A DNA stretch of 47,730 bases, taken from assembly GCA_016869515.1 (NCBI GenBank), contig VGDZ01000018.1, forward strand, positions 1 through 47,730. Direction: 5' to 3'. The notes beneath the pieces are model-generated. The model saw nothing but the letters and a program-made list of their open reading frames with translations, had not been told where the DNA came from and did no database searches. This DNA comes from Alphaproteobacteria bacterium. Its GTDB lineage: Bacteria > Pseudomonadota > Alphaproteobacteria > VGDZ01. Shown piece after piece: positions 1 to 47,730 of this stretch (its first letter is position 1; each line of letters opens with the position of its first letter). A program made the position numbers and the translations under genes.

Positions 1-1167
1 ACGGCAAGCATGGTCAAGGCCTATCTCGATCGCGAAATGACCTATGCCGCGCGGCGGGAGTTCGGGCGCGACCAGGTGGCCGATCTCAAGGGCGACGAGG
101 GGCGGGTGCTGGCGAGCTATCAGCCGGGCCGGGCGCCGGCGCGACCCAAGCTGGCCAGCGTCGAGCCCGCGGCTCCGGCGGCCGGTGCGGGCGCAGGGGC
201 CGGCGGCGCCAGCAACACCGAGCGCGCGTTCTGGGAATCGGCGACCAAGACTGACACCATCGAGGCCTACGAGCTATATCTTGGCCGCTATCCGCAGGGC
301 GCCTTCGTCGATCTGGCGCGGCTCAATATTGCCAAACTGCGACCGCGCGTGGCGGCGGTGACACCGCCCTCGGCGCCCCCGCGTCCCCAACCGGCGCAGC
401 CAGTGCAGCCGGCGGTGGGGCAATACCCTGCCGCGCCTTCGCCGGGCCAGGTCATTCGCGACTGTCCTGATTGTCCGGAGATGGTGGTAGTTCCGGCTGG
501 ACGGTTCACAATGGGCTCGCCGGCAGGGGAGCAGGGTCGGGGCTACGACGAAGGCCCGCAGCGGCAGGTGAGCGTCCGGTCGTTTGCGCTGGGCAAGACC
601 GAGGTGACGTTCGCGGAATGGGATGCGTGTGTGAACGCGGGCGGGTGCAACACCCGTCCCAGCGATCAGGGCTGGGGGCGAGGCAACCGGCCGGTGATCA
701 ACGTATTGTGGGACGATGCCAAGCAGTACGCCACATGGCTGAGCCGAAGGACGGGGAAGCAATATAGGCTGCCGAGCGAGGCGGAATGGGAGTATGCGGC
801 GCGGGCGGGGACAACGACGCGGTTTTCTTGCGGCGATAGCGATGCATGCCTGTCGGAGGTGGCTTGGTACAGTGCCAATTCGGGCAATCGGACGCAGCCG
901 GTGGCGAGCAAGCAGGCCAATGGCTTCGGCCTGCACGACATGCACGGCAATGTGTGGGAGTGGGTGGAGGACTGCTACAAAGACAGCTACAGCGGCGCGC
1001 CGAGCGACGGCACAGCGAGGCTGGCAGCGGAGAGTTGTCTCCGTATCTTTCGCGGCGGCTCCTGGTTTAACGGTCCGGGGAATGCCCGCGCCGCGGTCCG
1101 CGGCCAGATTCCGTCGGGTGTCCCCAACTACTACGGCTACGGCTTCCGTATCGCGAGGACTAACTAG
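1..1167 (+). CDS. SUMF1/FGE-sulfatase-fold protein, 5' end missing
   Basis: The frame is already open at base 1, so the gene probably begins before the window; an ATG at base 10 is the first inside it. Counting from that ATG, residues 70-105 carry a repeat of the type found in caspase/SUMF1 proteins (FWES, YELYLGRYPQGAF). A proline-rich linker follows, and from about residue 150 an SUMF1 domain: MVVVPAGRFTMGS, RLPSEAEWEYAARAG, DMHGNVWEWVEDCY, FRGGSW and a terminal YGFRIAR. The cysteine-rich pattern after RGGS seen in true formylglycine-generating enzymes is absent, so sulfatase activation is unlikely. A binding or regulatory role is inference. Relatives often have an N-terminal caspase-like domain, which may lie upstream of the window. 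Confidence 0.85.
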   Translation, partial: TASMVKAYLDREMTYAARREFGRDQVADLKGDEGRVLASYQPGRAPARPKLASVEPAAPAAGAGAGAGGASNTERAFWESATKTDTIEAYELYLGRYPQGAFVDLARLNIAKLRPRVAAVTPPSAPPRPQPAQPVQPAVGQYPAAPSPGQVIRDCPDCPEMVVVPAGRFTMGSPAGEQGRGYDEGPQRQVSVRSFALGKTEVTFAEWDACVNAGGCNTRPSDQGWGRGNRPVINVLWDDAKQYATWLSRRTGKQYRLPSEAEWEYAARAGTTTRFSCGDSDACLSEVAWYSANSGNRTQPVASKQANGFGLHDMHGNVWEWVEDCYKDSYSGAPSDGTARLAAESCLRIFRGGSWFNGPGNARAAVRGQIPSGVPNYYGYGFRIARTN

Positions 1168-1484
1168 CCCCCTGTGCCTTTGATGTCCTGAGTATTCTGG
1201 ACGGAATGGGACTCGCTACAGCGCAATGCTCGGCCGGGCGCTACCCAAGGGCCATCGCCACCCGCCAGCGCGCCAATTTGGCCGCATTCGCGCGCTGTAG
1301 GGCATCCGCGCGGCCTATCCAGGGCGATTTGGTCGAGGAATCAATGGCCTGAGGCCGGCGTAAGGGCGCCTTGGCGTCCCATTTCGTCCCGCCTTGGCCG
1401 CGCTACCTGGATGGTCTTGTGGATGGGCTGGAATCCGCAGCCCTTCCGAAAGCCGCGATATTTCAAATATTTACAAGGCATAAA
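1168..1484. other. Gene-free stretch between the SUMF1 gene and tRNA-Arg
   Basis: I see no credible coding frame in these 317 bases. The last 30 bases are AT-rich and hold a small palindrome (ATATTT-C-AAATAT, 1458-1470) just downstream of the minus-strand tRNA, which could help end tRNA transcription. A weak inverted pair, CTACAGCGC (1216-1224) and GCGCTGTAG (1292-1300), is also present. No copy of the tRNA 3' end was found here, so there is no sign of an integrated element. Confidence 0.5.
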
Positions 1485-1561
1485 TGGCGGACTCGGCGGG
1501 ATTCGAACCCACGACCTCTGCCTTCGGAGGGCAGCACTCTATCCAGCTGAGCTACGAGTCC
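1485..1561 (-). tRNA. tRNA-Arg (anticodon CCG)
   Basis: The minus strand folds as a 77-nt cloverleaf. The acceptor stem GGACTCG pairs with CGAGTCC, followed by discriminator G and an encoded CCA. The anticodon stem CTGCC/GGCAG encloses the loop CTCCGAA, giving anticodon CCG, which reads the arginine codon CGG. The T arm contains the standard GGTTCGAATCC. A near-consensus promoter lies just upstream at 1573-1601. Confidence 0.97.
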
Positions 1562-1572
1562 GCGCGCGGCGG

Positions 1573-1601
1573 ACCATAGGCAAGCCGGGTCCGGCTGTCA
1601 A
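1573..1601 (-). promoter_or_regulatory. Sigma-70-type promoter of tRNA-Arg
   Basis: On the minus strand TTGACA (1601-1596) and TATGGT (1578-1573) are separated by exactly 17 nt. Transcription would begin a few bases before the mature tRNA 5' end at 1561. The -35 box is a perfect consensus match, which is uncommon in so GC-rich a background. Confidence 0.75.
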
Positions 1602-1688
1602 AGCGCGCGAGCGCACCGGAGTCCGGCTTGCGCTCGGCCCGGGCCGCGCTATCATTGCCGCCGATTCAATCCTTTGCCGCGAGCCGCC

Positions 1689-1865
1689 ATGTCGGATCAG
1701 GACAGCCATACCGTCGAACGCCCGGTCGTCGCCTGCGACGGCGGCGGCGGCGCGCTGGGCCATCCCCGGGTCTACCTCAACATGGGAACGCGCCGCGAGA
1801 TCGCCTGCCCCTATTGCAGCCGCCGTTACGTGCTCAAGGACGAGGCGGCCCAAGCCGCCCATTGA
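1689..1865 (+). CDS. zf-CHCC zinc-finger domain protein
   Basis: A 58-residue protein matching the zf-CHCC family, whose mitochondrial relative is the complex I accessory subunit NDUFS6. The expected zinc ligands are visible in order: a Cys in VVACDGG, a His in LGHPRVYLN, then the CPYC knuckle in EIACPYCSRRYVL. The ATG at 1689 begins MSDQDS; a TTG 15 bases upstream is in frame but adds nothing family-like. In bacteria the role is uncertain; assembly or metal delivery for respiratory enzymes is inferred from the NDUFS6 relationship. The lipoprotein gene follows 23 bases downstream on the same strand. Confidence 0.85.
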   Translation: MSDQDSHTVERPVVACDGGGGALGHPRVYLNMGTRREIACPYCSRRYVLKDEAAQAAH

Positions 1866-1888
1866 AAAACCCAAGGAAGGAAATGCCC

Positions 1889-2467
1889 ATGCGTTCGATC
1901 GTTTTGGCCGTGCTGGCGGCGCTGGTGCTTGCGGGCTGTGCCGACGACAGCGGTCCCAAGATCCCGCAACCGCTTTCGCCTCAGCCCACGGCCGCGCAGA
2001 TGGATCCGGGCCTGAGCGTCCAGTTCTGGAAGTCGCCCTTCAACGACGTGAGCGAGGTGGAGCGCTATACCCAGCGCTATGCCGGCATCCCCGGCAAGGC
2101 CGTGACCATGCTCGATTTCGACTGGGGCAACGGCGTGGTGCTGGACAGCGCGCTGGCCAACGACGTCGGGGTCGAATTCCTGGGCGCGATCCGGCTGGAC
2201 AAGCCGGGACGCTACGGCTTCACCGCGCTGTCGAACGACGGCGTGCGGGTGATGGTCGGCGGCGTGACCGTGACCGAGGATGGCGAACCCCATCCCGACC
2301 GCTGGTCGCGGCCCGGGCACATCGAAGTGGCGGCCGCCGGCTGGTATCCGCTGCGCGTGCTCTATTACGAAAAGCGCGGCACCGCCGTGCTGCGGCTCTA
2401 TTGGCAGCAGCCGGGCGACGCCCAGATGTCGGTGGTCCCGGCGGCCGTTCTGGCGCGCAAGAAATAG
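1889..2467 (+). CDS. PA14-domain-like lipoprotein
   Basis: A 192-residue exported lipoprotein. The N-terminus MRSIVLAVLAALVLAGC is a lipoprotein signal with lipobox LAGC, so it should be lipid-anchored facing the periplasm. The rest resembles a PA14 beta-barrel fold: LSVQFWKSPFNDVSEV, GVEFLGAIRLDKPGRYGFTALSNDGVRVMVGG and a terminal AVLRLYWQQPG. PA14 modules usually bind carbohydrate. The start at 1889 has AAGGAAGG 8 bases upstream; an in-frame ATG at 1883 sits too close to that site. A terminator follows directly. The partner or substrate is unknown. Confidence 0.8.
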   Translation: MRSIVLAVLAALVLAGCADDSGPKIPQPLSPQPTAAQMDPGLSVQFWKSPFNDVSEVERYTQRYAGIPGKAVTMLDFDWGNGVVLDSALANDVGVEFLGAIRLDKPGRYGFTALSNDGVRVMVGGVTVTEDGEPHPDRWSRPGHIEVAAAGWYPLRVLYYEKRGTAVLRLYWQQPGDAQMSVVPAAVLARKK

Positions 2468-2503
2468 GCCGCCGCGAAGCCCTTGCGGGCGGAGGCGGCT
2501 TTT
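2468..2503 (+). terminator. Rho-independent terminator after the PA14 lipoprotein
   Basis: GCCGCC (2468-2473) pairs with GGCGGC (2494-2499), with an inner GCCC/GGGC stem (2479-2482 and 2487-2490), followed by TTTT at 2500-2503. It starts right after the TAG stop of the lipoprotein gene. Confidence 0.75.
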
Positions 2504-2511
2504 CCTATTGT
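2483..2511 (+). promoter_or_regulatory. Candidate promoter of tRNA-Thr
   Basis: TTGCGG (2483-2488) and TATTGT (2506-2511) are 17 nt apart, placing the likely start about 15 bases before the tRNA at 2533. The -35 box lies in the loop and inner stem of the upstream terminator, so the two signals share bases. Confidence 0.5.
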
Positions 2512-2532
2512 CCCGCGCCTTTCAAACCGGTC

Positions 2533-2607
2533 GCCGAAGTAGCTCAGCGGTAGAGCAATCGATTCGTAATCGATAGGTCCCGAGTTCGATCCTCGGCTTC
2601 GGCACCA
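2533..2607 (+). tRNA. tRNA-Thr (anticodon CGT)
   Basis: A 75-nt cloverleaf: acceptor GCCGAAG pairs with CTTCGGC, then discriminator A and encoded CCA (2605-2607). The anticodon stem ATCGA/TCGAT encloses TTCGTAA, giving anticodon CGT, which reads ACG (Thr). The T arm has the standard GTTCGATCC. Confidence 0.97.
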
Positions 2608-2619
2608 GTTTGAGCGCGT

Positions 2620-3078
2620 TCAGCGATCCGGCCGGCCGTGCAGGCAGATCAGGGTCTGCTGGCCGGCGGCGATCAGCGTCCGCTTCTCGCCCTCGACCGC
2701 CCACACCTTGAGATCGGTCACCGCCAGCGTGCGCCCGGGCTTGATCACCTGGCCCTCGGCCTCGAGCCGCTCGCCCTTGCCCGGCGCCAGCAGGTTGAGC
2801 TTGTATTCGACCGTCAGGATCGAGGCATCGGCCGGGAACAGCGAAAACGCGGCATAGCCGCCGGCGCTGTCGGCGATGGCGCCGGTAACGCCGCCATGGA
2901 ACAGCCCGTGCTGCTGGGTCAGGTCGGACCGATGCGGCAGCAGGATCGTGGCCCGGCCCGGTTCGACCGTCACAAGCCGCGCGCCGATCATGGTCATGAA
3001 GTCCTGGCGCGCGAAACTGTCGCGCACCCGCGCCGCGAAATCCGGATCGGGCGCCGTCAGGCGCTTCCCCGCCGCCAT
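2620..3078 (-). CDS. PaaI-family (hotdog-fold) thioesterase
   Basis: A 152-residue hotdog-fold protein of the PaaI/YbgC thioesterase group, which hydrolyses acyl-CoA esters in the cytoplasm. Visible signature: QQHGLFHGGVTGAIADSAGGYAA (HGG with the following acidic residue on the central helix), then VEYKLNLLAPGKGERL and a terminal ERTLIAAGQQTL-like strand. Its ATG overlaps the stop of the upstream acyl-CoA ligase (TGATG), so the two are translationally coupled and may act on the same acyl-CoA. The substrate cannot be read from sequence. It is convergent with tRNA-Thr, 12 bases away. Confidence 0.88.
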   Translation of the reverse strand: MAAGKRLTAPDPDFAARVRDSFARQDFMTMIGARLVTVEPGRATILLPHRSDLTQQHGLFHGGVTGAIADSAGGYAAFSLFPADASILTVEYKLNLLAPGKGERLEAEGQVIKPGRTLAVTDLKVWAVEGEKRTLIAAGQQTLICLHGRPDR

Positions 3079-4634
3079 CAGCCGATCGCCCGCTCTTGCC
3101 CAGCCCAATAGGGCGCGCGCAATTCGCGCTTCAGCACCTTGCCGATGGTCGAACGCGGCAGGGACTCGCGGAATTCGACCGCGCTCAGGCGCTGGGCCTT
3201 GCCGAGCTTGGCGTTGACCCAGTCGCGCAAGGCCTCGGCGCCGATGCCCGCGCCCGGCTTGCGCACCACCAACGCCAGCGGCGTCTCGCCCCAGGCCTCG
3301 GACGGCACGCCGATGACGGCGGATTCGTCGACCTCGGGATGGCCGGCCAGCAGGAGTTCGATGTCGGCCGGGTAGACGTTGAAGCCGCCCGAGATGATCA
3401 TGTCCTTGCCGCGATCGAGCAAGGTGAGGAACCCGTCCGCATCCATCCGCCCCATGTCGCCGGTGCGCATGAACACTCGCCCGTCGGGATGGGTCCAGTC
3501 CATGGCGCGGGTCTTGCCGGGCTGCTTGTAGTAGCCCGACATGGTGTTCGAGCCGCGGCCGACGATCTCGCCGACCTCGCCCGGCGGCAGGATGCGGCCC
3601 GCGGCATCGATCGTCAGCGCCTCGCTGTCGGGGGTCGGCTTGCCGACGGTGTGAAGCTTGTCGGGATAGAGGCCGCAATCGAGCGAGAACACGCAGCCGC
3701 CCTCGGTCAGGCCGTAGCTTTCGACCATGCGGCCGGGCCAGCGATCGAGAATGTCGCGCTTCAAGGCCGCCGACAACGGCGCGCTGGTCGACTGCTTGAG
3801 CCGGAAAGCGGACAGATCGAAGCGGCCGAAATCGGGATGCGCCAGGATGCGCTTGTACTGCACCGGCACCAGCATGGCGTTGGTGACGCGGTGCCGCTGG
3901 CAGAGTTCGAGGAACCCCGCCACGTCGAACCGCCGCATCAGCACCACGGTTCCGCCCAGCGCCAGCGTCGGCAGGAAACTGACCAAGGTGGTGTTGGAAT
4001 AGAGCGGCGTCGAGCACAGCGTCACCGAATCGTTGTCGTAGCCGGCGGCGCGCTGGCGCTCGACATGGCCCGAACGCATCGCCTGGGAATGGACGATGCC
4101 CTTGGGCGCGCCGGTGGTGCCCGAGCTGTAGATCATGTTGCAGTCGGAATCCTCGGGCGGCTCGATGCCGGGATCGCCGCCGCGGCCGCGGGCCAGGAAA
4201 TCCCGGTAGGCGACGAAGCCCGCGCGCTCGAAATCCAGCGCCACCAGCCCGCCCGGCACCAGCTTGCCCAGGCCCGCCAGATGCGCCTCGATCAGCGGCA
4301 AATCGTCGGCCGCGACGAACAGCGCCTTGGCGTCGCAGTCCTCGATCATCGCCGCCAGTTGCGCGCCCGCCGCCATGGTCGACAGCGGCACCACGCAGGC
4401 GCCGGCGCGCAGCGCGCCGATGTAGATCGCGGCATAGGCGATCGAATTGGGCGCCAGCACCGCGACCTTGTCGCCGATGCCGACGCCGAGCCCGATCAGG
4501 GCCTGGGCGATGCGATCGGTCAGCGGCACGAAATCGCGCCAGCAGACGGTCGTCCCGCCCTCGATCAGCGCCGGCTTGCTTCCCTGGCCGGCATGGTCGC
4601 CGACCCTGCGGCCGACCGATCTGTACGCGTCCAT
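3078..4634 (-). CDS. Acyl-CoA synthetase (AMP-forming ligase)
   Basis: A 518-residue ANL-superfamily adenylating enzyme that activates a carboxylic acid to acyl-AMP and then acyl-CoA. Motifs in order: the phosphate loop YSSGTTGAPKG (residues 169-179), ESYGLTEGG (adenine binding), the TGDMGRMDADGFLTLLDRGKDMIISGGFNVYP hinge region, and the catalytic lysine near the end in RSTIGKVLKREL. Length is normal for the family. The chosen ATG (MDAYRS) has GAGGAC about 8 bases upstream; an in-frame upstream ATG would overlap the antiporter gene. It lies 11 bases after the antiporter and overlaps the thioesterase start. Acid specificity is unknown. Confidence 0.9.
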   Translation of the reverse strand: MDAYRSVGRRVGDHAGQGSKPALIEGGTTVCWRDFVPLTDRIAQALIGLGVGIGDKVAVLAPNSIAYAAIYIGALRAGACVVPLSTMAAGAQLAAMIEDCDAKALFVAADDLPLIEAHLAGLGKLVPGGLVALDFERAGFVAYRDFLARGRGGDPGIEPPEDSDCNMIYSSGTTGAPKGIVHSQAMRSGHVERQRAAGYDNDSVTLCSTPLYSNTTLVSFLPTLALGGTVVLMRRFDVAGFLELCQRHRVTNAMLVPVQYKRILAHPDFGRFDLSAFRLKQSTSAPLSAALKRDILDRWPGRMVESYGLTEGGCVFSLDCGLYPDKLHTVGKPTPDSEALTIDAAGRILPPGEVGEIVGRGSNTMSGYYKQPGKTRAMDWTHPDGRVFMRTGDMGRMDADGFLTLLDRGKDMIISGGFNVYPADIELLLAGHPEVDESAVIGVPSEAWGETPLALVVRKPGAGIGAEALRDWVNAKLGKAQRLSAVEFRESLPRSTIGKVLKRELRAPYWAGQERAIG

Positions 4635-4645
4635 GCCGTCCGTCC

Positions 4646-6205
4646 TCAATGCGACAACCGCCATTCCTCCAGGTCCAGCTCGCGCTGGATGCGGTGCAGG
4701 GCCTCGTCGCCGATCTGGCCCTCGCGCCGCAGCTTGACCAGGCGCCGCCGCGCCGCCGCCACCGCCGCCATCCGCACCGCCCGCACCGTCCCGGCCTCGC
4801 CGCCGGTCGTCGGGTCCAGCGCCTCGGCGCGCCGCGCCTGCTGCTGGTATTCCAGCCGCACGGCGGCGATCGCGGCGGGCGATTGTGTGCCCTCGCCCGA
4901 CAGCGAATCAAGCGCCGCCAGCGCGGCGTGGTTGATCTTGAGCCGGGCCAGCCGCTCCTCCTCCTCGGCATGGGCGTCGGCGCCGACGCCGAGGAAGCGG
5001 ATCAAGGGCGCCAATGTCAGCCCGTTCAGCACCAGCGTGACGACGATGGTGGCGAAGGTCAGCAGGATCAGGGTCTGCCGGCCGGGAAACGGCTCGCCGG
5101 CGCCGGTCAGAAGCGGCACCGCCAGCACCGCCGCCAGCGAGACGATGCCGCGCATGCCGCACCAGCCGACGATCGTCACCTCGCGCTTGGACGGTTTCGG
5201 CTCGGTCTCGCGCACATGCCGCGACAGCAGCCGCGGCAGGAAGGCGCCGGGAAACACCCAAGCCATGCGCACCAGGATCGCGGTCAGCGATATCGCCCCC
5301 ACCTGCAGCGCGAACCGCGTCCAATCGGTGACGCTGTCCAGCGCCGCCGGCAATTGCAGGCCGATCAGGATGAAGATCAGGCCATTGAGCGCGAACACCA
5401 CCACCCCCCACATGGCATGGGCCTGGACGCGGGTCTCGGCCGAGAACACCTCGGGCGCGTGCCAGCCGCGCATCAGGCCCAGCGCCACCACCGCCAGCAC
5501 GCCCGAGGCATGGACATGTTCGGCGGCGAGATAGGCGGCATAGGGCAGCACCAAGGACAGCAACAGCTCGATCTGGGAATCGCCCATATGGCGATAGGCC
5601 CATACCGCCGCCCAGCCCAGAGCCGCGCCGATGGCCAGGCCGCCGGCGGCAACGCCGACGAAAGTCGCCGTCGCCTCGGCCAGCGAGAACGCGCCGGTCA
5701 GCGCCGCGGCGACGGCAAATTTGTAGAGCACCAGCCCGGTGGCGTCGTTGACCAGGCTTTCGCCCTCGAGGATGGTGACCACACGCCGCGGCACCTTGAG
5801 CCGCGACAGCACCGCCGTCGCCGCCACCGCATCGGGCGGCGACAGCACCGCCCCCAGCACGAAGCACGCCGCCCAGGGCAGTTCGGGCAGGATCGCCTTG
5901 GCGGTAGCCGCGATCGCCAGCGTGGTGACGATCACCAGCCCCACCGCCAGCATCGAAATCGAACGCAGATGCCGCTTGAAGTCGCGCCAGGAGGTGAAGA
6001 TCGCCGCCTGATAGAGGATCGGCGGCAGCACGATCGGCAGCAGCCAAGCCGGATCGAATTCGAGTTCGGGCAGGCCGGGAACGAATCCCAGCGCCAGGCC
6101 GCCCAGGGTCAGCGGCACCGGATAGGGCAGCTTGAGGCGCTCGGCCGCCCAGGCCAGCGCCACCGCGCAGGTCATCAGCACCAGGATGACTTCGACTTGG
6201 CTCAT
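4646..6205 (-). CDS. Na+/H+ antiporter, CPA1 (NhaP/YjcE-like) family
   Basis: A 519-residue inner-membrane monovalent cation/proton antiporter. About 12 hydrophobic segments fill residues 1-420, followed by a charged cytoplasmic tail with a predicted helical region (EEEERLARLKINHAAL onward). CPA1 hallmarks are the aspartate in LSPPDAVAAT (D125), the ND pair in EGESLVNDATGL (N153-D154) and the WCGMRGIVSLA motif. The likely role is pH and sodium homeostasis. It heads a minus-strand group with the acyl-CoA ligase and thioesterase, an odd pairing with no obvious functional link. It is divergent from the DMT permease, with 64 bases between the starts. Confidence 0.9.
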   Translation of the reverse strand: MSQVEVILVLMTCAVALAWAAERLKLPYPVPLTLGGLALGFVPGLPELEFDPAWLLPIVLPPILYQAAIFTSWRDFKRHLRSISMLAVGLVIVTTLAIAATAKAILPELPWAACFVLGAVLSPPDAVAATAVLSRLKVPRRVVTILEGESLVNDATGLVLYKFAVAAALTGAFSLAEATATFVGVAAGGLAIGAALGWAAVWAYRHMGDSQIELLLSLVLPYAAYLAAEHVHASGVLAVVALGLMRGWHAPEVFSAETRVQAHAMWGVVVFALNGLIFILIGLQLPAALDSVTDWTRFALQVGAISLTAILVRMAWVFPGAFLPRLLSRHVRETEPKPSKREVTIVGWCGMRGIVSLAAVLAVPLLTGAGEPFPGRQTLILLTFATIVVTLVLNGLTLAPLIRFLGVGADAHAEEEERLARLKINHAALAALDSLSGEGTQSPAAIAAVRLEYQQQARRAEALDPTTGGEAGTVRAVRMAAVAAARRRLVKLRREGQIGDEALHRIQRELDLEEWRLSH

Positions 6206-6269
6206 GGCCGAAAGTTATAGCCTCGGGCCGCGTTCGCGGACATCATGACGTTGCAAGGACGGAGTCGCG

Positions 6270-7157
6270 GTGAGCGGAGTTGCGGGCACGGGGCGCGGGC
6301 GCGGCATCGCCCTGATGGTGACGGCGGTGGCGCTGTTCGCCGCCATGGACGCGGTGGTCAAGCATGTGGTGGCCGAGACCGATCCGCTGCAGACCACCTT
6401 CCTGCGCTATTTGGTGCAGTTCGTGCTGATGCTGGCTTTGGTGCGCGAGCCGTCCTTGGGCGATCTGCTGCGCAGCGAACGCAAGGGGTTGCTGGCGCTG
6501 CGCGGCTTTCTGCTGCTGGCCTCGACGCTGATGTTCTTCACCGCGCTGCGCCACATTCCGCTGGCCGACGCCACCGCCATCGGCTTCGTCTCGCCCTTGT
6601 TCGTCACCGCGCTGTCGGTGGTGGCGCTGCAAGAGAAGGTCGGCCCGCGGCGCTGGACCGCGGTGGCGGTCGGGCTTGCCGGCGGACTCCTCATCATCCG
6701 GCCGGGCTTCGGCGATTTCCATTGGGCGATGGTGCTGCCCTTGGGCATGGCGCTGCTGTTCGCCGGCTTTCAGATCCTGACCCGGATCCTGAATCGCACC
6801 GAGCCGCCCTTGCGCACCCTGTTCTGGACCGGGCTGGTCGGCACCTTCGGCGCGCTGCCCTTGCAGCCGCTGGTGTGGGCCTGGCCGCGGCCGGAAGTCT
6901 GGCTGCTGATGATCCTGGTCGGCGCGGTCGGCACCTTCGGCCATTACCTGCTGATCCAGGCCTATCGTCACGCCCCGGCCTCGGTGCTGTCGCCCTTCGT
7001 CTTCAGCCAGCTGGTGACGGCGGCGCTGCTGGGCTGGCTGGCGTTCGATCACGTGCCCGACGGCCCGACCGTGCTGGGGGCGCTGATCATCGTCGCCAGC
7101 GGGCTTTACGTCTTTCATCGCGAGACGGTGGTCGCCCGGCCCGCGGCGCCGAGCTGA
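6270..7157 (+). CDS. DMT-superfamily (EamA) permease
   Basis: A 295-residue inner-membrane protein with ten predicted helices in two EamA repeats, the architecture of drug/metabolite exporters. Typical features are the first-helix start ALMVTAVALFAAMDAVVKHV, the FLRYLVQF segment, the ALRHIPLADATAIGFVSPLFV repeat and the VLGALIIVASGLYVFHRE end. The start is GTG at 6270 with GGAG 4-7 bases upstream. The substrate is not predictable. It ends two bases from the convergent peroxidase-like gene. Confidence 0.88.
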   Translation: MSGVAGTGRGRGIALMVTAVALFAAMDAVVKHVVAETDPLQTTFLRYLVQFVLMLALVREPSLGDLLRSERKGLLALRGFLLLASTLMFFTALRHIPLADATAIGFVSPLFVTALSVVALQEKVGPRRWTAVAVGLAGGLLIIRPGFGDFHWAMVLPLGMALLFAGFQILTRILNRTEPPLRTLFWTGLVGTFGALPLQPLVWAWPRPEVWLLMILVGAVGTFGHYLLIQAYRHAPASVLSPFVFSQLVTAALLGWLAFDHVPDGPTVLGALIIVASGLYVFHRETVVARPAAPS

Positions 7158-7159
7158 AA

Positions 7160-7732
7160 TCAGCGCGCCTGCTTGTGATATTCGGGGTTGGGGATCATGT
7201 CGACCGCCGACGCCATGCGGTTCGACATGTTGAAGAAGCTGGCGACGGCGGCGATGTCCCAGATGTCGCGGTCCGAGAACCCGGCCTCGCGCAGGCGCTG
7301 GCGGTCGGGTTCGCCGATCTCGTGGCCGCGCTCGGTCATCTTGACCGCGAAGTCGAGCATGGCGCGGTGCCGCGGGCTCAGCTCGGCGACGCGGTAGTTG
7401 ATCGCCATCAACTCGCCCAGCGCCGGATCGCCCGAGTACTGCCGCACCGCCGCGCCATGCGCCACCACGCAATAGAAGCAGCGGTTGGTCGCCGACACCG
7501 CCACCGCGATCATCTCGCGTTCGAGCTTGCCGAGGCCCGACTCGCCCAGCATCAGCTCGTTGTAAAAGGTCATGAAGCCGCGCAGCTTGTTCTGGTCGAA
7601 GGCGTAGGCCCGCAGCACGTTGGGCACCAGGCCCAGCTTCTCGACGCATTTGTCGAAATACTTCTTGATGTCGGCATCGAGCGTCGCCGGTTCCTTGAGA
7701 TCCAGCGCGGTGACGTATTTGGGCTGGGACAT
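7160..7732 (-). CDS. Peroxidase-related AhpD-like (CMD family) protein
   Basis: A 190-residue protein of the carboxymuconolactone-decarboxylase/AhpD fold, in the peroxidase-related subgroup. The active-site motif is NRCFYCVVAHGAA (CxxC followed by His). The flanking segments EREMIAVAVSATN and LSPRHRAMLDFAVKMTE, and the end NRMASAVDMIPNPEYHKQ, are typical. It probably reduces peroxides using the CxxC thiols, in the cytoplasm. It lies 10 bases before aroC on the same strand, so it could be co-transcribed downstream of aroC's promoter region; no separate promoter was identified. Confidence 0.88.
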   Translation of the reverse strand: MSQPKYVTALDLKEPATLDADIKKYFDKCVEKLGLVPNVLRAYAFDQNKLRGFMTFYNELMLGESGLGKLEREMIAVAVSATNRCFYCVVAHGAAVRQYSGDPALGELMAINYRVAELSPRHRAMLDFAVKMTERGHEIGEPDRQRLREAGFSDRDIWDIAAVASFFNMSNRMASAVDMIPNPEYHKQAR

Positions 7733-7742
7733 GACTTCTCCT

Positions 7743-8816
7743 TCAGCCGCACTGGGCGCGGTGACGCAGCATGTGATCGGCCAGGACGCAGGCCAGCATC
7801 GCCTCGCCCACCGGCACGGCGCGGATGCCGACGCAGGGATCGTGCCGGCCCTTGGTGACGATCTCGGTGTCGCGGCCCTGGCGATCGACGGTCTCGACCG
7901 GGGTCAGGATCGAGCTGGTCGGCTTGACCGCGAATCGCACCACGAGCTCCTGGCCGGTCGAGATGCCGCCGAGGATGCCGCCGGCATGGTTCGACAAGAA
8001 CACCGGCCGGCCGTCGTTGCCCGCGCGCATGCGATCGGCGTTCTGCTCGCCGCGCAAGGCGGCGGCGCCGAAACCGGCGCCGATCTCGACGCCCTTGACG
8101 GCGTTGATGCTCATCATCGCTTGGGCGATGTCGGCATCGAGCTTGCCGTAGACCGGCGCGCCCCAGCCCGCCGGCACGCCCGAGGCGCGGACCTCGATCA
8201 CCGCGCCGATCGAGGACCCCGCCTTGCGCACGCCGTCGAGCAATTCCTCCCAGCGGCCGACCACGCCGGCATCGGCGGCGAAGAACGGGTTGCGCTCGAC
8301 CTCGGCCCAGTCCCAGCGCGCCGGATCGGCCGCGATCTCGCCGATGCGGATCACGGCGCCGCGCACGCTGACCTCGGCTCCCAGCACCTTGCGGGCGATG
8401 GCGCCGGCGGCGACCCGCATCGCCGTCTCGCGCGCCGATTGCCGCCCGCCGCCGCGATGGTCGCGCAGGCCGTATTTGGCGATGTAGGTGTAGTCGGCAT
8501 GGCCGGGGCGGAACTTGTCCTGGATGTCGGAATAGTCCTTGGAGCGGGCATCGACATTGTCGATCAACAGCCCGATCGGCGTGCCGGTGGTGACGCCTTC
8601 GAAAACGCCGGAGACGATGCGCACGCGGTCGGGTTCCTGGCGCTGGGAGGCGAAGCGGCTCTGCCCCGGGCGGCGGCGATCCAGCCAGGGCTGGATGTCG
8701 GATTCGCCGAGCGCGATGCGCGGCGGGCAGCCGTCGACCACGCCGCCGATCAGCGGCCCGTGGCTTTCGCCGAAAGTGGTGACCTGGAACAGCCGGCCGA
8801 AGCTGTTGTGCGACAC
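7743..8816 (-). CDS. aroC: Chorismate synthase
   Basis: A 357-residue chorismate synthase, the last step of the shikimate pathway: 5-enolpyruvylshikimate-3-phosphate to chorismate with reduced FMN. All signature blocks are present: [16 protein letters not shown] at the N-terminus, [45 protein letters not shown], and the C-terminal [18 protein letters not shown]. The length matches the bacterial enzyme. It sits just downstream of fabI on the same strand with a 10-base gap, an arrangement common in alphaproteobacteria. Confidence 0.97.
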
Positions 8817-8826
8817 CGCTAGCCGC

Positions 8827-9639
8827 CTAGACCGTGGCGATGTCGGGCGCGTCCACCGATTTCATGCCGACGACGTGATAGCCGCTGTCGACATGCAGCA
8901 CCTCTCCGGTCACGCCCGTGCCGAGGTCCGAAAGCAGGAACACGCCGGCGCCGCCGACCTCGTCGATGCTGACGTTGCGCTTGAGCGGCGCGTTGTATTC
9001 GTTCCACTTCAATATGTAGCGGAAGTCGCCGATGCCCGAGGCCGCCAGTGTCTTGATCGGCCCGGCCGAGATGGCGTTGACGCGGATGCCGCGCCCGCCC
9101 AGGTCGACCGCCAGATAGCGCACGCTGGCCTCGAGCGCGGCCTTGGCCACGCCCATGACGTTGTAGTGCGGCACCACCTTCTCGGCGCCGTAATAGCTGA
9201 GGGTCAGCAGGCTGCCGCCCTGGTCCATCAGCTTCTCGGCGCGCTGGCAGACCGCGGTGAAGGAATAGCAGCTGATGTTGAGGCTCATGGCGAAATTGTC
9301 GGGCGTGGTGTCGACATAGCGCCCCTTGAGCTGCTCCTTGTCGGAATAGGCGATGGCGTGGACCAGGAAATCCAGCTTGCCCCATTCCTTGGCCAGGCGA
9401 TCGAACACCGCGTCGATCGATTCCGGCTTGGCGACGTCGCAATCGACCAGCAGCGCGCTGCCGAGCTGCGCCGCCAGCGGCCGGACGCGCTTTTCGAATG
9501 CCTCGCCCTGGTGGGTGAAGGCCAGTTCGGCACCCTGGGCGCGGACCGCCTTGGCGATGCCCCAGGCGATCGAACGCTCGTTGGCGACTCCCATGATCAG
9601 GCCCTTCTTGCCGGCCATCAGGGGAGAGGAAGGCGTCAT
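8827..9639 (-). CDS. fabI: Enoyl-[acyl-carrier-protein] reductase (NADH)
   Basis: A 270-residue short-chain dehydrogenase catalysing the last reduction of each fatty-acid elongation cycle. The N-terminus [20 protein letters not shown] is the FabI-type cofactor site. The catalytic region [20 protein letters not shown] gives Tyr149, Tyr159 and Lys166 (Y-x6-K). [12 protein letters not shown] and the end [16 protein letters not shown] are also diagnostic. The chosen ATG (MTPSSP) has GAGGA 5 bases upstream; the frame extends further but into the promoter region. It is divergent from the DUF2272 lipoprotein. It is the target of triclosan-type inhibitors in other bacteria. Confidence 0.96.
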
Positions 9640-9707
9640 GACGGTCCTCGGTGCTAGACTGAAGGAGGGATTCGCGCGGCATGGTACACGAGGCAAGGCC
9701 CTAATCA

Positions 9708-10481
9708 ATGCCGAGCAGAACGGCGGTTCTGGTCTTGGTCCTGGCGGGATTGGGGGCCTGCACCCTGGCCGAACGCTGCCCCGATCCTTCGCTGCGGCCG
9801 GCGCGGGCGCCCCTGGTCCAGCCCCGGCCCGAGGCCGAAGCCCGCCTTGCCCTGGTCGAACTGGCCTACGAGGAGTGGCGGCGCTTCGGCCAGCCGACCA
9901 TAACCTGGCGCGGGCCCGGGTCGGGCGAGCGCCAAGCGGGCCTGAGCGATCGCGATGCCCGCGGCGCCGCCATGGTCGCGGGCTATTGGCGCACGCTGGG
10001 TCATGACTGGCCCGAGCGGCGCTGCGCCACGCCCTGGTCGGCGACCTTCGTCTCGCAGCTCATGATCCGCGCCGGGGTCGGTGCGCGCGAGTTCGAACCG
10101 GCGGCGGCGCATTGGATCTACCTGCGCGCCATCGCCGCCCAGGCCCAGGACCCGACGGCGCGCTTTCGGATCGTCGCCCCCGACCGGATCGCGCCGCGGC
10201 CGGGCGACCTGATCTGCCATGGCAGGGGAATCGGCCGGCGCGGATTCGATGCCGCCAACATCCCCGAGGGCGCGCCGCTGCATTGCGATCTGGTGGTCGC
10301 CAACCGCGACGGTTGGCTGGACGCCATCGGCGGCAACGTCTCGGGCGCCGTCACTCTCAGCCGCCGGCCGGTCGATGCCGCCGGTCGCCTGCCGGCGGCG
10401 TCGGATCAGCCCTGGTTCGCGGTGGTCTCGAACCGGCTGGGCGAGACGGCGGCGCCGCCCCGCCCGGGGCCTACTTCTTGA
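9708..10481 (+). CDS. DUF2272-family lipoprotein
   Basis: A 257-residue exported protein. The start MPSRTAVLVLVLAGLGAC is a lipoprotein signal with lipobox LGAC. The body matches DUF2272: EWRRFG, the WSATFVSQLMIRAGVG helix, AAHWIYLRAI, PRPGDLICHGR and HCDLVVANRDGWLDAIGGNVSGAV. This pattern of a conserved early S/A-rich helix and a late His resembles NlpC/P60-like folds, but no biochemical role is established that I know of. The stop overlaps the convergent binding-protein gene by 11 bases. Confidence 0.8.
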   Translation: MPSRTAVLVLVLAGLGACTLAERCPDPSLRPARAPLVQPRPEAEARLALVELAYEEWRRFGQPTITWRGPGSGERQAGLSDRDARGAAMVAGYWRTLGHDWPERRCATPWSATFVSQLMIRAGVGAREFEPAAAHWIYLRAIAAQAQDPTARFRIVAPDRIAPRPGDLICHGRGIGRRGFDAANIPEGAPLHCDLVVANRDGWLDAIGGNVSGAVTLSRRPVDAAGRLPAASDQPWFAVVSNRLGETAAPPRPGPTS

Positions 10482-12043
10482 ACCGCGCCCAACGCCATTG
10501 CGGGGTATCGATGGCGTTGATCGGGGTGTCAAACTTGCTGGCCATCGACCAGGTGATGATCTGGTGGTGCAGCGGGATGTAGACGATGTCGTCCAGCACC
10601 TGCTGCCAGGTGTCGAGAATCATGCGGTCGCGCTTGTCGGCCTGGACCTCGCGCGACATGGCATCGGTCAGCTCGTCGACCTTGGGATTCGAATAGCCGG
10701 TGAAGTTCCACGCCCCCTTGCTGGCGTAGAGGAACGAGAACACGTAGTGCGAATCCAGCGTTGGCACGCCCCATCCCAGCATGAAGAAGTCGGATTCCTT
10801 CTTCTGCAGCTTGGGGAAGTGCAGCGACTTCGACTGCAAGTCGAGTTGTACCTTGATGTTGATACGCGCCAGCATGGCGGTGATCGCCTGGCAGATATCC
10901 TCGTCCTTGACATAGCGATCGTTGGGGCAATCGAGCTTGGTCGAAAAGCCGTTGGGATAGCCGGCCTCGGCCAACAGCTTGCGCGCCCCGTCCTGGCTGA
11001 ACGACAGGCGCTTGTCGTGCGAGGGCAGGTAGCCGTGCACGCCCGGCGAGGTGGTCGAGCCGGCCGGGATCGCCTCGCCGCGCATGACGCGGGTCTTGAT
11101 CGCCTCGATGTCGATCGCCTGGTAGACCGCCTGGCGCACGCGCTTGTCGGCGAAGGGGTTCTTGCCCTTGACGTCGGACACGCGCAGCTCGGGACGCGCC
11201 ATGTCCATGCCCAGGAAGATGGCGCGGATCTGGTTGATCTGCTTGGAGTGCAGGGCGCGGCTGGCGTTGATGCGGGCGATGTCCTGCACCGGCGGATCGG
11301 TGACGATGTCGATCTCGCCCGACAGCAGGGCGGCGACCCGCGTGCCGTCGTTCTTGATCGGGGTGAAGACGATGCGGTCGATGTTGTGGGGATCGTCCTT
11401 GTGGCCCCACCAGTCGGCGTTGCGCGCCAGCTCGGTGCGCGCGTCCGGCTCGCGCCGCACCAGCCGGAAGGGACCGGTGCCGTTGGTGTTGCGCACGGCG
11501 AAGGTGTCTTCCTTGTCCTTGTAGTTCTGCGGCTTCTGGACGTTGTTCTTCTCGGCCCAGGCCTTGGACATGACGCCGATATTGGTCACCTGATCCGACA
11601 GGATCGGATTGGGACCCTTGGTGTGGAATCGCACGGTCGTGGCATCGACCTTCTCGATCCGCTCGACCGAGGCGATGCTAGGTGCGGAAGTCCGAGGTCG
11701 GCGCCATCGCGCGTTCGAAGGTGAACACCACGTCGTCGGCGCTGAAGGCCGAGCCGTCGTGGAACTTGACGCCCGTGCGCAGCTTGAACTCCCAGGCATT
11801 GCCCTCGACCGCGCGCCAGGACACCGCCAGGCCGGGTTCCTTCTCCAGCTTGGCGTTGCGGCGGATCAGCGGCTCGTACATCTGCAGCATCATGGTGGTG
11901 GTCTGGCCCTCGTTCTGCGAATGCGGATCGAGGGTCAGCGCGTCGCCCTGGTTGGCCCAGCGCAGCACGTTCTCGGCCGCGGCCGGCATGGCCGCGACCA
12001 GCGCCAGCGCCGCGACGCCGGCCAAAAGCGGAATTCGGTTCAT
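10471..12043 (-). pseudogene. ABC transporter substrate-binding protein (family 5), broken by one frameshift
   Basis: The N-terminal 121 residues (signal peptide, then ENVLRWANQGDALTLDPHSQ and WEFKLRTGVKFHDGSAFSADDVVFTFERA) end at a TAG at 11680-11678. The remainder continues in another frame from IASVERIEKVDATTVRFHTKG to the stop at 10471. Removing the single G at 11678 turns TAG-C into TAC and joins the halves as SDFRTYIASVER, giving about 523 residues, the normal size for periplasmic peptide/nickel-type binding proteins (DppA/OppA group). No permease or ATPase genes lie alongside. It is either a recent inactivation or a sequencing error; both halves otherwise look fully conserved, which favours a very recent event or an error. 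Confidence 0.85.
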
Positions 12044-12105
12044 GGGGTTCCTCCCTTTATGGCCCGAGGCTGGCGAATCGCGCCGCCTTAGGCGAGTCTG
12101 CGGCG

Positions 12106-14532
12106 ATGGACAGGCTGCCGGTCGAAGACGCCCTGCCCGCGCTGTTGGCGGCGCTGGAGAAGGGCGGCAATGCCGTGCTGACCGCGCCGCCCGGCGCCGG
12201 CAAGACCACGCTGGTGCCGCCGGCGCTGGCGGCGGCAGGCTGGGCGCGCCAGGGCAAGATCCTGGCGATCGAGCCCCGGCGGCTGGCGGCGCGGGCGGCG
12301 GCGCGGCGCATGGCGGCGCTGGCCGGCCAGCCGGTCGGGCGCGACATCGGCTATCGCGTGCGGCTGGATGCCAAGCCCGGCCGGCGGATCGAGGCGCTGA
12401 CGCCGGGGGTCTATCTGCGCCTGCTGCAGGAACGGCCCGACCTTGGTGGCGTCGCCGCCGTGCTGTTCGACGAAATCCACGAGCGCGCGCTGGAGATCGA
12501 TCTGGCGCTGGCGCTGACCCGCGAGGCGCAAGGCGCGCTGCGGCCCGATCTGCGGCTGGTGGCGATGTCGGCCACGCTCGATGCCGGGCCGATCGCGCGG
12601 CTTCTGGGCGATGCGCCGGTGGTCGGCAGCCAAGGCCGGTCCTATCCGGTGAGCGTGGCCTATCTCGAGCGCGATCCCGAGGATGCGGTGGCGGCGATGG
12701 CGCCGGCGGTGCGGCGGATGCTGCGCGAGCGCGCCGGCGACATCCTCGCCTTCCTGCCTGGCGGCGGCGAAATCCGCCGCGTCGCCCGGCAGTTGGAAGA
12801 CCTGGACGAGCTGGTGCTGCCGCTTTACGGCGATCTTCCCTTCGAGGACCAGGACCGCGCCATCAGCCCCGATCCCGGCGGCCGGCGCAAAGTCGTGCTG
12901 GCGACCGCCATCGCCGAGACCAGCCTGACCATCGAGGGCATCGGCACCGTGATCGACAGCGGGCTGGCGCGCGGCCCGCGTTACGATCCGCGCAGCGGGT
13001 TGACGCGGCTTGCGACCGGGCGGGTGTCGCTGGCCGCGGCCGAACAGCGCCGTGGCCGCGCCGGACGCCTTGGCCCAGGACATTGCCTGCGGCTGTGGAG
13101 CGAGCCCGGCCAGCGCCAACTGGCGCCCTTCACGCCGCCCGAAATCCTTTCGGCCGATTTGGCGCCGCTGGCGCTGGAATTGGCGGTGTGGGGCACCAAG
13201 GCCGAGAGCCTGCCCTGGCTGGACCCGCCGCCCGAAGCGGCGCTGCGCGAGGCCGAGGCGCTGCTGCGCGATCTCGGCGCCTTGGACGAGTCCGGTCGCG
13301 CCGGCGACATGGGACGGGCGATGGCCGCGCTCGGCACCCATCCGCGGCTGGCGCATACGATGCTGCGGGCGCGCGATCTCGGATTGGGCGCAAGCGCGGC
13401 CTGGTTGGCGGCCTTGATCGAGGAACGCGATCCGCTGCGCGCTCCGCCGGGCCAGCGCCTGGCCGATCTGCGGCTGCGCATCGAGATCCGCCACCGCCCG
13501 ATCGTCGAGGCCGCGCGCCAGCACCGCAAGCGGCTGGGCATCGGCGAGGACACGATCGAAGCGGATCGCCTGGGCCTGGTCGCGGCGCTGGCCTATCCCG
13601 ACCGCATCGCCCGCCGCCGACCGGGCGCGGCGCCGCGCTATCTGCTGGCCAACGGGCGCGGCGCCGCCCTGCCCGGCTACGATCCGCTCGGCCGCGAGGA
13701 GTTCCTGAGCGTGGTCGAATTGGATGGCGCCCTGCCCGAAAGCCGCATTTTCCTGGCGGCGCCGATCGACCGCGCCGAGATCGAATCCGAATTCGCCGCC
13801 CGCATCGTCGCGGCCGACAGCATCGCCTGGGATGCGCGCGAGGGCGCCATCCAAGCCCGCCGCGAACGGCGCCTGGGCGCGATCGTGCTGGAGGCGAGGG
13901 AGATCGCCGACATCCCGCCCGAGCGCCGCATCGCGCTTCAGGCCGATGCCATCCGCGCCCTGGGCCTGGACGTCCTGCCCTGGGGCGAAGCGGCCCGGGA
14001 TTTGCGGGCGCGGGTCGGATTCCTCCATCGCCTCGATCCCGCCTCCTGGCCCGATTGGTCCGATGACGCGCTGTTGGCGTCGCTCGAAGACTGGCTGGGT
14101 CCGGCGCTTTACGACAGCGCGCGGCGGGCGCACTGGGCCAAGTTCGATCTGGCGGCGGCGCTGCGGGCGCAATTGGACCGGCACCGGCAGGCCGCGCTCG
14201 AGCGCGAGGCGCCGACGCATCTCGCCGTGCCGTCGGGAAGGCGACACGCGGTCGATTACGCCGATCCGGCGGCGCCGGTGCTGGCGGTCAAGCTGCAGGA
14301 GATGTTCGGCGCCACCGCCTCGCCGCTCTTGGCATCAGGGCGCGTGGCGGTGGTGCTGCATTTGCTGTCGCCGGCCGGGCGGCCGTTGCAAGTCACGCGC
14401 GATTTGGCCGGGTTCTGGGCCGGCGCCTATGCCGAGGTGAAGAAGGACATGCGCGGCCGCTATCCCCGCCATCCCTGGCCCGACGATCCGCGCGCCGCCC
14501 CCGCCACCCACCGCGCCAAGCCGCGCGGCTAG
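12106..14532 (+). CDS. hrpB: ATP-dependent helicase HrpB
   Basis: An 808-residue DEAH-box helicase. Motifs in order: the Walker A motif TAPPGAGKTT (residues 26-35), IEPRRLAARAAARRMA, DEIH box (122-125), VAMSATLDAGPIA, ATAIAETSLTIEGI and EQRRGRAGRLGPG (motif VI). The HA2 and C-terminal HrpB regions follow, ending near YPRHPWPDDPRAAPATHR, which is the usual HrpB C-terminus. The length fits the family. It is an RNA helicase-type protein whose cellular substrate is poorly defined. It is divergent from the broken binding-protein gene (62 bases between starts). Its TAG lies at the edge of a repeated hairpin. Confidence 0.96.
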   Translation: MDRLPVEDALPALLAALEKGGNAVLTAPPGAGKTTLVPPALAAAGWARQGKILAIEPRRLAARAAARRMAALAGQPVGRDIGYRVRLDAKPGRRIEALTPGVYLRLLQERPDLGGVAAVLFDEIHERALEIDLALALTREAQGALRPDLRLVAMSATLDAGPIARLLGDAPVVGSQGRSYPVSVAYLERDPEDAVAAMAPAVRRMLRERAGDILAFLPGGGEIRRVARQLEDLDELVLPLYGDLPFEDQDRAISPDPGGRRKVVLATAIAETSLTIEGIGTVIDSGLARGPRYDPRSGLTRLATGRVSLAAAEQRRGRAGRLGPGHCLRLWSEPGQRQLAPFTPPEILSADLAPLALELAVWGTKAESLPWLDPPPEAALREAEALLRDLGALDESGRAGDMGRAMAALGTHPRLAHTMLRARDLGLGASAAWLAALIEERDPLRAPPGQRLADLRLRIEIRHRPIVEAARQHRKRLGIGEDTIEADRLGLVAALAYPDRIARRRPGAAPRYLLANGRGAALPGYDPLGREEFLSVVELDGALPESRIFLAAPIDRAEIESEFAARIVAADSIAWDAREGAIQARRERRLGAIVLEAREIADIPPERRIALQADAIRALGLDVLPWGEAARDLRARVGFLHRLDPASWPDWSDDALLASLEDWLGPALYDSARRAHWAKFDLAAALRAQLDRHRQAALEREAPTHLAVPSGRRHAVDYADPAAPVLAVKLQEMFGATASPLLASGRVAVVLHLLSPAGRPLQVTRDLAGFWAGAYAEVKKDMRGRYPRHPWPDDPRAAPATHRAKPRG

Positions 14533-14605
14533 ACCGCGATCGGTAGATGGGGAATCGCGGTCCAGGGCGAGATACCAAGGCATAACGCTCTCTAGGATTT
14601 GAAAG
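14531..14605 (+). repeat. Intergenic hairpin repeat after hrpB, short copy
   Basis: GACCGCGAT (14532-14540) pairs with ATCGCGGTC (14554-14562), a 9-bp stem with a 13-base loop. The flanks AGACCGCGATCGGT and TCGCGGTCCAG recur at 32430-32443 and 32484-32494. ATACCAAGG (14572-14580) follows, like the ends of the larger element at 32362-32643. CGCTCTCTAG-type sequence at 14586-14605 matches 17 of 20 bases at 40239-40258. There is no T-tract. Confidence 0.6.
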
Positions 14606-14633
14606 CCGGCCGGGACGGGGCAATAATGCCGCC

Positions 14634-14876
14634 ATGATCAAGGGCAAGCCCGCCGCCCGGGGCAATCCTGCGCCAAGCGCCCCAGCGCCGCCTGCGCGCA
14701 CCGAGACTGCCGGCGGCGAGCCGGTGGCAATGCTGGCGCTGGACCGGATGCTGGATCCGGATGCGCTGCAGACGCGGATGCGCGATGCCAATCTCAACAA
14801 GCTGCGGGTCATGACCGACAAGAACCCCGATGCCGCCTTGGCGGTGATCCGGCGCTGGATGGCGGGCGGAAGCTGA
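14634..14876 (+). CDS. Small hypothetical protein with a FliF-tail-like C-terminus
   Basis: An 80-residue protein with a proline/alanine-rich start and a helical second half. The end, KLRVMTDKNPDAALAVIRRWM, resembles the C-terminal FliG-binding tail of the flagellar MS-ring protein FliF, which typically ends in a nPeeAa-vlR-Wl pattern. No flagellar genes are nearby, and the rest of FliF is absent. It is 2 bases upstream of the thioesterase start, so probably co-transcribed. The resemblance may be coincidental for a short amphipathic helix. Coding status is supported by the tight spacing and codon use like the neighbours. Confidence 0.6.
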   Translation: MIKGKPAARGNPAPSAPAPPARTETAGGEPVAMLALDRMLDPDALQTRMRDANLNKLRVMTDKNPDAALAVIRRWMAGGS

Positions 14877-14878
14877 CC

Positions 14879-15322
14879 GTGAACGTCGACATCATGGCGC
14901 GCTTTCGCGCCTTGCCCACGCCCTCGGCCAGCCGCCTGCTGGGGGTCGAGCCGGTGGCGTTCGATGCCGAGGCCGGGCGGGCGGTGCTGGCCTTCGCCGC
15001 CAAGCCCGAATTCCTCAACCCCATGGGCACGCTGCAAGGCGGCTTCATGGCGGCGATGCTGGACGAGGCGATGACGGTCGCGGCATTGGTCAAGACCGGC
15101 ATGACCGTGATGCTGCCGACGTTGGAGATGAAGATCAGCTTTCTGGCCCCGGGCAAGACCGGGCGGCTGATCGCCACCGGCCAGGTGGTGCGCCTGGGCA
15201 AGCGCGTCGCCTTCCTCGAAGGTCGGCTGGAGGACGAGGCGGGGACGCTGCTGGCGCTTTCCAGCGCCACCACCAGCGTCGTGGCGCGCGACAAACTGGG
15301 GGGCACCCATGCCAAGCCTTAG
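14879..15322 (+). CDS. PaaI-family (hotdog-fold) thioesterase
   Basis: A 147-residue hotdog-fold thioesterase, a different paralogue from the one at 2620-3078. The core is NPMGTLQGGFMAAMLDEAMTVAA (the GG plus acidic helix), LPTLEMKISFLAPGKTGRL and GKRVAFLEGRLEDEAGTLLA. It hydrolyses acyl-CoA of unknown chain type. The start is GTG at 14879, immediately after the small upstream gene, and its 3' end overlaps the TctC-type gene by 14 bases, suggesting one transcript for all three. In this copy the family's catalytic HGG is QGG. Confidence 0.85.
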   Translation: MNVDIMARFRALPTPSASRLLGVEPVAFDAEAGRAVLAFAAKPEFLNPMGTLQGGFMAAMLDEAMTVAALVKTGMTVMLPTLEMKISFLAPGKTGRLIATGQVVRLGKRVAFLEGRLEDEAGTLLALSSATTSVVARDKLGGTHAKP

Positions 15323-16274
15323 GACACATTGCATCGTCGCGATTTTGGCCGGGCTGATCGCGGCGCCGACGCTGGCCCAGGACAAGCCGATCCGGGTGCT
15401 GGTGGGCTATCCCGCCGGCGGCACTTCGGACATCGTGCCGCGGCTGATCGCCGAGCGGGTCAAGGACCGCCTCGGCCAGACCATGGTGGTCGAGAACCGG
15501 GTCGGCGCCGCCGGCCAGATCGCCGCCCAGCAGGTCAAGGCGGCGCCGGCCGACGGCTCGGTGCTGCTGTTCACGCCCTTCGCGGCGACGGTGATCGCCA
15601 AGTTCACCTATCCCAAGCTGGCCTACGATCCCGACAAGGATTTCGTGCCGGTGTCCTTCGCCGGCCATACCCCGATCGCGCTGGCGGTGGGACCGCAGCT
15701 CGGGGTCGGCTCGCTGCGCGATTTCTCCGGCTGGGCCAAGGCCAACGCCGCCAAGGCCAGCTATGGCAGCCCGGCGGCCGGCTCGGCGCCGCATTTCCTC
15801 GGCCTGTTGTTCGCGCGCGAGGCCGGGATCGAGCTGGTCCACGCCGCCTATCGCGGCAGCCCGCCGGCGGTCAACGACACCGCCGCCGGCCATATCGCCG
15901 CCACCGTCACCGTGCTGTCGGACCTGCTGGCGCCGCACAAGGCGGGACGGATCAAGGTGCTGGCGGTGGCCAGCGAGGGACGCAGCGCGCTGGCGCCCGA
16001 CCTGCCGACCTTCCGCGAGCTTGGCTACGGCAACGTCGTCGGCACCACGATCTACGGCTATCACGCCCCGGCCGGAACGCCGGCCGCGGTGGTGGCGCGC
16101 CTCAGCGAGGCGATCAACGCCGCGGTGCGGGCGCCCGATCTGGCGTCGCGCTTCGCCGACATGGGCTTCGATCCGGTCGGCGACGGCGCCGAGGCCTATG
16201 GCCGGCTGCTGGCGGCGGAATCCGCCAAATGGGGCCCGATCATCAAGGCCTCGGGCTTCACCGCCAGCGATTAG
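15309..16274 (+). CDS. TctC/Bug-family periplasmic binding protein
   Basis: A 321-residue exported solute-binding protein of the tripartite tricarboxylate transporter (Bug) family. A signal peptide (to about residue 23, ending TLAQ) precedes DKPIRVLVGYPAGGTSDIVPRLIAERV, VVENRVGAAGQIAA and YRGSPPAVNDTAAGHI, all family hallmarks. It would capture a carboxylate in the periplasm. No TctA or TctB membrane genes are next to it; Bug proteins are often orphans. The next genes encode a TRAP transporter of a different family, so it may work with another system or as a sensor. It starts inside the end of the thioesterase gene. Confidence 0.92.
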   Translation: MPSLRTHCIVAILAGLIAAPTLAQDKPIRVLVGYPAGGTSDIVPRLIAERVKDRLGQTMVVENRVGAAGQIAAQQVKAAPADGSVLLFTPFAATVIAKFTYPKLAYDPDKDFVPVSFAGHTPIALAVGPQLGVGSLRDFSGWAKANAAKASYGSPAAGSAPHFLGLLFAREAGIELVHAAYRGSPPAVNDTAAGHIAATVTVLSDLLAPHKAGRIKVLAVASEGRSALAPDLPTFRELGYGNVVGTTIYGYHAPAGTPAAVVARLSEAINAAVRAPDLASRFADMGFDPVGDGAEAYGRLLAAESAKWGPIIKASGFTASD

Positions 16275-16340
16275 GCCTTGACGCTCGCGGGCGCGGCGGG
16301 CCAAACACGAGCCAACGACTTCACGGGGAGGACATGGACC

Positions 16341-17381
16341 ATGGGCAAGCTATCGCGGCGCACGATGTTGGCAACCTCGGGGGCGCTGCTGGCGGCGCCG
16401 GCCATCGTCCGCGCGCAATCGACCGTGACGCTGCGCCTGCATCACTTCCTGCCGCCGGTGTCGAACGTCCACGCCAAGCTGCTGGCACCCTGGGTGCAGA
16501 AAGTCTCCGACCGCTCGGGCGGCCGGCTCAAGATCACCATCTTCCCCTCGATGCAGCTGGGCGGCACGCCGCCGCAGCTTTACGACCAGGCCCGCGACGG
16601 CGTCGCCGACATCGTCTGGACCCTGCCCGGCAACACGCCGGGCCGCTTCCCCTCGACCGAGGTGTTCGAACTGCCCTTCATCGCCTCGCGCCGCGGCGTG
16701 CCCAACGCCCGCGCCAGCCAGGAATTCGCCGATACGCATCTCGGCCAGGAGACGCGGGAGGTCAAGCTGCTGTCGTTCTGGTCGCACGATCGCGGCCTGA
16801 TCCACGCCAACAAGCAGGTGCGGACCATGGACGACCTGCGCGGCCTCAAGCTGCGCTTTCCGACCCGGCTGGCGGGCGAGGCGCTGCGCGCGCTGGGGGT
16901 CAACGCCATCGGCATGCCGATCCCGCAAGTGCCCGAAAGCATCGCCCAGAAGGTGATCGACGGCTGCGTCGTGCCGTGGGAGGTGGTGCCGGCGATCAGG
17001 GTGCACGAACTGCTCAAGTTCCACACCGACATTCCGGGCTCGCCGACGCTTTATACCGCGTCCTTCTTCCTCGCCATGAACAAGGCCAAGTACGACGGCC
17101 TGCCGGCCGATCTCAAAGCGGCGATCGACGCCACCACCGGCATGCCCTTCGCCACCGACGCCGGCAAGGTGTGGGACGAGGCCGGCGCCGAAGTCGAGGC
17201 CATGGTCAAGGCGCGCGGCAACACCATCACCGTCATCGCCGAGGACGAGAAGGCGCGCTGGGTCAAGGCCACCCAGCCGGTGGTCGAGGCCTGGCTCAAG
17301 GCGACGTCCGAGAAGGGTCTCAACGGCGCCAGGCTGCTGGAGACCGCGCGGGCGCTGATCGCCAAGCACGAAAAGGCCTGA
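16341..17381 (+). CDS. dctP: TRAP transporter substrate-binding protein (DctP family)
   Basis: A 346-residue periplasmic binding protein of a TRAP transporter. The start at 16341 (MGKLSRRTMLATSG) has GGGGAGG 9 bases upstream; a longer in-frame start at 16278 lacks such a site. SRRTML followed by a hydrophobic stretch to IVRAQ is a twin-arginine-like signal. The family pattern follows: LHHFLPPVSNVHAKLLAPWVQKV, QLYDQARDGVADIVWT, FPSTEVFELPF, MDDLRGLKLRFPTRLAGEALRALG and VIDGCVVPWEV. The arginine in KLRFPTR is the usual carboxylate contact. The ligand is probably an organic acid; identity unknown. Confidence 0.94.
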   Translation: MGKLSRRTMLATSGALLAAPAIVRAQSTVTLRLHHFLPPVSNVHAKLLAPWVQKVSDRSGGRLKITIFPSMQLGGTPPQLYDQARDGVADIVWTLPGNTPGRFPSTEVFELPFIASRRGVPNARASQEFADTHLGQETREVKLLSFWSHDRGLIHANKQVRTMDDLRGLKLRFPTRLAGEALRALGVNAIGMPIPQVPESIAQKVIDGCVVPWEVVPAIRVHELLKFHTDIPGSPTLYTASFFLAMNKAKYDGLPADLKAAIDATTGMPFATDAGKVWDEAGAEVEAMVKARGNTITVIAEDEKARWVKATQPVVEAWLKATSEKGLNGARLLETARALIAKHEKA

Positions 17382-17406
17382 GCGGCGGTTCCGGCCCCGG
17401 CCGGCC

Positions 17407-17871
17407 GTGATTCGGGTCTGTCAGGCGGTCGCCGTCGCCGGCGGCGTGCTGACGCTGGCGCTGGCGCTGTTGGTGATGGCCAGCGTGCTGGGACGCTGGC
17501 TGTGGGGCCAGCCGGTGCCGGGCGATTTCGAGTTCGTGCAGATGGGCACGGCGCTGGCGATCTTCGCCTTCCTGCCGCTGGCCCAGGCGCGCGGCGGCAA
17601 CGTCATCGTCGACAGCTTCACGACGCGGCTGCCGCCACGCTTTCGGAACACGATCGACGCCGCCTGGAACCTGGTCTACGCCGCGACCATGGCCACCATC
17701 GCCGTCAGCATGGTGCGCGGCACGCTCGAGAACCGCGACAACCATACCGCCACCATGGTGCTGCAGCTGCCGGTGTGGCCGGCGCTGGCGGTCAGCACCG
17801 CGCTGTTGATCCTGCTGGCGGCGGTGGCGGCCTGGACCGCGCTGGCCCGGCCGAAGGGGCCCGGAGCATGA
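17407..17871 (+). CDS. dctQ: TRAP transporter small permease (DctQ family)
   Basis: A 154-residue inner-membrane protein with four predicted helices, the size and layout of DctQ. GRWLWGQPVPGDFEFVQMGTALAIFAFLP and RGGNVIVDSF match the family's conserved polar residues between helices. It starts with GTG at 17407, 25 bases after dctP, and ends in an ATGA overlap with dctM. With DctM it forms the sodium-coupled membrane unit that accepts substrate from DctP. Confidence 0.92.
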   Translation: MIRVCQAVAVAGGVLTLALALLVMASVLGRWLWGQPVPGDFEFVQMGTALAIFAFLPLAQARGGNVIVDSFTTRLPPRFRNTIDAAWNLVYAATMATIAVSMVRGTLENRDNHTATMVLQLPVWPALAVSTALLILLAAVAAWTALARPKGPGA

Positions 17872-19193
17872 GCGAGCCCGCGGTCGCGCTGCTGGGTTTC
17901 GTCGTCATGCTGGGGCTGATCGCGCTGCGCATGCCGGTCGGCCTGGCCATGCTGGTGACCGGCGCGGTCGGCTATGCGCATCTCTCCAGCTTCGCGGCCT
18001 TCCTCGCCTACATGAAGACCAACACCTATCACCAGTTCGCCAACTACACGCTGTCGGTGATTCCGCTGTTCGTGCTGATGGGGGCGCTGGCCGAGCGCGC
18101 CGGGCTGTCGAGCGCGCTGTTCCGCGCCGCCGCCGCGCTGATCGGCCATCGTCGCGGCGGGTTGGCGATTGCGACGATCGCGGCCTGCGCCGCCTTCGGT
18201 GCGATCTGCGGCTCCTCGGTGGCGACCACCGCCACCTTCGGCCGCGCCTGCCTGCCCGAACTGAATCGCTATCGCTACGACCCCGGCTTCGCCACCGGCA
18301 CGGTGGCGGTGGGCGGCACGCTCGGCATCCTGATTCCGCCTTCGGTGATCCTGGTGGTCTATGCTATCGCCTGCGAGCAGAACATCGCCAAGCTGTTCAT
18401 GGCGGCGATGGTGCCGGGGCTGCTGGCGGCGCTGTTCTATTGCCTGGTCATCGCCGTGGTGACCCGGTTGCGGCCGAATCTCGCGCCGGCCGGGAGCGAA
18501 GGCATCGCATCGGAGACCGGCCGCGCGGCCCATCTGGCCGAGGTCTGGCCGGCGCTGGCGGTGGCGGCGATCGTGGTCGGCGGCATCTATGGCGGCGTGT
18601 TCACGCCGACCGAGGCGGCGGCGATCGGCGCCGCCTCGATGCTGGCGATCGGACTGCTCAACCGCTCGCTCGGCCCGAGCGAGGTGCGCGCCAGCCTGAT
18701 GCAGACCGCCGAGACCTCGGCCATGATCTTCATCATCTTCCTCGGCTCCGAGGTGTTCAGCGCCTTCTTGGCATTCTCGCAATTGCCGCAATCGGCTTCG
18801 TCGTGGATCGCCGGCCTCGGCCTCTCGCCTTATGTGGTGATGATCGGGCTGATGGCGTTCTACATCCTGCTGGGCGCGGTAATGGACGAGCTGGCGATGC
18901 TGCTGCTGACGCTGCCGGTGTTCTTTCCGATCGTGACCGCGCTCGATTTCGGCCTGGCGCCGGGCGAGACCGCGATCTGGTTCGGCATATTGGTGCTGGT
19001 GGTGGTCGGCATCGGCCTGACCGCGCCGCCGATCGGGCTCAACGTCTTCGTCGTCTCCTCGATCGCGCGCGAGGTTCCGATCGCCGCGACCTACCGCGGC
19101 GTGCTGCCTTTCCTGGCCGCAGACATGGTTCGTCTCGGCCTGCTGCTGGCATTCCCGGGGATCGCGCTCGGCCTGATGCGCTGGCTGAGTTGA
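17868..19193 (+). CDS. dctM: TRAP transporter large permease (DctM family)
   Basis: A 441-residue inner-membrane transport subunit with about 12 helices. Family hallmarks include the N-terminal LRMPVGLAMLVTGAVGY, SVIPLFVLMGALAERAGLS, GAICGSSVATTATFG, GTLGILIPPSVILVVYAI, FTPTEAAAIGA and the late ELAMLLLTLPVFFPI and TAPPIGLNVFVV. The ATG overlaps the dctQ stop. The final bases, covering Arg-Trp-Leu-Ser-stop and the preceding G, are duplicated exactly at 20226-20241, 1,048 bases away, on the far side of the HicBA-like pair. Confidence 0.94.
   Translation: MSEPAVALLGFVVMLGLIALRMPVGLAMLVTGAVGYAHLSSFAAFLAYMKTNTYHQFANYTLSVIPLFVLMGALAERAGLSSALFRAAAALIGHRRGGLAIATIAACAAFGAICGSSVATTATFGRACLPELNRYRYDPGFATGTVAVGGTLGILIPPSVILVVYAIACEQNIAKLFMAAMVPGLLAALFYCLVIAVVTRLRPNLAPAGSEGIASETGRAAHLAEVWPALAVAAIVVGGIYGGVFTPTEAAAIGAASMLAIGLLNRSLGPSEVRASLMQTAETSAMIFIIFLGSEVFSAFLAFSQLPQSASSWIAGLGLSPYVVMIGLMAFYILLGAVMDELAMLLLTLPVFFPIVTALDFGLAPGETAIWFGILVLVVVGIGLTAPPIGLNVFVVSSIAREVPIAATYRGVLPFLAADMVRLGLLLAFPGIALGLMRWLS
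19178..19193 (+). repeat. 16-bp direct repeat, left copy (dctM 3' end)
   Basis: GCGCTGGCTGAGTTGA forms the last base of a Met codon, four sense codons and the stop of dctM. An identical copy lies at 20226-20241. The two copies bracket the AT-richer HicBA-like islet and could be the attachment or target-site duplication of an insertion. Confidence 0.85.
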
Positions 19194-19194
19194 G

Positions 19195-19659
19195 CTAGGC
19201 CGCCGCCTCCAAGCGCCAGTCGTGCACCAGGCGCTTGTCGAAGGCCGCGATCGCGGCCTCGATTTCCTGCGGCCTCGAATTATGCCGAAGGTTGAGCAGC
19301 CGCCGCGCCACGGTCTCGGTCCTGCCGAGCAATTTGGCGAAACCCGCCATCGAACCTCCGTCGGCCCGAAACAGACGATAGAGTTCGAGCTTCATCGCCT
19401 CGGTGACGGACAGATAGACGAATCCGCCGGCACGGGTCACGGCCGGATCGTCGGGCTGTGGAACGTCGTCGCGGGTGTGGACGATCGCTTGGAGCGCGGC
19501 AACCACGGCGTCATGCGCATGGGCGGTCTTGGCCGCTGCGCTCATCCGACGGTAAGCCCCGGCCTTGACCGCCGAAACGATTTCGGGGAAGCGCGGAAAG
19601 CGAAAGAAGACCTCGCCATCCGCGGTCTCGAAACAGAAGGCGTAGACATAGGGTCGCAT
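19195..19659 (-). CDS. HicB-like antitoxin
   Basis: A 154-residue protein with the two-part layout of E. coli-type HicB. The first half, MRPYVYAFCFETADGEVFFRFPRFPEIVSAV, is the degraded RNase H-like fold that clasps the toxin. The second half (VYLSVTEAMKLELYRLFRADGGSMAGFAKLLGRTETVARRLLNLRHNS) is a helix-turn-helix of the Cro/C1 type with matching spacing, so it probably represses its own promoter. Its TAG begins two bases after the dctM stop. The partner HicA-like gene is divergent rather than in the usual hicAB order. The pair sits in the only clearly AT-rich part of the window, suggesting transfer. Confidence 0.78.
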   Translation of the reverse strand: MRPYVYAFCFETADGEVFFRFPRFPEIVSAVKAGAYRRMSAAAKTAHAHDAVVAALQAIVHTRDDVPQPDDPAVTRAGGFVYLSVTEAMKLELYRLFRADGGSMAGFAKLLGRTETVARRLLNLRHNSRPQEIEAAIAAFDKRLVHDWRLEAAA

Positions 19660-19834
19660 AGGAAAGTACTTCCTGTCTGACGTCTAGATATCAAGATTTT
19701 ACCCTAAGCGCCATAAAAATGTGCCGTTAGAGCATTAAAATGCTCCATGTTTTCGACATTCTTGGCACAAAAATGTGCGATACGCTGCTGCAATATGAAC
19801 CCGATTCGGGGAAGCACTATTTGAGTTGGCCGAT
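19660..19834. promoter_or_regulatory. Divergent promoter/operator region of the HicBA-like pair
   Basis: This 175-base region is about 40% GC by my count over 19681-19800, against roughly 70% around it. It holds a palindrome GAGCATT-AA-AATGCTC (19730-19745), two direct copies of AAAAATGTGC (19715-19724 and 19769-19778), and GCACA-AAAA-TGTGC (19765-19778), a second inverted pair. These are plausible HicB operator sites serving both genes. No convincing consensus promoter could be assigned to either side. Confidence 0.5.
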
Positions 19835-20143
19835 ATGCGCCCAGTCAACGCCAACGACCTGTTTGCGGCCATTCGCCGTGGGCTGCGCCCGCTGGAAATC
19901 GAATCGATTTGGGACAAGGGGAGGGGCAAAGGCAGCCACCAGTCCTGGATTTTCCGCGATCCTGCGACCGGCGGAAACCTGCGCCTTATCATCGTCGGGG
20001 CCAAGGAAATCAGCCCTGGCGTGATCCGAAGTTTGAGGCGGTTCATGACCGAGAGAGCCGGAGACGGCTCTGTGGCGCCCGGGTCTAGGCACGTAGCGCG
20101 GGCCGTCCTGCAGCAGTTCGATGCGGCAATCGCGGGCGGTTAA
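19835..20143 (+). CDS. HicA-like mRNA interferase toxin
   Basis: A 102-residue protein resembling HicA toxins, which are small double-stranded-RNA-binding-fold ribonucleases that cleave mRNA. The key segment is GKGSHQSWIFRDPATG (residues 31-46), with the catalytic-type His35 in the GSH motif, then RLIIVGAKEISPGVIRSLRRFM like the HicA strand and final helix. It is longer than most HicA (60-80 residues), with a 25-residue C-terminal extension. Start choice is uncertain: ATG at 19835 (MRPVNA) or TTG at 19826. Divergent from the HicB-like gene. The activity is inferred from the fold and neighbour. Confidence 0.72.
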   Translation: MRPVNANDLFAAIRRGLRPLEIESIWDKGRGKGSHQSWIFRDPATGGNLRLIIVGAKEISPGVIRSLRRFMTERAGDGSVAPGSRHVARAVLQQFDAAIAGG

Positions 20144-20328
20144 GTTAAGTGCGGTCGGCGCGGAATTGGTGAGAGACTTGCTCAGCCGTAAATCGCTAGC
20201 AAGAGTGGGACGCGAGAGACCGCCGCGCTGGCTGAGTTGAATCGGCGTTTCGACCAGCGACCCGGCCGCGCTTGTCCTGGGCCGCCGGGCTTGCCAGACT
20301 GCGCGCACCACAGTGGAGGACACCCACC
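20144..20328. other. Gap holding the right end of the islet and the leader of the ABC operon
   Basis: These 185 bases contain no credible gene. They hold a TTAAG-TTAAG tandem right at the hicA-like end, an inverted pair CTTGCT (20177-20182) and AGCAAG (20198-20203), and the right copy of the dctM direct repeat at 20226-20241. The last 87 bases lead to the binding-protein ATG at 20329 and include its ribosome site GGAGGA. Confidence 0.5.
20226..20241 (+). repeat. 16-bp direct repeat, right copy
   Basis: An exact copy of GCGCTGGCTGAGTTGA, the dctM 3' end at 19178-19193. It is not part of a gene here. If the 1,048 bases from one copy to the next are removed, dctM keeps its end and would lie 87 bases before the ABC binding-protein gene. 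Confidence 0.85.
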
Positions 20329-21333
20329 ATGCGCATCGTCTCGACCATAGCCCTGGGCGCGCTGGCGCTGGTCGCCGGCTCGGCCCTGGCCCAGGACAAG
20401 ATCGTCGTCACCTCCTCGGGCGGAGTGTGGCTGGAATCGGCCAAGGCCAATTTCGCCGCCTGCTTCAAGCAGCGCACCGGCAAGGAGGCCGAGATCAGCG
20501 TCACCGCCTCCAACGAGATCATGCAGCGGCTGCGCGCCAGCCCCGGCAACCCGCCGATCCACGTCGCCGTGCTGTCGGAGACCGACGCCATCCGCGCCGG
20601 GCGCGAGGGGCTGCTCGACAAGCTCGATTTCGCCAAGGCGCCCAACCTCAAGGACGTGCCCGAGGTCTTCCGCAAGCAGTGGAACGATTTCGCCGTGATC
20701 CAGAACTTCGGAGCCATGATCGTCATGGTCAACGGCGAGAAGATCCCCAACCCGCCCAAGGACTGGAAGTCGCTGATCGCCGACACCGCCGCCGGCAAGT
20801 TCGGCAAGCGGGTCTCGTTCCCCTCGCTGACCATGCCCTGGGGGCCGATGTTCCACTGGTTCCTGGTGCAGCAATACGGCAGCGAGGACGCGGTCTTCGC
20901 CCAGTACAAGGCGATGCTGCCCAACATCGCCAAGTACTGGGTGTCGCCGGTCGAGGCGCTCAACATGTTCGCCGCCAAGGAGATCGACATCCTGGTCTAC
21001 TGGGACGGCCGCGCCTATGCCTTCGCCGAGGAGAACAAGTGGGCCAAGGCCTACATTCCCGAACCCGGCGCCTTCCAGTCGGCCGCCATGCTGGCCAAGC
21101 CCAAGGGCTCGCCCGAGCTGGCCTGGCAGTACATCGATTGCGTGCTCTCGCCCAAGGCCCAGCTCGGCCACGCGCAGATGGTCAAGTACCCGATCGTCAA
21201 TTCGACCGTGGTCTACCCGGACGATTTGAAGAAGATCCTGACGCCGCTGGCCAAGGTCCGCCAGCCGGATTTCGCCCAGATCATCGAGCGCAATCCGGCC
21301 TGGATCGATCGCTGGAACCGCGACATCCGCTGA
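20329..21333 (+). CDS. ABC transporter substrate-binding protein (PotD-like family 1)
   Basis: A 334-residue periplasmic binding protein. A Sec signal (MRIVSTIALGALALVAGSALAQ) precedes DKIVVTSSGGVWLESAKANF, which is typical of the putrescine/spermidine and related binding proteins. Later features are VNGEKIPNPPKDWKSL, DILVYWDGRAYAFAEENKW and SPELAWQYIDCVLSPKAQ. ATG at 20329 has GGAGGA 8 bases upstream. It is the first gene of a four-gene operon with two permeases and an ATPase. A polyamine-type or small-cation ligand is inferred; it cannot be fixed from sequence. Confidence 0.9.
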   Translation: MRIVSTIALGALALVAGSALAQDKIVVTSSGGVWLESAKANFAACFKQRTGKEAEISVTASNEIMQRLRASPGNPPIHVAVLSETDAIRAGREGLLDKLDFAKAPNLKDVPEVFRKQWNDFAVIQNFGAMIVMVNGEKIPNPPKDWKSLIADTAAGKFGKRVSFPSLTMPWGPMFHWFLVQQYGSEDAVFAQYKAMLPNIAKYWVSPVEALNMFAAKEIDILVYWDGRAYAFAEENKWAKAYIPEPGAFQSAAMLAKPKGSPELAWQYIDCVLSPKAQLGHAQMVKYPIVNSTVVYPDDLKKILTPLAKVRQPDFAQIIERNPAWIDRWNRDIR

Positions 21334-21349
21334 CCCGCGGGACCGAAGC

Positions 21350-22174
21350 ATGACATCGGACCGCCGGCGCGCCGGCTTGCTGGTGGCGCCGGCGGTGCTG
21401 TTTCTGGCCGGATTCTTCCTGGGTCCGCTGTTGTTGGGCGTGGGCGTCAGCCTCGGCCACGGCCCGGGCGGCACGCCCGGTTTCGGCCAGTACACCCGCC
21501 TGTTGGGCGATTCCTATTATTGGGAAGTGGCGCGCAACACGCTGGGGCTGGCGGCGGCGGTGACCGCCTTGACGCTGGCGATCGGCTATCCCTATGCGCT
21601 GATCCTGACCCGGGCCGGCGGCGTCGCCAAGACGCTGTTGCTGCTCTTGGTGGTGGCGCCGCTGATGGTCAACGTGGTGGTGCGCACCTTCGGCTGGATG
21701 GTGGTGTTCGGTCGCGCCGGGCTGCTGAACGCGCTGCTGCGCGGGCTCGGCCTGCCCGAGCTCGACATCCTCAATTCCTGGACCGCGATCGCCATCGCGC
21801 TGGCCCATGTGCTGCTGCCGTTCATGGTGCTGTCGATCGCCGCCACGCTGGAAGGGCTCGACCCCGCGCTGGGCGAGGCCGCGGCGACGCTGGGTGCCGA
21901 TCCCTGGCGCCAGTTCCGCCACGTGCTGCTGCCGCTCAGCCTGCATGGCGCCATCACCGGCTGCCTCCTGGTGTTCGCGCTGTGCATGGGCAGCTTCGTC
22001 ACGCCGCTGGTGATGGGCAACAACCGCACCATGGTGCTGGCGGTGCTGGTCTATCAGCAGCTGACCGTGACCTCGGACTGGGCCTTCGCGGCCACGCTCG
22101 GGCTGGTTCTGCTGGCTCTGGTGCTGGCGGTGTTCTGGCTGCAGGCGCGCCTCGCGCGCAGGTTGGCGGCATGA
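21350..22174 (+). CDS. ABC transporter permease (PotB-like)
   Basis: A 274-residue inner-membrane permease with six predicted helices. The EAA motif that contacts the ATPase is visible as LGEAAATLGADPWRQFRHVLLPLS. The start region RAGLLVAPAVLFLAGFFLGPLLLGVGVSLG fits the PotB group. It begins 16 bases after the binding-protein gene and ends in an ATGA overlap with the second permease. With its partner it forms the heterodimeric channel of the uptake system. Confidence 0.92.
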   Translation: MTSDRRRAGLLVAPAVLFLAGFFLGPLLLGVGVSLGHGPGGTPGFGQYTRLLGDSYYWEVARNTLGLAAAVTALTLAIGYPYALILTRAGGVAKTLLLLLVVAPLMVNVVVRTFGWMVVFGRAGLLNALLRGLGLPELDILNSWTAIAIALAHVLLPFMVLSIAATLEGLDPALGEAAATLGADPWRQFRHVLLPLSLHGAITGCLLVFALCMGSFVTPLVMGNNRTMVLAVLVYQQLTVTSDWAFAATLGLVLLALVLAVFWLQARLARRLAA

Positions 22175-22965
22175 ATTCGGGCTGGTCGCGCGGCTACGTC
22201 GTCTTGGCCGGGACTTTCATCCTGGCGCCGCTGTTGGTGGTGGTGGCGGTGGCCTTCACCTCGGCCTCCTTTGTCAGCTTCCCGCCGCCGGGCTGGTCGC
22301 TGCGCTGGCTGGCCAAGGTGCTGGCCGATCCGGCCTTCATGCGGCCGCTCGGCAATTCGCTGGTGCTGGCGGCGCTGGCGGCAAGCGGCGCCGCGCTGCT
22401 GGCGGTGCCGGCGGCCCTGGCCTTGGCGCGCGGCGGATTTCGCGGCGCGGCCGAGATCGAGTCCTTCCTTTTGTCGCCGCTCAGCCTGCCGGCCCTGATC
22501 CTGTCCCTGTCGCTGTTGTTCTTCCTCGCCCGCATCGGCCTCGGCGGCCAGCCGATCGGACTTTGGATCGGCCATGTGGTGGTGACGATTCCCTACATGC
22601 TGCGCACCGTGCTGGCCACATATCGCGGCGTCGACCGCTCGGCCGAAGAAGCCGCCATGACCCTGGGGGCGACGCCGCTGCGGGTGTTTCTCCACGTCAC
22701 CCTGCCGATGATCCGGCCCGGCATTTTGGCCGGCGGGCTGTTCGCCTTCCTGGTGTCGTTCGACGAGGTGGCGATCGCGCTCTTGCTGTCGACCATGCGC
22801 ACCGCCACTCTGCCGGTGGCGATCCTCAACCACATCGCCCACAATTACGACCCGGCGGTGGCGGCGATCTCGCTGATCAACATCGCCCTGGTGACGGTGG
22901 CGATGCTGGCGCTGGAATTCGGCTTCGGCCTCGATCGGCTGATGCTGAGCCGGGGACGCAAATGA
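22171..22965 (+). CDS. ABC transporter permease (PotC-like)
   Basis: A 264-residue inner-membrane permease, PotC type. It has the SFPPPGWSLRWLAKVLADPAFMRPLGNSL segment typical of PotC, and the EAA loop AEEAAMTLGATPLRVFLHVTLPMIRPG. VSFDEVAIALLLS is another group marker. Translation is coupled on both sides by 4-base overlaps (ATGA) with the first permease and the ATPase. Confidence 0.92.
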   Translation: MNSGWSRGYVVLAGTFILAPLLVVVAVAFTSASFVSFPPPGWSLRWLAKVLADPAFMRPLGNSLVLAALAASGAALLAVPAALALARGGFRGAAEIESFLLSPLSLPALILSLSLLFFLARIGLGGQPIGLWIGHVVVTIPYMLRTVLATYRGVDRSAEEAAMTLGATPLRVFLHVTLPMIRPGILAGGLFAFLVSFDEVAIALLLSTMRTATLPVAILNHIAHNYDPAVAAISLINIALVTVAMLALEFGFGLDRLMLSRGRK

Positions 22966-23951
22966 ACCCGCGCGGCCAGCTTGCGATCGCGGGCGCGGTC
23001 AAGCGCTTCGGCGCCACGGCCGCGGTCGACGGCGTCGATCTCGCGGTCCAGCCGGGCGAGTTCGTGGCCCTGCTCGGTCCCTCGGGCTGCGGCAAGACCA
23101 CGCTGTTGCGCGGCATCGCCGGGCTGACGGCGCTGGATGCCGGGCGCATCGCGCTGGACGGCGTCGACCTGGCGGGCGTGCCGCCCTGGCGGCGGGGCCT
23201 CGGCATGGTGTTCCAAAGCTATGCCCTGTTTCCGCACATGACCGTGGCCGAGAACGTCGGCTTCGGGCTGCGCATGCACGGCATCGGCGGCGCCGAAGCC
23301 GCCGCGCGCATCGCCCGCACGCTCGATCTGGTGCGGATGGAGGGATTCGCCCAGCGCCGGCCGGCGCAGCTGTCGGGCGGCCAGCAGCAGCGCGTGGCCC
23401 TTGCCCGCGCGCTGGTGACCGAGCCGCCGGTGCTGCTGCTGGACGAGCCCTTGTCGGCGCTGGACGCCAAGCTGCGTCACGCCATGCGCCAGGAACTGCG
23501 GGAATTGCAGCGGCGCCTCGGCATCACCGCGCTGTTCGTCACGCACGACCAGGACGAGGCCATGGGCCTGGCCGACCGCATCGCGGTGATGAATCGCGGC
23601 CGCATCGAGCAGATCGCGCCGCCCGAGACCATCTACCGCCGCCCCGCCTCCGCCTTCGTCGCCGAGTTCGTCGGCCGCATGAACCGGCTCGACGCCGAGG
23701 GCCGCGGCATGGTGCGACCCGAGCTGGTGACCATCCGCGCCGCAGGCGAGATGCTGGCGGGCGAGGACGGGCGCGAGGGCAGCGTGGTCGACGGCGTGTT
23801 CATCGGCGACCGCATCGAGATCCACGTCGCCTGCGAGGGCGGGCGGCTGGTGGCGCTGGCCCAAGCCCAGGCCGATCGGCCGCCGCCGGCGATCGGCAGC
23901 CGCGTGCGCGCCTGCTGGCGGCAGAGCGACGTGCTGACCTATCCCGGCTGA
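22962..23951 (+). CDS. ABC transporter ATP-binding protein (PotA-like)
   Basis: A 329-residue ATPase energising the uptake system. Motifs: Walker A LLGPSGCGKTTLL, Q-loop VFQSYALFPHMTVAENV, signature LSGGQQQRVALARAL, Walker B LLLDEPLSALD and the switch VTHDQDEA. The C-terminal part from about residue 240 is a TOBE domain (VRPELVTIRA, GSVVDGVFIGDRIEIHV). Its stop overlaps the convergent SGNH-fold gene by 13 bases. Confidence 0.95.
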   Translation: MNPRGQLAIAGAVKRFGATAAVDGVDLAVQPGEFVALLGPSGCGKTTLLRGIAGLTALDAGRIALDGVDLAGVPPWRRGLGMVFQSYALFPHMTVAENVGFGLRMHGIGGAEAAARIARTLDLVRMEGFAQRRPAQLSGGQQQRVALARALVTEPPVLLLDEPLSALDAKLRHAMRQELRELQRRLGITALFVTHDQDEAMGLADRIAVMNRGRIEQIAPPETIYRRPASAFVAEFVGRMNRLDAEGRGMVRPELVTIRAAGEMLAGEDGREGSVVDGVFIGDRIEIHVACEGGRLVALAQAQADRPPPAIGSRVRACWRQSDVLTYPG

Positions 23952-24619
23952 TCGAACCAGGCCCGCCAGGCCGGCCAGGCGGCGATCGTGGCGGCGATCT
24001 TGGCATAGCCCTCGGCGGCCGGGTTCGAGCCGTCGCCGGCCTGGGTCAGGCGTTCCCAATCCGGATCGTTCATCAGCGGCGTGTGCAGATCGAGGAACGG
24101 CAGGTCGAGTTCGCGGGCGATGGCGGCGTAGCGGGCGTTGTATTGCGCCTGGCGGCGGTTGTCGAAACGGAAATCGGGCCCGGCCAGGAGCCGCGGATAG
24201 GGCTTGGTCTCGGCCATCGGGATCAGCCCGATCCACAACACCGGCTTCCATGCCTTGGCCTCGGCCAGGATGGCGCGGGCGTTGGCCGCGGATTCCTCGA
24301 GCGGCGTGTCGATGCCGCGGCCGACCGCCTCCTTGGCGTCGTTGCCGCCGAAGGCGAACACCAGCCGGCCGTTGGCGGCCGGGGGCAGGCGGCGCTCGCA
24401 TTCCTCGCGCCAGCGCGCGCGCAGGCCGCGCGTGCCGTCGCCGCGAATGCCGAGATTGTAGGCGGTGACGTCGTGACCCCGCGCCCACTCGCCCGCCGCC
24501 AGCCGGCCGACGAAGCCTTGGGCCGCCTCGTCGCCGGCGCCGACGGTGAAGGCGTCGCCGAGGAAACAGATGCGGCTGAAGGACTTCCGCCGCGGCGGCC
24601 AGTCGGCGGGCGGGCTCAA
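23939..24619 (-). CDS. SGNH/GDSL-hydrolase-fold protein, catalytic Ser and His replaced
   Basis: A 226-residue protein of the SGNH lipase/esterase fold. Block I reads [12 protein letters not shown], with Ala23 where the nucleophilic Ser of GDS belongs. Block II has Gly (YNLGIRGDG) and block III keeps GGND (N93). Block V reads [13 protein letters not shown]: Asp196 remains but Asn199 replaces the usual His. Both substitutions are clear in the DNA (GCC and AAC). Two of four catalytic residues are thus lost, so hydrolysis is unlikely; a binding role is inference. The likely TTG start overlaps the dehydratase stop (TTGA). No plain ATG start was found nearby. Confidence 0.8.
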
Positions 24620-26400
24620 TGATTGTTCCGCGGGATGCCGTGGGTGCGGTCGATGCGCTGGTAGCGGGTGGCGAAATCGAGGCAGCCGCCGGTCTCGAGC
24701 TGGCCGATGGCGCCGCGCTGCAATTCCTGCCACGGCGTCTGGTGCACCAGCTTGGGCGCGCGCCAGGCCTTGCGGCGCTTGTCCAGTTCGGCTTTGGAAA
24801 TCAGCATGTCGGCGCGCCGGCGCTTCAAGTCGATCCGCACCCGATCGCCGGTCTTGAGCAGCGCCAGCCCGCCGCCGGCCGCGGCCTCGGGGCTGGCGTT
24901 GAGGATCGAGGGGCTGGCCGAAGTGCCGCTTTGCCGGCCGTCGCCGACGCAAGGCAAGAGCGTGATGCCCTCTTTCACCAGCCGGTCGGGCGGCAGCATG
25001 TTGACCACCTCGGCCGCGCCGGGATAGCCGATCGGGCCGACATGGCGGATGAACAGGATGGCGTCGCGGTCGATCGGCAGCTTGGGATCGTTAATGCGGG
25101 CGTGATAGTCCTCGGGTCCCTCGAACACGATCGCCCGGCCCTCGAACGCCATCGGGTCCTTCGGGTTTTCGAGATACTGCCTGCGGAACTCGGCCGAGAT
25201 GACCGAGGTCTTCATCACCGCCGAATCGAACAGGTTGCCGCTCAGCACGGCGAAGCCCGATTGCTTCAAGAGCGGCTTGGCATAGGTCCGAATCACGTCG
25301 CCGTCGGGATCGGGCGCGGTCTTGAGGTTGTCGGCGTAGCTCTTGCCGGTCACCGTCATGGCCCCGCCATGCAGCTTGCCGGCCTTGAGCAGCGCCTTCA
25401 TCACCGCCGGCACGCCGCCGGCGCGATGGAAGGACTCGCCGAGATACTTGCCGGCCGGCTGCATGTTGACCAACAGGGGAATGTCGTAGCCGACCTTGTC
25501 CCAGTCCTTGACGTTCAGGTCGACCCCCATGTGCCGGGCGATGGCGGTGATGTGCGGCGGGCAGTTGGTCGAGGCGCCCAGCGCCGAGGCGGCGACGATG
25601 GCGTTCTCGAACGCCTGGCGGGTCATGATCCGGGACGGCCGCAGGTCCTCGCGCACCATGCCGACGATGCGGACGCCGGTGTGGTAGGCCATCTGGCCGC
25701 GCTCGCGATAGGGCGCGGGAATCGCCGAGCAGCCGGGCAGGCTCATGCCCAGGGCTTCGGCCATGGCGTTCATCGAACTGGCGGTGCCCATGGTGTTGCA
25801 ATGCCCGGCCGAGGGCGCCGAGGCCGCCACCGCGCGCATGAACTCGTCATAGTCGATGCGGCCGGCGGCGAGGTCCTCGCGCGCGCTCCACACCGCCATG
25901 CCCGAGCCCGCCAGCTTGCCCTTGTGGTGCCCGTCCAGCATCGGCCCGCCCGACAGCACGATCGCCGGAATGTCGACCGTGGCCGCGCCCATCAGCATGG
26001 CGGGCGTGGTCTTGTCGCAGCCGGTGGTCAGCACCACGCCGTCGATCGGATAGCCGTAGAGCAGCTCGACCAGGCCGAGATAGGCCAGGTTGCGATCCAG
26101 CGCCGCGGTCGGCCGCTTGCCGGTCTCCTGGATGGGATGGGTGGGGAATTCGAGCGGGATGCCGCCGGCGTCGCGGATGCCGTCGCGCACCCGCTTGGCC
26201 AATTCCAGGTGATGGCGGTTGCAGGGCGAGAGATCCGAGCCCGACTGGGCGATGCCGATGACCGGCTTGTCCGAGCGCAGCTCGTCCAGCGTCAGGCCGT
26301 AGTTGAGATAGCGCTCGAGATAGAGCGCGGTCATGCCGGGATCGTCGGGATTGTCGAACCAGGCGCGGCTGCGCAGGCGCGGCTTGGCGGTCTTGGCCAT
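24616..26400 (-). CDS. IlvD/Edd-family dehydratase, sugar-acid type
   Basis: A 594-residue iron-sulfur dehydratase. It most resembles the L-arabinonate/D-xylonate dehydratase branch: [63 protein letters not shown] and [13 protein letters not shown]. Cys60, Cys128 and Cys201 (in [12 protein letters not shown]) are the cluster ligands. It removes water from an aldonate to give a 2-keto-3-deoxy sugar acid in the cytoplasm. The ATG at 26400 has GGGAG 9 bases upstream. The SGNH-fold gene overlaps its stop and hspQ lies 44 bases upstream. Dihydroxy-acid dehydratase activity is less likely; the sugar substrate is unknown. Confidence 0.9.
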
Positions 26401-26444
26401 GGCAAGGACTCCCGGAAGCGAGGGCCCGGCGCTGCGCCGGGCGG

Positions 26445-26783
26445 TCAGTTGGTCTTGATCGCCTTCGGCCGGTAGAAGCCGTTTTCGTGCCGGCCGAACA
26501 GCTCGGTTATCGCCGGATGGCGCACCGGCTTGCCGGTCTCGTCGACCAGCAGGTTCTGTTCGGAGACGTAGGCGATGTAGGTGGTCTCGGCGTTCTCGGC
26601 CAGCAGGTGATAGAACGGCTGCTCCTTGCGCGGACGGACGTGTTCGGGGATCGACTGCCACCACTCCTCGGTGTTGTTGAACGAGGGGTCGACGTCGAAA
26701 ATCACGCCGCGGAAGGGGTAGACGCGGTGCTTGACCACCTGCCCGATCTGGAACTTTGCCTGGCGCCGGACGTTTCTTTCCAT
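26445..26783 (-). CDS. hspQ: Heat-shock protein HspQ
   Basis: A 112-residue YccV/HspQ-family protein, a protease specificity factor first described as a hemimethylated-DNA-binding protein. Diagnostic sequence: [49 protein letters not shown], and [22 protein letters not shown]. In enterobacteria it helps Lon recognise substrates and is heat-induced. The N-terminus is extended by a few residues relative to E. coli. It is upstream of the dehydratase on the same strand; the 44-base gap leaves room for a separate ribosome site only. Confidence 0.93.
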
Positions 26784-26868
26784 GGCCGCAATCTAGCGAA
26801 TTCGACGGACTGGGCAAGCGCAAGGCGGTGTAGTATGCGGACCGAAACGGGGGCGCGGGAGAGCAGCC

Positions 26869-27528
26869 ATGTGGATGTTCAAGCAAGCCAAGGCGCGGAT
26901 GCCGGACAAGGCCGATGCGCTCGAGGGCCGGTCGACGCCCCTGAAGGTTCCCGCGACCCATTTCGTCTCGGGCGCGCGCATCTTGCCGCCCTTCGCCGAG
27001 GGGCTGGAGTTGGGCATGTTCGGCCTGGGCTGCTTCTGGGGCGCCGAGCGCAAGTTCTGGCAGGCGCCGGGGGTGGTGGCGACCGCGGTCGGCTATGCCG
27101 CCGGCTATACCCCCAACCCGACCTATGAAGAGGTGTGCTCGGGCCTGACCGGCCACAACGAGGTGGTGCGGGTGGTGTTCGATCCCAAGCGCACCGGCTT
27201 CGAGAAATTGCTGACCGTGTTCTGGGAAAGCCACAACCCGACCCAGGGCATGCGCCAGGGCAACGATGTCGGCACCCAGTACCGCTCGGGCATCTACGTC
27301 CATTCGGCCGAGCAGCGGCGCTTGGCGCTGGCTTCGCGCGAGGCCTATCAGCGCGCCTTGGCCAAGGCCGGCCACGGCGCCATCACCACCGAAATCCTGG
27401 ACGCGCCGACCTTCTATTACGCCGAGGACTATCATCAGCAATATCTGGCCAAGAATCCGGCCGGCTATTGCGGCCTGGGCGGCACCGGCGTGCTGTGCCC
27501 CGACGGCATCGCCGCGGCGGCGGAATGA
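26869..27528 (+). CDS. msrA: Peptide methionine-S-sulfoxide reductase
   Basis: A 219-residue MsrA that repairs methionine-S-sulfoxide in proteins. The catalytic motif [14 protein letters not shown] puts the nucleophile at Cys55. [32 protein letters not shown] and [26 protein letters not shown] are conserved blocks, and the C-terminal [13 protein letters not shown] supplies resolving cysteines. Start ATG at 26869 (MWMFKQ) gives the family's normal N-terminal arm. It is divergent from hspQ by 85 bases, an apt stress-response pairing. Confidence 0.95.
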
Positions 27529-27559
27529 GCTTGCGAATTGCCGCGGACGGGCCCGGCGC

Positions 27560-27898
27560 ATGTTGGCCGACATGTTGAATCTGGTGATGATGGTGCTGGT
27601 GGCGGGGATCGGCATCGTCGCCGTGGTGCTGATCATGCAGGTGCGCACGCTGATGCATCGCGTCACCGACATGGGCGCCAGCCACACCGACATTCATGGC
27701 CTGGCGCACCAGTTGGAGCTGGCGCTGAAGAAGCTCGACATGTTGGCGCTCAAACAGTCGGACGTGTCGCGGACCACGGCCGAGGCCCGCGGCGAGATCG
27801 ATGCCCTCAAGAAGCAGGTCGAACAGTTGGCGGCGACCATCGCCGCCCAGGCCGCCGCCGCCCAGGCCGCTACCAAGCAACCGGTCGCCAAGCGCTGA
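27560..27898 (+). CDS. Small membrane protein with coiled coil
   Basis: A 112-residue protein with one N-terminal transmembrane helix ([19 protein letters not shown]) and a long helical, coiled-coil-like remainder ([44 protein letters not shown]), ending in an alanine-rich tail and KR. I do not recognise a named family. ATG at 27572 is an alternative start. It lies 31 bases after msrA on the same strand. Its stop lies within a hairpin shared with the convergent glycosyltransferase. Confidence 0.7.
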
Positions 27899-27925
27899 GC
27901 GGTTAGGTTTCGCGGTACCCGCTCA
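27896..27925. terminator. Shared hairpin between convergent genes
   Basis: TGAGCGG (27896-27902) pairs with CCGCTCA (27919-27925). The stop codons of both convergent genes (TGA 27896-27898 on plus, TGA 27925-27923 on minus) form the base of the stem. No T-tract follows on either strand, so a bidirectional terminator is only a possibility. Confidence 0.45.
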
Positions 27926-29509
27926 CCCCACCACGAACGGGGCCGGCGAGAGGCCCGCGCACCAGCGCCGCCACATTGCGCGATAGGCGCGCTCGACCCG
28001 GCGGGTATAGACGATGTGGTCGAGATAGGGCGCCCTCTTCAGCCGCTCGCGCATGCCGGCGCGGATCTCGGCCAGCCGCGCGCGCTCGCCGGTCCAGCGC
28101 ACCGCCGCGGCGACGTAGTCGTCGGCGGTCTTGAACACGAACTCGCCTAGCTCGGCCGTGACCAGCAACGACGACGGCAGCCGCCCGGTGATGTGCTGGC
28201 CGATCAGCGACAGCGACGGCACGCCCATCCACAGCCCTTCGATCATGGTCATGCCGCCGCCGGCCGGGATCGGGTCCAGCGCCAGGTCGACCCGGTGATA
28301 GGTCTTGACGTGATCGATCCGCGGCGTCGGCCCCAACAGCTCGATCCGCTCGCGATCGATGCCGAGCGCGGCGAAGGAGTCGAGCACGCGCAAGCGCACC
28401 TGGGCGGAATGGAAGGCGCGATCCTTCATCAGCAGCCGCGCCTCCGGCGCCGCCGTCAGCACCCTGGCCCAGAGCCCAAGGCAAGGATCGGTCACCTTGG
28501 CCAGGCGATTGAGGCAGCCGAAGGTGAAGGGCGCGCCCGCCAGCGAGGGCAAGGGCTCGATCGCCGGCATGCCCGAGGGCAGCGAATAGGGAATCGCCAC
28601 CGGCAGCATCACCACCTTCTCGGCGTAGAAGCGATGCAGCTCGTAGGGCAGCGAATGCGGATCGGCGAAGAAATAGTCGACCCCGTCGACCCCGGTGGCG
28701 GTGGCGAAGCCCCAGGCCGAGACCGTCACCGGCGCCGGCCGGCGGGCGAAGGTCGGCAGTCGGTTGGCCTCGGAATGGCCCGAGAGGTCGACCAGCACGT
28801 CGATGCGGTCGACCCGGACCTGCTCGGCCAGCTGCTCGGGCGTGGCGGCGGCAACGTCGCGGAACACCTTGGCGCGCTTGCGGAAGGCGTCGGTGACGTT
28901 GTCGGTCCGGGTCACGGTCGAATAGCACCACAGCTCGACTGCGCGCGGATCGTGGTTGAACAGCACCGGCATGAAAGTGTGGGCGGCGGAATGGTTGCGA
29001 TAGTCGCCCGAGACGTAGCCGACGCGCAGCACGCGCTCGGGGTCGCGGTCGTTCAGGCAGGGCGGCGCCGCCAGGTGGTGCTTGCGGGCGAAGCGCTCGT
29101 TCCACAGCCGCCTTTCGGCAAAGGCCGAGGCGTCGCTGACGCCGGGCTCGTGGTCGAGCGAGAAGATGACGTTGGAATGCGAGGCGCTGAGCTCGGGATA
29201 GAGCTCGAGCGCGCGGCGGAAGCATTCGATCGCCTTGTCGGCGCGGCCCTGCAGTTGGCGGACGATGCCGAGATTGTTGACCGCATCGGCCATGCGCGGA
29301 TTGACGTCCAGCGCCTTGTTCATGCTGGCTTCGGCGGCGTCGTAATCGCCGCGGATCATGTGCGACACGCCCATCAGGTGATGCGCGCCGGCATGATCGG
29401 GCTGGAACTGGATCACGTCGCGGATCAGCGCGTCGCTTTCGTCCAACTTGCCGACGCGCTGCAGCTTGAGCGCCTCGCCCAGCTTTTGGCGAAGGGTCTC
29501 GGGCGTCAT
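27923..29509 (-). CDS. TPR-repeat O-GlcNAc-transferase-like glycosyltransferase (GT41)
   Basis: A 528-residue cytoplasmic protein. Residues 1-110 are TPR repeats (GKLDESDALIRDVIQFQPDHAGAHHLMG, GDYDAAEASMNKALDVNPRMADAVNNLG, GRADKAIECFRRALELYPE). From about 150 is a GT41 domain: LRVGYVSGDYRNHSAAHTFMPV, VDVLVDLSGHSEANR-like text, TVSAWGFATATGVDGVDYFFADP, FGCLNRLAKVTDP and MTMIEGLWMGVPSLSLIGQHITGR. Such enzymes transfer sugar to protein or glycan; bacterial relatives can modify flagellin or adhesins. The ATG overlaps the stop of the phosphatase upstream (ATGA). The acceptor is unknown. Confidence 0.88.
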   Translation of the reverse strand: MTPETLRQKLGEALKLQRVGKLDESDALIRDVIQFQPDHAGAHHLMGVSHMIRGDYDAAEASMNKALDVNPRMADAVNNLGIVRQLQGRADKAIECFRRALELYPELSASHSNVIFSLDHEPGVSDASAFAERRLWNERFARKHHLAAPPCLNDRDPERVLRVGYVSGDYRNHSAAHTFMPVLFNHDPRAVELWCYSTVTRTDNVTDAFRKRAKVFRDVAAATPEQLAEQVRVDRIDVLVDLSGHSEANRLPTFARRPAPVTVSAWGFATATGVDGVDYFFADPHSLPYELHRFYAEKVVMLPVAIPYSLPSGMPAIEPLPSLAGAPFTFGCLNRLAKVTDPCLGLWARVLTAAPEARLLMKDRAFHSAQVRLRVLDSFAALGIDRERIELLGPTPRIDHVKTYHRVDLALDPIPAGGGMTMIEGLWMGVPSLSLIGQHITGRLPSSLLVTAELGEFVFKTADDYVAAAVRWTGERARLAEIRAGMRERLKRAPYLDHIVYTRRVERAYRAMWRRWCAGLSPAPFVVG

Positions 29510-30183
29510 CGCGGCCGGGCGTTGGCGAAAGCGAGGCGCCAATCGCCGCCGCGACCTGGCCCGGCCAAATGGTCGAGCCGCGTGGTCGAGAGATTCTCGA
29601 CCGCGATGCCCAGCGCCACCTCGGGATCGAGTCCCAGCGCCAGCGCGATCGCGGCGCGTATCACCCCGCCATGCGCCACCGCGACGATGTCGCGTCCGGG
29701 ATGGGCTGCGTTGCGCGCGGCGATGCCGCGCCCGACCCGCGCCATCACGGCGTGGAAATCCTCCCCGCCCGGCGGCTGGGCGTCGGCCGGGGCGAACCAG
29801 AACTTGTGGCGGGCGAAAGCGGAAGTGGCTTCGGCCATGGCCCGGTTGTCGAGTCCCTGCCACTGGCCGTAATCCTGCTCGGCGAAATCGGCTTCGATCT
29901 CGACCTCGAGCGCGGGATAGCCCGCCGCCATCACCGCCGCCTGGGTCTGGCGCGCGCGCAAGAGCGGACTGGTCACCCACAAGGCGCCGCGCGGCAGCCG
30001 CGCCGCCAGCGCCCGGAACGCCGCCGCATCCGACACGTCGGCCGGCACGTCGTCGGCACCGTAAAGCCGCCCCTGGCCGCCGACCACCGGCGCATGGCGC
30101 AGCCACCACCAGCGCGTGGTCGCGGCATGGCGCGGGATCAGGCGGCGGGTCGGATCGGCGGTCTTGCCAGGGGGGCGATCCAT
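29506..30183 (-). CDS. Histidine phosphatase family protein
   Basis: A 225-residue phosphoglycerate-mutase-fold phosphatase. The catalytic histidine motif is WLRHAPVVGGQGRLYGADD (RHA form), the second catalytic region LWVTSPLLRARQTQAAVMAAGY, then EQDYGQWQGLDN and the late VAVAHGGVIRAAIALALG. This resembles the alpha-ribazole-phosphatase type (cobalamin synthesis) seen in alphaproteobacteria, but substrate cannot be settled by sequence; cobS and cobT are 3 kb away. It is translationally coupled to the GT41 gene. Confidence 0.85.
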   Translation of the reverse strand: MDRPPGKTADPTRRLIPRHAATTRWWWLRHAPVVGGQGRLYGADDVPADVSDAAAFRALAARLPRGALWVTSPLLRARQTQAAVMAAGYPALEVEIEADFAEQDYGQWQGLDNRAMAEATSAFARHKFWFAPADAQPPGGEDFHAVMARVGRGIAARNAAHPGRDIVAVAHGGVIRAAIALALGLDPEVALGIAVENLSTTRLDHLAGPGRGGDWRLAFANARPR

Positions 30184-30267
30184 CGGGCGCGCAACTTAGC
30201 AAACGCACCGCATGACGCCAAACAAGGCTGGACAAGCCGCCGCCGGCTCTGGCCAAATCGCCGCCCC

Positions 30268-31344
30268 ATGTCGCATCCCTGGCGTCTTTTCGGTCTGGTG
30301 CTGGCATTCGTGCTGGTCGCCTGTTCGCCCGCAGTCGGGTTCGATCCGGCCAAGCCGCACCACGCCGACGGCGGCTTCCGCAATTTGCCCGGCGCGCCCG
30401 AGCGGGACTTCCCGGCCTCGGTGTTCCTCGATTTCGTCGCCCGGCGCCTGCTCGCCCGGCAAGAACCGGTGCCTTTGCCCGAAGGCCATGTCCTGTCCGA
30501 GGACGACGCCGTGGCCGGTGTCGCGGCGCTGGGCCAGGGCGACGGCGTCACCTGGCTGGGGCATGCCTGTTTTCTGGTGCGCCTGGGCGGCCTAACCATC
30601 CTGACCGATCCTTTCCTGACCGAATGGGCCTCGCCCATCGTCGGCATCGGCCCCAAGCGCTTCGCCGGGCCGGGGATTTCGATCGAGCGGTTGCCGCCGA
30701 TCGACCTGATCGTGGTGTCGCACAACCACTACGACCATTTCGATCTGCGCACGATCGAACGCCTGCCCGGGCGCGAGCGCATCGCCGCCTTCGTGCCGCT
30801 GGGCCTGGGACGCTATTTCCGCGATCGCGGCTATGGCCGGGTGATCGAGGCGGATTGGGGCGATCGTGCGCAGTTCGGCGCCGTCACCGCGACCCTGGTC
30901 CCGGTCAATCACTGGTCGCGGCGCACGCCCCTCGACACCAACCGCACGCTCTGGGGCGGGCATGTGCTGGAGGGGCCGGGCGGGGTCAAGCTGTTCCATG
31001 CCGGCGACACCGGCTACGGCCCGGTGTTCAGGGAGGTGATCGCCCGCCATGGCCCGTTCGATCTGGCGATGGTGCCGATCGGCGGCTACGATCCGCCGAT
31101 CATGATGAAGGCGACGCATCTCGACCCCGAGCAGGCAGTCCTGGTTGCCGACGAGATCGGCGCCAGGATCGCGGTCGGCATGCATTGGGGAACGCTGCCG
31201 CTGACCGACGAGCCGCCGTTCGAGCCGCCCGAGCGCTTCCGCGCCGCCGCCCGCGCCGCCGGCTGGCCCGAGGGCCGCGCCCGCGTGCTGCGCATCGGCG
31301 AGACCCTCGCTTTGCCCAAAGCCGACGGAGGCCGCAGACCATGA
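30268..31344 (+). CDS. Metallo-beta-lactamase-fold lipoprotein (NAPE-PLD/UlaG-like)
   Basis: A 358-residue exported protein. MSHPWRLFGLVLAFVLVACS is a lipoprotein signal with lipobox LVAC. The hydrolase core has TWLGHACFLVRLGGLTILTDP, the zinc motif VVSHNHYDHFD, VNHWSRRTPLDTNRTLWGG, HAGDTGYGPVF and a late GMHWGTLPLTDEP. This is the pattern of the N-acylphosphatidylethanolamine phospholipase D-like branch, acting on phospholipid-like phosphodiesters at the membrane. The ATG at 30268 was chosen because it begins the signal. It ends in an ATGA overlap with the oxidoreductase. Confidence 0.9.
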   Translation: MSHPWRLFGLVLAFVLVACSPAVGFDPAKPHHADGGFRNLPGAPERDFPASVFLDFVARRLLARQEPVPLPEGHVLSEDDAVAGVAALGQGDGVTWLGHACFLVRLGGLTILTDPFLTEWASPIVGIGPKRFAGPGISIERLPPIDLIVVSHNHYDHFDLRTIERLPGRERIAAFVPLGLGRYFRDRGYGRVIEADWGDRAQFGAVTATLVPVNHWSRRTPLDTNRTLWGGHVLEGPGGVKLFHAGDTGYGPVFREVIARHGPFDLAMVPIGGYDPPIMMKATHLDPEQAVLVADEIGARIAVGMHWGTLPLTDEPPFEPPERFRAAARAAGWPEGRARVLRIGETLALPKADGGRRP

Positions 31345-32357
31345 CCGCCAAGACCTATCGCCGCGTCGTCGTCGCCGCCCGCCCCTCGGGCGAGCCCAAG
31401 GAAAGCGATTTCCGCATCGAGACCCTGCCGATCCCCGAGCCCGGACCGAAAGAGGTGCTGGTGCGGGCGATCTATCTTTCGCTCGATCCCTATATGCGCG
31501 GCCGCTTGCGCGACGTGCCGTCCTATGCGCCCCCGGTCGGCATCGGCGAGGTCATGGTCGGCGGCGTGGTCGGCGAGGTGGTCAAGTCCTATCACCCGGC
31601 GTTCAAGGCCGGCGAGTTCGTCGAGGGCCGGATGGGTTGGCAGGAATACGCCGTCGTCGAGCCGTCCGAACTGCGCAAGGTCGATCCGGCGCTGGCGCCG
31701 ATCTCGACCGCCAACGGCGTCCTGGGCATGCCCGGGCTGACGGCCTATTTCGGCCTGTTCAGCGTGGCCGAGCCCAAGCCGGGCGAGACCGTTGCGATCT
31801 CGGCCGCTTCGGGCGCGGTCGGCCAAGTGGCGGGTCAGCTGGCCAAGATCATGGGTTGCCGGGCGGTGGGCATCGCCGGCGGCCAGGCCAAATGCGATTT
31901 CGTCCAGCGCGAACTCGGCTTCGATGCCTGCGTCGACTACAAGGCGGGCGATCTGGATGCGGCCTTGCGCGCCGCCTGCCCGGCCGGCATCGACGTCTAC
32001 TTCGAGAACGTCGGCGGTCCGGTCTCGGATGCGGTGTTCAGGCAACTCAACATGTTCGCCCGCATCGCCGCCTGCGGCTCGGTCTCGCAGGCCAACAACG
32101 AGACCCCGGCCCAGGGGCCGCGGCTGCTGGGCCTGTTCACCGGTCGCAGGGTGCGGCTGCAGGGCTTCATCGTCTCGGACTTCCGCGATCACAATCCGGC
32201 GGCGCTGCGCCGACTCGGTCAGTGGGTCAAGTCGGGCCGCATCAAGTATCGCGAAGACATCGTCGACGGCATCGAGCGCGCGCCGGCGGCCTTCATCGGC
32301 CTGCTGCGGGGCGAGAACTTCGGCAAGCTGCAGGTCCGCCTCGGTCCCGAGGCCTGA
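31341..32357 (+). CDS. NADP-dependent oxidoreductase, zinc-independent MDR type
   Basis: A 338-residue enzyme of the leukotriene-B4 dehydrogenase/CurA-like MDR group, reducing alkenals, enones or curcumin-like substrates with NADPH. Evidence: YLSLDPYMRGRL near the N-terminus, MPGLTAYFGLFSVAEPKPGETVAISAASGAVGQVAGQLAKIMG (nucleotide fold), YFENVGGPVSD and RLQGFIVSDF. No zinc-ligand cysteines are present. It overlaps the MBL lipoprotein by four bases. Downstream lies a complex hairpin element. Confidence 0.92.
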   Translation: MTAKTYRRVVVAARPSGEPKESDFRIETLPIPEPGPKEVLVRAIYLSLDPYMRGRLRDVPSYAPPVGIGEVMVGGVVGEVVKSYHPAFKAGEFVEGRMGWQEYAVVEPSELRKVDPALAPISTANGVLGMPGLTAYFGLFSVAEPKPGETVAISAASGAVGQVAGQLAKIMGCRAVGIAGGQAKCDFVQRELGFDACVDYKAGDLDAALRAACPAGIDVYFENVGGPVSDAVFRQLNMFARIAACGSVSQANNETPAQGPRLLGLFTGRRVRLQGFIVSDFRDHNPAALRRLGQWVKSGRIKYREDIVDGIERAPAAFIGLLRGENFGKLQVRLGPEA

Positions 32358-32361
32358 TCCC

Positions 32362-32643
32362 TTATACCAGTCCGCGTTGACCGTGACCGGTCAACGCGCC
32401 CTCAGGCGCCGGGCGGGCGCATCCGCGCCAGACCGCGATCGGTTTGCATGGAATTGCAGACGCTATTCCATGCAAACCGTAAGTCGCGGTCCAGAGCAGG
32501 CTACGAGGGCAAGATTCACGTTTGGTCTTGAACCGCCGGTTCAAGACCAAACGATCTTGCCCTTGGCTTACGCGCCGGAAGGCGCGCGGCCTCAATGGCC
32601 GTTCCAAGCTGCGACGAGTCACGCTCATCGCAGCTTGGTATTA
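32362..32643. repeat. 282-bp intergenic hairpin element with related inverted ends
   Basis: The ends are TTATACCAG (32362, plus) and TAATACCAA (32643, minus); over 36 ungapped bases they match at 25. Inside are a 10-bp hairpin (32374-32397), a long hairpin CGGTTTGCATGGAAT/ATTCCATGCAAACCG with an outer GACCGCGA/TCGCGGTC (32431-32491), another GTTTGGTCTTGAAC/GTTCAAGACCAAAC with an outer GGGCAAGAT/ATCTTGCCC (32507-32562), and CCAAGCTGCGA/TCGCAGCTTGG (32604-32638). No coding frame. The right end supplies the bolA TAA stop. A shorter relative is at 14531-14605. Confidence 0.75.
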
Positions 32644-32907
32644 CTCGCCCGGCGCCTTGGTCTCCAAGGCCAGCGCGTGCACGCGCTCGGTCAGCTCGTC
32701 CTTCAACAAGCCATAGACCAGGCGCTGGCGAGCCACCCGGCCGAGGCCGCGGAACTTCTCCGACACCACCCGCACGGTGAAGTGGGTCTCGCCCGAAGGG
32801 TGCGATCCGGCATGGCCGTGATGGCGGTTGGAATCGTCCTCGATTTCAAGCCGCGCCGGGGCCAGGCCCTCGGTCAGCTTGTGGCGCATGCGCTCGGCAT
32901 AGGTCAT
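32641..32907 (-). CDS. BolA-family protein
   Basis: An 88-residue BolA-like protein. From MTYAERMRHKLTEGLAPARLEIEDDSNRHHGHAGSHPSGETHFTV the family's central region with the conserved His (HHGH) is clear, followed by FRGLGRVARQRLVYGLLKDELTERVHALALETKAPGE. BolA proteins pair with monothiol glutaredoxins in iron-sulfur or iron regulation. The chosen ATG at 32907 drops 12 upstream residues that do not fit. Divergent from the J-domain gene, 74 bases apart; bolA beside this J protein and cobST is common in alphaproteobacteria. Confidence 0.93.
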   Translation of the reverse strand: MTYAERMRHKLTEGLAPARLEIEDDSNRHHGHAGSHPSGETHFTVRVVSEKFRGLGRVARQRLVYGLLKDELTERVHALALETKAPGE

Positions 32908-32981
32908 GCGACCAGCGGTGGCAAAGGAAAATCCGCCTGTCAAGACTTGTCGCGCGGCCGAAGCAGGCCGAAACTGGGGCC

Positions 32982-33545
32982 ATGCGCACCGCCTTGCACC
33001 GCCGCCAGTTCGAGGAAGCGCCGCAACCGCGGCGCTGCGAGCATCCCGGCTGCGTCGCCGAAGGCGCCTTCAAGGCGCCCAAATCGCCGCGCGAACTGGA
33101 AAGCTATTACTGGTTCTGCCTCGAACATGTGCGCGCCTACAACGCCGCCTGGAACTATTTCCGCGACATGGGGGCGGACGAGATTTCGCAGTTCCAGGCC
33201 ACGGTCTGCACCTGGCATCGGCCAACCTGGAAGGTCGGTCCGGGCGGCCCGCGGATCGAGGATTTCGACGACCCGCTGGGGGTGCTGGCAGCGGGCGGCT
33301 TCCGCGCCAAGCGCGAGCCGCGGCCCAAGGCGGGCGATCTGGCCGCGCTGTCGCCGGCGGAAAGCCGGGCGCTGGCGGAACTCGATTTGGACGGCCGCGT
33401 CAGCCTGGCCGAACTCAAGCGCCGCCATCGCGAACTGGCCAAGCGCCTGCACCCCGATCGCCAGGGGGGCGATGCCGAGTCCGAGGAGAAATTGAAACGG
33501 GTCAATCAAGCCTATTCCTTTTTGCTGACGTGCGGCTATACATGA
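32982..33545 (+). CDS. J-domain (DnaJ-like) protein
   Basis: A 187-residue protein. The C-terminal 60 residues form a J domain: [41 protein letters not shown], with the HPD motif needed to stimulate DnaK. The N-terminal part has a cysteine pattern ([18 protein letters not shown], then [10 protein letters not shown]) that could bind zinc. It lies just before cobS and cobT on the same strand, its usual place in alphaproteobacteria, suggesting a role with cobaltochelatase or as a general co-chaperone; this is inference from context. Confidence 0.9.
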
Positions 33546-33591
33546 CGCCCCGGCCGGGCCGTCCCCGCCCGGCCCACGCACGGAATCCGCC

Positions 33592-34578
33592 ATGTTGATC
33601 AAGAATTCGGTTGAAGCGCCCGAACTGCCGGACACCCAGGTTTCGGTCGCCAAGCTGTTCGGCATCGAATCCGAACTGGAAGTGCCGGCCTATTCCAAGC
33701 CGACCGAGCACGTGCCCGAACTCGACAAGGCCTACCGCTTCGACCGCGAGACCACGCTGGCGATCCTGGCCGGCTTCGCCTTCAACCGCCGCGTCCTGAT
33801 CCAGGGCTATCACGGCACCGGCAAGTCGACCCATATCGAGCAGGTGGCGGCGCGGCTCAACTGGCCCTGCGTGCGCATCAACCTCGATTCCCACATCAGC
33901 CGCATCGACCTGGTCGGCAAGGACGCCATCGTGCTCAAGGACGGCCGCCAGGTGACCGAATTCCGCGAGGGCATCCTGCCCTGGGCGCTGCAGCACCCGA
34001 CCGCGCTGGTGTTCGACGAATACGACGCCGGCCGGCCGGACGTGATGTTCGTCATCCAGCGCGTGCTCGAGGTCGACGGCAGGCTGACGCTGATGGATCA
34101 GAGCCGCGTGCTGCGGCCCCATCCCGCCTTCCGCCTGTTCGCCACCGCCAACACCGTCGGCCTCGGCGACACCACCGGGCTCTATCACGGCACCCAGCAG
34201 ATCAACCAAGGCCAGATGGACCGCTGGAACATCGTCGCCACGCTCAACTACCTGCCGTTCGACGAGGAAGTGCGCATCGTCCTGGCCAAGGCGCCGAGCT
34301 GGGAGAACGCCGAGGGCAAGCGCACCATCGCCAACATGGTGCATGTCGCCGAACTGACGCGCTCGGGCTTCATCGCCGGCGACATCTCGACCGTGATGAG
34401 CCCACGCACCGTCATCACCTGGGCCGAGAACGCGCGCATCTTCAAGGACATCGCCTTCGCCTTCCGCCTGACCTTCCTCAACAAGTGCGACGAGGTCGAG
34501 CGCGCGCTGGTGGCGGAGTACTACCAGCGCTGCTTCGGCGAGGAACTGCCCGAAAGCGCCGCCCGGCGCCGGGCCTGA
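33592..34578 (+). CDS. cobS: Cobaltochelatase subunit CobS
   Basis: A 328-residue AAA+ ATPase. With CobT and CobN it inserts cobalt into hydrogenobyrinic acid a,c-diamide in aerobic cobalamin synthesis. The Walker A motif is [16 protein letters not shown], with [18 protein letters not shown] and [22 protein letters not shown] (Walker B). [31 protein letters not shown] is highly characteristic of CobS. The N-terminus [24 protein letters not shown] is typical. CobN is not in the window. CobT follows after 13 bases. Confidence 0.97.
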
Positions 34579-34591
34579 GCCGCGGACGCCG

Positions 34592-36475
34592 ATGGCGCCG
34601 CTGGTCAAGAACGAGGGTCCGACCGAGCCGTTCAAGCGCGCGGTGGCGGCGGCGATGCGCGCCATCTCGGGCGAGCGCGAACTGCAGGTCACCTTCGGCC
34701 CCGAAACCCCGGGCCTGCGCGGCAACCATGCCGTGCTGCCCAACCCGCCGCGCGAACTGCCGCCGGTCGAGGTGGCGCGGCTGCGCGGCATCGGCGATTC
34801 CCAGGCGCTCAAGCTGTTGCATCACGACCGCGGCACGCACGCCAAGTACATGCCGCAAGGCGCGATCGCGCGCGCGATCTACGAGGCGGTCGAGACCGCG
34901 CGCATCGAGGCGCTGGGGGCGCGCGACTATCGCGGCGTGGCCGACAATCTGGGCGTGGCGCTGGACGAGCACTGCAAGGCGCGCGGCTATTCGCGCGTGG
35001 TCGACCGCACCGATGCGCCCTTGTCCGAGGTGGTGCGGCTGATCCTGCGCGAAAGGCTGACCGGCGCGGCGCCGCCGGATTCGGCCAAGGCCATGGTCGA
35101 GATGTGGCGCGAGCAGATCGACAAGGCCGCGGCCGAGGACCTGGCGCGGCTGTGCGATCGGGTCGGCGACCAGGCAGCCTATGCCAAGCAGGCGCGCCGG
35201 GTGATCAAGGATCTCGGCTTCGGCGAAGACGACATCGATCCGGCCGACGAACAAGAAGAGGAAGGCCAGAACGAGGACGACAAGCAGCCCGAACAGGGCG
35301 AACAGGGCATGGAAGGCCAGGACGGCGAGGGCCAGGAGGGCGATCCCCAGGACGGCCCCGAATCCGCCGGCCGCGACGCCGACGCTTCCGAGGACAGCAT
35401 GGCCGAGGCCGACGGCGCCGAGCAGAAAGGCATGGCCGGCAAGGAAGAGCCCGGCCGCGCCCGCCGGCCGTGGTACGACAACCGTCCCGACGATCCGGCC
35501 GAACCGTCCTACAAGGTGTTCGCCACCCAATACGACGAGGTGATCGACGCCCCCGAGCTGTGCGAGCCCGAGGAATTGGACCGCTTGCGCGGGCATCTCG
35601 ACCAGCAGCTGCAGCGCCTGCAGGGCGTGATCGGCCGGCTGGCCAACCGTCTCCAGCGCCGGCTGATGGCCAAGCAGAACCGCTCCTGGGAATTCGATCT
35701 CGACGAGGGCCTGCTCGACGCCGGGCGGCTGGCGCGGGTGGTGGCCAATCCGGTCCACCCGCTGTCCTTCAAGCGCGAGCGCGACACCGATTTCCGCGAC
35801 ACCGTGGTCACGCTGCTGATCGACAATTCGGGTTCGATGCGCGGCCGGCCGATCACGGTGGCGGCGATGTGCGCCGACATCCTGGCGCGCACGCTGGAAC
35901 GCTGCGCGGTCAAGGTCGAGATCCTCGGCTTCACCACGCGGCAGTGGAAGGGCGGCCAGAGCCGCGAGCGCTGGATCGCCGCCGGCAAGCCGGCCAATCC
36001 CGGACGGCTCAACGACCTGCGCCACATCGTCTACAAATCCGCCGACCAGCCCTGGCGGCGGGCGCGCAAGTCGCTCGGCCTGATGCTGCGCGAGGGCATC
36101 CTCAAGGAGAACATCGACGGCGAGGCGCTGCTGTGGGCGCACGAACGGCTGATCGCCCGCGCCGAGCAGCGCCGCATTCTGATGGTGATCTCGGACGGCG
36201 CGCCGGTCGACGATTCGACCCTGTCGGTCAATTCCGGCAACTATCTCGATCGCCACCTGCGCACCGTGATCGAGCGCATCGAGACCCGTTCGCCGGTCGA
36301 GCTGACCGCGATCGGCATCGGCCACGACGTCACCCGCTATTACCGCCGCGCCGTCACCATCGTCGATGCCGAGCAATTGGGCGGCGCGATGATGGAGCGC
36401 CTGGCCGAATTGTTCGACGAGGAAGCGCGCCCGACGCAGCGCGGCGGCGGACGCGGGCGCAGTCGCCGCAAGTGA
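34592..36475 (+). CDS. cobT: Cobaltochelatase subunit CobT
   Basis: A 627-residue partner of CobS in cobalt insertion. Its N-terminus [33 protein letters not shown] is typical. Residues 215-290 are very acidic and Gln-rich ([17 protein letters not shown]), as in other CobT. The C-terminal von Willebrand A domain has the MIDAS motif [30 protein letters not shown], and [24 protein letters not shown]. It overlaps the GTG start of the esterase-like gene at its stop (GTGA). Confidence 0.97.
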
Positions 36476-37443
36476 GCCGGTGGCACGCGGCGGCGCTGGC
36501 GGCGCTGCTGCTGACCGCAAGCGCGGCCTGGGCGCAGCCGCTGCCGCTGCGCTATCGCGACCTGCCGCTCAACCCGGACGACCCCGCGCAGACCCGCATC
36601 GGCCGGCTGGACTATTGCGGCGGATTCGAACTGCGCGCCGAGGACGAGGATTTCGGCGGCCTGTCCGGCCTGGCCTGGGACGCGGCGGAGAATCGCCTGA
36701 TCGGCGTCACCGACCGCGGCGGCTGGTGGATCGCGCGCCCAAGCCATGACGGCCAGGGCCGCATGATCGGCCTCGGCGGCTCGCTGTTCTCGCCCATGCT
36801 GGGGCGCGACGGCAGACCGCTGGCGGGCCGCATGGCCGATGCCGAGGCGGTGTCACGCGCGCTGGACGGAAGCTACGTCGTCGCTTTCGAGCGCGTCCAT
36901 CGCCTGTGGCGCTATGGCCCGGGACTCAATTTCCAGGTGATGCGGCCGACGCCGATCCCCCATCCCCCCGGCATCGAGGCGGCGCCGGCCAATGGCGGCA
37001 TCGAGGCCTTCGCCGTTTTGGCCGATGGCCGCATGCTGGCCGCGGCCGAGGAACTGAGAGACGCCGCCGGCGATCACCAAGGCTGGGTGTTCGAGGGCGG
37101 CGCTTGGCATCCGCTTGGGCTGGTGCCGGTCGGCCAGTTCCGCCCGACCGACCTGGCGGCGCTGCCCAATGGCGATGCCGTGCTGCTCGAGCGCCGGTTC
37201 ACCACCGTGGGCGGGTTCGGGGCGCGGCTGTCGCGGCTGCGCGGGGGCGCAATGCGGCCGGGCGCGCGCCTTGCGGGCGAGGAATTGGCGCGCATCGAGC
37301 GTCCGCTGCAGTTGGGCAATTTCGAGGCGCTGGCGGCGCGGCCGATGCCCGATGGCGGCGTTACGCTCTATCTCGGAACGGACGACAATTTCACCGCCCT
37401 GCTGCGCACGCTCTTGCTGTGCTTCCGCCTGCCGGCGGAATGA
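36472..37443 (+). CDS. Exported phytase-like esterase (PF13449-type)
   Basis: A 323-residue exported protein. The GTG start at 36472, overlapping the cobT stop, opens a Sec signal: [22 protein letters not shown]. The mature part carries the esterase-like/phytase-like beta-propeller signs: [83 protein letters not shown] and [25 protein letters not shown]. The enzyme activity in this family is unproven in most members. A link to cobalamin is not evident; proximity may be chance. Confidence 0.88.
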
Positions 37444-37494
37444 AAAGGCAGGAATCGGAGTGCGGCGCCGCCGGCGCGCGGCGATCTTCCGGAC

Positions 37495-38682
37495 ATGACC
37501 AAGACACCGCTTTTCGCTTTGACCATGGCCGCCGCCGGCGCCCATGCCGCCGATCAACTTGCCCTCGCCGCGCTGCCGCTGTTGGCGGTGATCGTCTTCC
37601 AAGCGCCGCCCGACATGGTCGGCGTGCTGGTGGCGCTGCATGCCGCAGCCTGGCTGGTGCTGGCCTTGCCGGGCGGCGTGCTGGTCGACCGCTTGCCGCG
37701 CGGGCGCGCCATCCTTTGGTCGCAGGCGGCGAGCGCGCTCGGCCTGAGCGCCGCGGTCTATGCGGTTGCGACCGGCAGCCTGGCCGGGTTGGGCCTGGCG
37801 ACGTTCGTTGCCGCCGGCGGAACGGTGATCGGCCTCTTGGCGACGGGCGCGCTGGTACCTGACCTTGCGCCTAAGCCGCGCTGGTCCGAGGTCAACGCGC
37901 GGATCGAACTGGCGCGAGCGGTGGCGGCAGTGATTGCGCCCAGCCTGGCGGCCTATGTGATCGCCGGGCCTTGGCCGGCGGCAAGCCTGGCCTTGGCGGC
38001 TTGCGGGGCGCTGGCGGCGGCGCTGTGGGCGGGGCGTTTGCCGACGACCGAGACGCCGCCCCTGGTCGGGCGCGAGGCGCCATGGCGCGCAGCCGCTGCC
38101 GGACTGCGCTTCGTCATGGCCGAACCCAATCTTCGCGCCATCGCGCTTTGCGCGCTGTTCTGGAATTTCGCTTTCCTCGGCCTGGTCGCCGTGTTCGTGC
38201 CCTACGCCACCGAGGTGCTGGCGATGGCGCCCGCCGCCATCGGCGTCGCGCTGGGTGCGCATGGTGCCGGCCTGATCCTGGGCGCGCTGCTGGCGCCGCG
38301 GGTGCTGTCGCGTCTCAAGTTGAGATGGGTGATGCTGGGCGGTCCGGCGCTTTCCGCCTTGGCGATCCTGGTGCTGCCATGGGCGCCGGTGCCGGCCTAC
38401 TTCCTGATCGGCTTCGGGCCGATGCTGTGGTCGATCGGCCGAACCGGGGTCTGCCAGGCGGTCAGTCCGGCGGCGCTGCTGGGCCGAGTCGCCGCCTCGA
38501 TCCAATTCGCGGTCTACGGCGTGCGGCCCTTGGGCGCGCTGGCCTGCGGCGCGATTGCCGGCAGCTTCGGTCCGAGCGCCGCCTTGGCCGCGATCGGGCT
38601 CGGCTTCGCGCTCTCCTTCCTGGCCATCCTGGTCTCGCCGCTGGCGCGGCTCGCGAGCATGCCCGAGCGCGCCCTGGCCTGA
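37495..38682 (+). CDS. MFS transporter
   Basis: A 395-residue inner-membrane protein with 12 predicted helices of the major facilitator superfamily. The loop-2 motif appears as GGVLVDRLPRGRAILWSQ. AELARAVAAVIAPSLA-like residues (VNARIELARAVAAVIAPSL) and GAHGAGLILGALLAPRVLSRLK fit the drug/siderophore-export branch. It starts 51 bases after the esterase gene. The substrate is unknown. It is convergent with the Do-family protease with only 7 bases between. Confidence 0.9.
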   Translation: MTKTPLFALTMAAAGAHAADQLALAALPLLAVIVFQAPPDMVGVLVALHAAAWLVLALPGGVLVDRLPRGRAILWSQAASALGLSAAVYAVATGSLAGLGLATFVAAGGTVIGLLATGALVPDLAPKPRWSEVNARIELARAVAAVIAPSLAAYVIAGPWPAASLALAACGALAAALWAGRLPTTETPPLVGREAPWRAAAAGLRFVMAEPNLRAIALCALFWNFAFLGLVAVFVPYATEVLAMAPAAIGVALGAHGAGLILGALLAPRVLSRLKLRWVMLGGPALSALAILVLPWAPVPAYFLIGFGPMLWSIGRTGVCQAVSPAALLGRVAASIQFAVYGVRPLGALACGAIAGSFGPSAALAAIGLGFALSFLAILVSPLARLASMPERALA

Positions 38683-38689
38683 CCCGGTC

Positions 38690-40174
38690 TCAGCCGCGGT
38701 CGATGCGCAGGGCGACGAACCGGATCTCGCCCGCGCGCTGGGTCATCAGCAGCACCGAGCGCTTGTTCTCGCCCTTGGCCTGGGCGACGCGGTCAACCAC
38801 GTCCTTGGGCTGGCCGACCTCTTCCTGCGCCACCTCGACGATGACGTCGCCGATGCGGATGCCTTCGGTGGCGGCGGCGCTGTTGGCGGCCAGCGCCGTC
38901 ACCACCACGCCCTTGACGTCGTCCTTGATGCCGAACTTCTGGCGCAGCTCGGGCGTGATCCGCGACAGCGTCATGCCCAGCGCGCTGTCGCCCTCGGCCG
39001 CGCCGCCCGGGCGCGCCGGCCCGCCCGCCGCCAGCTTGTCGTCCTCGGGCAGTTCGCCGACCTTGACGGTGAAGGTCATCGGCTTGCCTTTGCGCCAGAC
39101 CTCGACCTTGACCGAGCGGTCGATCTCGGTCTCGGCCACGATCCGCGGCAAGCCGCGCATCTCGTTCACTTCCTTGCCGTTGAAGGTCAGGATGATGTCG
39201 CCGGCCTCGATTCCCGACTGGCGCGCCGGGCTGCCGTCCTGCACCGAGGCCACCAGCGCGCCCTTCTTCTTTTGCAGGCCGAGGCCCTCGGCCAGCTCGT
39301 CGGTCACGGTCTGAATCCGCACCCCCAGCCAGCCGCGCCGCACCCGCCCGTGATCGCGCAAGGAAGCGACTACGTTCTGCGCCAGCGCCGACGGAATGGC
39401 GAAGCCGATGCCGACCGAGCCGCCGGTGGGCGAATAGATCGCCGAGTTCACGCCGATCACCTCGCCCGCCATGTTGAACAGCGGGCCGCCGGAATTGCCG
39501 CGGTTGATCGGCGCGTCGGTCTGCAGGAAATCGTCATAGGCGCCGGCGTTGATGTCGCGCGAACGCGCCGACAGGATGCCGGCGGTGACGGTGCCGCCCA
39601 GCCCGAAGGGATTGCCGATCGCCAGCACCCATTCGCCCACCCGCGCCCGATCCGAGGCGCCCCATTTGGTCGCCGGCAGCGGCTTGGCCGATTCGACCTT
39701 GAGCACCGCCAGGTCGGTCTTGGGATCGCGCGCCACCAGCTTGGCCTTGAGCCGGGTATTGTCGTGCAGCGTGACCGAGATCTCGTCGGCGCCCTCGATG
39801 ACGTGGTTGTTGGTGACGATGGTGCCGCCGGCGTCGATGATGAAGCCCGAACCCAGCGACTGGGCGCGGCGCTGGGGCGCGCCGTCGTTGTTGTTGCCGC
39901 CGCGATCGGGATTGTTGCGATCGAAGAATTCCTTGAAGAACTCCTCGAACGGCGATCCCGGCGGCAGCTGGGGCGCCGGCACGCCGCGCCGGTTGGGTTC
40001 GGCCCGCGCCTCGACCTTCTGCACGGTCGAGATGTTGACCACGGTCGGCAGCAGCTTCTCGGCCAGGTCGGCGAAGCTGTCGGGCGCGCCCCGCGCCGCA
40101 GCGCCGGCCGCCGGCAACACGATCAAGGCGGCCCCCAGCGCCAGCGCGCGGATACCCGAATTCAAGTACGGCAT
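38690..40174 (-). CDS. Do-family periplasmic serine protease (DegP/MucD-like)
   Basis: A 494-residue HtrA-family protease/chaperone. A signal peptide ending near GAAARGA precedes LAEKLLPTVVNISTV. The triad is His124 (TNNHVIEGAD), Asp154 (KTDLAVLKV) and Ser228 (INRGNSGGPLFN). Two PDZ domains follow (from WLGVRIQTVTDELAEG and from LGMTLSRITPELRQKF). It degrades misfolded envelope proteins. Start ATG at 40174 has GGAGGATCC 7 bases upstream. It lies downstream of hflK-hflC-DUF2065 on the same strand but with its own likely promoter. Confidence 0.93.
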   Translation of the reverse strand: MPYLNSGIRALALGAALIVLPAAGAAARGAPDSFADLAEKLLPTVVNISTVQKVEARAEPNRRGVPAPQLPPGSPFEEFFKEFFDRNNPDRGGNNNDGAPQRRAQSLGSGFIIDAGGTIVTNNHVIEGADEISVTLHDNTRLKAKLVARDPKTDLAVLKVESAKPLPATKWGASDRARVGEWVLAIGNPFGLGGTVTAGILSARSRDINAGAYDDFLQTDAPINRGNSGGPLFNMAGEVIGVNSAIYSPTGGSVGIGFAIPSALAQNVVASLRDHGRVRRGWLGVRIQTVTDELAEGLGLQKKKGALVASVQDGSPARQSGIEAGDIILTFNGKEVNEMRGLPRIVAETEIDRSVKVEVWRKGKPMTFTVKVGELPEDDKLAAGGPARPGGAAEGDSALGMTLSRITPELRQKFGIKDDVKGVVVTALAANSAAATEGIRIGDVIVEVAQEEVGQPKDVVDRVAQAKGENKRSVLLMTQRAGEIRFVALRIDRG

Positions 40175-40196
40175 GGCGGATCCTCCACGACCCGAT

Positions 40197-40224
40197 GATC
40201 TAGTGCGCGGCACGGCGCGGTCAA
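40197..40224 (-). promoter_or_regulatory. Candidate promoter of the Do-family protease
   Basis: On the minus strand TTGACC (40224-40219) and TAGATC (40202-40197) are separated by 16 nt, with the likely start about 16 bases before the ATG. The -10 box is weak. An imperfect hairpin overlaps the -35 (GGCAC/GTGCC around 40210-40235). Confidence 0.4.
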
Positions 40225-40282
40225 GCCGCGGTGCCATCCGCTCTCTAGAAGTTGAATGCGGCCGAATCATGGCCCTTTCGGC

Positions 40283-40468
40283 CTAGCCCTGCAACAGCCA
40301 TACCAGCCCGAAGCCGGCCAGCGCGATCGCCAGTCCGACCGCGCGCAGCGCGCCCTCGGACATGGCCAGCGCCTGTTCCATCATCCGCTTCATGCCGCCG
40401 GGGAACAGGGCATAAAGCGCGCCCTCGATCACCATCATCAGGCCGATCGCGGTGAGGAAGGCGGTCAT
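40283..40468 (-). CDS. DUF2065-family small membrane protein
   Basis: A 61-residue protein with two predicted transmembrane helices (FLTAIGLMMVIEGALYALFP and VGLAIALAGFGLVWLLQG). It matches DUF2065 (YjeT-like), whose usual place is after hflC, as here: 3 bases separate it from the hflC stop. A membrane role with HflKC is inferred from gene order; function is not established. Confidence 0.9.
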   Translation of the reverse strand: MTAFLTAIGLMMVIEGALYALFPGGMKRMMEQALAMSEGALRAVGLAIALAGFGLVWLLQG

Positions 40469-40471
40469 GAT

Positions 40472-41359
40472 CTATCTCTTGGTGACCGAGCCCTTGCCCG
40501 ACAGGCTCTCGAAGAAGCGAAAGAACTCGGAATCCGGCGTCAGCACCATGGTGGTGTTCTTGTCCGACATGGTCTCGCGATAGGCCAGCATCGAGCGGTA
40601 GAAGCTGAAGAACTCGATGTCCTTGCCGAAGGCCTCGGCGAAGATGGCGATGGCGGTGGCATCGCCCTGGCCGCGCAGCACCTGGGCCTCGCGCTGGGCC
40701 TCGGCCAGCAGCACGGTGCGTTCGCGCTCGGCGCGGCTGCGGATGCGCTGGCTTTCCTCGGCGCCGGTGGCGCGGATCTCCTTGGCCTCGCGATCGCGAT
40801 CGGCCTGCATGCGGCGATAGATCGCCTGGCTGTTGGCGTCGGGCAGGTCGGCGCGCTTGATGCGCACGTCGACCACCTCGATGCCGAGATCCTTGGCCTC
40901 CTCGTTGACCAGGTCGCTGATCTGGCGCATCAGATTGGCACGGTCGCCCGACAGGATGGCGGCGAACGGCGCCTGGCCCAGGATGCGGCGCAGGCCCGAA
41001 TTGATCACCGCCGCCAGCCGCGAGCGCGCCACCGTTTCGTTGCCGACGGTCTGGTAGAACTTGAGCGGATCGACGATGCGAAAGCGGGCAAAGGCGTCGA
41101 CCACCAGCCGCTTCTGGTCGGCGGCGATCAGCTCCTCCTTGGGCGCATCGAACGACAGGATGCGCTTGTCCATCATCACCACGTTCTGCACGAACGGCAG
41201 CTTGACCCGCAGGCCGGGCTCGGAGATCACCCGCACCGGCTCGCCCAGCTGCAGCACCAGCGCCTGGCGGCCCTCGGCGACGGTGAAGAGGGTCGAGGCG
41301 CCGACGACGCCCAGCGCCGCCAGCACGATCCCGGCCAGGGTCAGGACGGCGCGGTTCAT
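40472..41359 (-). CDS. hflC: FtsH protease modulator HflC
   Basis: A 295-residue SPFH/prohibitin-domain protein with an N-terminal membrane anchor (MNRAVLTLAGIVLAALGVVGASTLF). FTVAEGRQALVLQLGEPVRVISEPGLRVKLPFVQNVVMMDKRILSFDAP is typical HflC. The helical part DREAKEIRATGAEESQRIRSRAERERTVLLAEAQREAQVLRGQGDATA follows. With HflK it forms the ring that regulates FtsH. The ATG overlaps the hflK stop (ATGA). Confidence 0.96.
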   Translation of the reverse strand: MNRAVLTLAGIVLAALGVVGASTLFTVAEGRQALVLQLGEPVRVISEPGLRVKLPFVQNVVMMDKRILSFDAPKEELIAADQKRLVVDAFARFRIVDPLKFYQTVGNETVARSRLAAVINSGLRRILGQAPFAAILSGDRANLMRQISDLVNEEAKDLGIEVVDVRIKRADLPDANSQAIYRRMQADRDREAKEIRATGAEESQRIRSRAERERTVLLAEAQREAQVLRGQGDATAIAIFAEAFGKDIEFFSFYRSMLAYRETMSDKNTTMVLTPDSEFFRFFESLSGKGSVTKR

Positions 41360-42459
41360 TGGCGGTCTCCCGGGCGGCGGATCAGGTCCTGCAGCGGCAG
41401 GAAGGGCTGCACGCCCTTGGCGTCGATGATCAGCTTGTTCATGTTGCGCAGGATCTCTTCCATGGTCTCGAGATAGATGCGCTGGCGGGTGACGTCCTTG
41501 GCGCGCAGGAATTCGTTGTGGATCGAGATGAAGCGCTGCGCCTCGCCCTGGCTGCGCGCCACCACTTCCTGCTTGTAGGCCTCGGCCTCCTGGCGCAGCC
41601 GCTCGCTTTCGCCGCGGGCGCGCGGGATGATGTCGTTCTGGTAGGACTCGGCCTCGTTTTTCTGGCGCTCGGCGTCGGCGCGCGCCGCCTGCACGTCGCG
41701 GAAGGAATCGATCACCTGCGCCGGCGGATCGATCTTCTGCAGCGTCACCTGCCGGACCAGGACTCCGGCGTTGTAGAAGTCGAGGATCTCCTGCATCAGC
41801 CGCTGGGTCGAACTTTCCAACAGCTGCCGGCCCTCGGTCAGCACCGGCACCAGCCGCGAGCGCCCGACCTGTTCGCGCAGCGCGCTTTCCGCCACCGCCT
41901 TGACGGTGGCCTCGGCCTGTTGGATCGAGAACAGGTACTTGCCGGCGTCCTTGATCACCCACAGCACCGACATGTCGATGTCGACGATGTTCTCGTCGCC
42001 GGTCAGCATGATGCTTTCCTCGGTCACGTCGCGGATCTGGCTGCCGCGCGGACCATCGCCCAGGCTGCGGAAGCCGATGTCGACCCGATTGACGCGCGTC
42101 ACCGAGGGCCTGACCACGCTCTCGATCGGCGACGGGAAGTGATAGCGCAGGCCCGGCTGGGTGGTCTCGACCCACTTGCCGAAGCGCAGCACCACGCCCT
42201 GTTCGTCGGGCTGGACGCGATAGAAGCCCGATCCCAGCCATACCGCCAGCATCACCAGTCCGATCAGCAGCAAACCGCGACCGCCCCAATTGCCGACCGG
42301 CATCATGCCCTTGAAACGATCTTGGCCCTTGCGCAGCAGGTCTTCGAGATTGGGCGGCTGCATGCCGCCGCCGCCACCGCCGCCGCCGGACGGACCGCGG
42401 CCCCACGGGCCACGATTGCCGCCACCCGGCTGCCAGCCGCCTTTGTTCTGCCAGGGCAT
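41356..42459 (-). CDS. hflK: FtsH protease modulator HflK
   Basis: A 367-residue SPFH protein. The N-terminus is Gly/Trp-rich with a polyglycine run (residues 26-31, GGGGGG), as often in HflK, followed by one transmembrane helix (GGRGLLLIGLVMLAVWLGSGFY). YRVQPDEQGVVLRFGKWVETTQPGLRYHFPSPIESV and VTEESIMLTGDENIVDIDMSVLWVIKD are conserved. It partners HflC in controlling FtsH. It is first in the operon, behind the promoter at 42528-42556. Confidence 0.96.
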   Translation of the reverse strand: MPWQNKGGWQPGGGNRGPWGRGPSGGGGGGGGMQPPNLEDLLRKGQDRFKGMMPVGNWGGRGLLLIGLVMLAVWLGSGFYRVQPDEQGVVLRFGKWVETTQPGLRYHFPSPIESVVRPSVTRVNRVDIGFRSLGDGPRGSQIRDVTEESIMLTGDENIVDIDMSVLWVIKDAGKYLFSIQQAEATVKAVAESALREQVGRSRLVPVLTEGRQLLESSTQRLMQEILDFYNAGVLVRQVTLQKIDPPAQVIDSFRDVQAARADAERQKNEAESYQNDIIPRARGESERLRQEAEAYKQEVVARSQGEAQRFISIHNEFLRAKDVTRQRIYLETMEEILRNMNKLIIDAKGVQPFLPLQDLIRRPGDRQ

Positions 42460-42527
42460 CGAAATGTCCTCACATTTGGCCGGGTCGTTTCCCGCCCGGG
42501 ATTGTCTATATAGAAGCCTCGGGCGGA

Positions 42528-42556
42528 CATATAGGTCACCAGAGGCCCCAGGACAA
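42528..42556 (-). promoter_or_regulatory. Candidate promoter of the hflK operon
   Basis: On the minus strand TTGTCC (42556-42551) and TATATG (42533-42528) are 17 nt apart. The start would fall near 42521, giving a leader of about 60 bases. It lies in the divergent region shared with apbC; for the plus strand only a TATATA at 42507-42512 was seen without a good -35. Confidence 0.55.
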
Positions 42557-42576
42557 CCCGGTCGAAGGAGCATGGC

Positions 42577-43803
42577 ATGAGTGCGGGCGAGGTTACGGAA
42601 GCTCAGGTTTTGGCGGCGTTGCGGGCGATCAAGGATCCGATTTCGGGGCGCGACGTAGTCCAGTCGGGGATGATCTCGGGACTGGCGGTGAAAGGCGGGC
42701 TGGTGAGCTTCGCGGTCGAGGTCGATCCGCGCCAGGGCGCCAAGATGGAGCCCCTGCGCAAGGCCTGCGAACAGGCGATCGATGCGCTGGCGGGCGTGCT
42801 GTCGGTCTCGGTGGTGCTGACCGCGCACAAGGGCGGCCAGGCCCAGCCCGGCCACGCGCATGATCACGATCACGACCACGGGCATGACCACGATCACGAT
42901 CATCACCACGGGCATGACCACGGACACGGCCATGCGCAACAGCCTGCGCCGGCCCAAGCCCGCGGCCGCGCGCCGCAAGGCCCGCCCAAGGCCGGGGCGA
43001 TCCCCGGCATCGGCGCGATCGTCGCCGTGGCCTCGGGCAAGGGCGGCGTCGGCAAGTCGACCACCGCCGTCAACCTGGCGCTGGCGCTGGCCGGGCTCGG
43101 GCTCAAGGTCGGGCTGATGGACGCCGACATCTACGGTCCCTCGATCCCGCGCATGCTGGGCATCGACGGCCAGCCCGAAACCACGGAGGGCCAGAAGCTG
43201 CGGCCGATGCGCAATTACGGCATCGCCTGCATGTCGATGGGATTCCTCGTCCCCGAGGACACGCCGATGATCTGGCGCGGGCCGATGGTGATGAGCGCGA
43301 TCGAGCAGTTGTTGCGCGAGGTCGAATGGGGCGATCTCGACGTGCTGGTGGTCGACCTGCCGCCGGGCACGGGCGATGCGCAACTGACCATGGCCCAGCG
43401 CGTGCCGCTGACCGGCGCGGTGATCGTGTCGACGCCGCAGGACATCGCGCTGTTGGACGTCAAGAAGGGCGTCAACATGTTCCGCAAGGTCGACGTGCCG
43501 GTGTTGGGCATCATCGAGAACATGAGCTACTACCTCTGCCCGAAATGCGGCGACCGCGCCGACATCTTCGGCCATGGCGGCGCCAAGGACATGGCCGGCA
43601 AGTTCGGCACCGAGTTCCTGGGCGAGATCCCGCTGCACATCGCCATCCGCGAGACCTCGGATGCCGGCCAGCCGATCGTGGTCTCGCAGCCGACCTCGCC
43701 GCATGCCGAGGCCTATCGCAAGGTGGCGGTCCGCCTGCGCGAAAAGATCGCGGCGCAGCTGGGCGAGACCCAGCGCCGGGCGCCGCGCATCGTTATCCAG
43801 TGA
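42577..43803 (+). CDS. apbC: Iron-sulfur cluster carrier ApbC/Mrp with a His-rich linker
   Basis: A 408-residue P-loop scaffold/carrier for iron-sulfur clusters. Residues 1-85 are a DUF59/MIP18-like domain. Residues 93-119 are an exceptional linker with 15 histidines alternating mainly with Asp and Gly. The ATPase follows: [19 protein letters not shown] (152-170), [46 protein letters not shown]. The cluster-binding CxxC is in [21 protein letters not shown] at 42577 has GAAGGAG 6 bases upstream. It overlaps the next gene (GTGA). Confidence 0.95.
42853..42933 (+). repeat. His-codon-rich tract with short tandem units in apbC
   Basis: Eighty-one bases encode 15 His in 27 residues. A 13-base unit GGGCATGACCACG occurs twice, which suggests growth by duplication. 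The tract stays in frame and lies between the two domains. Confidence 0.8.
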
Positions 43804-44570
43804 TCCTCGAGGCGCTGGCCTGGCTGGCGACGCCCTGCGCGTGGCCGGCCCGGCGCCTCGGCCTGCTGTCCGAACAGATCGCCATCGCCGCCCGCCAGCG
43901 CCGCCTGGGCGCGGCCTGGGCCGGGCATCGCGCCCAGAGCCGGCAGGCGGTGATCGACGCCGCCGCCGCCGGCGGACGCACGGCGCTGGTGTTGGGCTCG
44001 GGGCTGCTGCTGGACGTGCCCTTGGCCGAACTCAAGGCGCGGTTCGCGCGGGTGATCCTGGTCGATGCGGTCCAGCCCTGGCGGGCACGGCTGGTGCGGG
44101 GCGTCGAGCTTCGGGCGGTCGACGTCACCCAGTCCATGGCGCGCCTGATGCAAGGCGATGCCGCCGTCACGGAACCGACGCTATTCCTCGACCAGCCCGG
44201 ACTCGACTTCACCGTTTCGCTCAACCTGATCTCGCAATTGCCGATCCTGCCGCGGGCCTGGATCGAACGGCATCGGCTGGGCGATGCCGACGCCCATGCC
44301 AGGGCGCTGATCCGCGCCCATCGCGATTGGCTGTTGCGCCTGCCGGGGCGGGTCTGCGTGGTCGGCGATCTGCGCTATCGCCTGACCGACGCCAAGGGCG
44401 CGCCGGTGGCCGAGACCGATGCGCTGGAGGGCGTGGCGATGCCGCCGGCCGATCGCGAATGGGACTGGCCGGTGGCGCCGTTGGGCGAACATGGCGGCGG
44501 CCGGGAGCGATCGCACCGCGTCGGCGCCTGGCTCGACTTCAAGGCGGCAGCGGCCCGCCTTCCGATTTGA
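43800..44570 (+). CDS. Uncharacterised Rossmann-like protein, possible methyltransferase
   Basis: A 256-residue protein beginning with GTG at 43800 that overlaps the apbC stop. [34 protein letters not shown] reads as a Rossmann glycine loop and following acidic strand end, as in SAM-dependent enzymes. [39 protein letters not shown] and [27 protein letters not shown] complete it. I cannot place it in a named family. Coupling to apbC suggests a linked role. Its last 32 bases overlap the convergent GFA gene. Confidence 0.75.
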
Positions 44571-44970
44571 GGGTGCGATAGCGCGGCAGCCCGTCGTTCA
44601 GCTTCACCCAGGGCAGTTGGTCCTTGCAGTAGGCATGGGCGAAGGGGGCGAAGGCGCCGGGCTCGGCGAAGTTAGAAATGAAAAGATGGATCTCGCCCGG
44701 CCAGCGCGCGCCCTTGAAATCGATCGGCGTTCCGCAGCGCGCGCAGAACCGCCGCTCGACTCCGGGCGAGGATTCGAACGCCGTCAGCGGCGCGCCCGGG
44801 CTGTAGCTGACCGCCTTCTCGGCATAGCCGGCATAGGTGGTGAAGGGCGAGCCGGTGGCGGCGCGGCATTCCTTGCAATGGCAATGCGCGGTCCAGATCG
44901 GCTTGCCCGAGGCCTTGAAGCGCACCGCGCCGCAGCGGCAGGCGCCTTCCCTGATGTCGCTGGCCAACAT
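44539..44970 (-). CDS. GFA-family (glutathione-dependent formaldehyde-activating-like) protein
   Basis: A 143-residue zinc protein of the GFA fold (Mss4-like). The ligand pattern is complete: GACRCGAVRF, HCHCKECRAATGS, and RRFCARCGTPIDF. TAHCHCKECR and PGEIHLFISNFAEP are typical. Most family members have no proven enzyme activity despite the name. ATG at 44970. It is downstream of the methyltransferase gene by 8 bases on the same strand. Confidence 0.92.
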   Translation of the reverse strand: MLASDIREGACRCGAVRFKASGKPIWTAHCHCKECRAATGSPFTTYAGYAEKAVSYSPGAPLTAFESSPGVERRFCARCGTPIDFKGARWPGEIHLFISNFAEPGAFAPFAHAYCKDQLPWVKLNDGLPRYRTLKSEGGPLPP

Positions 44971-44978
44971 GGATCCGA

Positions 44979-45812
44979 TTATAGCGCAGCCCGCTTGCGC
45001 AGCCAAAGGCTTGCCCCTAGCGCGCCGGCGGCGCGCGGCAAGCGCGCCAGCACCGACCGCTGCAGCCGCTCGCCCAGCACGGTCGCGGCGAAATGGCTGG
45101 CGAAGACCGGTTCGTAGCCGCCGCCCAGCATCAGCGCCGGCAGCGCGCATTGCTCGTTGTATCCGCGCCAGACCCAGGCGCGGGGATAGTCCTCGGGCAG
45201 GAAGACGTCGTGGACATGGATCAGCACACCCGCCGGCAGCGCCGGCAGAACGGCGTTGAGGACCAGATCGACGTCGCTGCCGGGCATCAGCACATGCGAG
45301 GAATCGACCACCACCATGTCGCCGGCGGCAAGACCTTGGAACGGCGCCAGGCCGGCCCCCTGCAAGGTCTGCCCGATCCACGCGACCGGCAGGCCCGCCA
45401 GCGCCGCTCGCGGCTCGGGGTCGATGGCCGTGATCCTGGTCGCCAGCCCGCCATCGCTCACGGCGCGCGCGGCGAAGCGGGTCGAGTGGCCCGAACCGAT
45501 CTCGACCAGCCGCGAGGGCCGGGTATCCCGGATCAAGGCATAAAGCGCGGCGGCGTCGAGGGCCGGAAACCAGTCCTGGTTCCAGCGCGGCGCCGGCGGC
45601 GGCTGGCTGCCGATTCGCTCCAAATCTTCGGCATAGGCGTCGATGCGATCGATCAGCCGGACGAAATCTTCGCTGCGCGCCTCGAACAGCCGGGCGACGG
45701 CGCCGTAATCCGGGCGGGTCGCGCCGCCGGCATGGCGATAGGGGATGAACCAGCCGCGCTTGCGCCCCAGCAGCGTGGCAAGACCCAAGGTAAACCGCCG
45801 CCACGCGCTCAC
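44979..45812 (-). CDS. Class I SAM-dependent methyltransferase-like protein
   Basis: A 277-residue protein. RPSRLVEIGSGHSTRFAARAVSDGG is a SAM-binding glycine loop, TRITAIDPEP the acidic strand, GDMVVVDSSHVLMPGSDVDLVLNAVLPALPAGVLIHVHDVFLPEDYP the later core. It matches bacterial class I methyltransferases of unknown substrate. The start is GTG at 45812, overlapping the stop of the upstream metallo-hydrolase (GTGA), so the two are coupled. Confidence 0.85.
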   Translation of the reverse strand: MSAWRRFTLGLATLLGRKRGWFIPYRHAGGATRPDYGAVARLFEARSEDFVRLIDRIDAYAEDLERIGSQPPPAPRWNQDWFPALDAAALYALIRDTRPSRLVEIGSGHSTRFAARAVSDGGLATRITAIDPEPRAALAGLPVAWIGQTLQGAGLAPFQGLAAGDMVVVDSSHVLMPGSDVDLVLNAVLPALPAGVLIHVHDVFLPEDYPRAWVWRGYNEQCALPALMLGGGYEPVFASHFAATVLGERLQRSVLARLPRAAGALGASLWLRKRAAL

Positions 45813-46636
45813 GGAATCAGCACCATGCCTTCCTTGGCCACGATCGTGCCGGGCCGCATGCGCGCGGCTTCGGCGGCGATGGCGTCCAGCCGCGCATCGT
45901 CGGATTCGGGATCGTGATGGAAGATCGCCAAGGTCTTGACCTTGGCCAGCTCGGCCAGGCGCAGCGCCTCCTGCCAAGTCGAATGGCCGAAGCCGGTCTT
46001 GGGGCCAAGCGTGGCATCGTCGAACATCGCGTCGTAGACCGCGATGTCGGCGCGATCGATCAGCCGCAACACCTCGGCATCGGGCTGGCCGGGCTTGTGT
46101 TCGGTGTCGGTGATGTAGGCCACGGCCTTGCCGCCGTATTCCAGGCGATAGCCGGTGGCGCGGTTGGGATGGTTGAGCTTGCCGGTGACGACCTCCAGCC
46201 TGGGCGCGAGCCGCAGCCGTTCGCCGACCGGGAAATCGCGATACTCCATCGTCGCGCGGAAGATCGCCGGCGGCACCGGGAACAAGGGCGCGTGCATGAA
46301 GCGCTCCATGGTTTCGCGCAGGCTGCTCTCGGGTGCGAGATGGCCGGCCCACAGCCGGAAGCGATTGCGCGGATCGAAGAAGGGTGCGAAGAACGGAATG
46401 CCGGCGATGTGGTCGTAATGGGTGTGCGACAGCAAGAGATCGCAGTCCTGGACCTGGCCGATCAGCGTCGTGCCGAGATAGCGCAGCCCCGTGCCGCCAT
46501 CCAGGATCACCCGCCGTCCGCCGCACGTGACTTCAAGGCAAGACGTATTGCCGCCATAGCGGCGCGTCGCCTCGCCCGAGCAAGCGATGCTGCCGCGCAC
46601 GCCCCAGAATTTGACCTGAATCTGCGCCCCGTTCAC
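45809..46636 (-). CDS. Metallo-beta-lactamase-fold hydrolase (RNase Z/PhnP-like)
   Basis: A 275-residue cytoplasmic metallo-hydrolase. FWGVRGSIACSGEATRRYGGNTSCLEV is the characteristic N-terminus of a cyclic-phosphodiesterase-like branch; SHTHYDHIAGIPFF gives the zinc motif, AYITDTEHKPG and YDAMFDD the third metal region, and TLAIFHHDPESDDARLD the last His. The natural substrate is unknown. It heads a three-gene minus-strand set with the methyltransferase and GFA protein. Confidence 0.88.
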   Translation of the reverse strand: MNGAQIQVKFWGVRGSIACSGEATRRYGGNTSCLEVTCGGRRVILDGGTGLRYLGTTLIGQVQDCDLLLSHTHYDHIAGIPFFAPFFDPRNRFRLWAGHLAPESSLRETMERFMHAPLFPVPPAIFRATMEYRDFPVGERLRLAPRLEVVTGKLNHPNRATGYRLEYGGKAVAYITDTEHKPGQPDAEVLRLIDRADIAVYDAMFDDATLGPKTGFGHSTWQEALRLAELAKVKTLAIFHHDPESDDARLDAIAAEAARMRPGTIVAKEGMVLIP

Positions 46637-46730
46637 GCGACTCCCTTTCTCTCGCGCCGGTGCAGACTGTCATATCCGGTTCCTTAATTCGATCTATATC
46701 GAGCCGATAGCCCTGCGTTAGATTGCGGCC
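46637..46730. promoter_or_regulatory. Divergent control region of metallo-hydrolase and enoyl-CoA hydratase
   Basis: These 94 bases are more AT-rich than the neighbours and hold a palindrome TCGAT-CTAT-ATCGA (46689-46702), a possible operator. No paired -35 and -10 of good quality could be assigned. Confidence 0.3.
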
Positions 46731-47492
46731 ATGAGCGACATCATTCGTTTCGCCCGCGACGGCGCCATCGCCACCCTGACCATCGACAACCAGGACAAGC
46801 GCAATGCGCTGGACACCGCCAGCATCGATGCCCTGATCGGCCATCTCGACACGCTGGCCGAAGACCGTGCTCTCCGCGCGGTGGTGATCACCGGCGCCGG
46901 CCACAAGGTGTTCTGCTCGGGGGCCGATATCGGCAAGCTGAGCGGCGGCGGCGAGCGCCGCGACTACGCCTTCGAGCGGCTGGGGCGCAGGCTGGAAAGC
47001 CTGCCCCAGCCCGCGATCTGTGCCATCAATGGCGGCGTGTTCGGCGGCGGCACCGATCTGGCGCTGGCCTGCGATTTCCGCCTCGGCGTCGTCGGCATGC
47101 GCATGTTCGTGCCGCCGGCGCGCCTCGGCATCCACTATCCGCCCGAGGGCATGCGGCGGATGGTGGCGCGGATCGGCTTGAACCACGCCAAGCGGGTCTT
47201 TCTCGCCGCCGAGGAGTTCGACGGCCCGGCGCTGCTGGCGATGGGATTCCTCGACTGGCTGGTCGAGCCCGCGGACCTCGCGCCGCGCAGCCGCGCCTTG
47301 GCCGAACATCTGGCCGGCCTGGCCCCCTTGGCGGTGGCGGGGATGAAACGCACCCTCAACGACATCGGCCATGGCCGGCTGGACATCGACGCCGCCAAGC
47401 GGGTGATGGCCGAGACCCTGGCCTCGGCCGATTTCGCCGAGGGCCGCGCCGCTTTCGCCGAAAAACGCCCGCCGCGGTTTTCGGGCCGATAG
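46731..47492 (+). CDS. Enoyl-CoA hydratase/isomerase family protein
   Basis: A 253-residue crotonase-fold enzyme acting on CoA thioesters. [11 protein letters not shown]-type start appears as [17 protein letters not shown], followed by [22 protein letters not shown] (oxyanion hole), and [28 protein letters not shown] (second oxyanion glycine). [36 protein letters not shown] fits. The usual catalytic glutamate position reads Asp in GGTDLAL, so hydratase activity is uncertain. No other beta-oxidation genes are adjacent. Confidence 0.9.
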
Positions 47493-47511
47493 GGGGCGAT
47501 CCCGGCTCGCC

Positions 47512-47541
47512 TTGACCCCCCGGCGTGGCGCGGGCTATAGC
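47512..47541 (+). promoter_or_regulatory. Candidate promoter of glyQ
   Basis: TTGACC (47512-47517) and TATAGC (47536-47541) are 18 nt apart (17 if CTATAG is taken). The start would be near 47548, with a short leader to the ATG at 47572. Confidence 0.5.
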
Positions 47542-47571
47542 CTCGCCCGCCGCAACCCCGCCGATTCCGCC

Positions 47572-47730
47572 ATGTCGCGCCCGCCGCCCTCGCGCTCCTT
47601 CCAGGACCTGATCCTGACGCTGCAGGCGTATTGGGCGCGCCAGGGCTGCGTCATCCTGCAGCCCTACGATGTCGAGATGGGCGCGGGCACCTTCCACACC
47701 GCCACCACGCTGCGGGCGCTCGGCCCCAAG
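47572..47730 (+). CDS. glyQ: Glycyl-tRNA synthetase alpha subunit, 3' end missing
   Basis: The first 53 codons of the alpha chain of the tetrameric bacterial glycyl-tRNA synthetase. [43 protein letters not shown] is diagnostic and nearly invariant. The gene runs off the window; the beta subunit gene (glyS) usually follows. ATG at 47572 is preceded by a candidate promoter. Confidence 0.95.

Follow-up and report, generated by a model that had tools for sequence, protein, structure and literature searches.

A hairpin-rich intergenic block of an alphaproteobacterium as a likely nested pair of MITE-like palindromic repeats, one of them placed on TAG stop codons

The Correia, RUP/BOX and QMITE2 MITEs are shorter than 500 bp, contain no ORF, show inverted ends and strong stem-loops, and occur in tens to hundreds of intergenic copies, features that are all shared by the repeats here presented. 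According to PMC3049150, and also to PMC10969869, the pneumococcal BOX, RUP and SPRITE elements insert into one another, while QMITE2 is described in PMC5896051 as extending an ORF and not as rebuilding its stop. On the contrary, the present repeats are not AT-rich, no partner IS was found for them among the transposase families searched, their stems covary across genera, and their copies occupy the stop codon itself.

The IS1031, IS427 and IS5 groups, together with IS630, use targets resembling 3-bp TNA and TA/YTAR, and Caulobacter CIR repeats are associated with CcrM. IS5- and IS630-family MITEs offer target sites similar to those described below, but DDE_Tnp_1 and DDE_3 are absent from the genome under study; GANTC sites in the hairpins of one of our repeats are reminiscent of the CcrM-associated CIR. 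In PMC10969869 CIR are reported as strictly intergenic, and PMC2573895 presents the rhizobial RIMEs, Sm-repeats and AB/C palindromes as intergenic repeats of alphaproteobacteria whose sequence and secondary structure are conserved. A kinship in kind to RIMEs and CIR is likely, as judged by comparing descriptions only; a plasmid search with a related element, belonging to the RIME/Sm-repeat/CIR comparison, gave no match. REP/REPIN elements, whose palindromes show compensatory changes (PMC2817692), share with our inner family this trait, the inverted palindrome pair and the high copy number, although the inner family has neither RAYT nor the GT(A/G)G head and its hairpins are much longer. Among open-licence papers, a weak source of evidence on this point, none was found that describes these elements or a MITE restoring a stop codon.

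The locus occupies positions 32362-32643 of the window, that is, of the whole 47,730-nucleotide stretch analysed, and comprises an element plus both copies of a TTA repeat. It is flanked by a convergent pair, as the first-pass annotation had stated: an oxidoreductase (PF16884/PF00107) ending at 32357 on the left, and a minus-strand BolA (PF01722) on the right, whose stop TAA is indeed formed by the right-hand TTA (32641-32643). The codon-usage gene caller placed no gene within the stretch, and the ORFs present are chance frames (e.g., 32362-32628 on the minus strand), in agreement with the earlier statement that it lacks a coding frame. The gap-free match of the two ends as inverted copies at 25 of 36 positions was also reproduced, at least 25 matches being reached in none of 20,000 single-base shuffles and in one among 6,779 segments of 282 bp sampled stepwise along the window. 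Four hairpins were found, as described before, with arms of 11, 18, 17 and 15 bp, three of them (and not two) thus exceeding 13 bp. When folded as RNA the stretch reaches -177.1 kcal/mol (z -14.3; 0/200 shuffles equal or better), and each of its hairpins folds strongly also as single-stranded DNA.

Blastn of the stretch against its own genome returned 109 matches with two patterns, either 1-68 and 198-282 side by side or only 69-202, as is characteristic of a repeat that has inserted into another. The search for many genomic copies that the annotation had suggested as a check was therefore positive, and its MITE-like repeat family between convergent genes was right; what it took for a single element with a variable middle are actually two families, one nested in the other, with the following features.

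32362..32364, no strand: TTA, the left one of two direct 3-bp repeats, a putative target-site duplication of the outer element
32365..32640, plus strand: outer element, interrupted, 276 bp here versus 144 bp in empty reference copies, with TACCAG...TTGGTA ends
32373..32398, no strand: hairpin with 11-bp arms at the left end of the outer element
32399..32429, plus strand: 5' portion of the conserved core of the outer element, consisting of CCCTCAGGCGCCGGGCG and hairpin 1 (GGGCGC-ATCC-GCGCC), from class-wide model R2
about 32430..32561, plus strand: inner element, adding 132 bp net, with its junction placed within 1-2 bases (model R1 span 32428-32565)
32431..32491, no strand: inner hairpin A, with basal stem GACCGCGAT, a 3-nt bulge on its 3' side and a variable apical stem
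32506..32563, no strand: inner hairpin B, inverted relative of hairpin A, with basal stem AGGGCAAGAT, the 3-nt bulge TCA on its 5' side and a variable apical stem
32562..32640, plus strand: right part of the outer element, with CTTGGC, hairpin 2 (32571-32586), hairpin 3 (32588-32600) and the right terminal hairpin (32604-32638)
32641..32643, no strand: TTA, right copy, on the minus strand the bolA stop TAA
14529..14593, plus strand: decayed second copy of the inner family, 65 bp, whose CTAG at 14529-14532 holds the stop of hrpB (12106-14532, plus strand)

The outer family is present in its genome in about a dozen full copies. Twelve copies lacking the insert of the window were aligned (L226:41-183 and L223, with damaged left ends, among them), giving a reference empty length of 144 bp that the copy of the window exceeds by exactly 132 bp. 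As far as sequences go, this comparison of filled with empty copies establishes that an inner element went into an outer one. Inner-family inserts interrupt outer copies at the base of hairpin 1 (the window, C39, C54 and C78) and at two other sites, outer position 45 (C51, C54, C78 and C155) and the hairpin 2 loop. The last case is C30, with an extra B-type hairpin in place of the left half. The position-45 insert of C54 misses one hairpin, apparently lost between short direct repeats, and in C7 an inner element is joined to the outer right half only. Neither nested site 68 nor 45 has a visible TA duplication at its joints, and neither has CTAG as its target. The stretch probably consists of two MITE-like palindromic repeats, one nested in the other, which are mobile, non-autonomous and protein-free.

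Regarding the outer element, its consensus ends are TACCAR...TTGGTA, and identical 3-bp flanks (TTA, TAA or TCA) were found in 6 of 18 two-ended copies and not in the other 12, where 1/64 is expected (p 2e-7); nine copies have TNA on both sides, with an agreeing middle base in six (p 0.01). The core layout is CCCTC-(AGGC)-GCCGGGCG-[hairpin]-CTTGGC-[hairpin]. Scanning 385 genomes of the class with the covariance model revealed this core in 32, with at most about 13 candidates scored per genome, so that copy numbers are minima, and in several positive genomes left and right hairpins of the same layout flank it. Within 22 distinct sequences, taken from 67 matches (alignment A6), 95.1% of stem cells pair, and double-changed cells amount to 48 versus 16.9 in shuffled and 6-14 in slid controls. 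Carriage by phages or plasmids was considered and rejected: the phage search gave no match, and plasmid matches, confined to the outer core, came from Niveispirillum and Tistrella, with one coding match from Azospirillum. On the plasmids of Niveispirillum cyanobacteriorum and Tistrella mobilis the core is intergenic where annotated, and in Tistrella it is in tandem.

The inner element, of about 133 bp, consists of hairpin A, a 15-nt spacer and hairpin B. In both hairpins the basal stem is conserved, the apical stem varies and a 3-nt bulge is present; hairpin B read backwards has the layout of hairpin A (GATCG...CG-TGA-ATC). A family model built from 58 copies matched all 150 candidates scored in its own genome, the weakest with E 4e-7, which means at least 150 copies, and the 97-99% identity of many of them to the consensus suggests a fairly recent spread. 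The preferred target is YTAR, mostly CTAG. Among the 50 of 58 rows with parsed termini, C-TA-[G...C]-TA-G is the commonest arrangement (21/50), and TA stands on both sides in 30/50, which may reflect either a TA duplicated by the inner element or a TA carried by it. GANTC motifs (GATTC/GAATC) occur repeatedly in the consensus, both at the bulge and within hairpin A.

Across the class, the covariance model detected the inner family in 16 of 385 genomes, its own included, with ends CTAGAGC.../...GCTCTAG or close to these in the others; it did better than blastn of the consensus, which gave a single weak match in 95 relatives. Only 4 genomes were positive for both families, indicating that inner and outer elements are separate families. 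All relatives drawn belong to the same class and none to the same order, so that an orthologous empty site is not visible among them; the best protein relatives come from an alphaproteobacterial MAG, Reyranella and Ferrovibrio (67-72%). Double-changed cells of the inner stems number 119 within the genome versus 21.2 in shuffled controls, and 208 across genera versus 54.3 in shuffled and 21-35 in slid controls (alignment A5 comprises 21 sequences).

The position of inner copies relative to genes was surveyed on 102 rows, namely those left of the roughly 106 with scores of 84 bits or more once four duplicates had been dropped (rows below 84 bits are mostly reverse-strand self-matches), with gene ends taken from a codon-usage caller trained on 24 ORFs of the window; in the first context run (A1), 9/58 rows at contig or locus edges were set aside. 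At these copies 134 gene 3' ends face the element: 61 have their stop exactly at its terminal TAG, and another 10 fall at other places within the first 60 nt. Outside the element lie 26 ends at no more than 20 nt, 24 at distances of 21-200 nt and 12 farther away, and 1 reads 87 nt into the element. At 47 copies one gene or more stops on the element, and at 14 both neighbours do so, while in 215 kb of the same genome 18/86 background CTAG sites lie at a stop and none is common to two genes (Fisher p 4e-4 and 1e-4, respectively); when CTAG inside genes is excluded, the stop excess becomes modest (47/102 versus 18/64, p 0.02). The 14 double-ending copies would be expected if tail-to-tail genes had once shared one CTAG. 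Neighbours are convergent at 47, co-directional at 37 and divergent at 10 of 94 inner copies, the corresponding numbers in the window being 9, 15 and 9. In a sample of 10 proteins ending in this way, including FlbT, LigT and a periplasmic binding protein, the last domain is complete in most, so that inner copies sit exactly on TAG stops many times and, in this sample, on natural gene ends. HrpB of the window matches TIGR01970 to its last residue; with its stop in the decayed inner copy at 14529-14593, this full-length gene repeats the stop-codon rule independently.

One in three insertions into coding DNA would bring a TAG into frame, and an element that merely lands in genes and truncates them would in this way also come to lie on stops. 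However, exact stops make up 61 of the 71 within the first 60 nt, far from one third (p 7e-20), and in other genomes a coding-like frame is closed at 22/57 TAG ends versus 1/114 in the two other frames (37 elements, namely 15 of 18 non-window loci, the three weakest being omitted, plus 22 fetched ones, under a stricter coding rule than in an earlier run). Considering also that HrpB and most sampled proteins are complete, and that at convergent pairs the far side is the tail of another gene and not the remainder of the first, such chance truncation is scarcely credible. Placement at 3' ends and between convergent genes (47/94), together with compensatory changes across genera in both families, would equally be expected from a structured RNA or 3'-UTR element (a bidirectional transcript end, an RNase site or an sRNA) selected as RNA and only secondarily dispersed. 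Against it, neither the stretch nor eight loci gave an Rfam family at its gathering threshold (sub-threshold chance matches are mostly to eukaryotic microRNA families), wobble is rare (G-T versus A-C cells 55/41, 25/11 and 7/3 in three alignments), and at least 150 dispersed copies with nesting are hard to explain without mobility. The rare wobble hints weakly at a role of the structure as DNA or on both strands; an intrinsic terminator was also rejected, a terminator-like T run being absent. Conservation as an RNA gene with compensatory changes across species had been named in the first-pass annotation as what would refute a repeat family: the changes are there, but the high copy number and the nested insertion do not fit an ordinary RNA gene, and we regard the RNA reading as rather improbable.

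Less remote, albeit still unlikely, is that the stem changes arise by template switching (quasi-palindrome correction) during replication and not by structural selection, the repeat being mobile all the same. The stems are near-perfectly Watson-Crick (2,719/2,888 cells) and whole apical stems have been replaced coherently (e.g., the TTTGCATGG and TTCATAGGG types), as that process would produce; correction would nevertheless erase the 3-nt bulge, which is kept, with its position, in most copies and lost or doubled only in a few (L148, L178 and L199). Paired related inverted hairpins with a 3-nt bulge in each, precise nested joints without obvious duplication, and strong folding as single-stranded DNA also recall a REPIN/BIME, that is, inverted REP-like hairpins moved through single-stranded DNA by a RAYT (Y1) tyrosine transposase, and a paired-REP, REPIN-like nature had been suggested before. 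However, Y1_Tnp (PF01797), as well as DDE_Tnp_1 (PF01609) and DDE_3 (PF13358), the only three transposase families searched, are absent from the 97.1% complete draft genome, which led to the rejection of IS200/RAYT, IS4/IS5 and IS630 partners there. Among the 385 genomes, Y1_Tnp occurs in 1/16 inner-positive versus 72/369 other genomes and in 8/32 outer-positive versus 65/353 others, with no association with either family. Furthermore, inner ends show YTAG before hairpins of about 60 nt each, without the GT(A/G)G head (as given in PMC2817692). REPIN/RAYT membership is accordingly not supported, and we consider this origin very improbable.

MITE-like behaviour of the nested pair is, on the contrary, supported. 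Both elements are short, without coding frame and in many dispersed copies, and have terminal inverted repeats, as the outer ends or as the related inverted hairpins of the inner element; flanks suggestive of target-site duplication are identical in part of the outer copies (6/18), while for the inner element TA on both sides (30/50) goes along with none clear at the nested sites. Since a related autonomous IS was not found among the families searched (PF01609 and PF13358 being absent), the elements are called MITE-like and not assigned to an IS family. Considering the spread, which seems fairly recent, the enzyme may be lost, may lie outside the assembly or may be of a family beyond those searched.

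The data support a 144-bp hairpin outer element that would have inserted at TTA between the convergent genes, leaving a 3-bp duplication, with a two-inverted-hairpin inner element inserting at some time into an outer copy. The inner element would insert at YTAR, mostly CTAG, and, its first base being G and its last C, a TAG stop would be re-formed at either end; it could therefore sit on gene 3' ends, even between tail-to-tail genes, without shortening them, which is the insertion history we infer for its stop-codon copies. Movement would depend on a trans-acting enzyme, and in the simplest view of the compensatory changes this enzyme, or a host protein, would recognise the folded hairpin. As a broader and tentative proposal, possible rather than probable, the inner family may be a dispersed alphaproteobacterial two-hairpin mobile family adapted to stop codons: it would recognise the CTAG palindrome where this remains, mainly outside coding DNA and including the CTAG common to overlapping TAG stops of tail-to-tail genes, its terminal G and C would restore both TAGs, and the enzyme recognising its folded hairpins would belong neither to the RAYTs nor to the IS4/IS5 or IS630 transposases.

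A puzzling hairpin block can in this way be explained as a MITE inside a MITE, and is tied to two structured repeat families found across many alphaproteobacterial families and without Rfam entry. The stop-codon rule (terminal G and C plus a TA-centred target giving TAG) would be a simple way of being harmless at gene ends, and makes it possible to predict, among intergenic hairpins, those that are insertions and, among gene 3' ends, those made by an element. This should be of use for gene annotation and for sRNA screens, such repeats being a known source of sRNA candidates according to PMC2573895.

Some minor observations were also recorded. In about 215 kb of the genome CTAG is scarce (86 sites outside elements), and TAG is a common stop (95/249 called stops, those at elements included). 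At L147 (G000:C80:11500-13700) three inner copies in the same orientation lie within about 550 bp (C80:12292-12843), and short coding-like stretches between them end in the TAG of the next copy; this triple may be a gene in pieces or a recombination product. At L192 (G000:C110:4593-4630) the right hairpin of the outer element stands alone as an almost perfect palindrome (TGCCAAGCTGCGATGAG...CTCATCGCAGCTTGGCA), the rest of the element being absent. In other alphaproteobacteria the outer core appears in tandem with periods of roughly 60-115 bp (L285, L290, L291, L248 and L249), these tandems being often preceded by a T run, and at L299 the core lies directly behind a tRNA-like CCA end.
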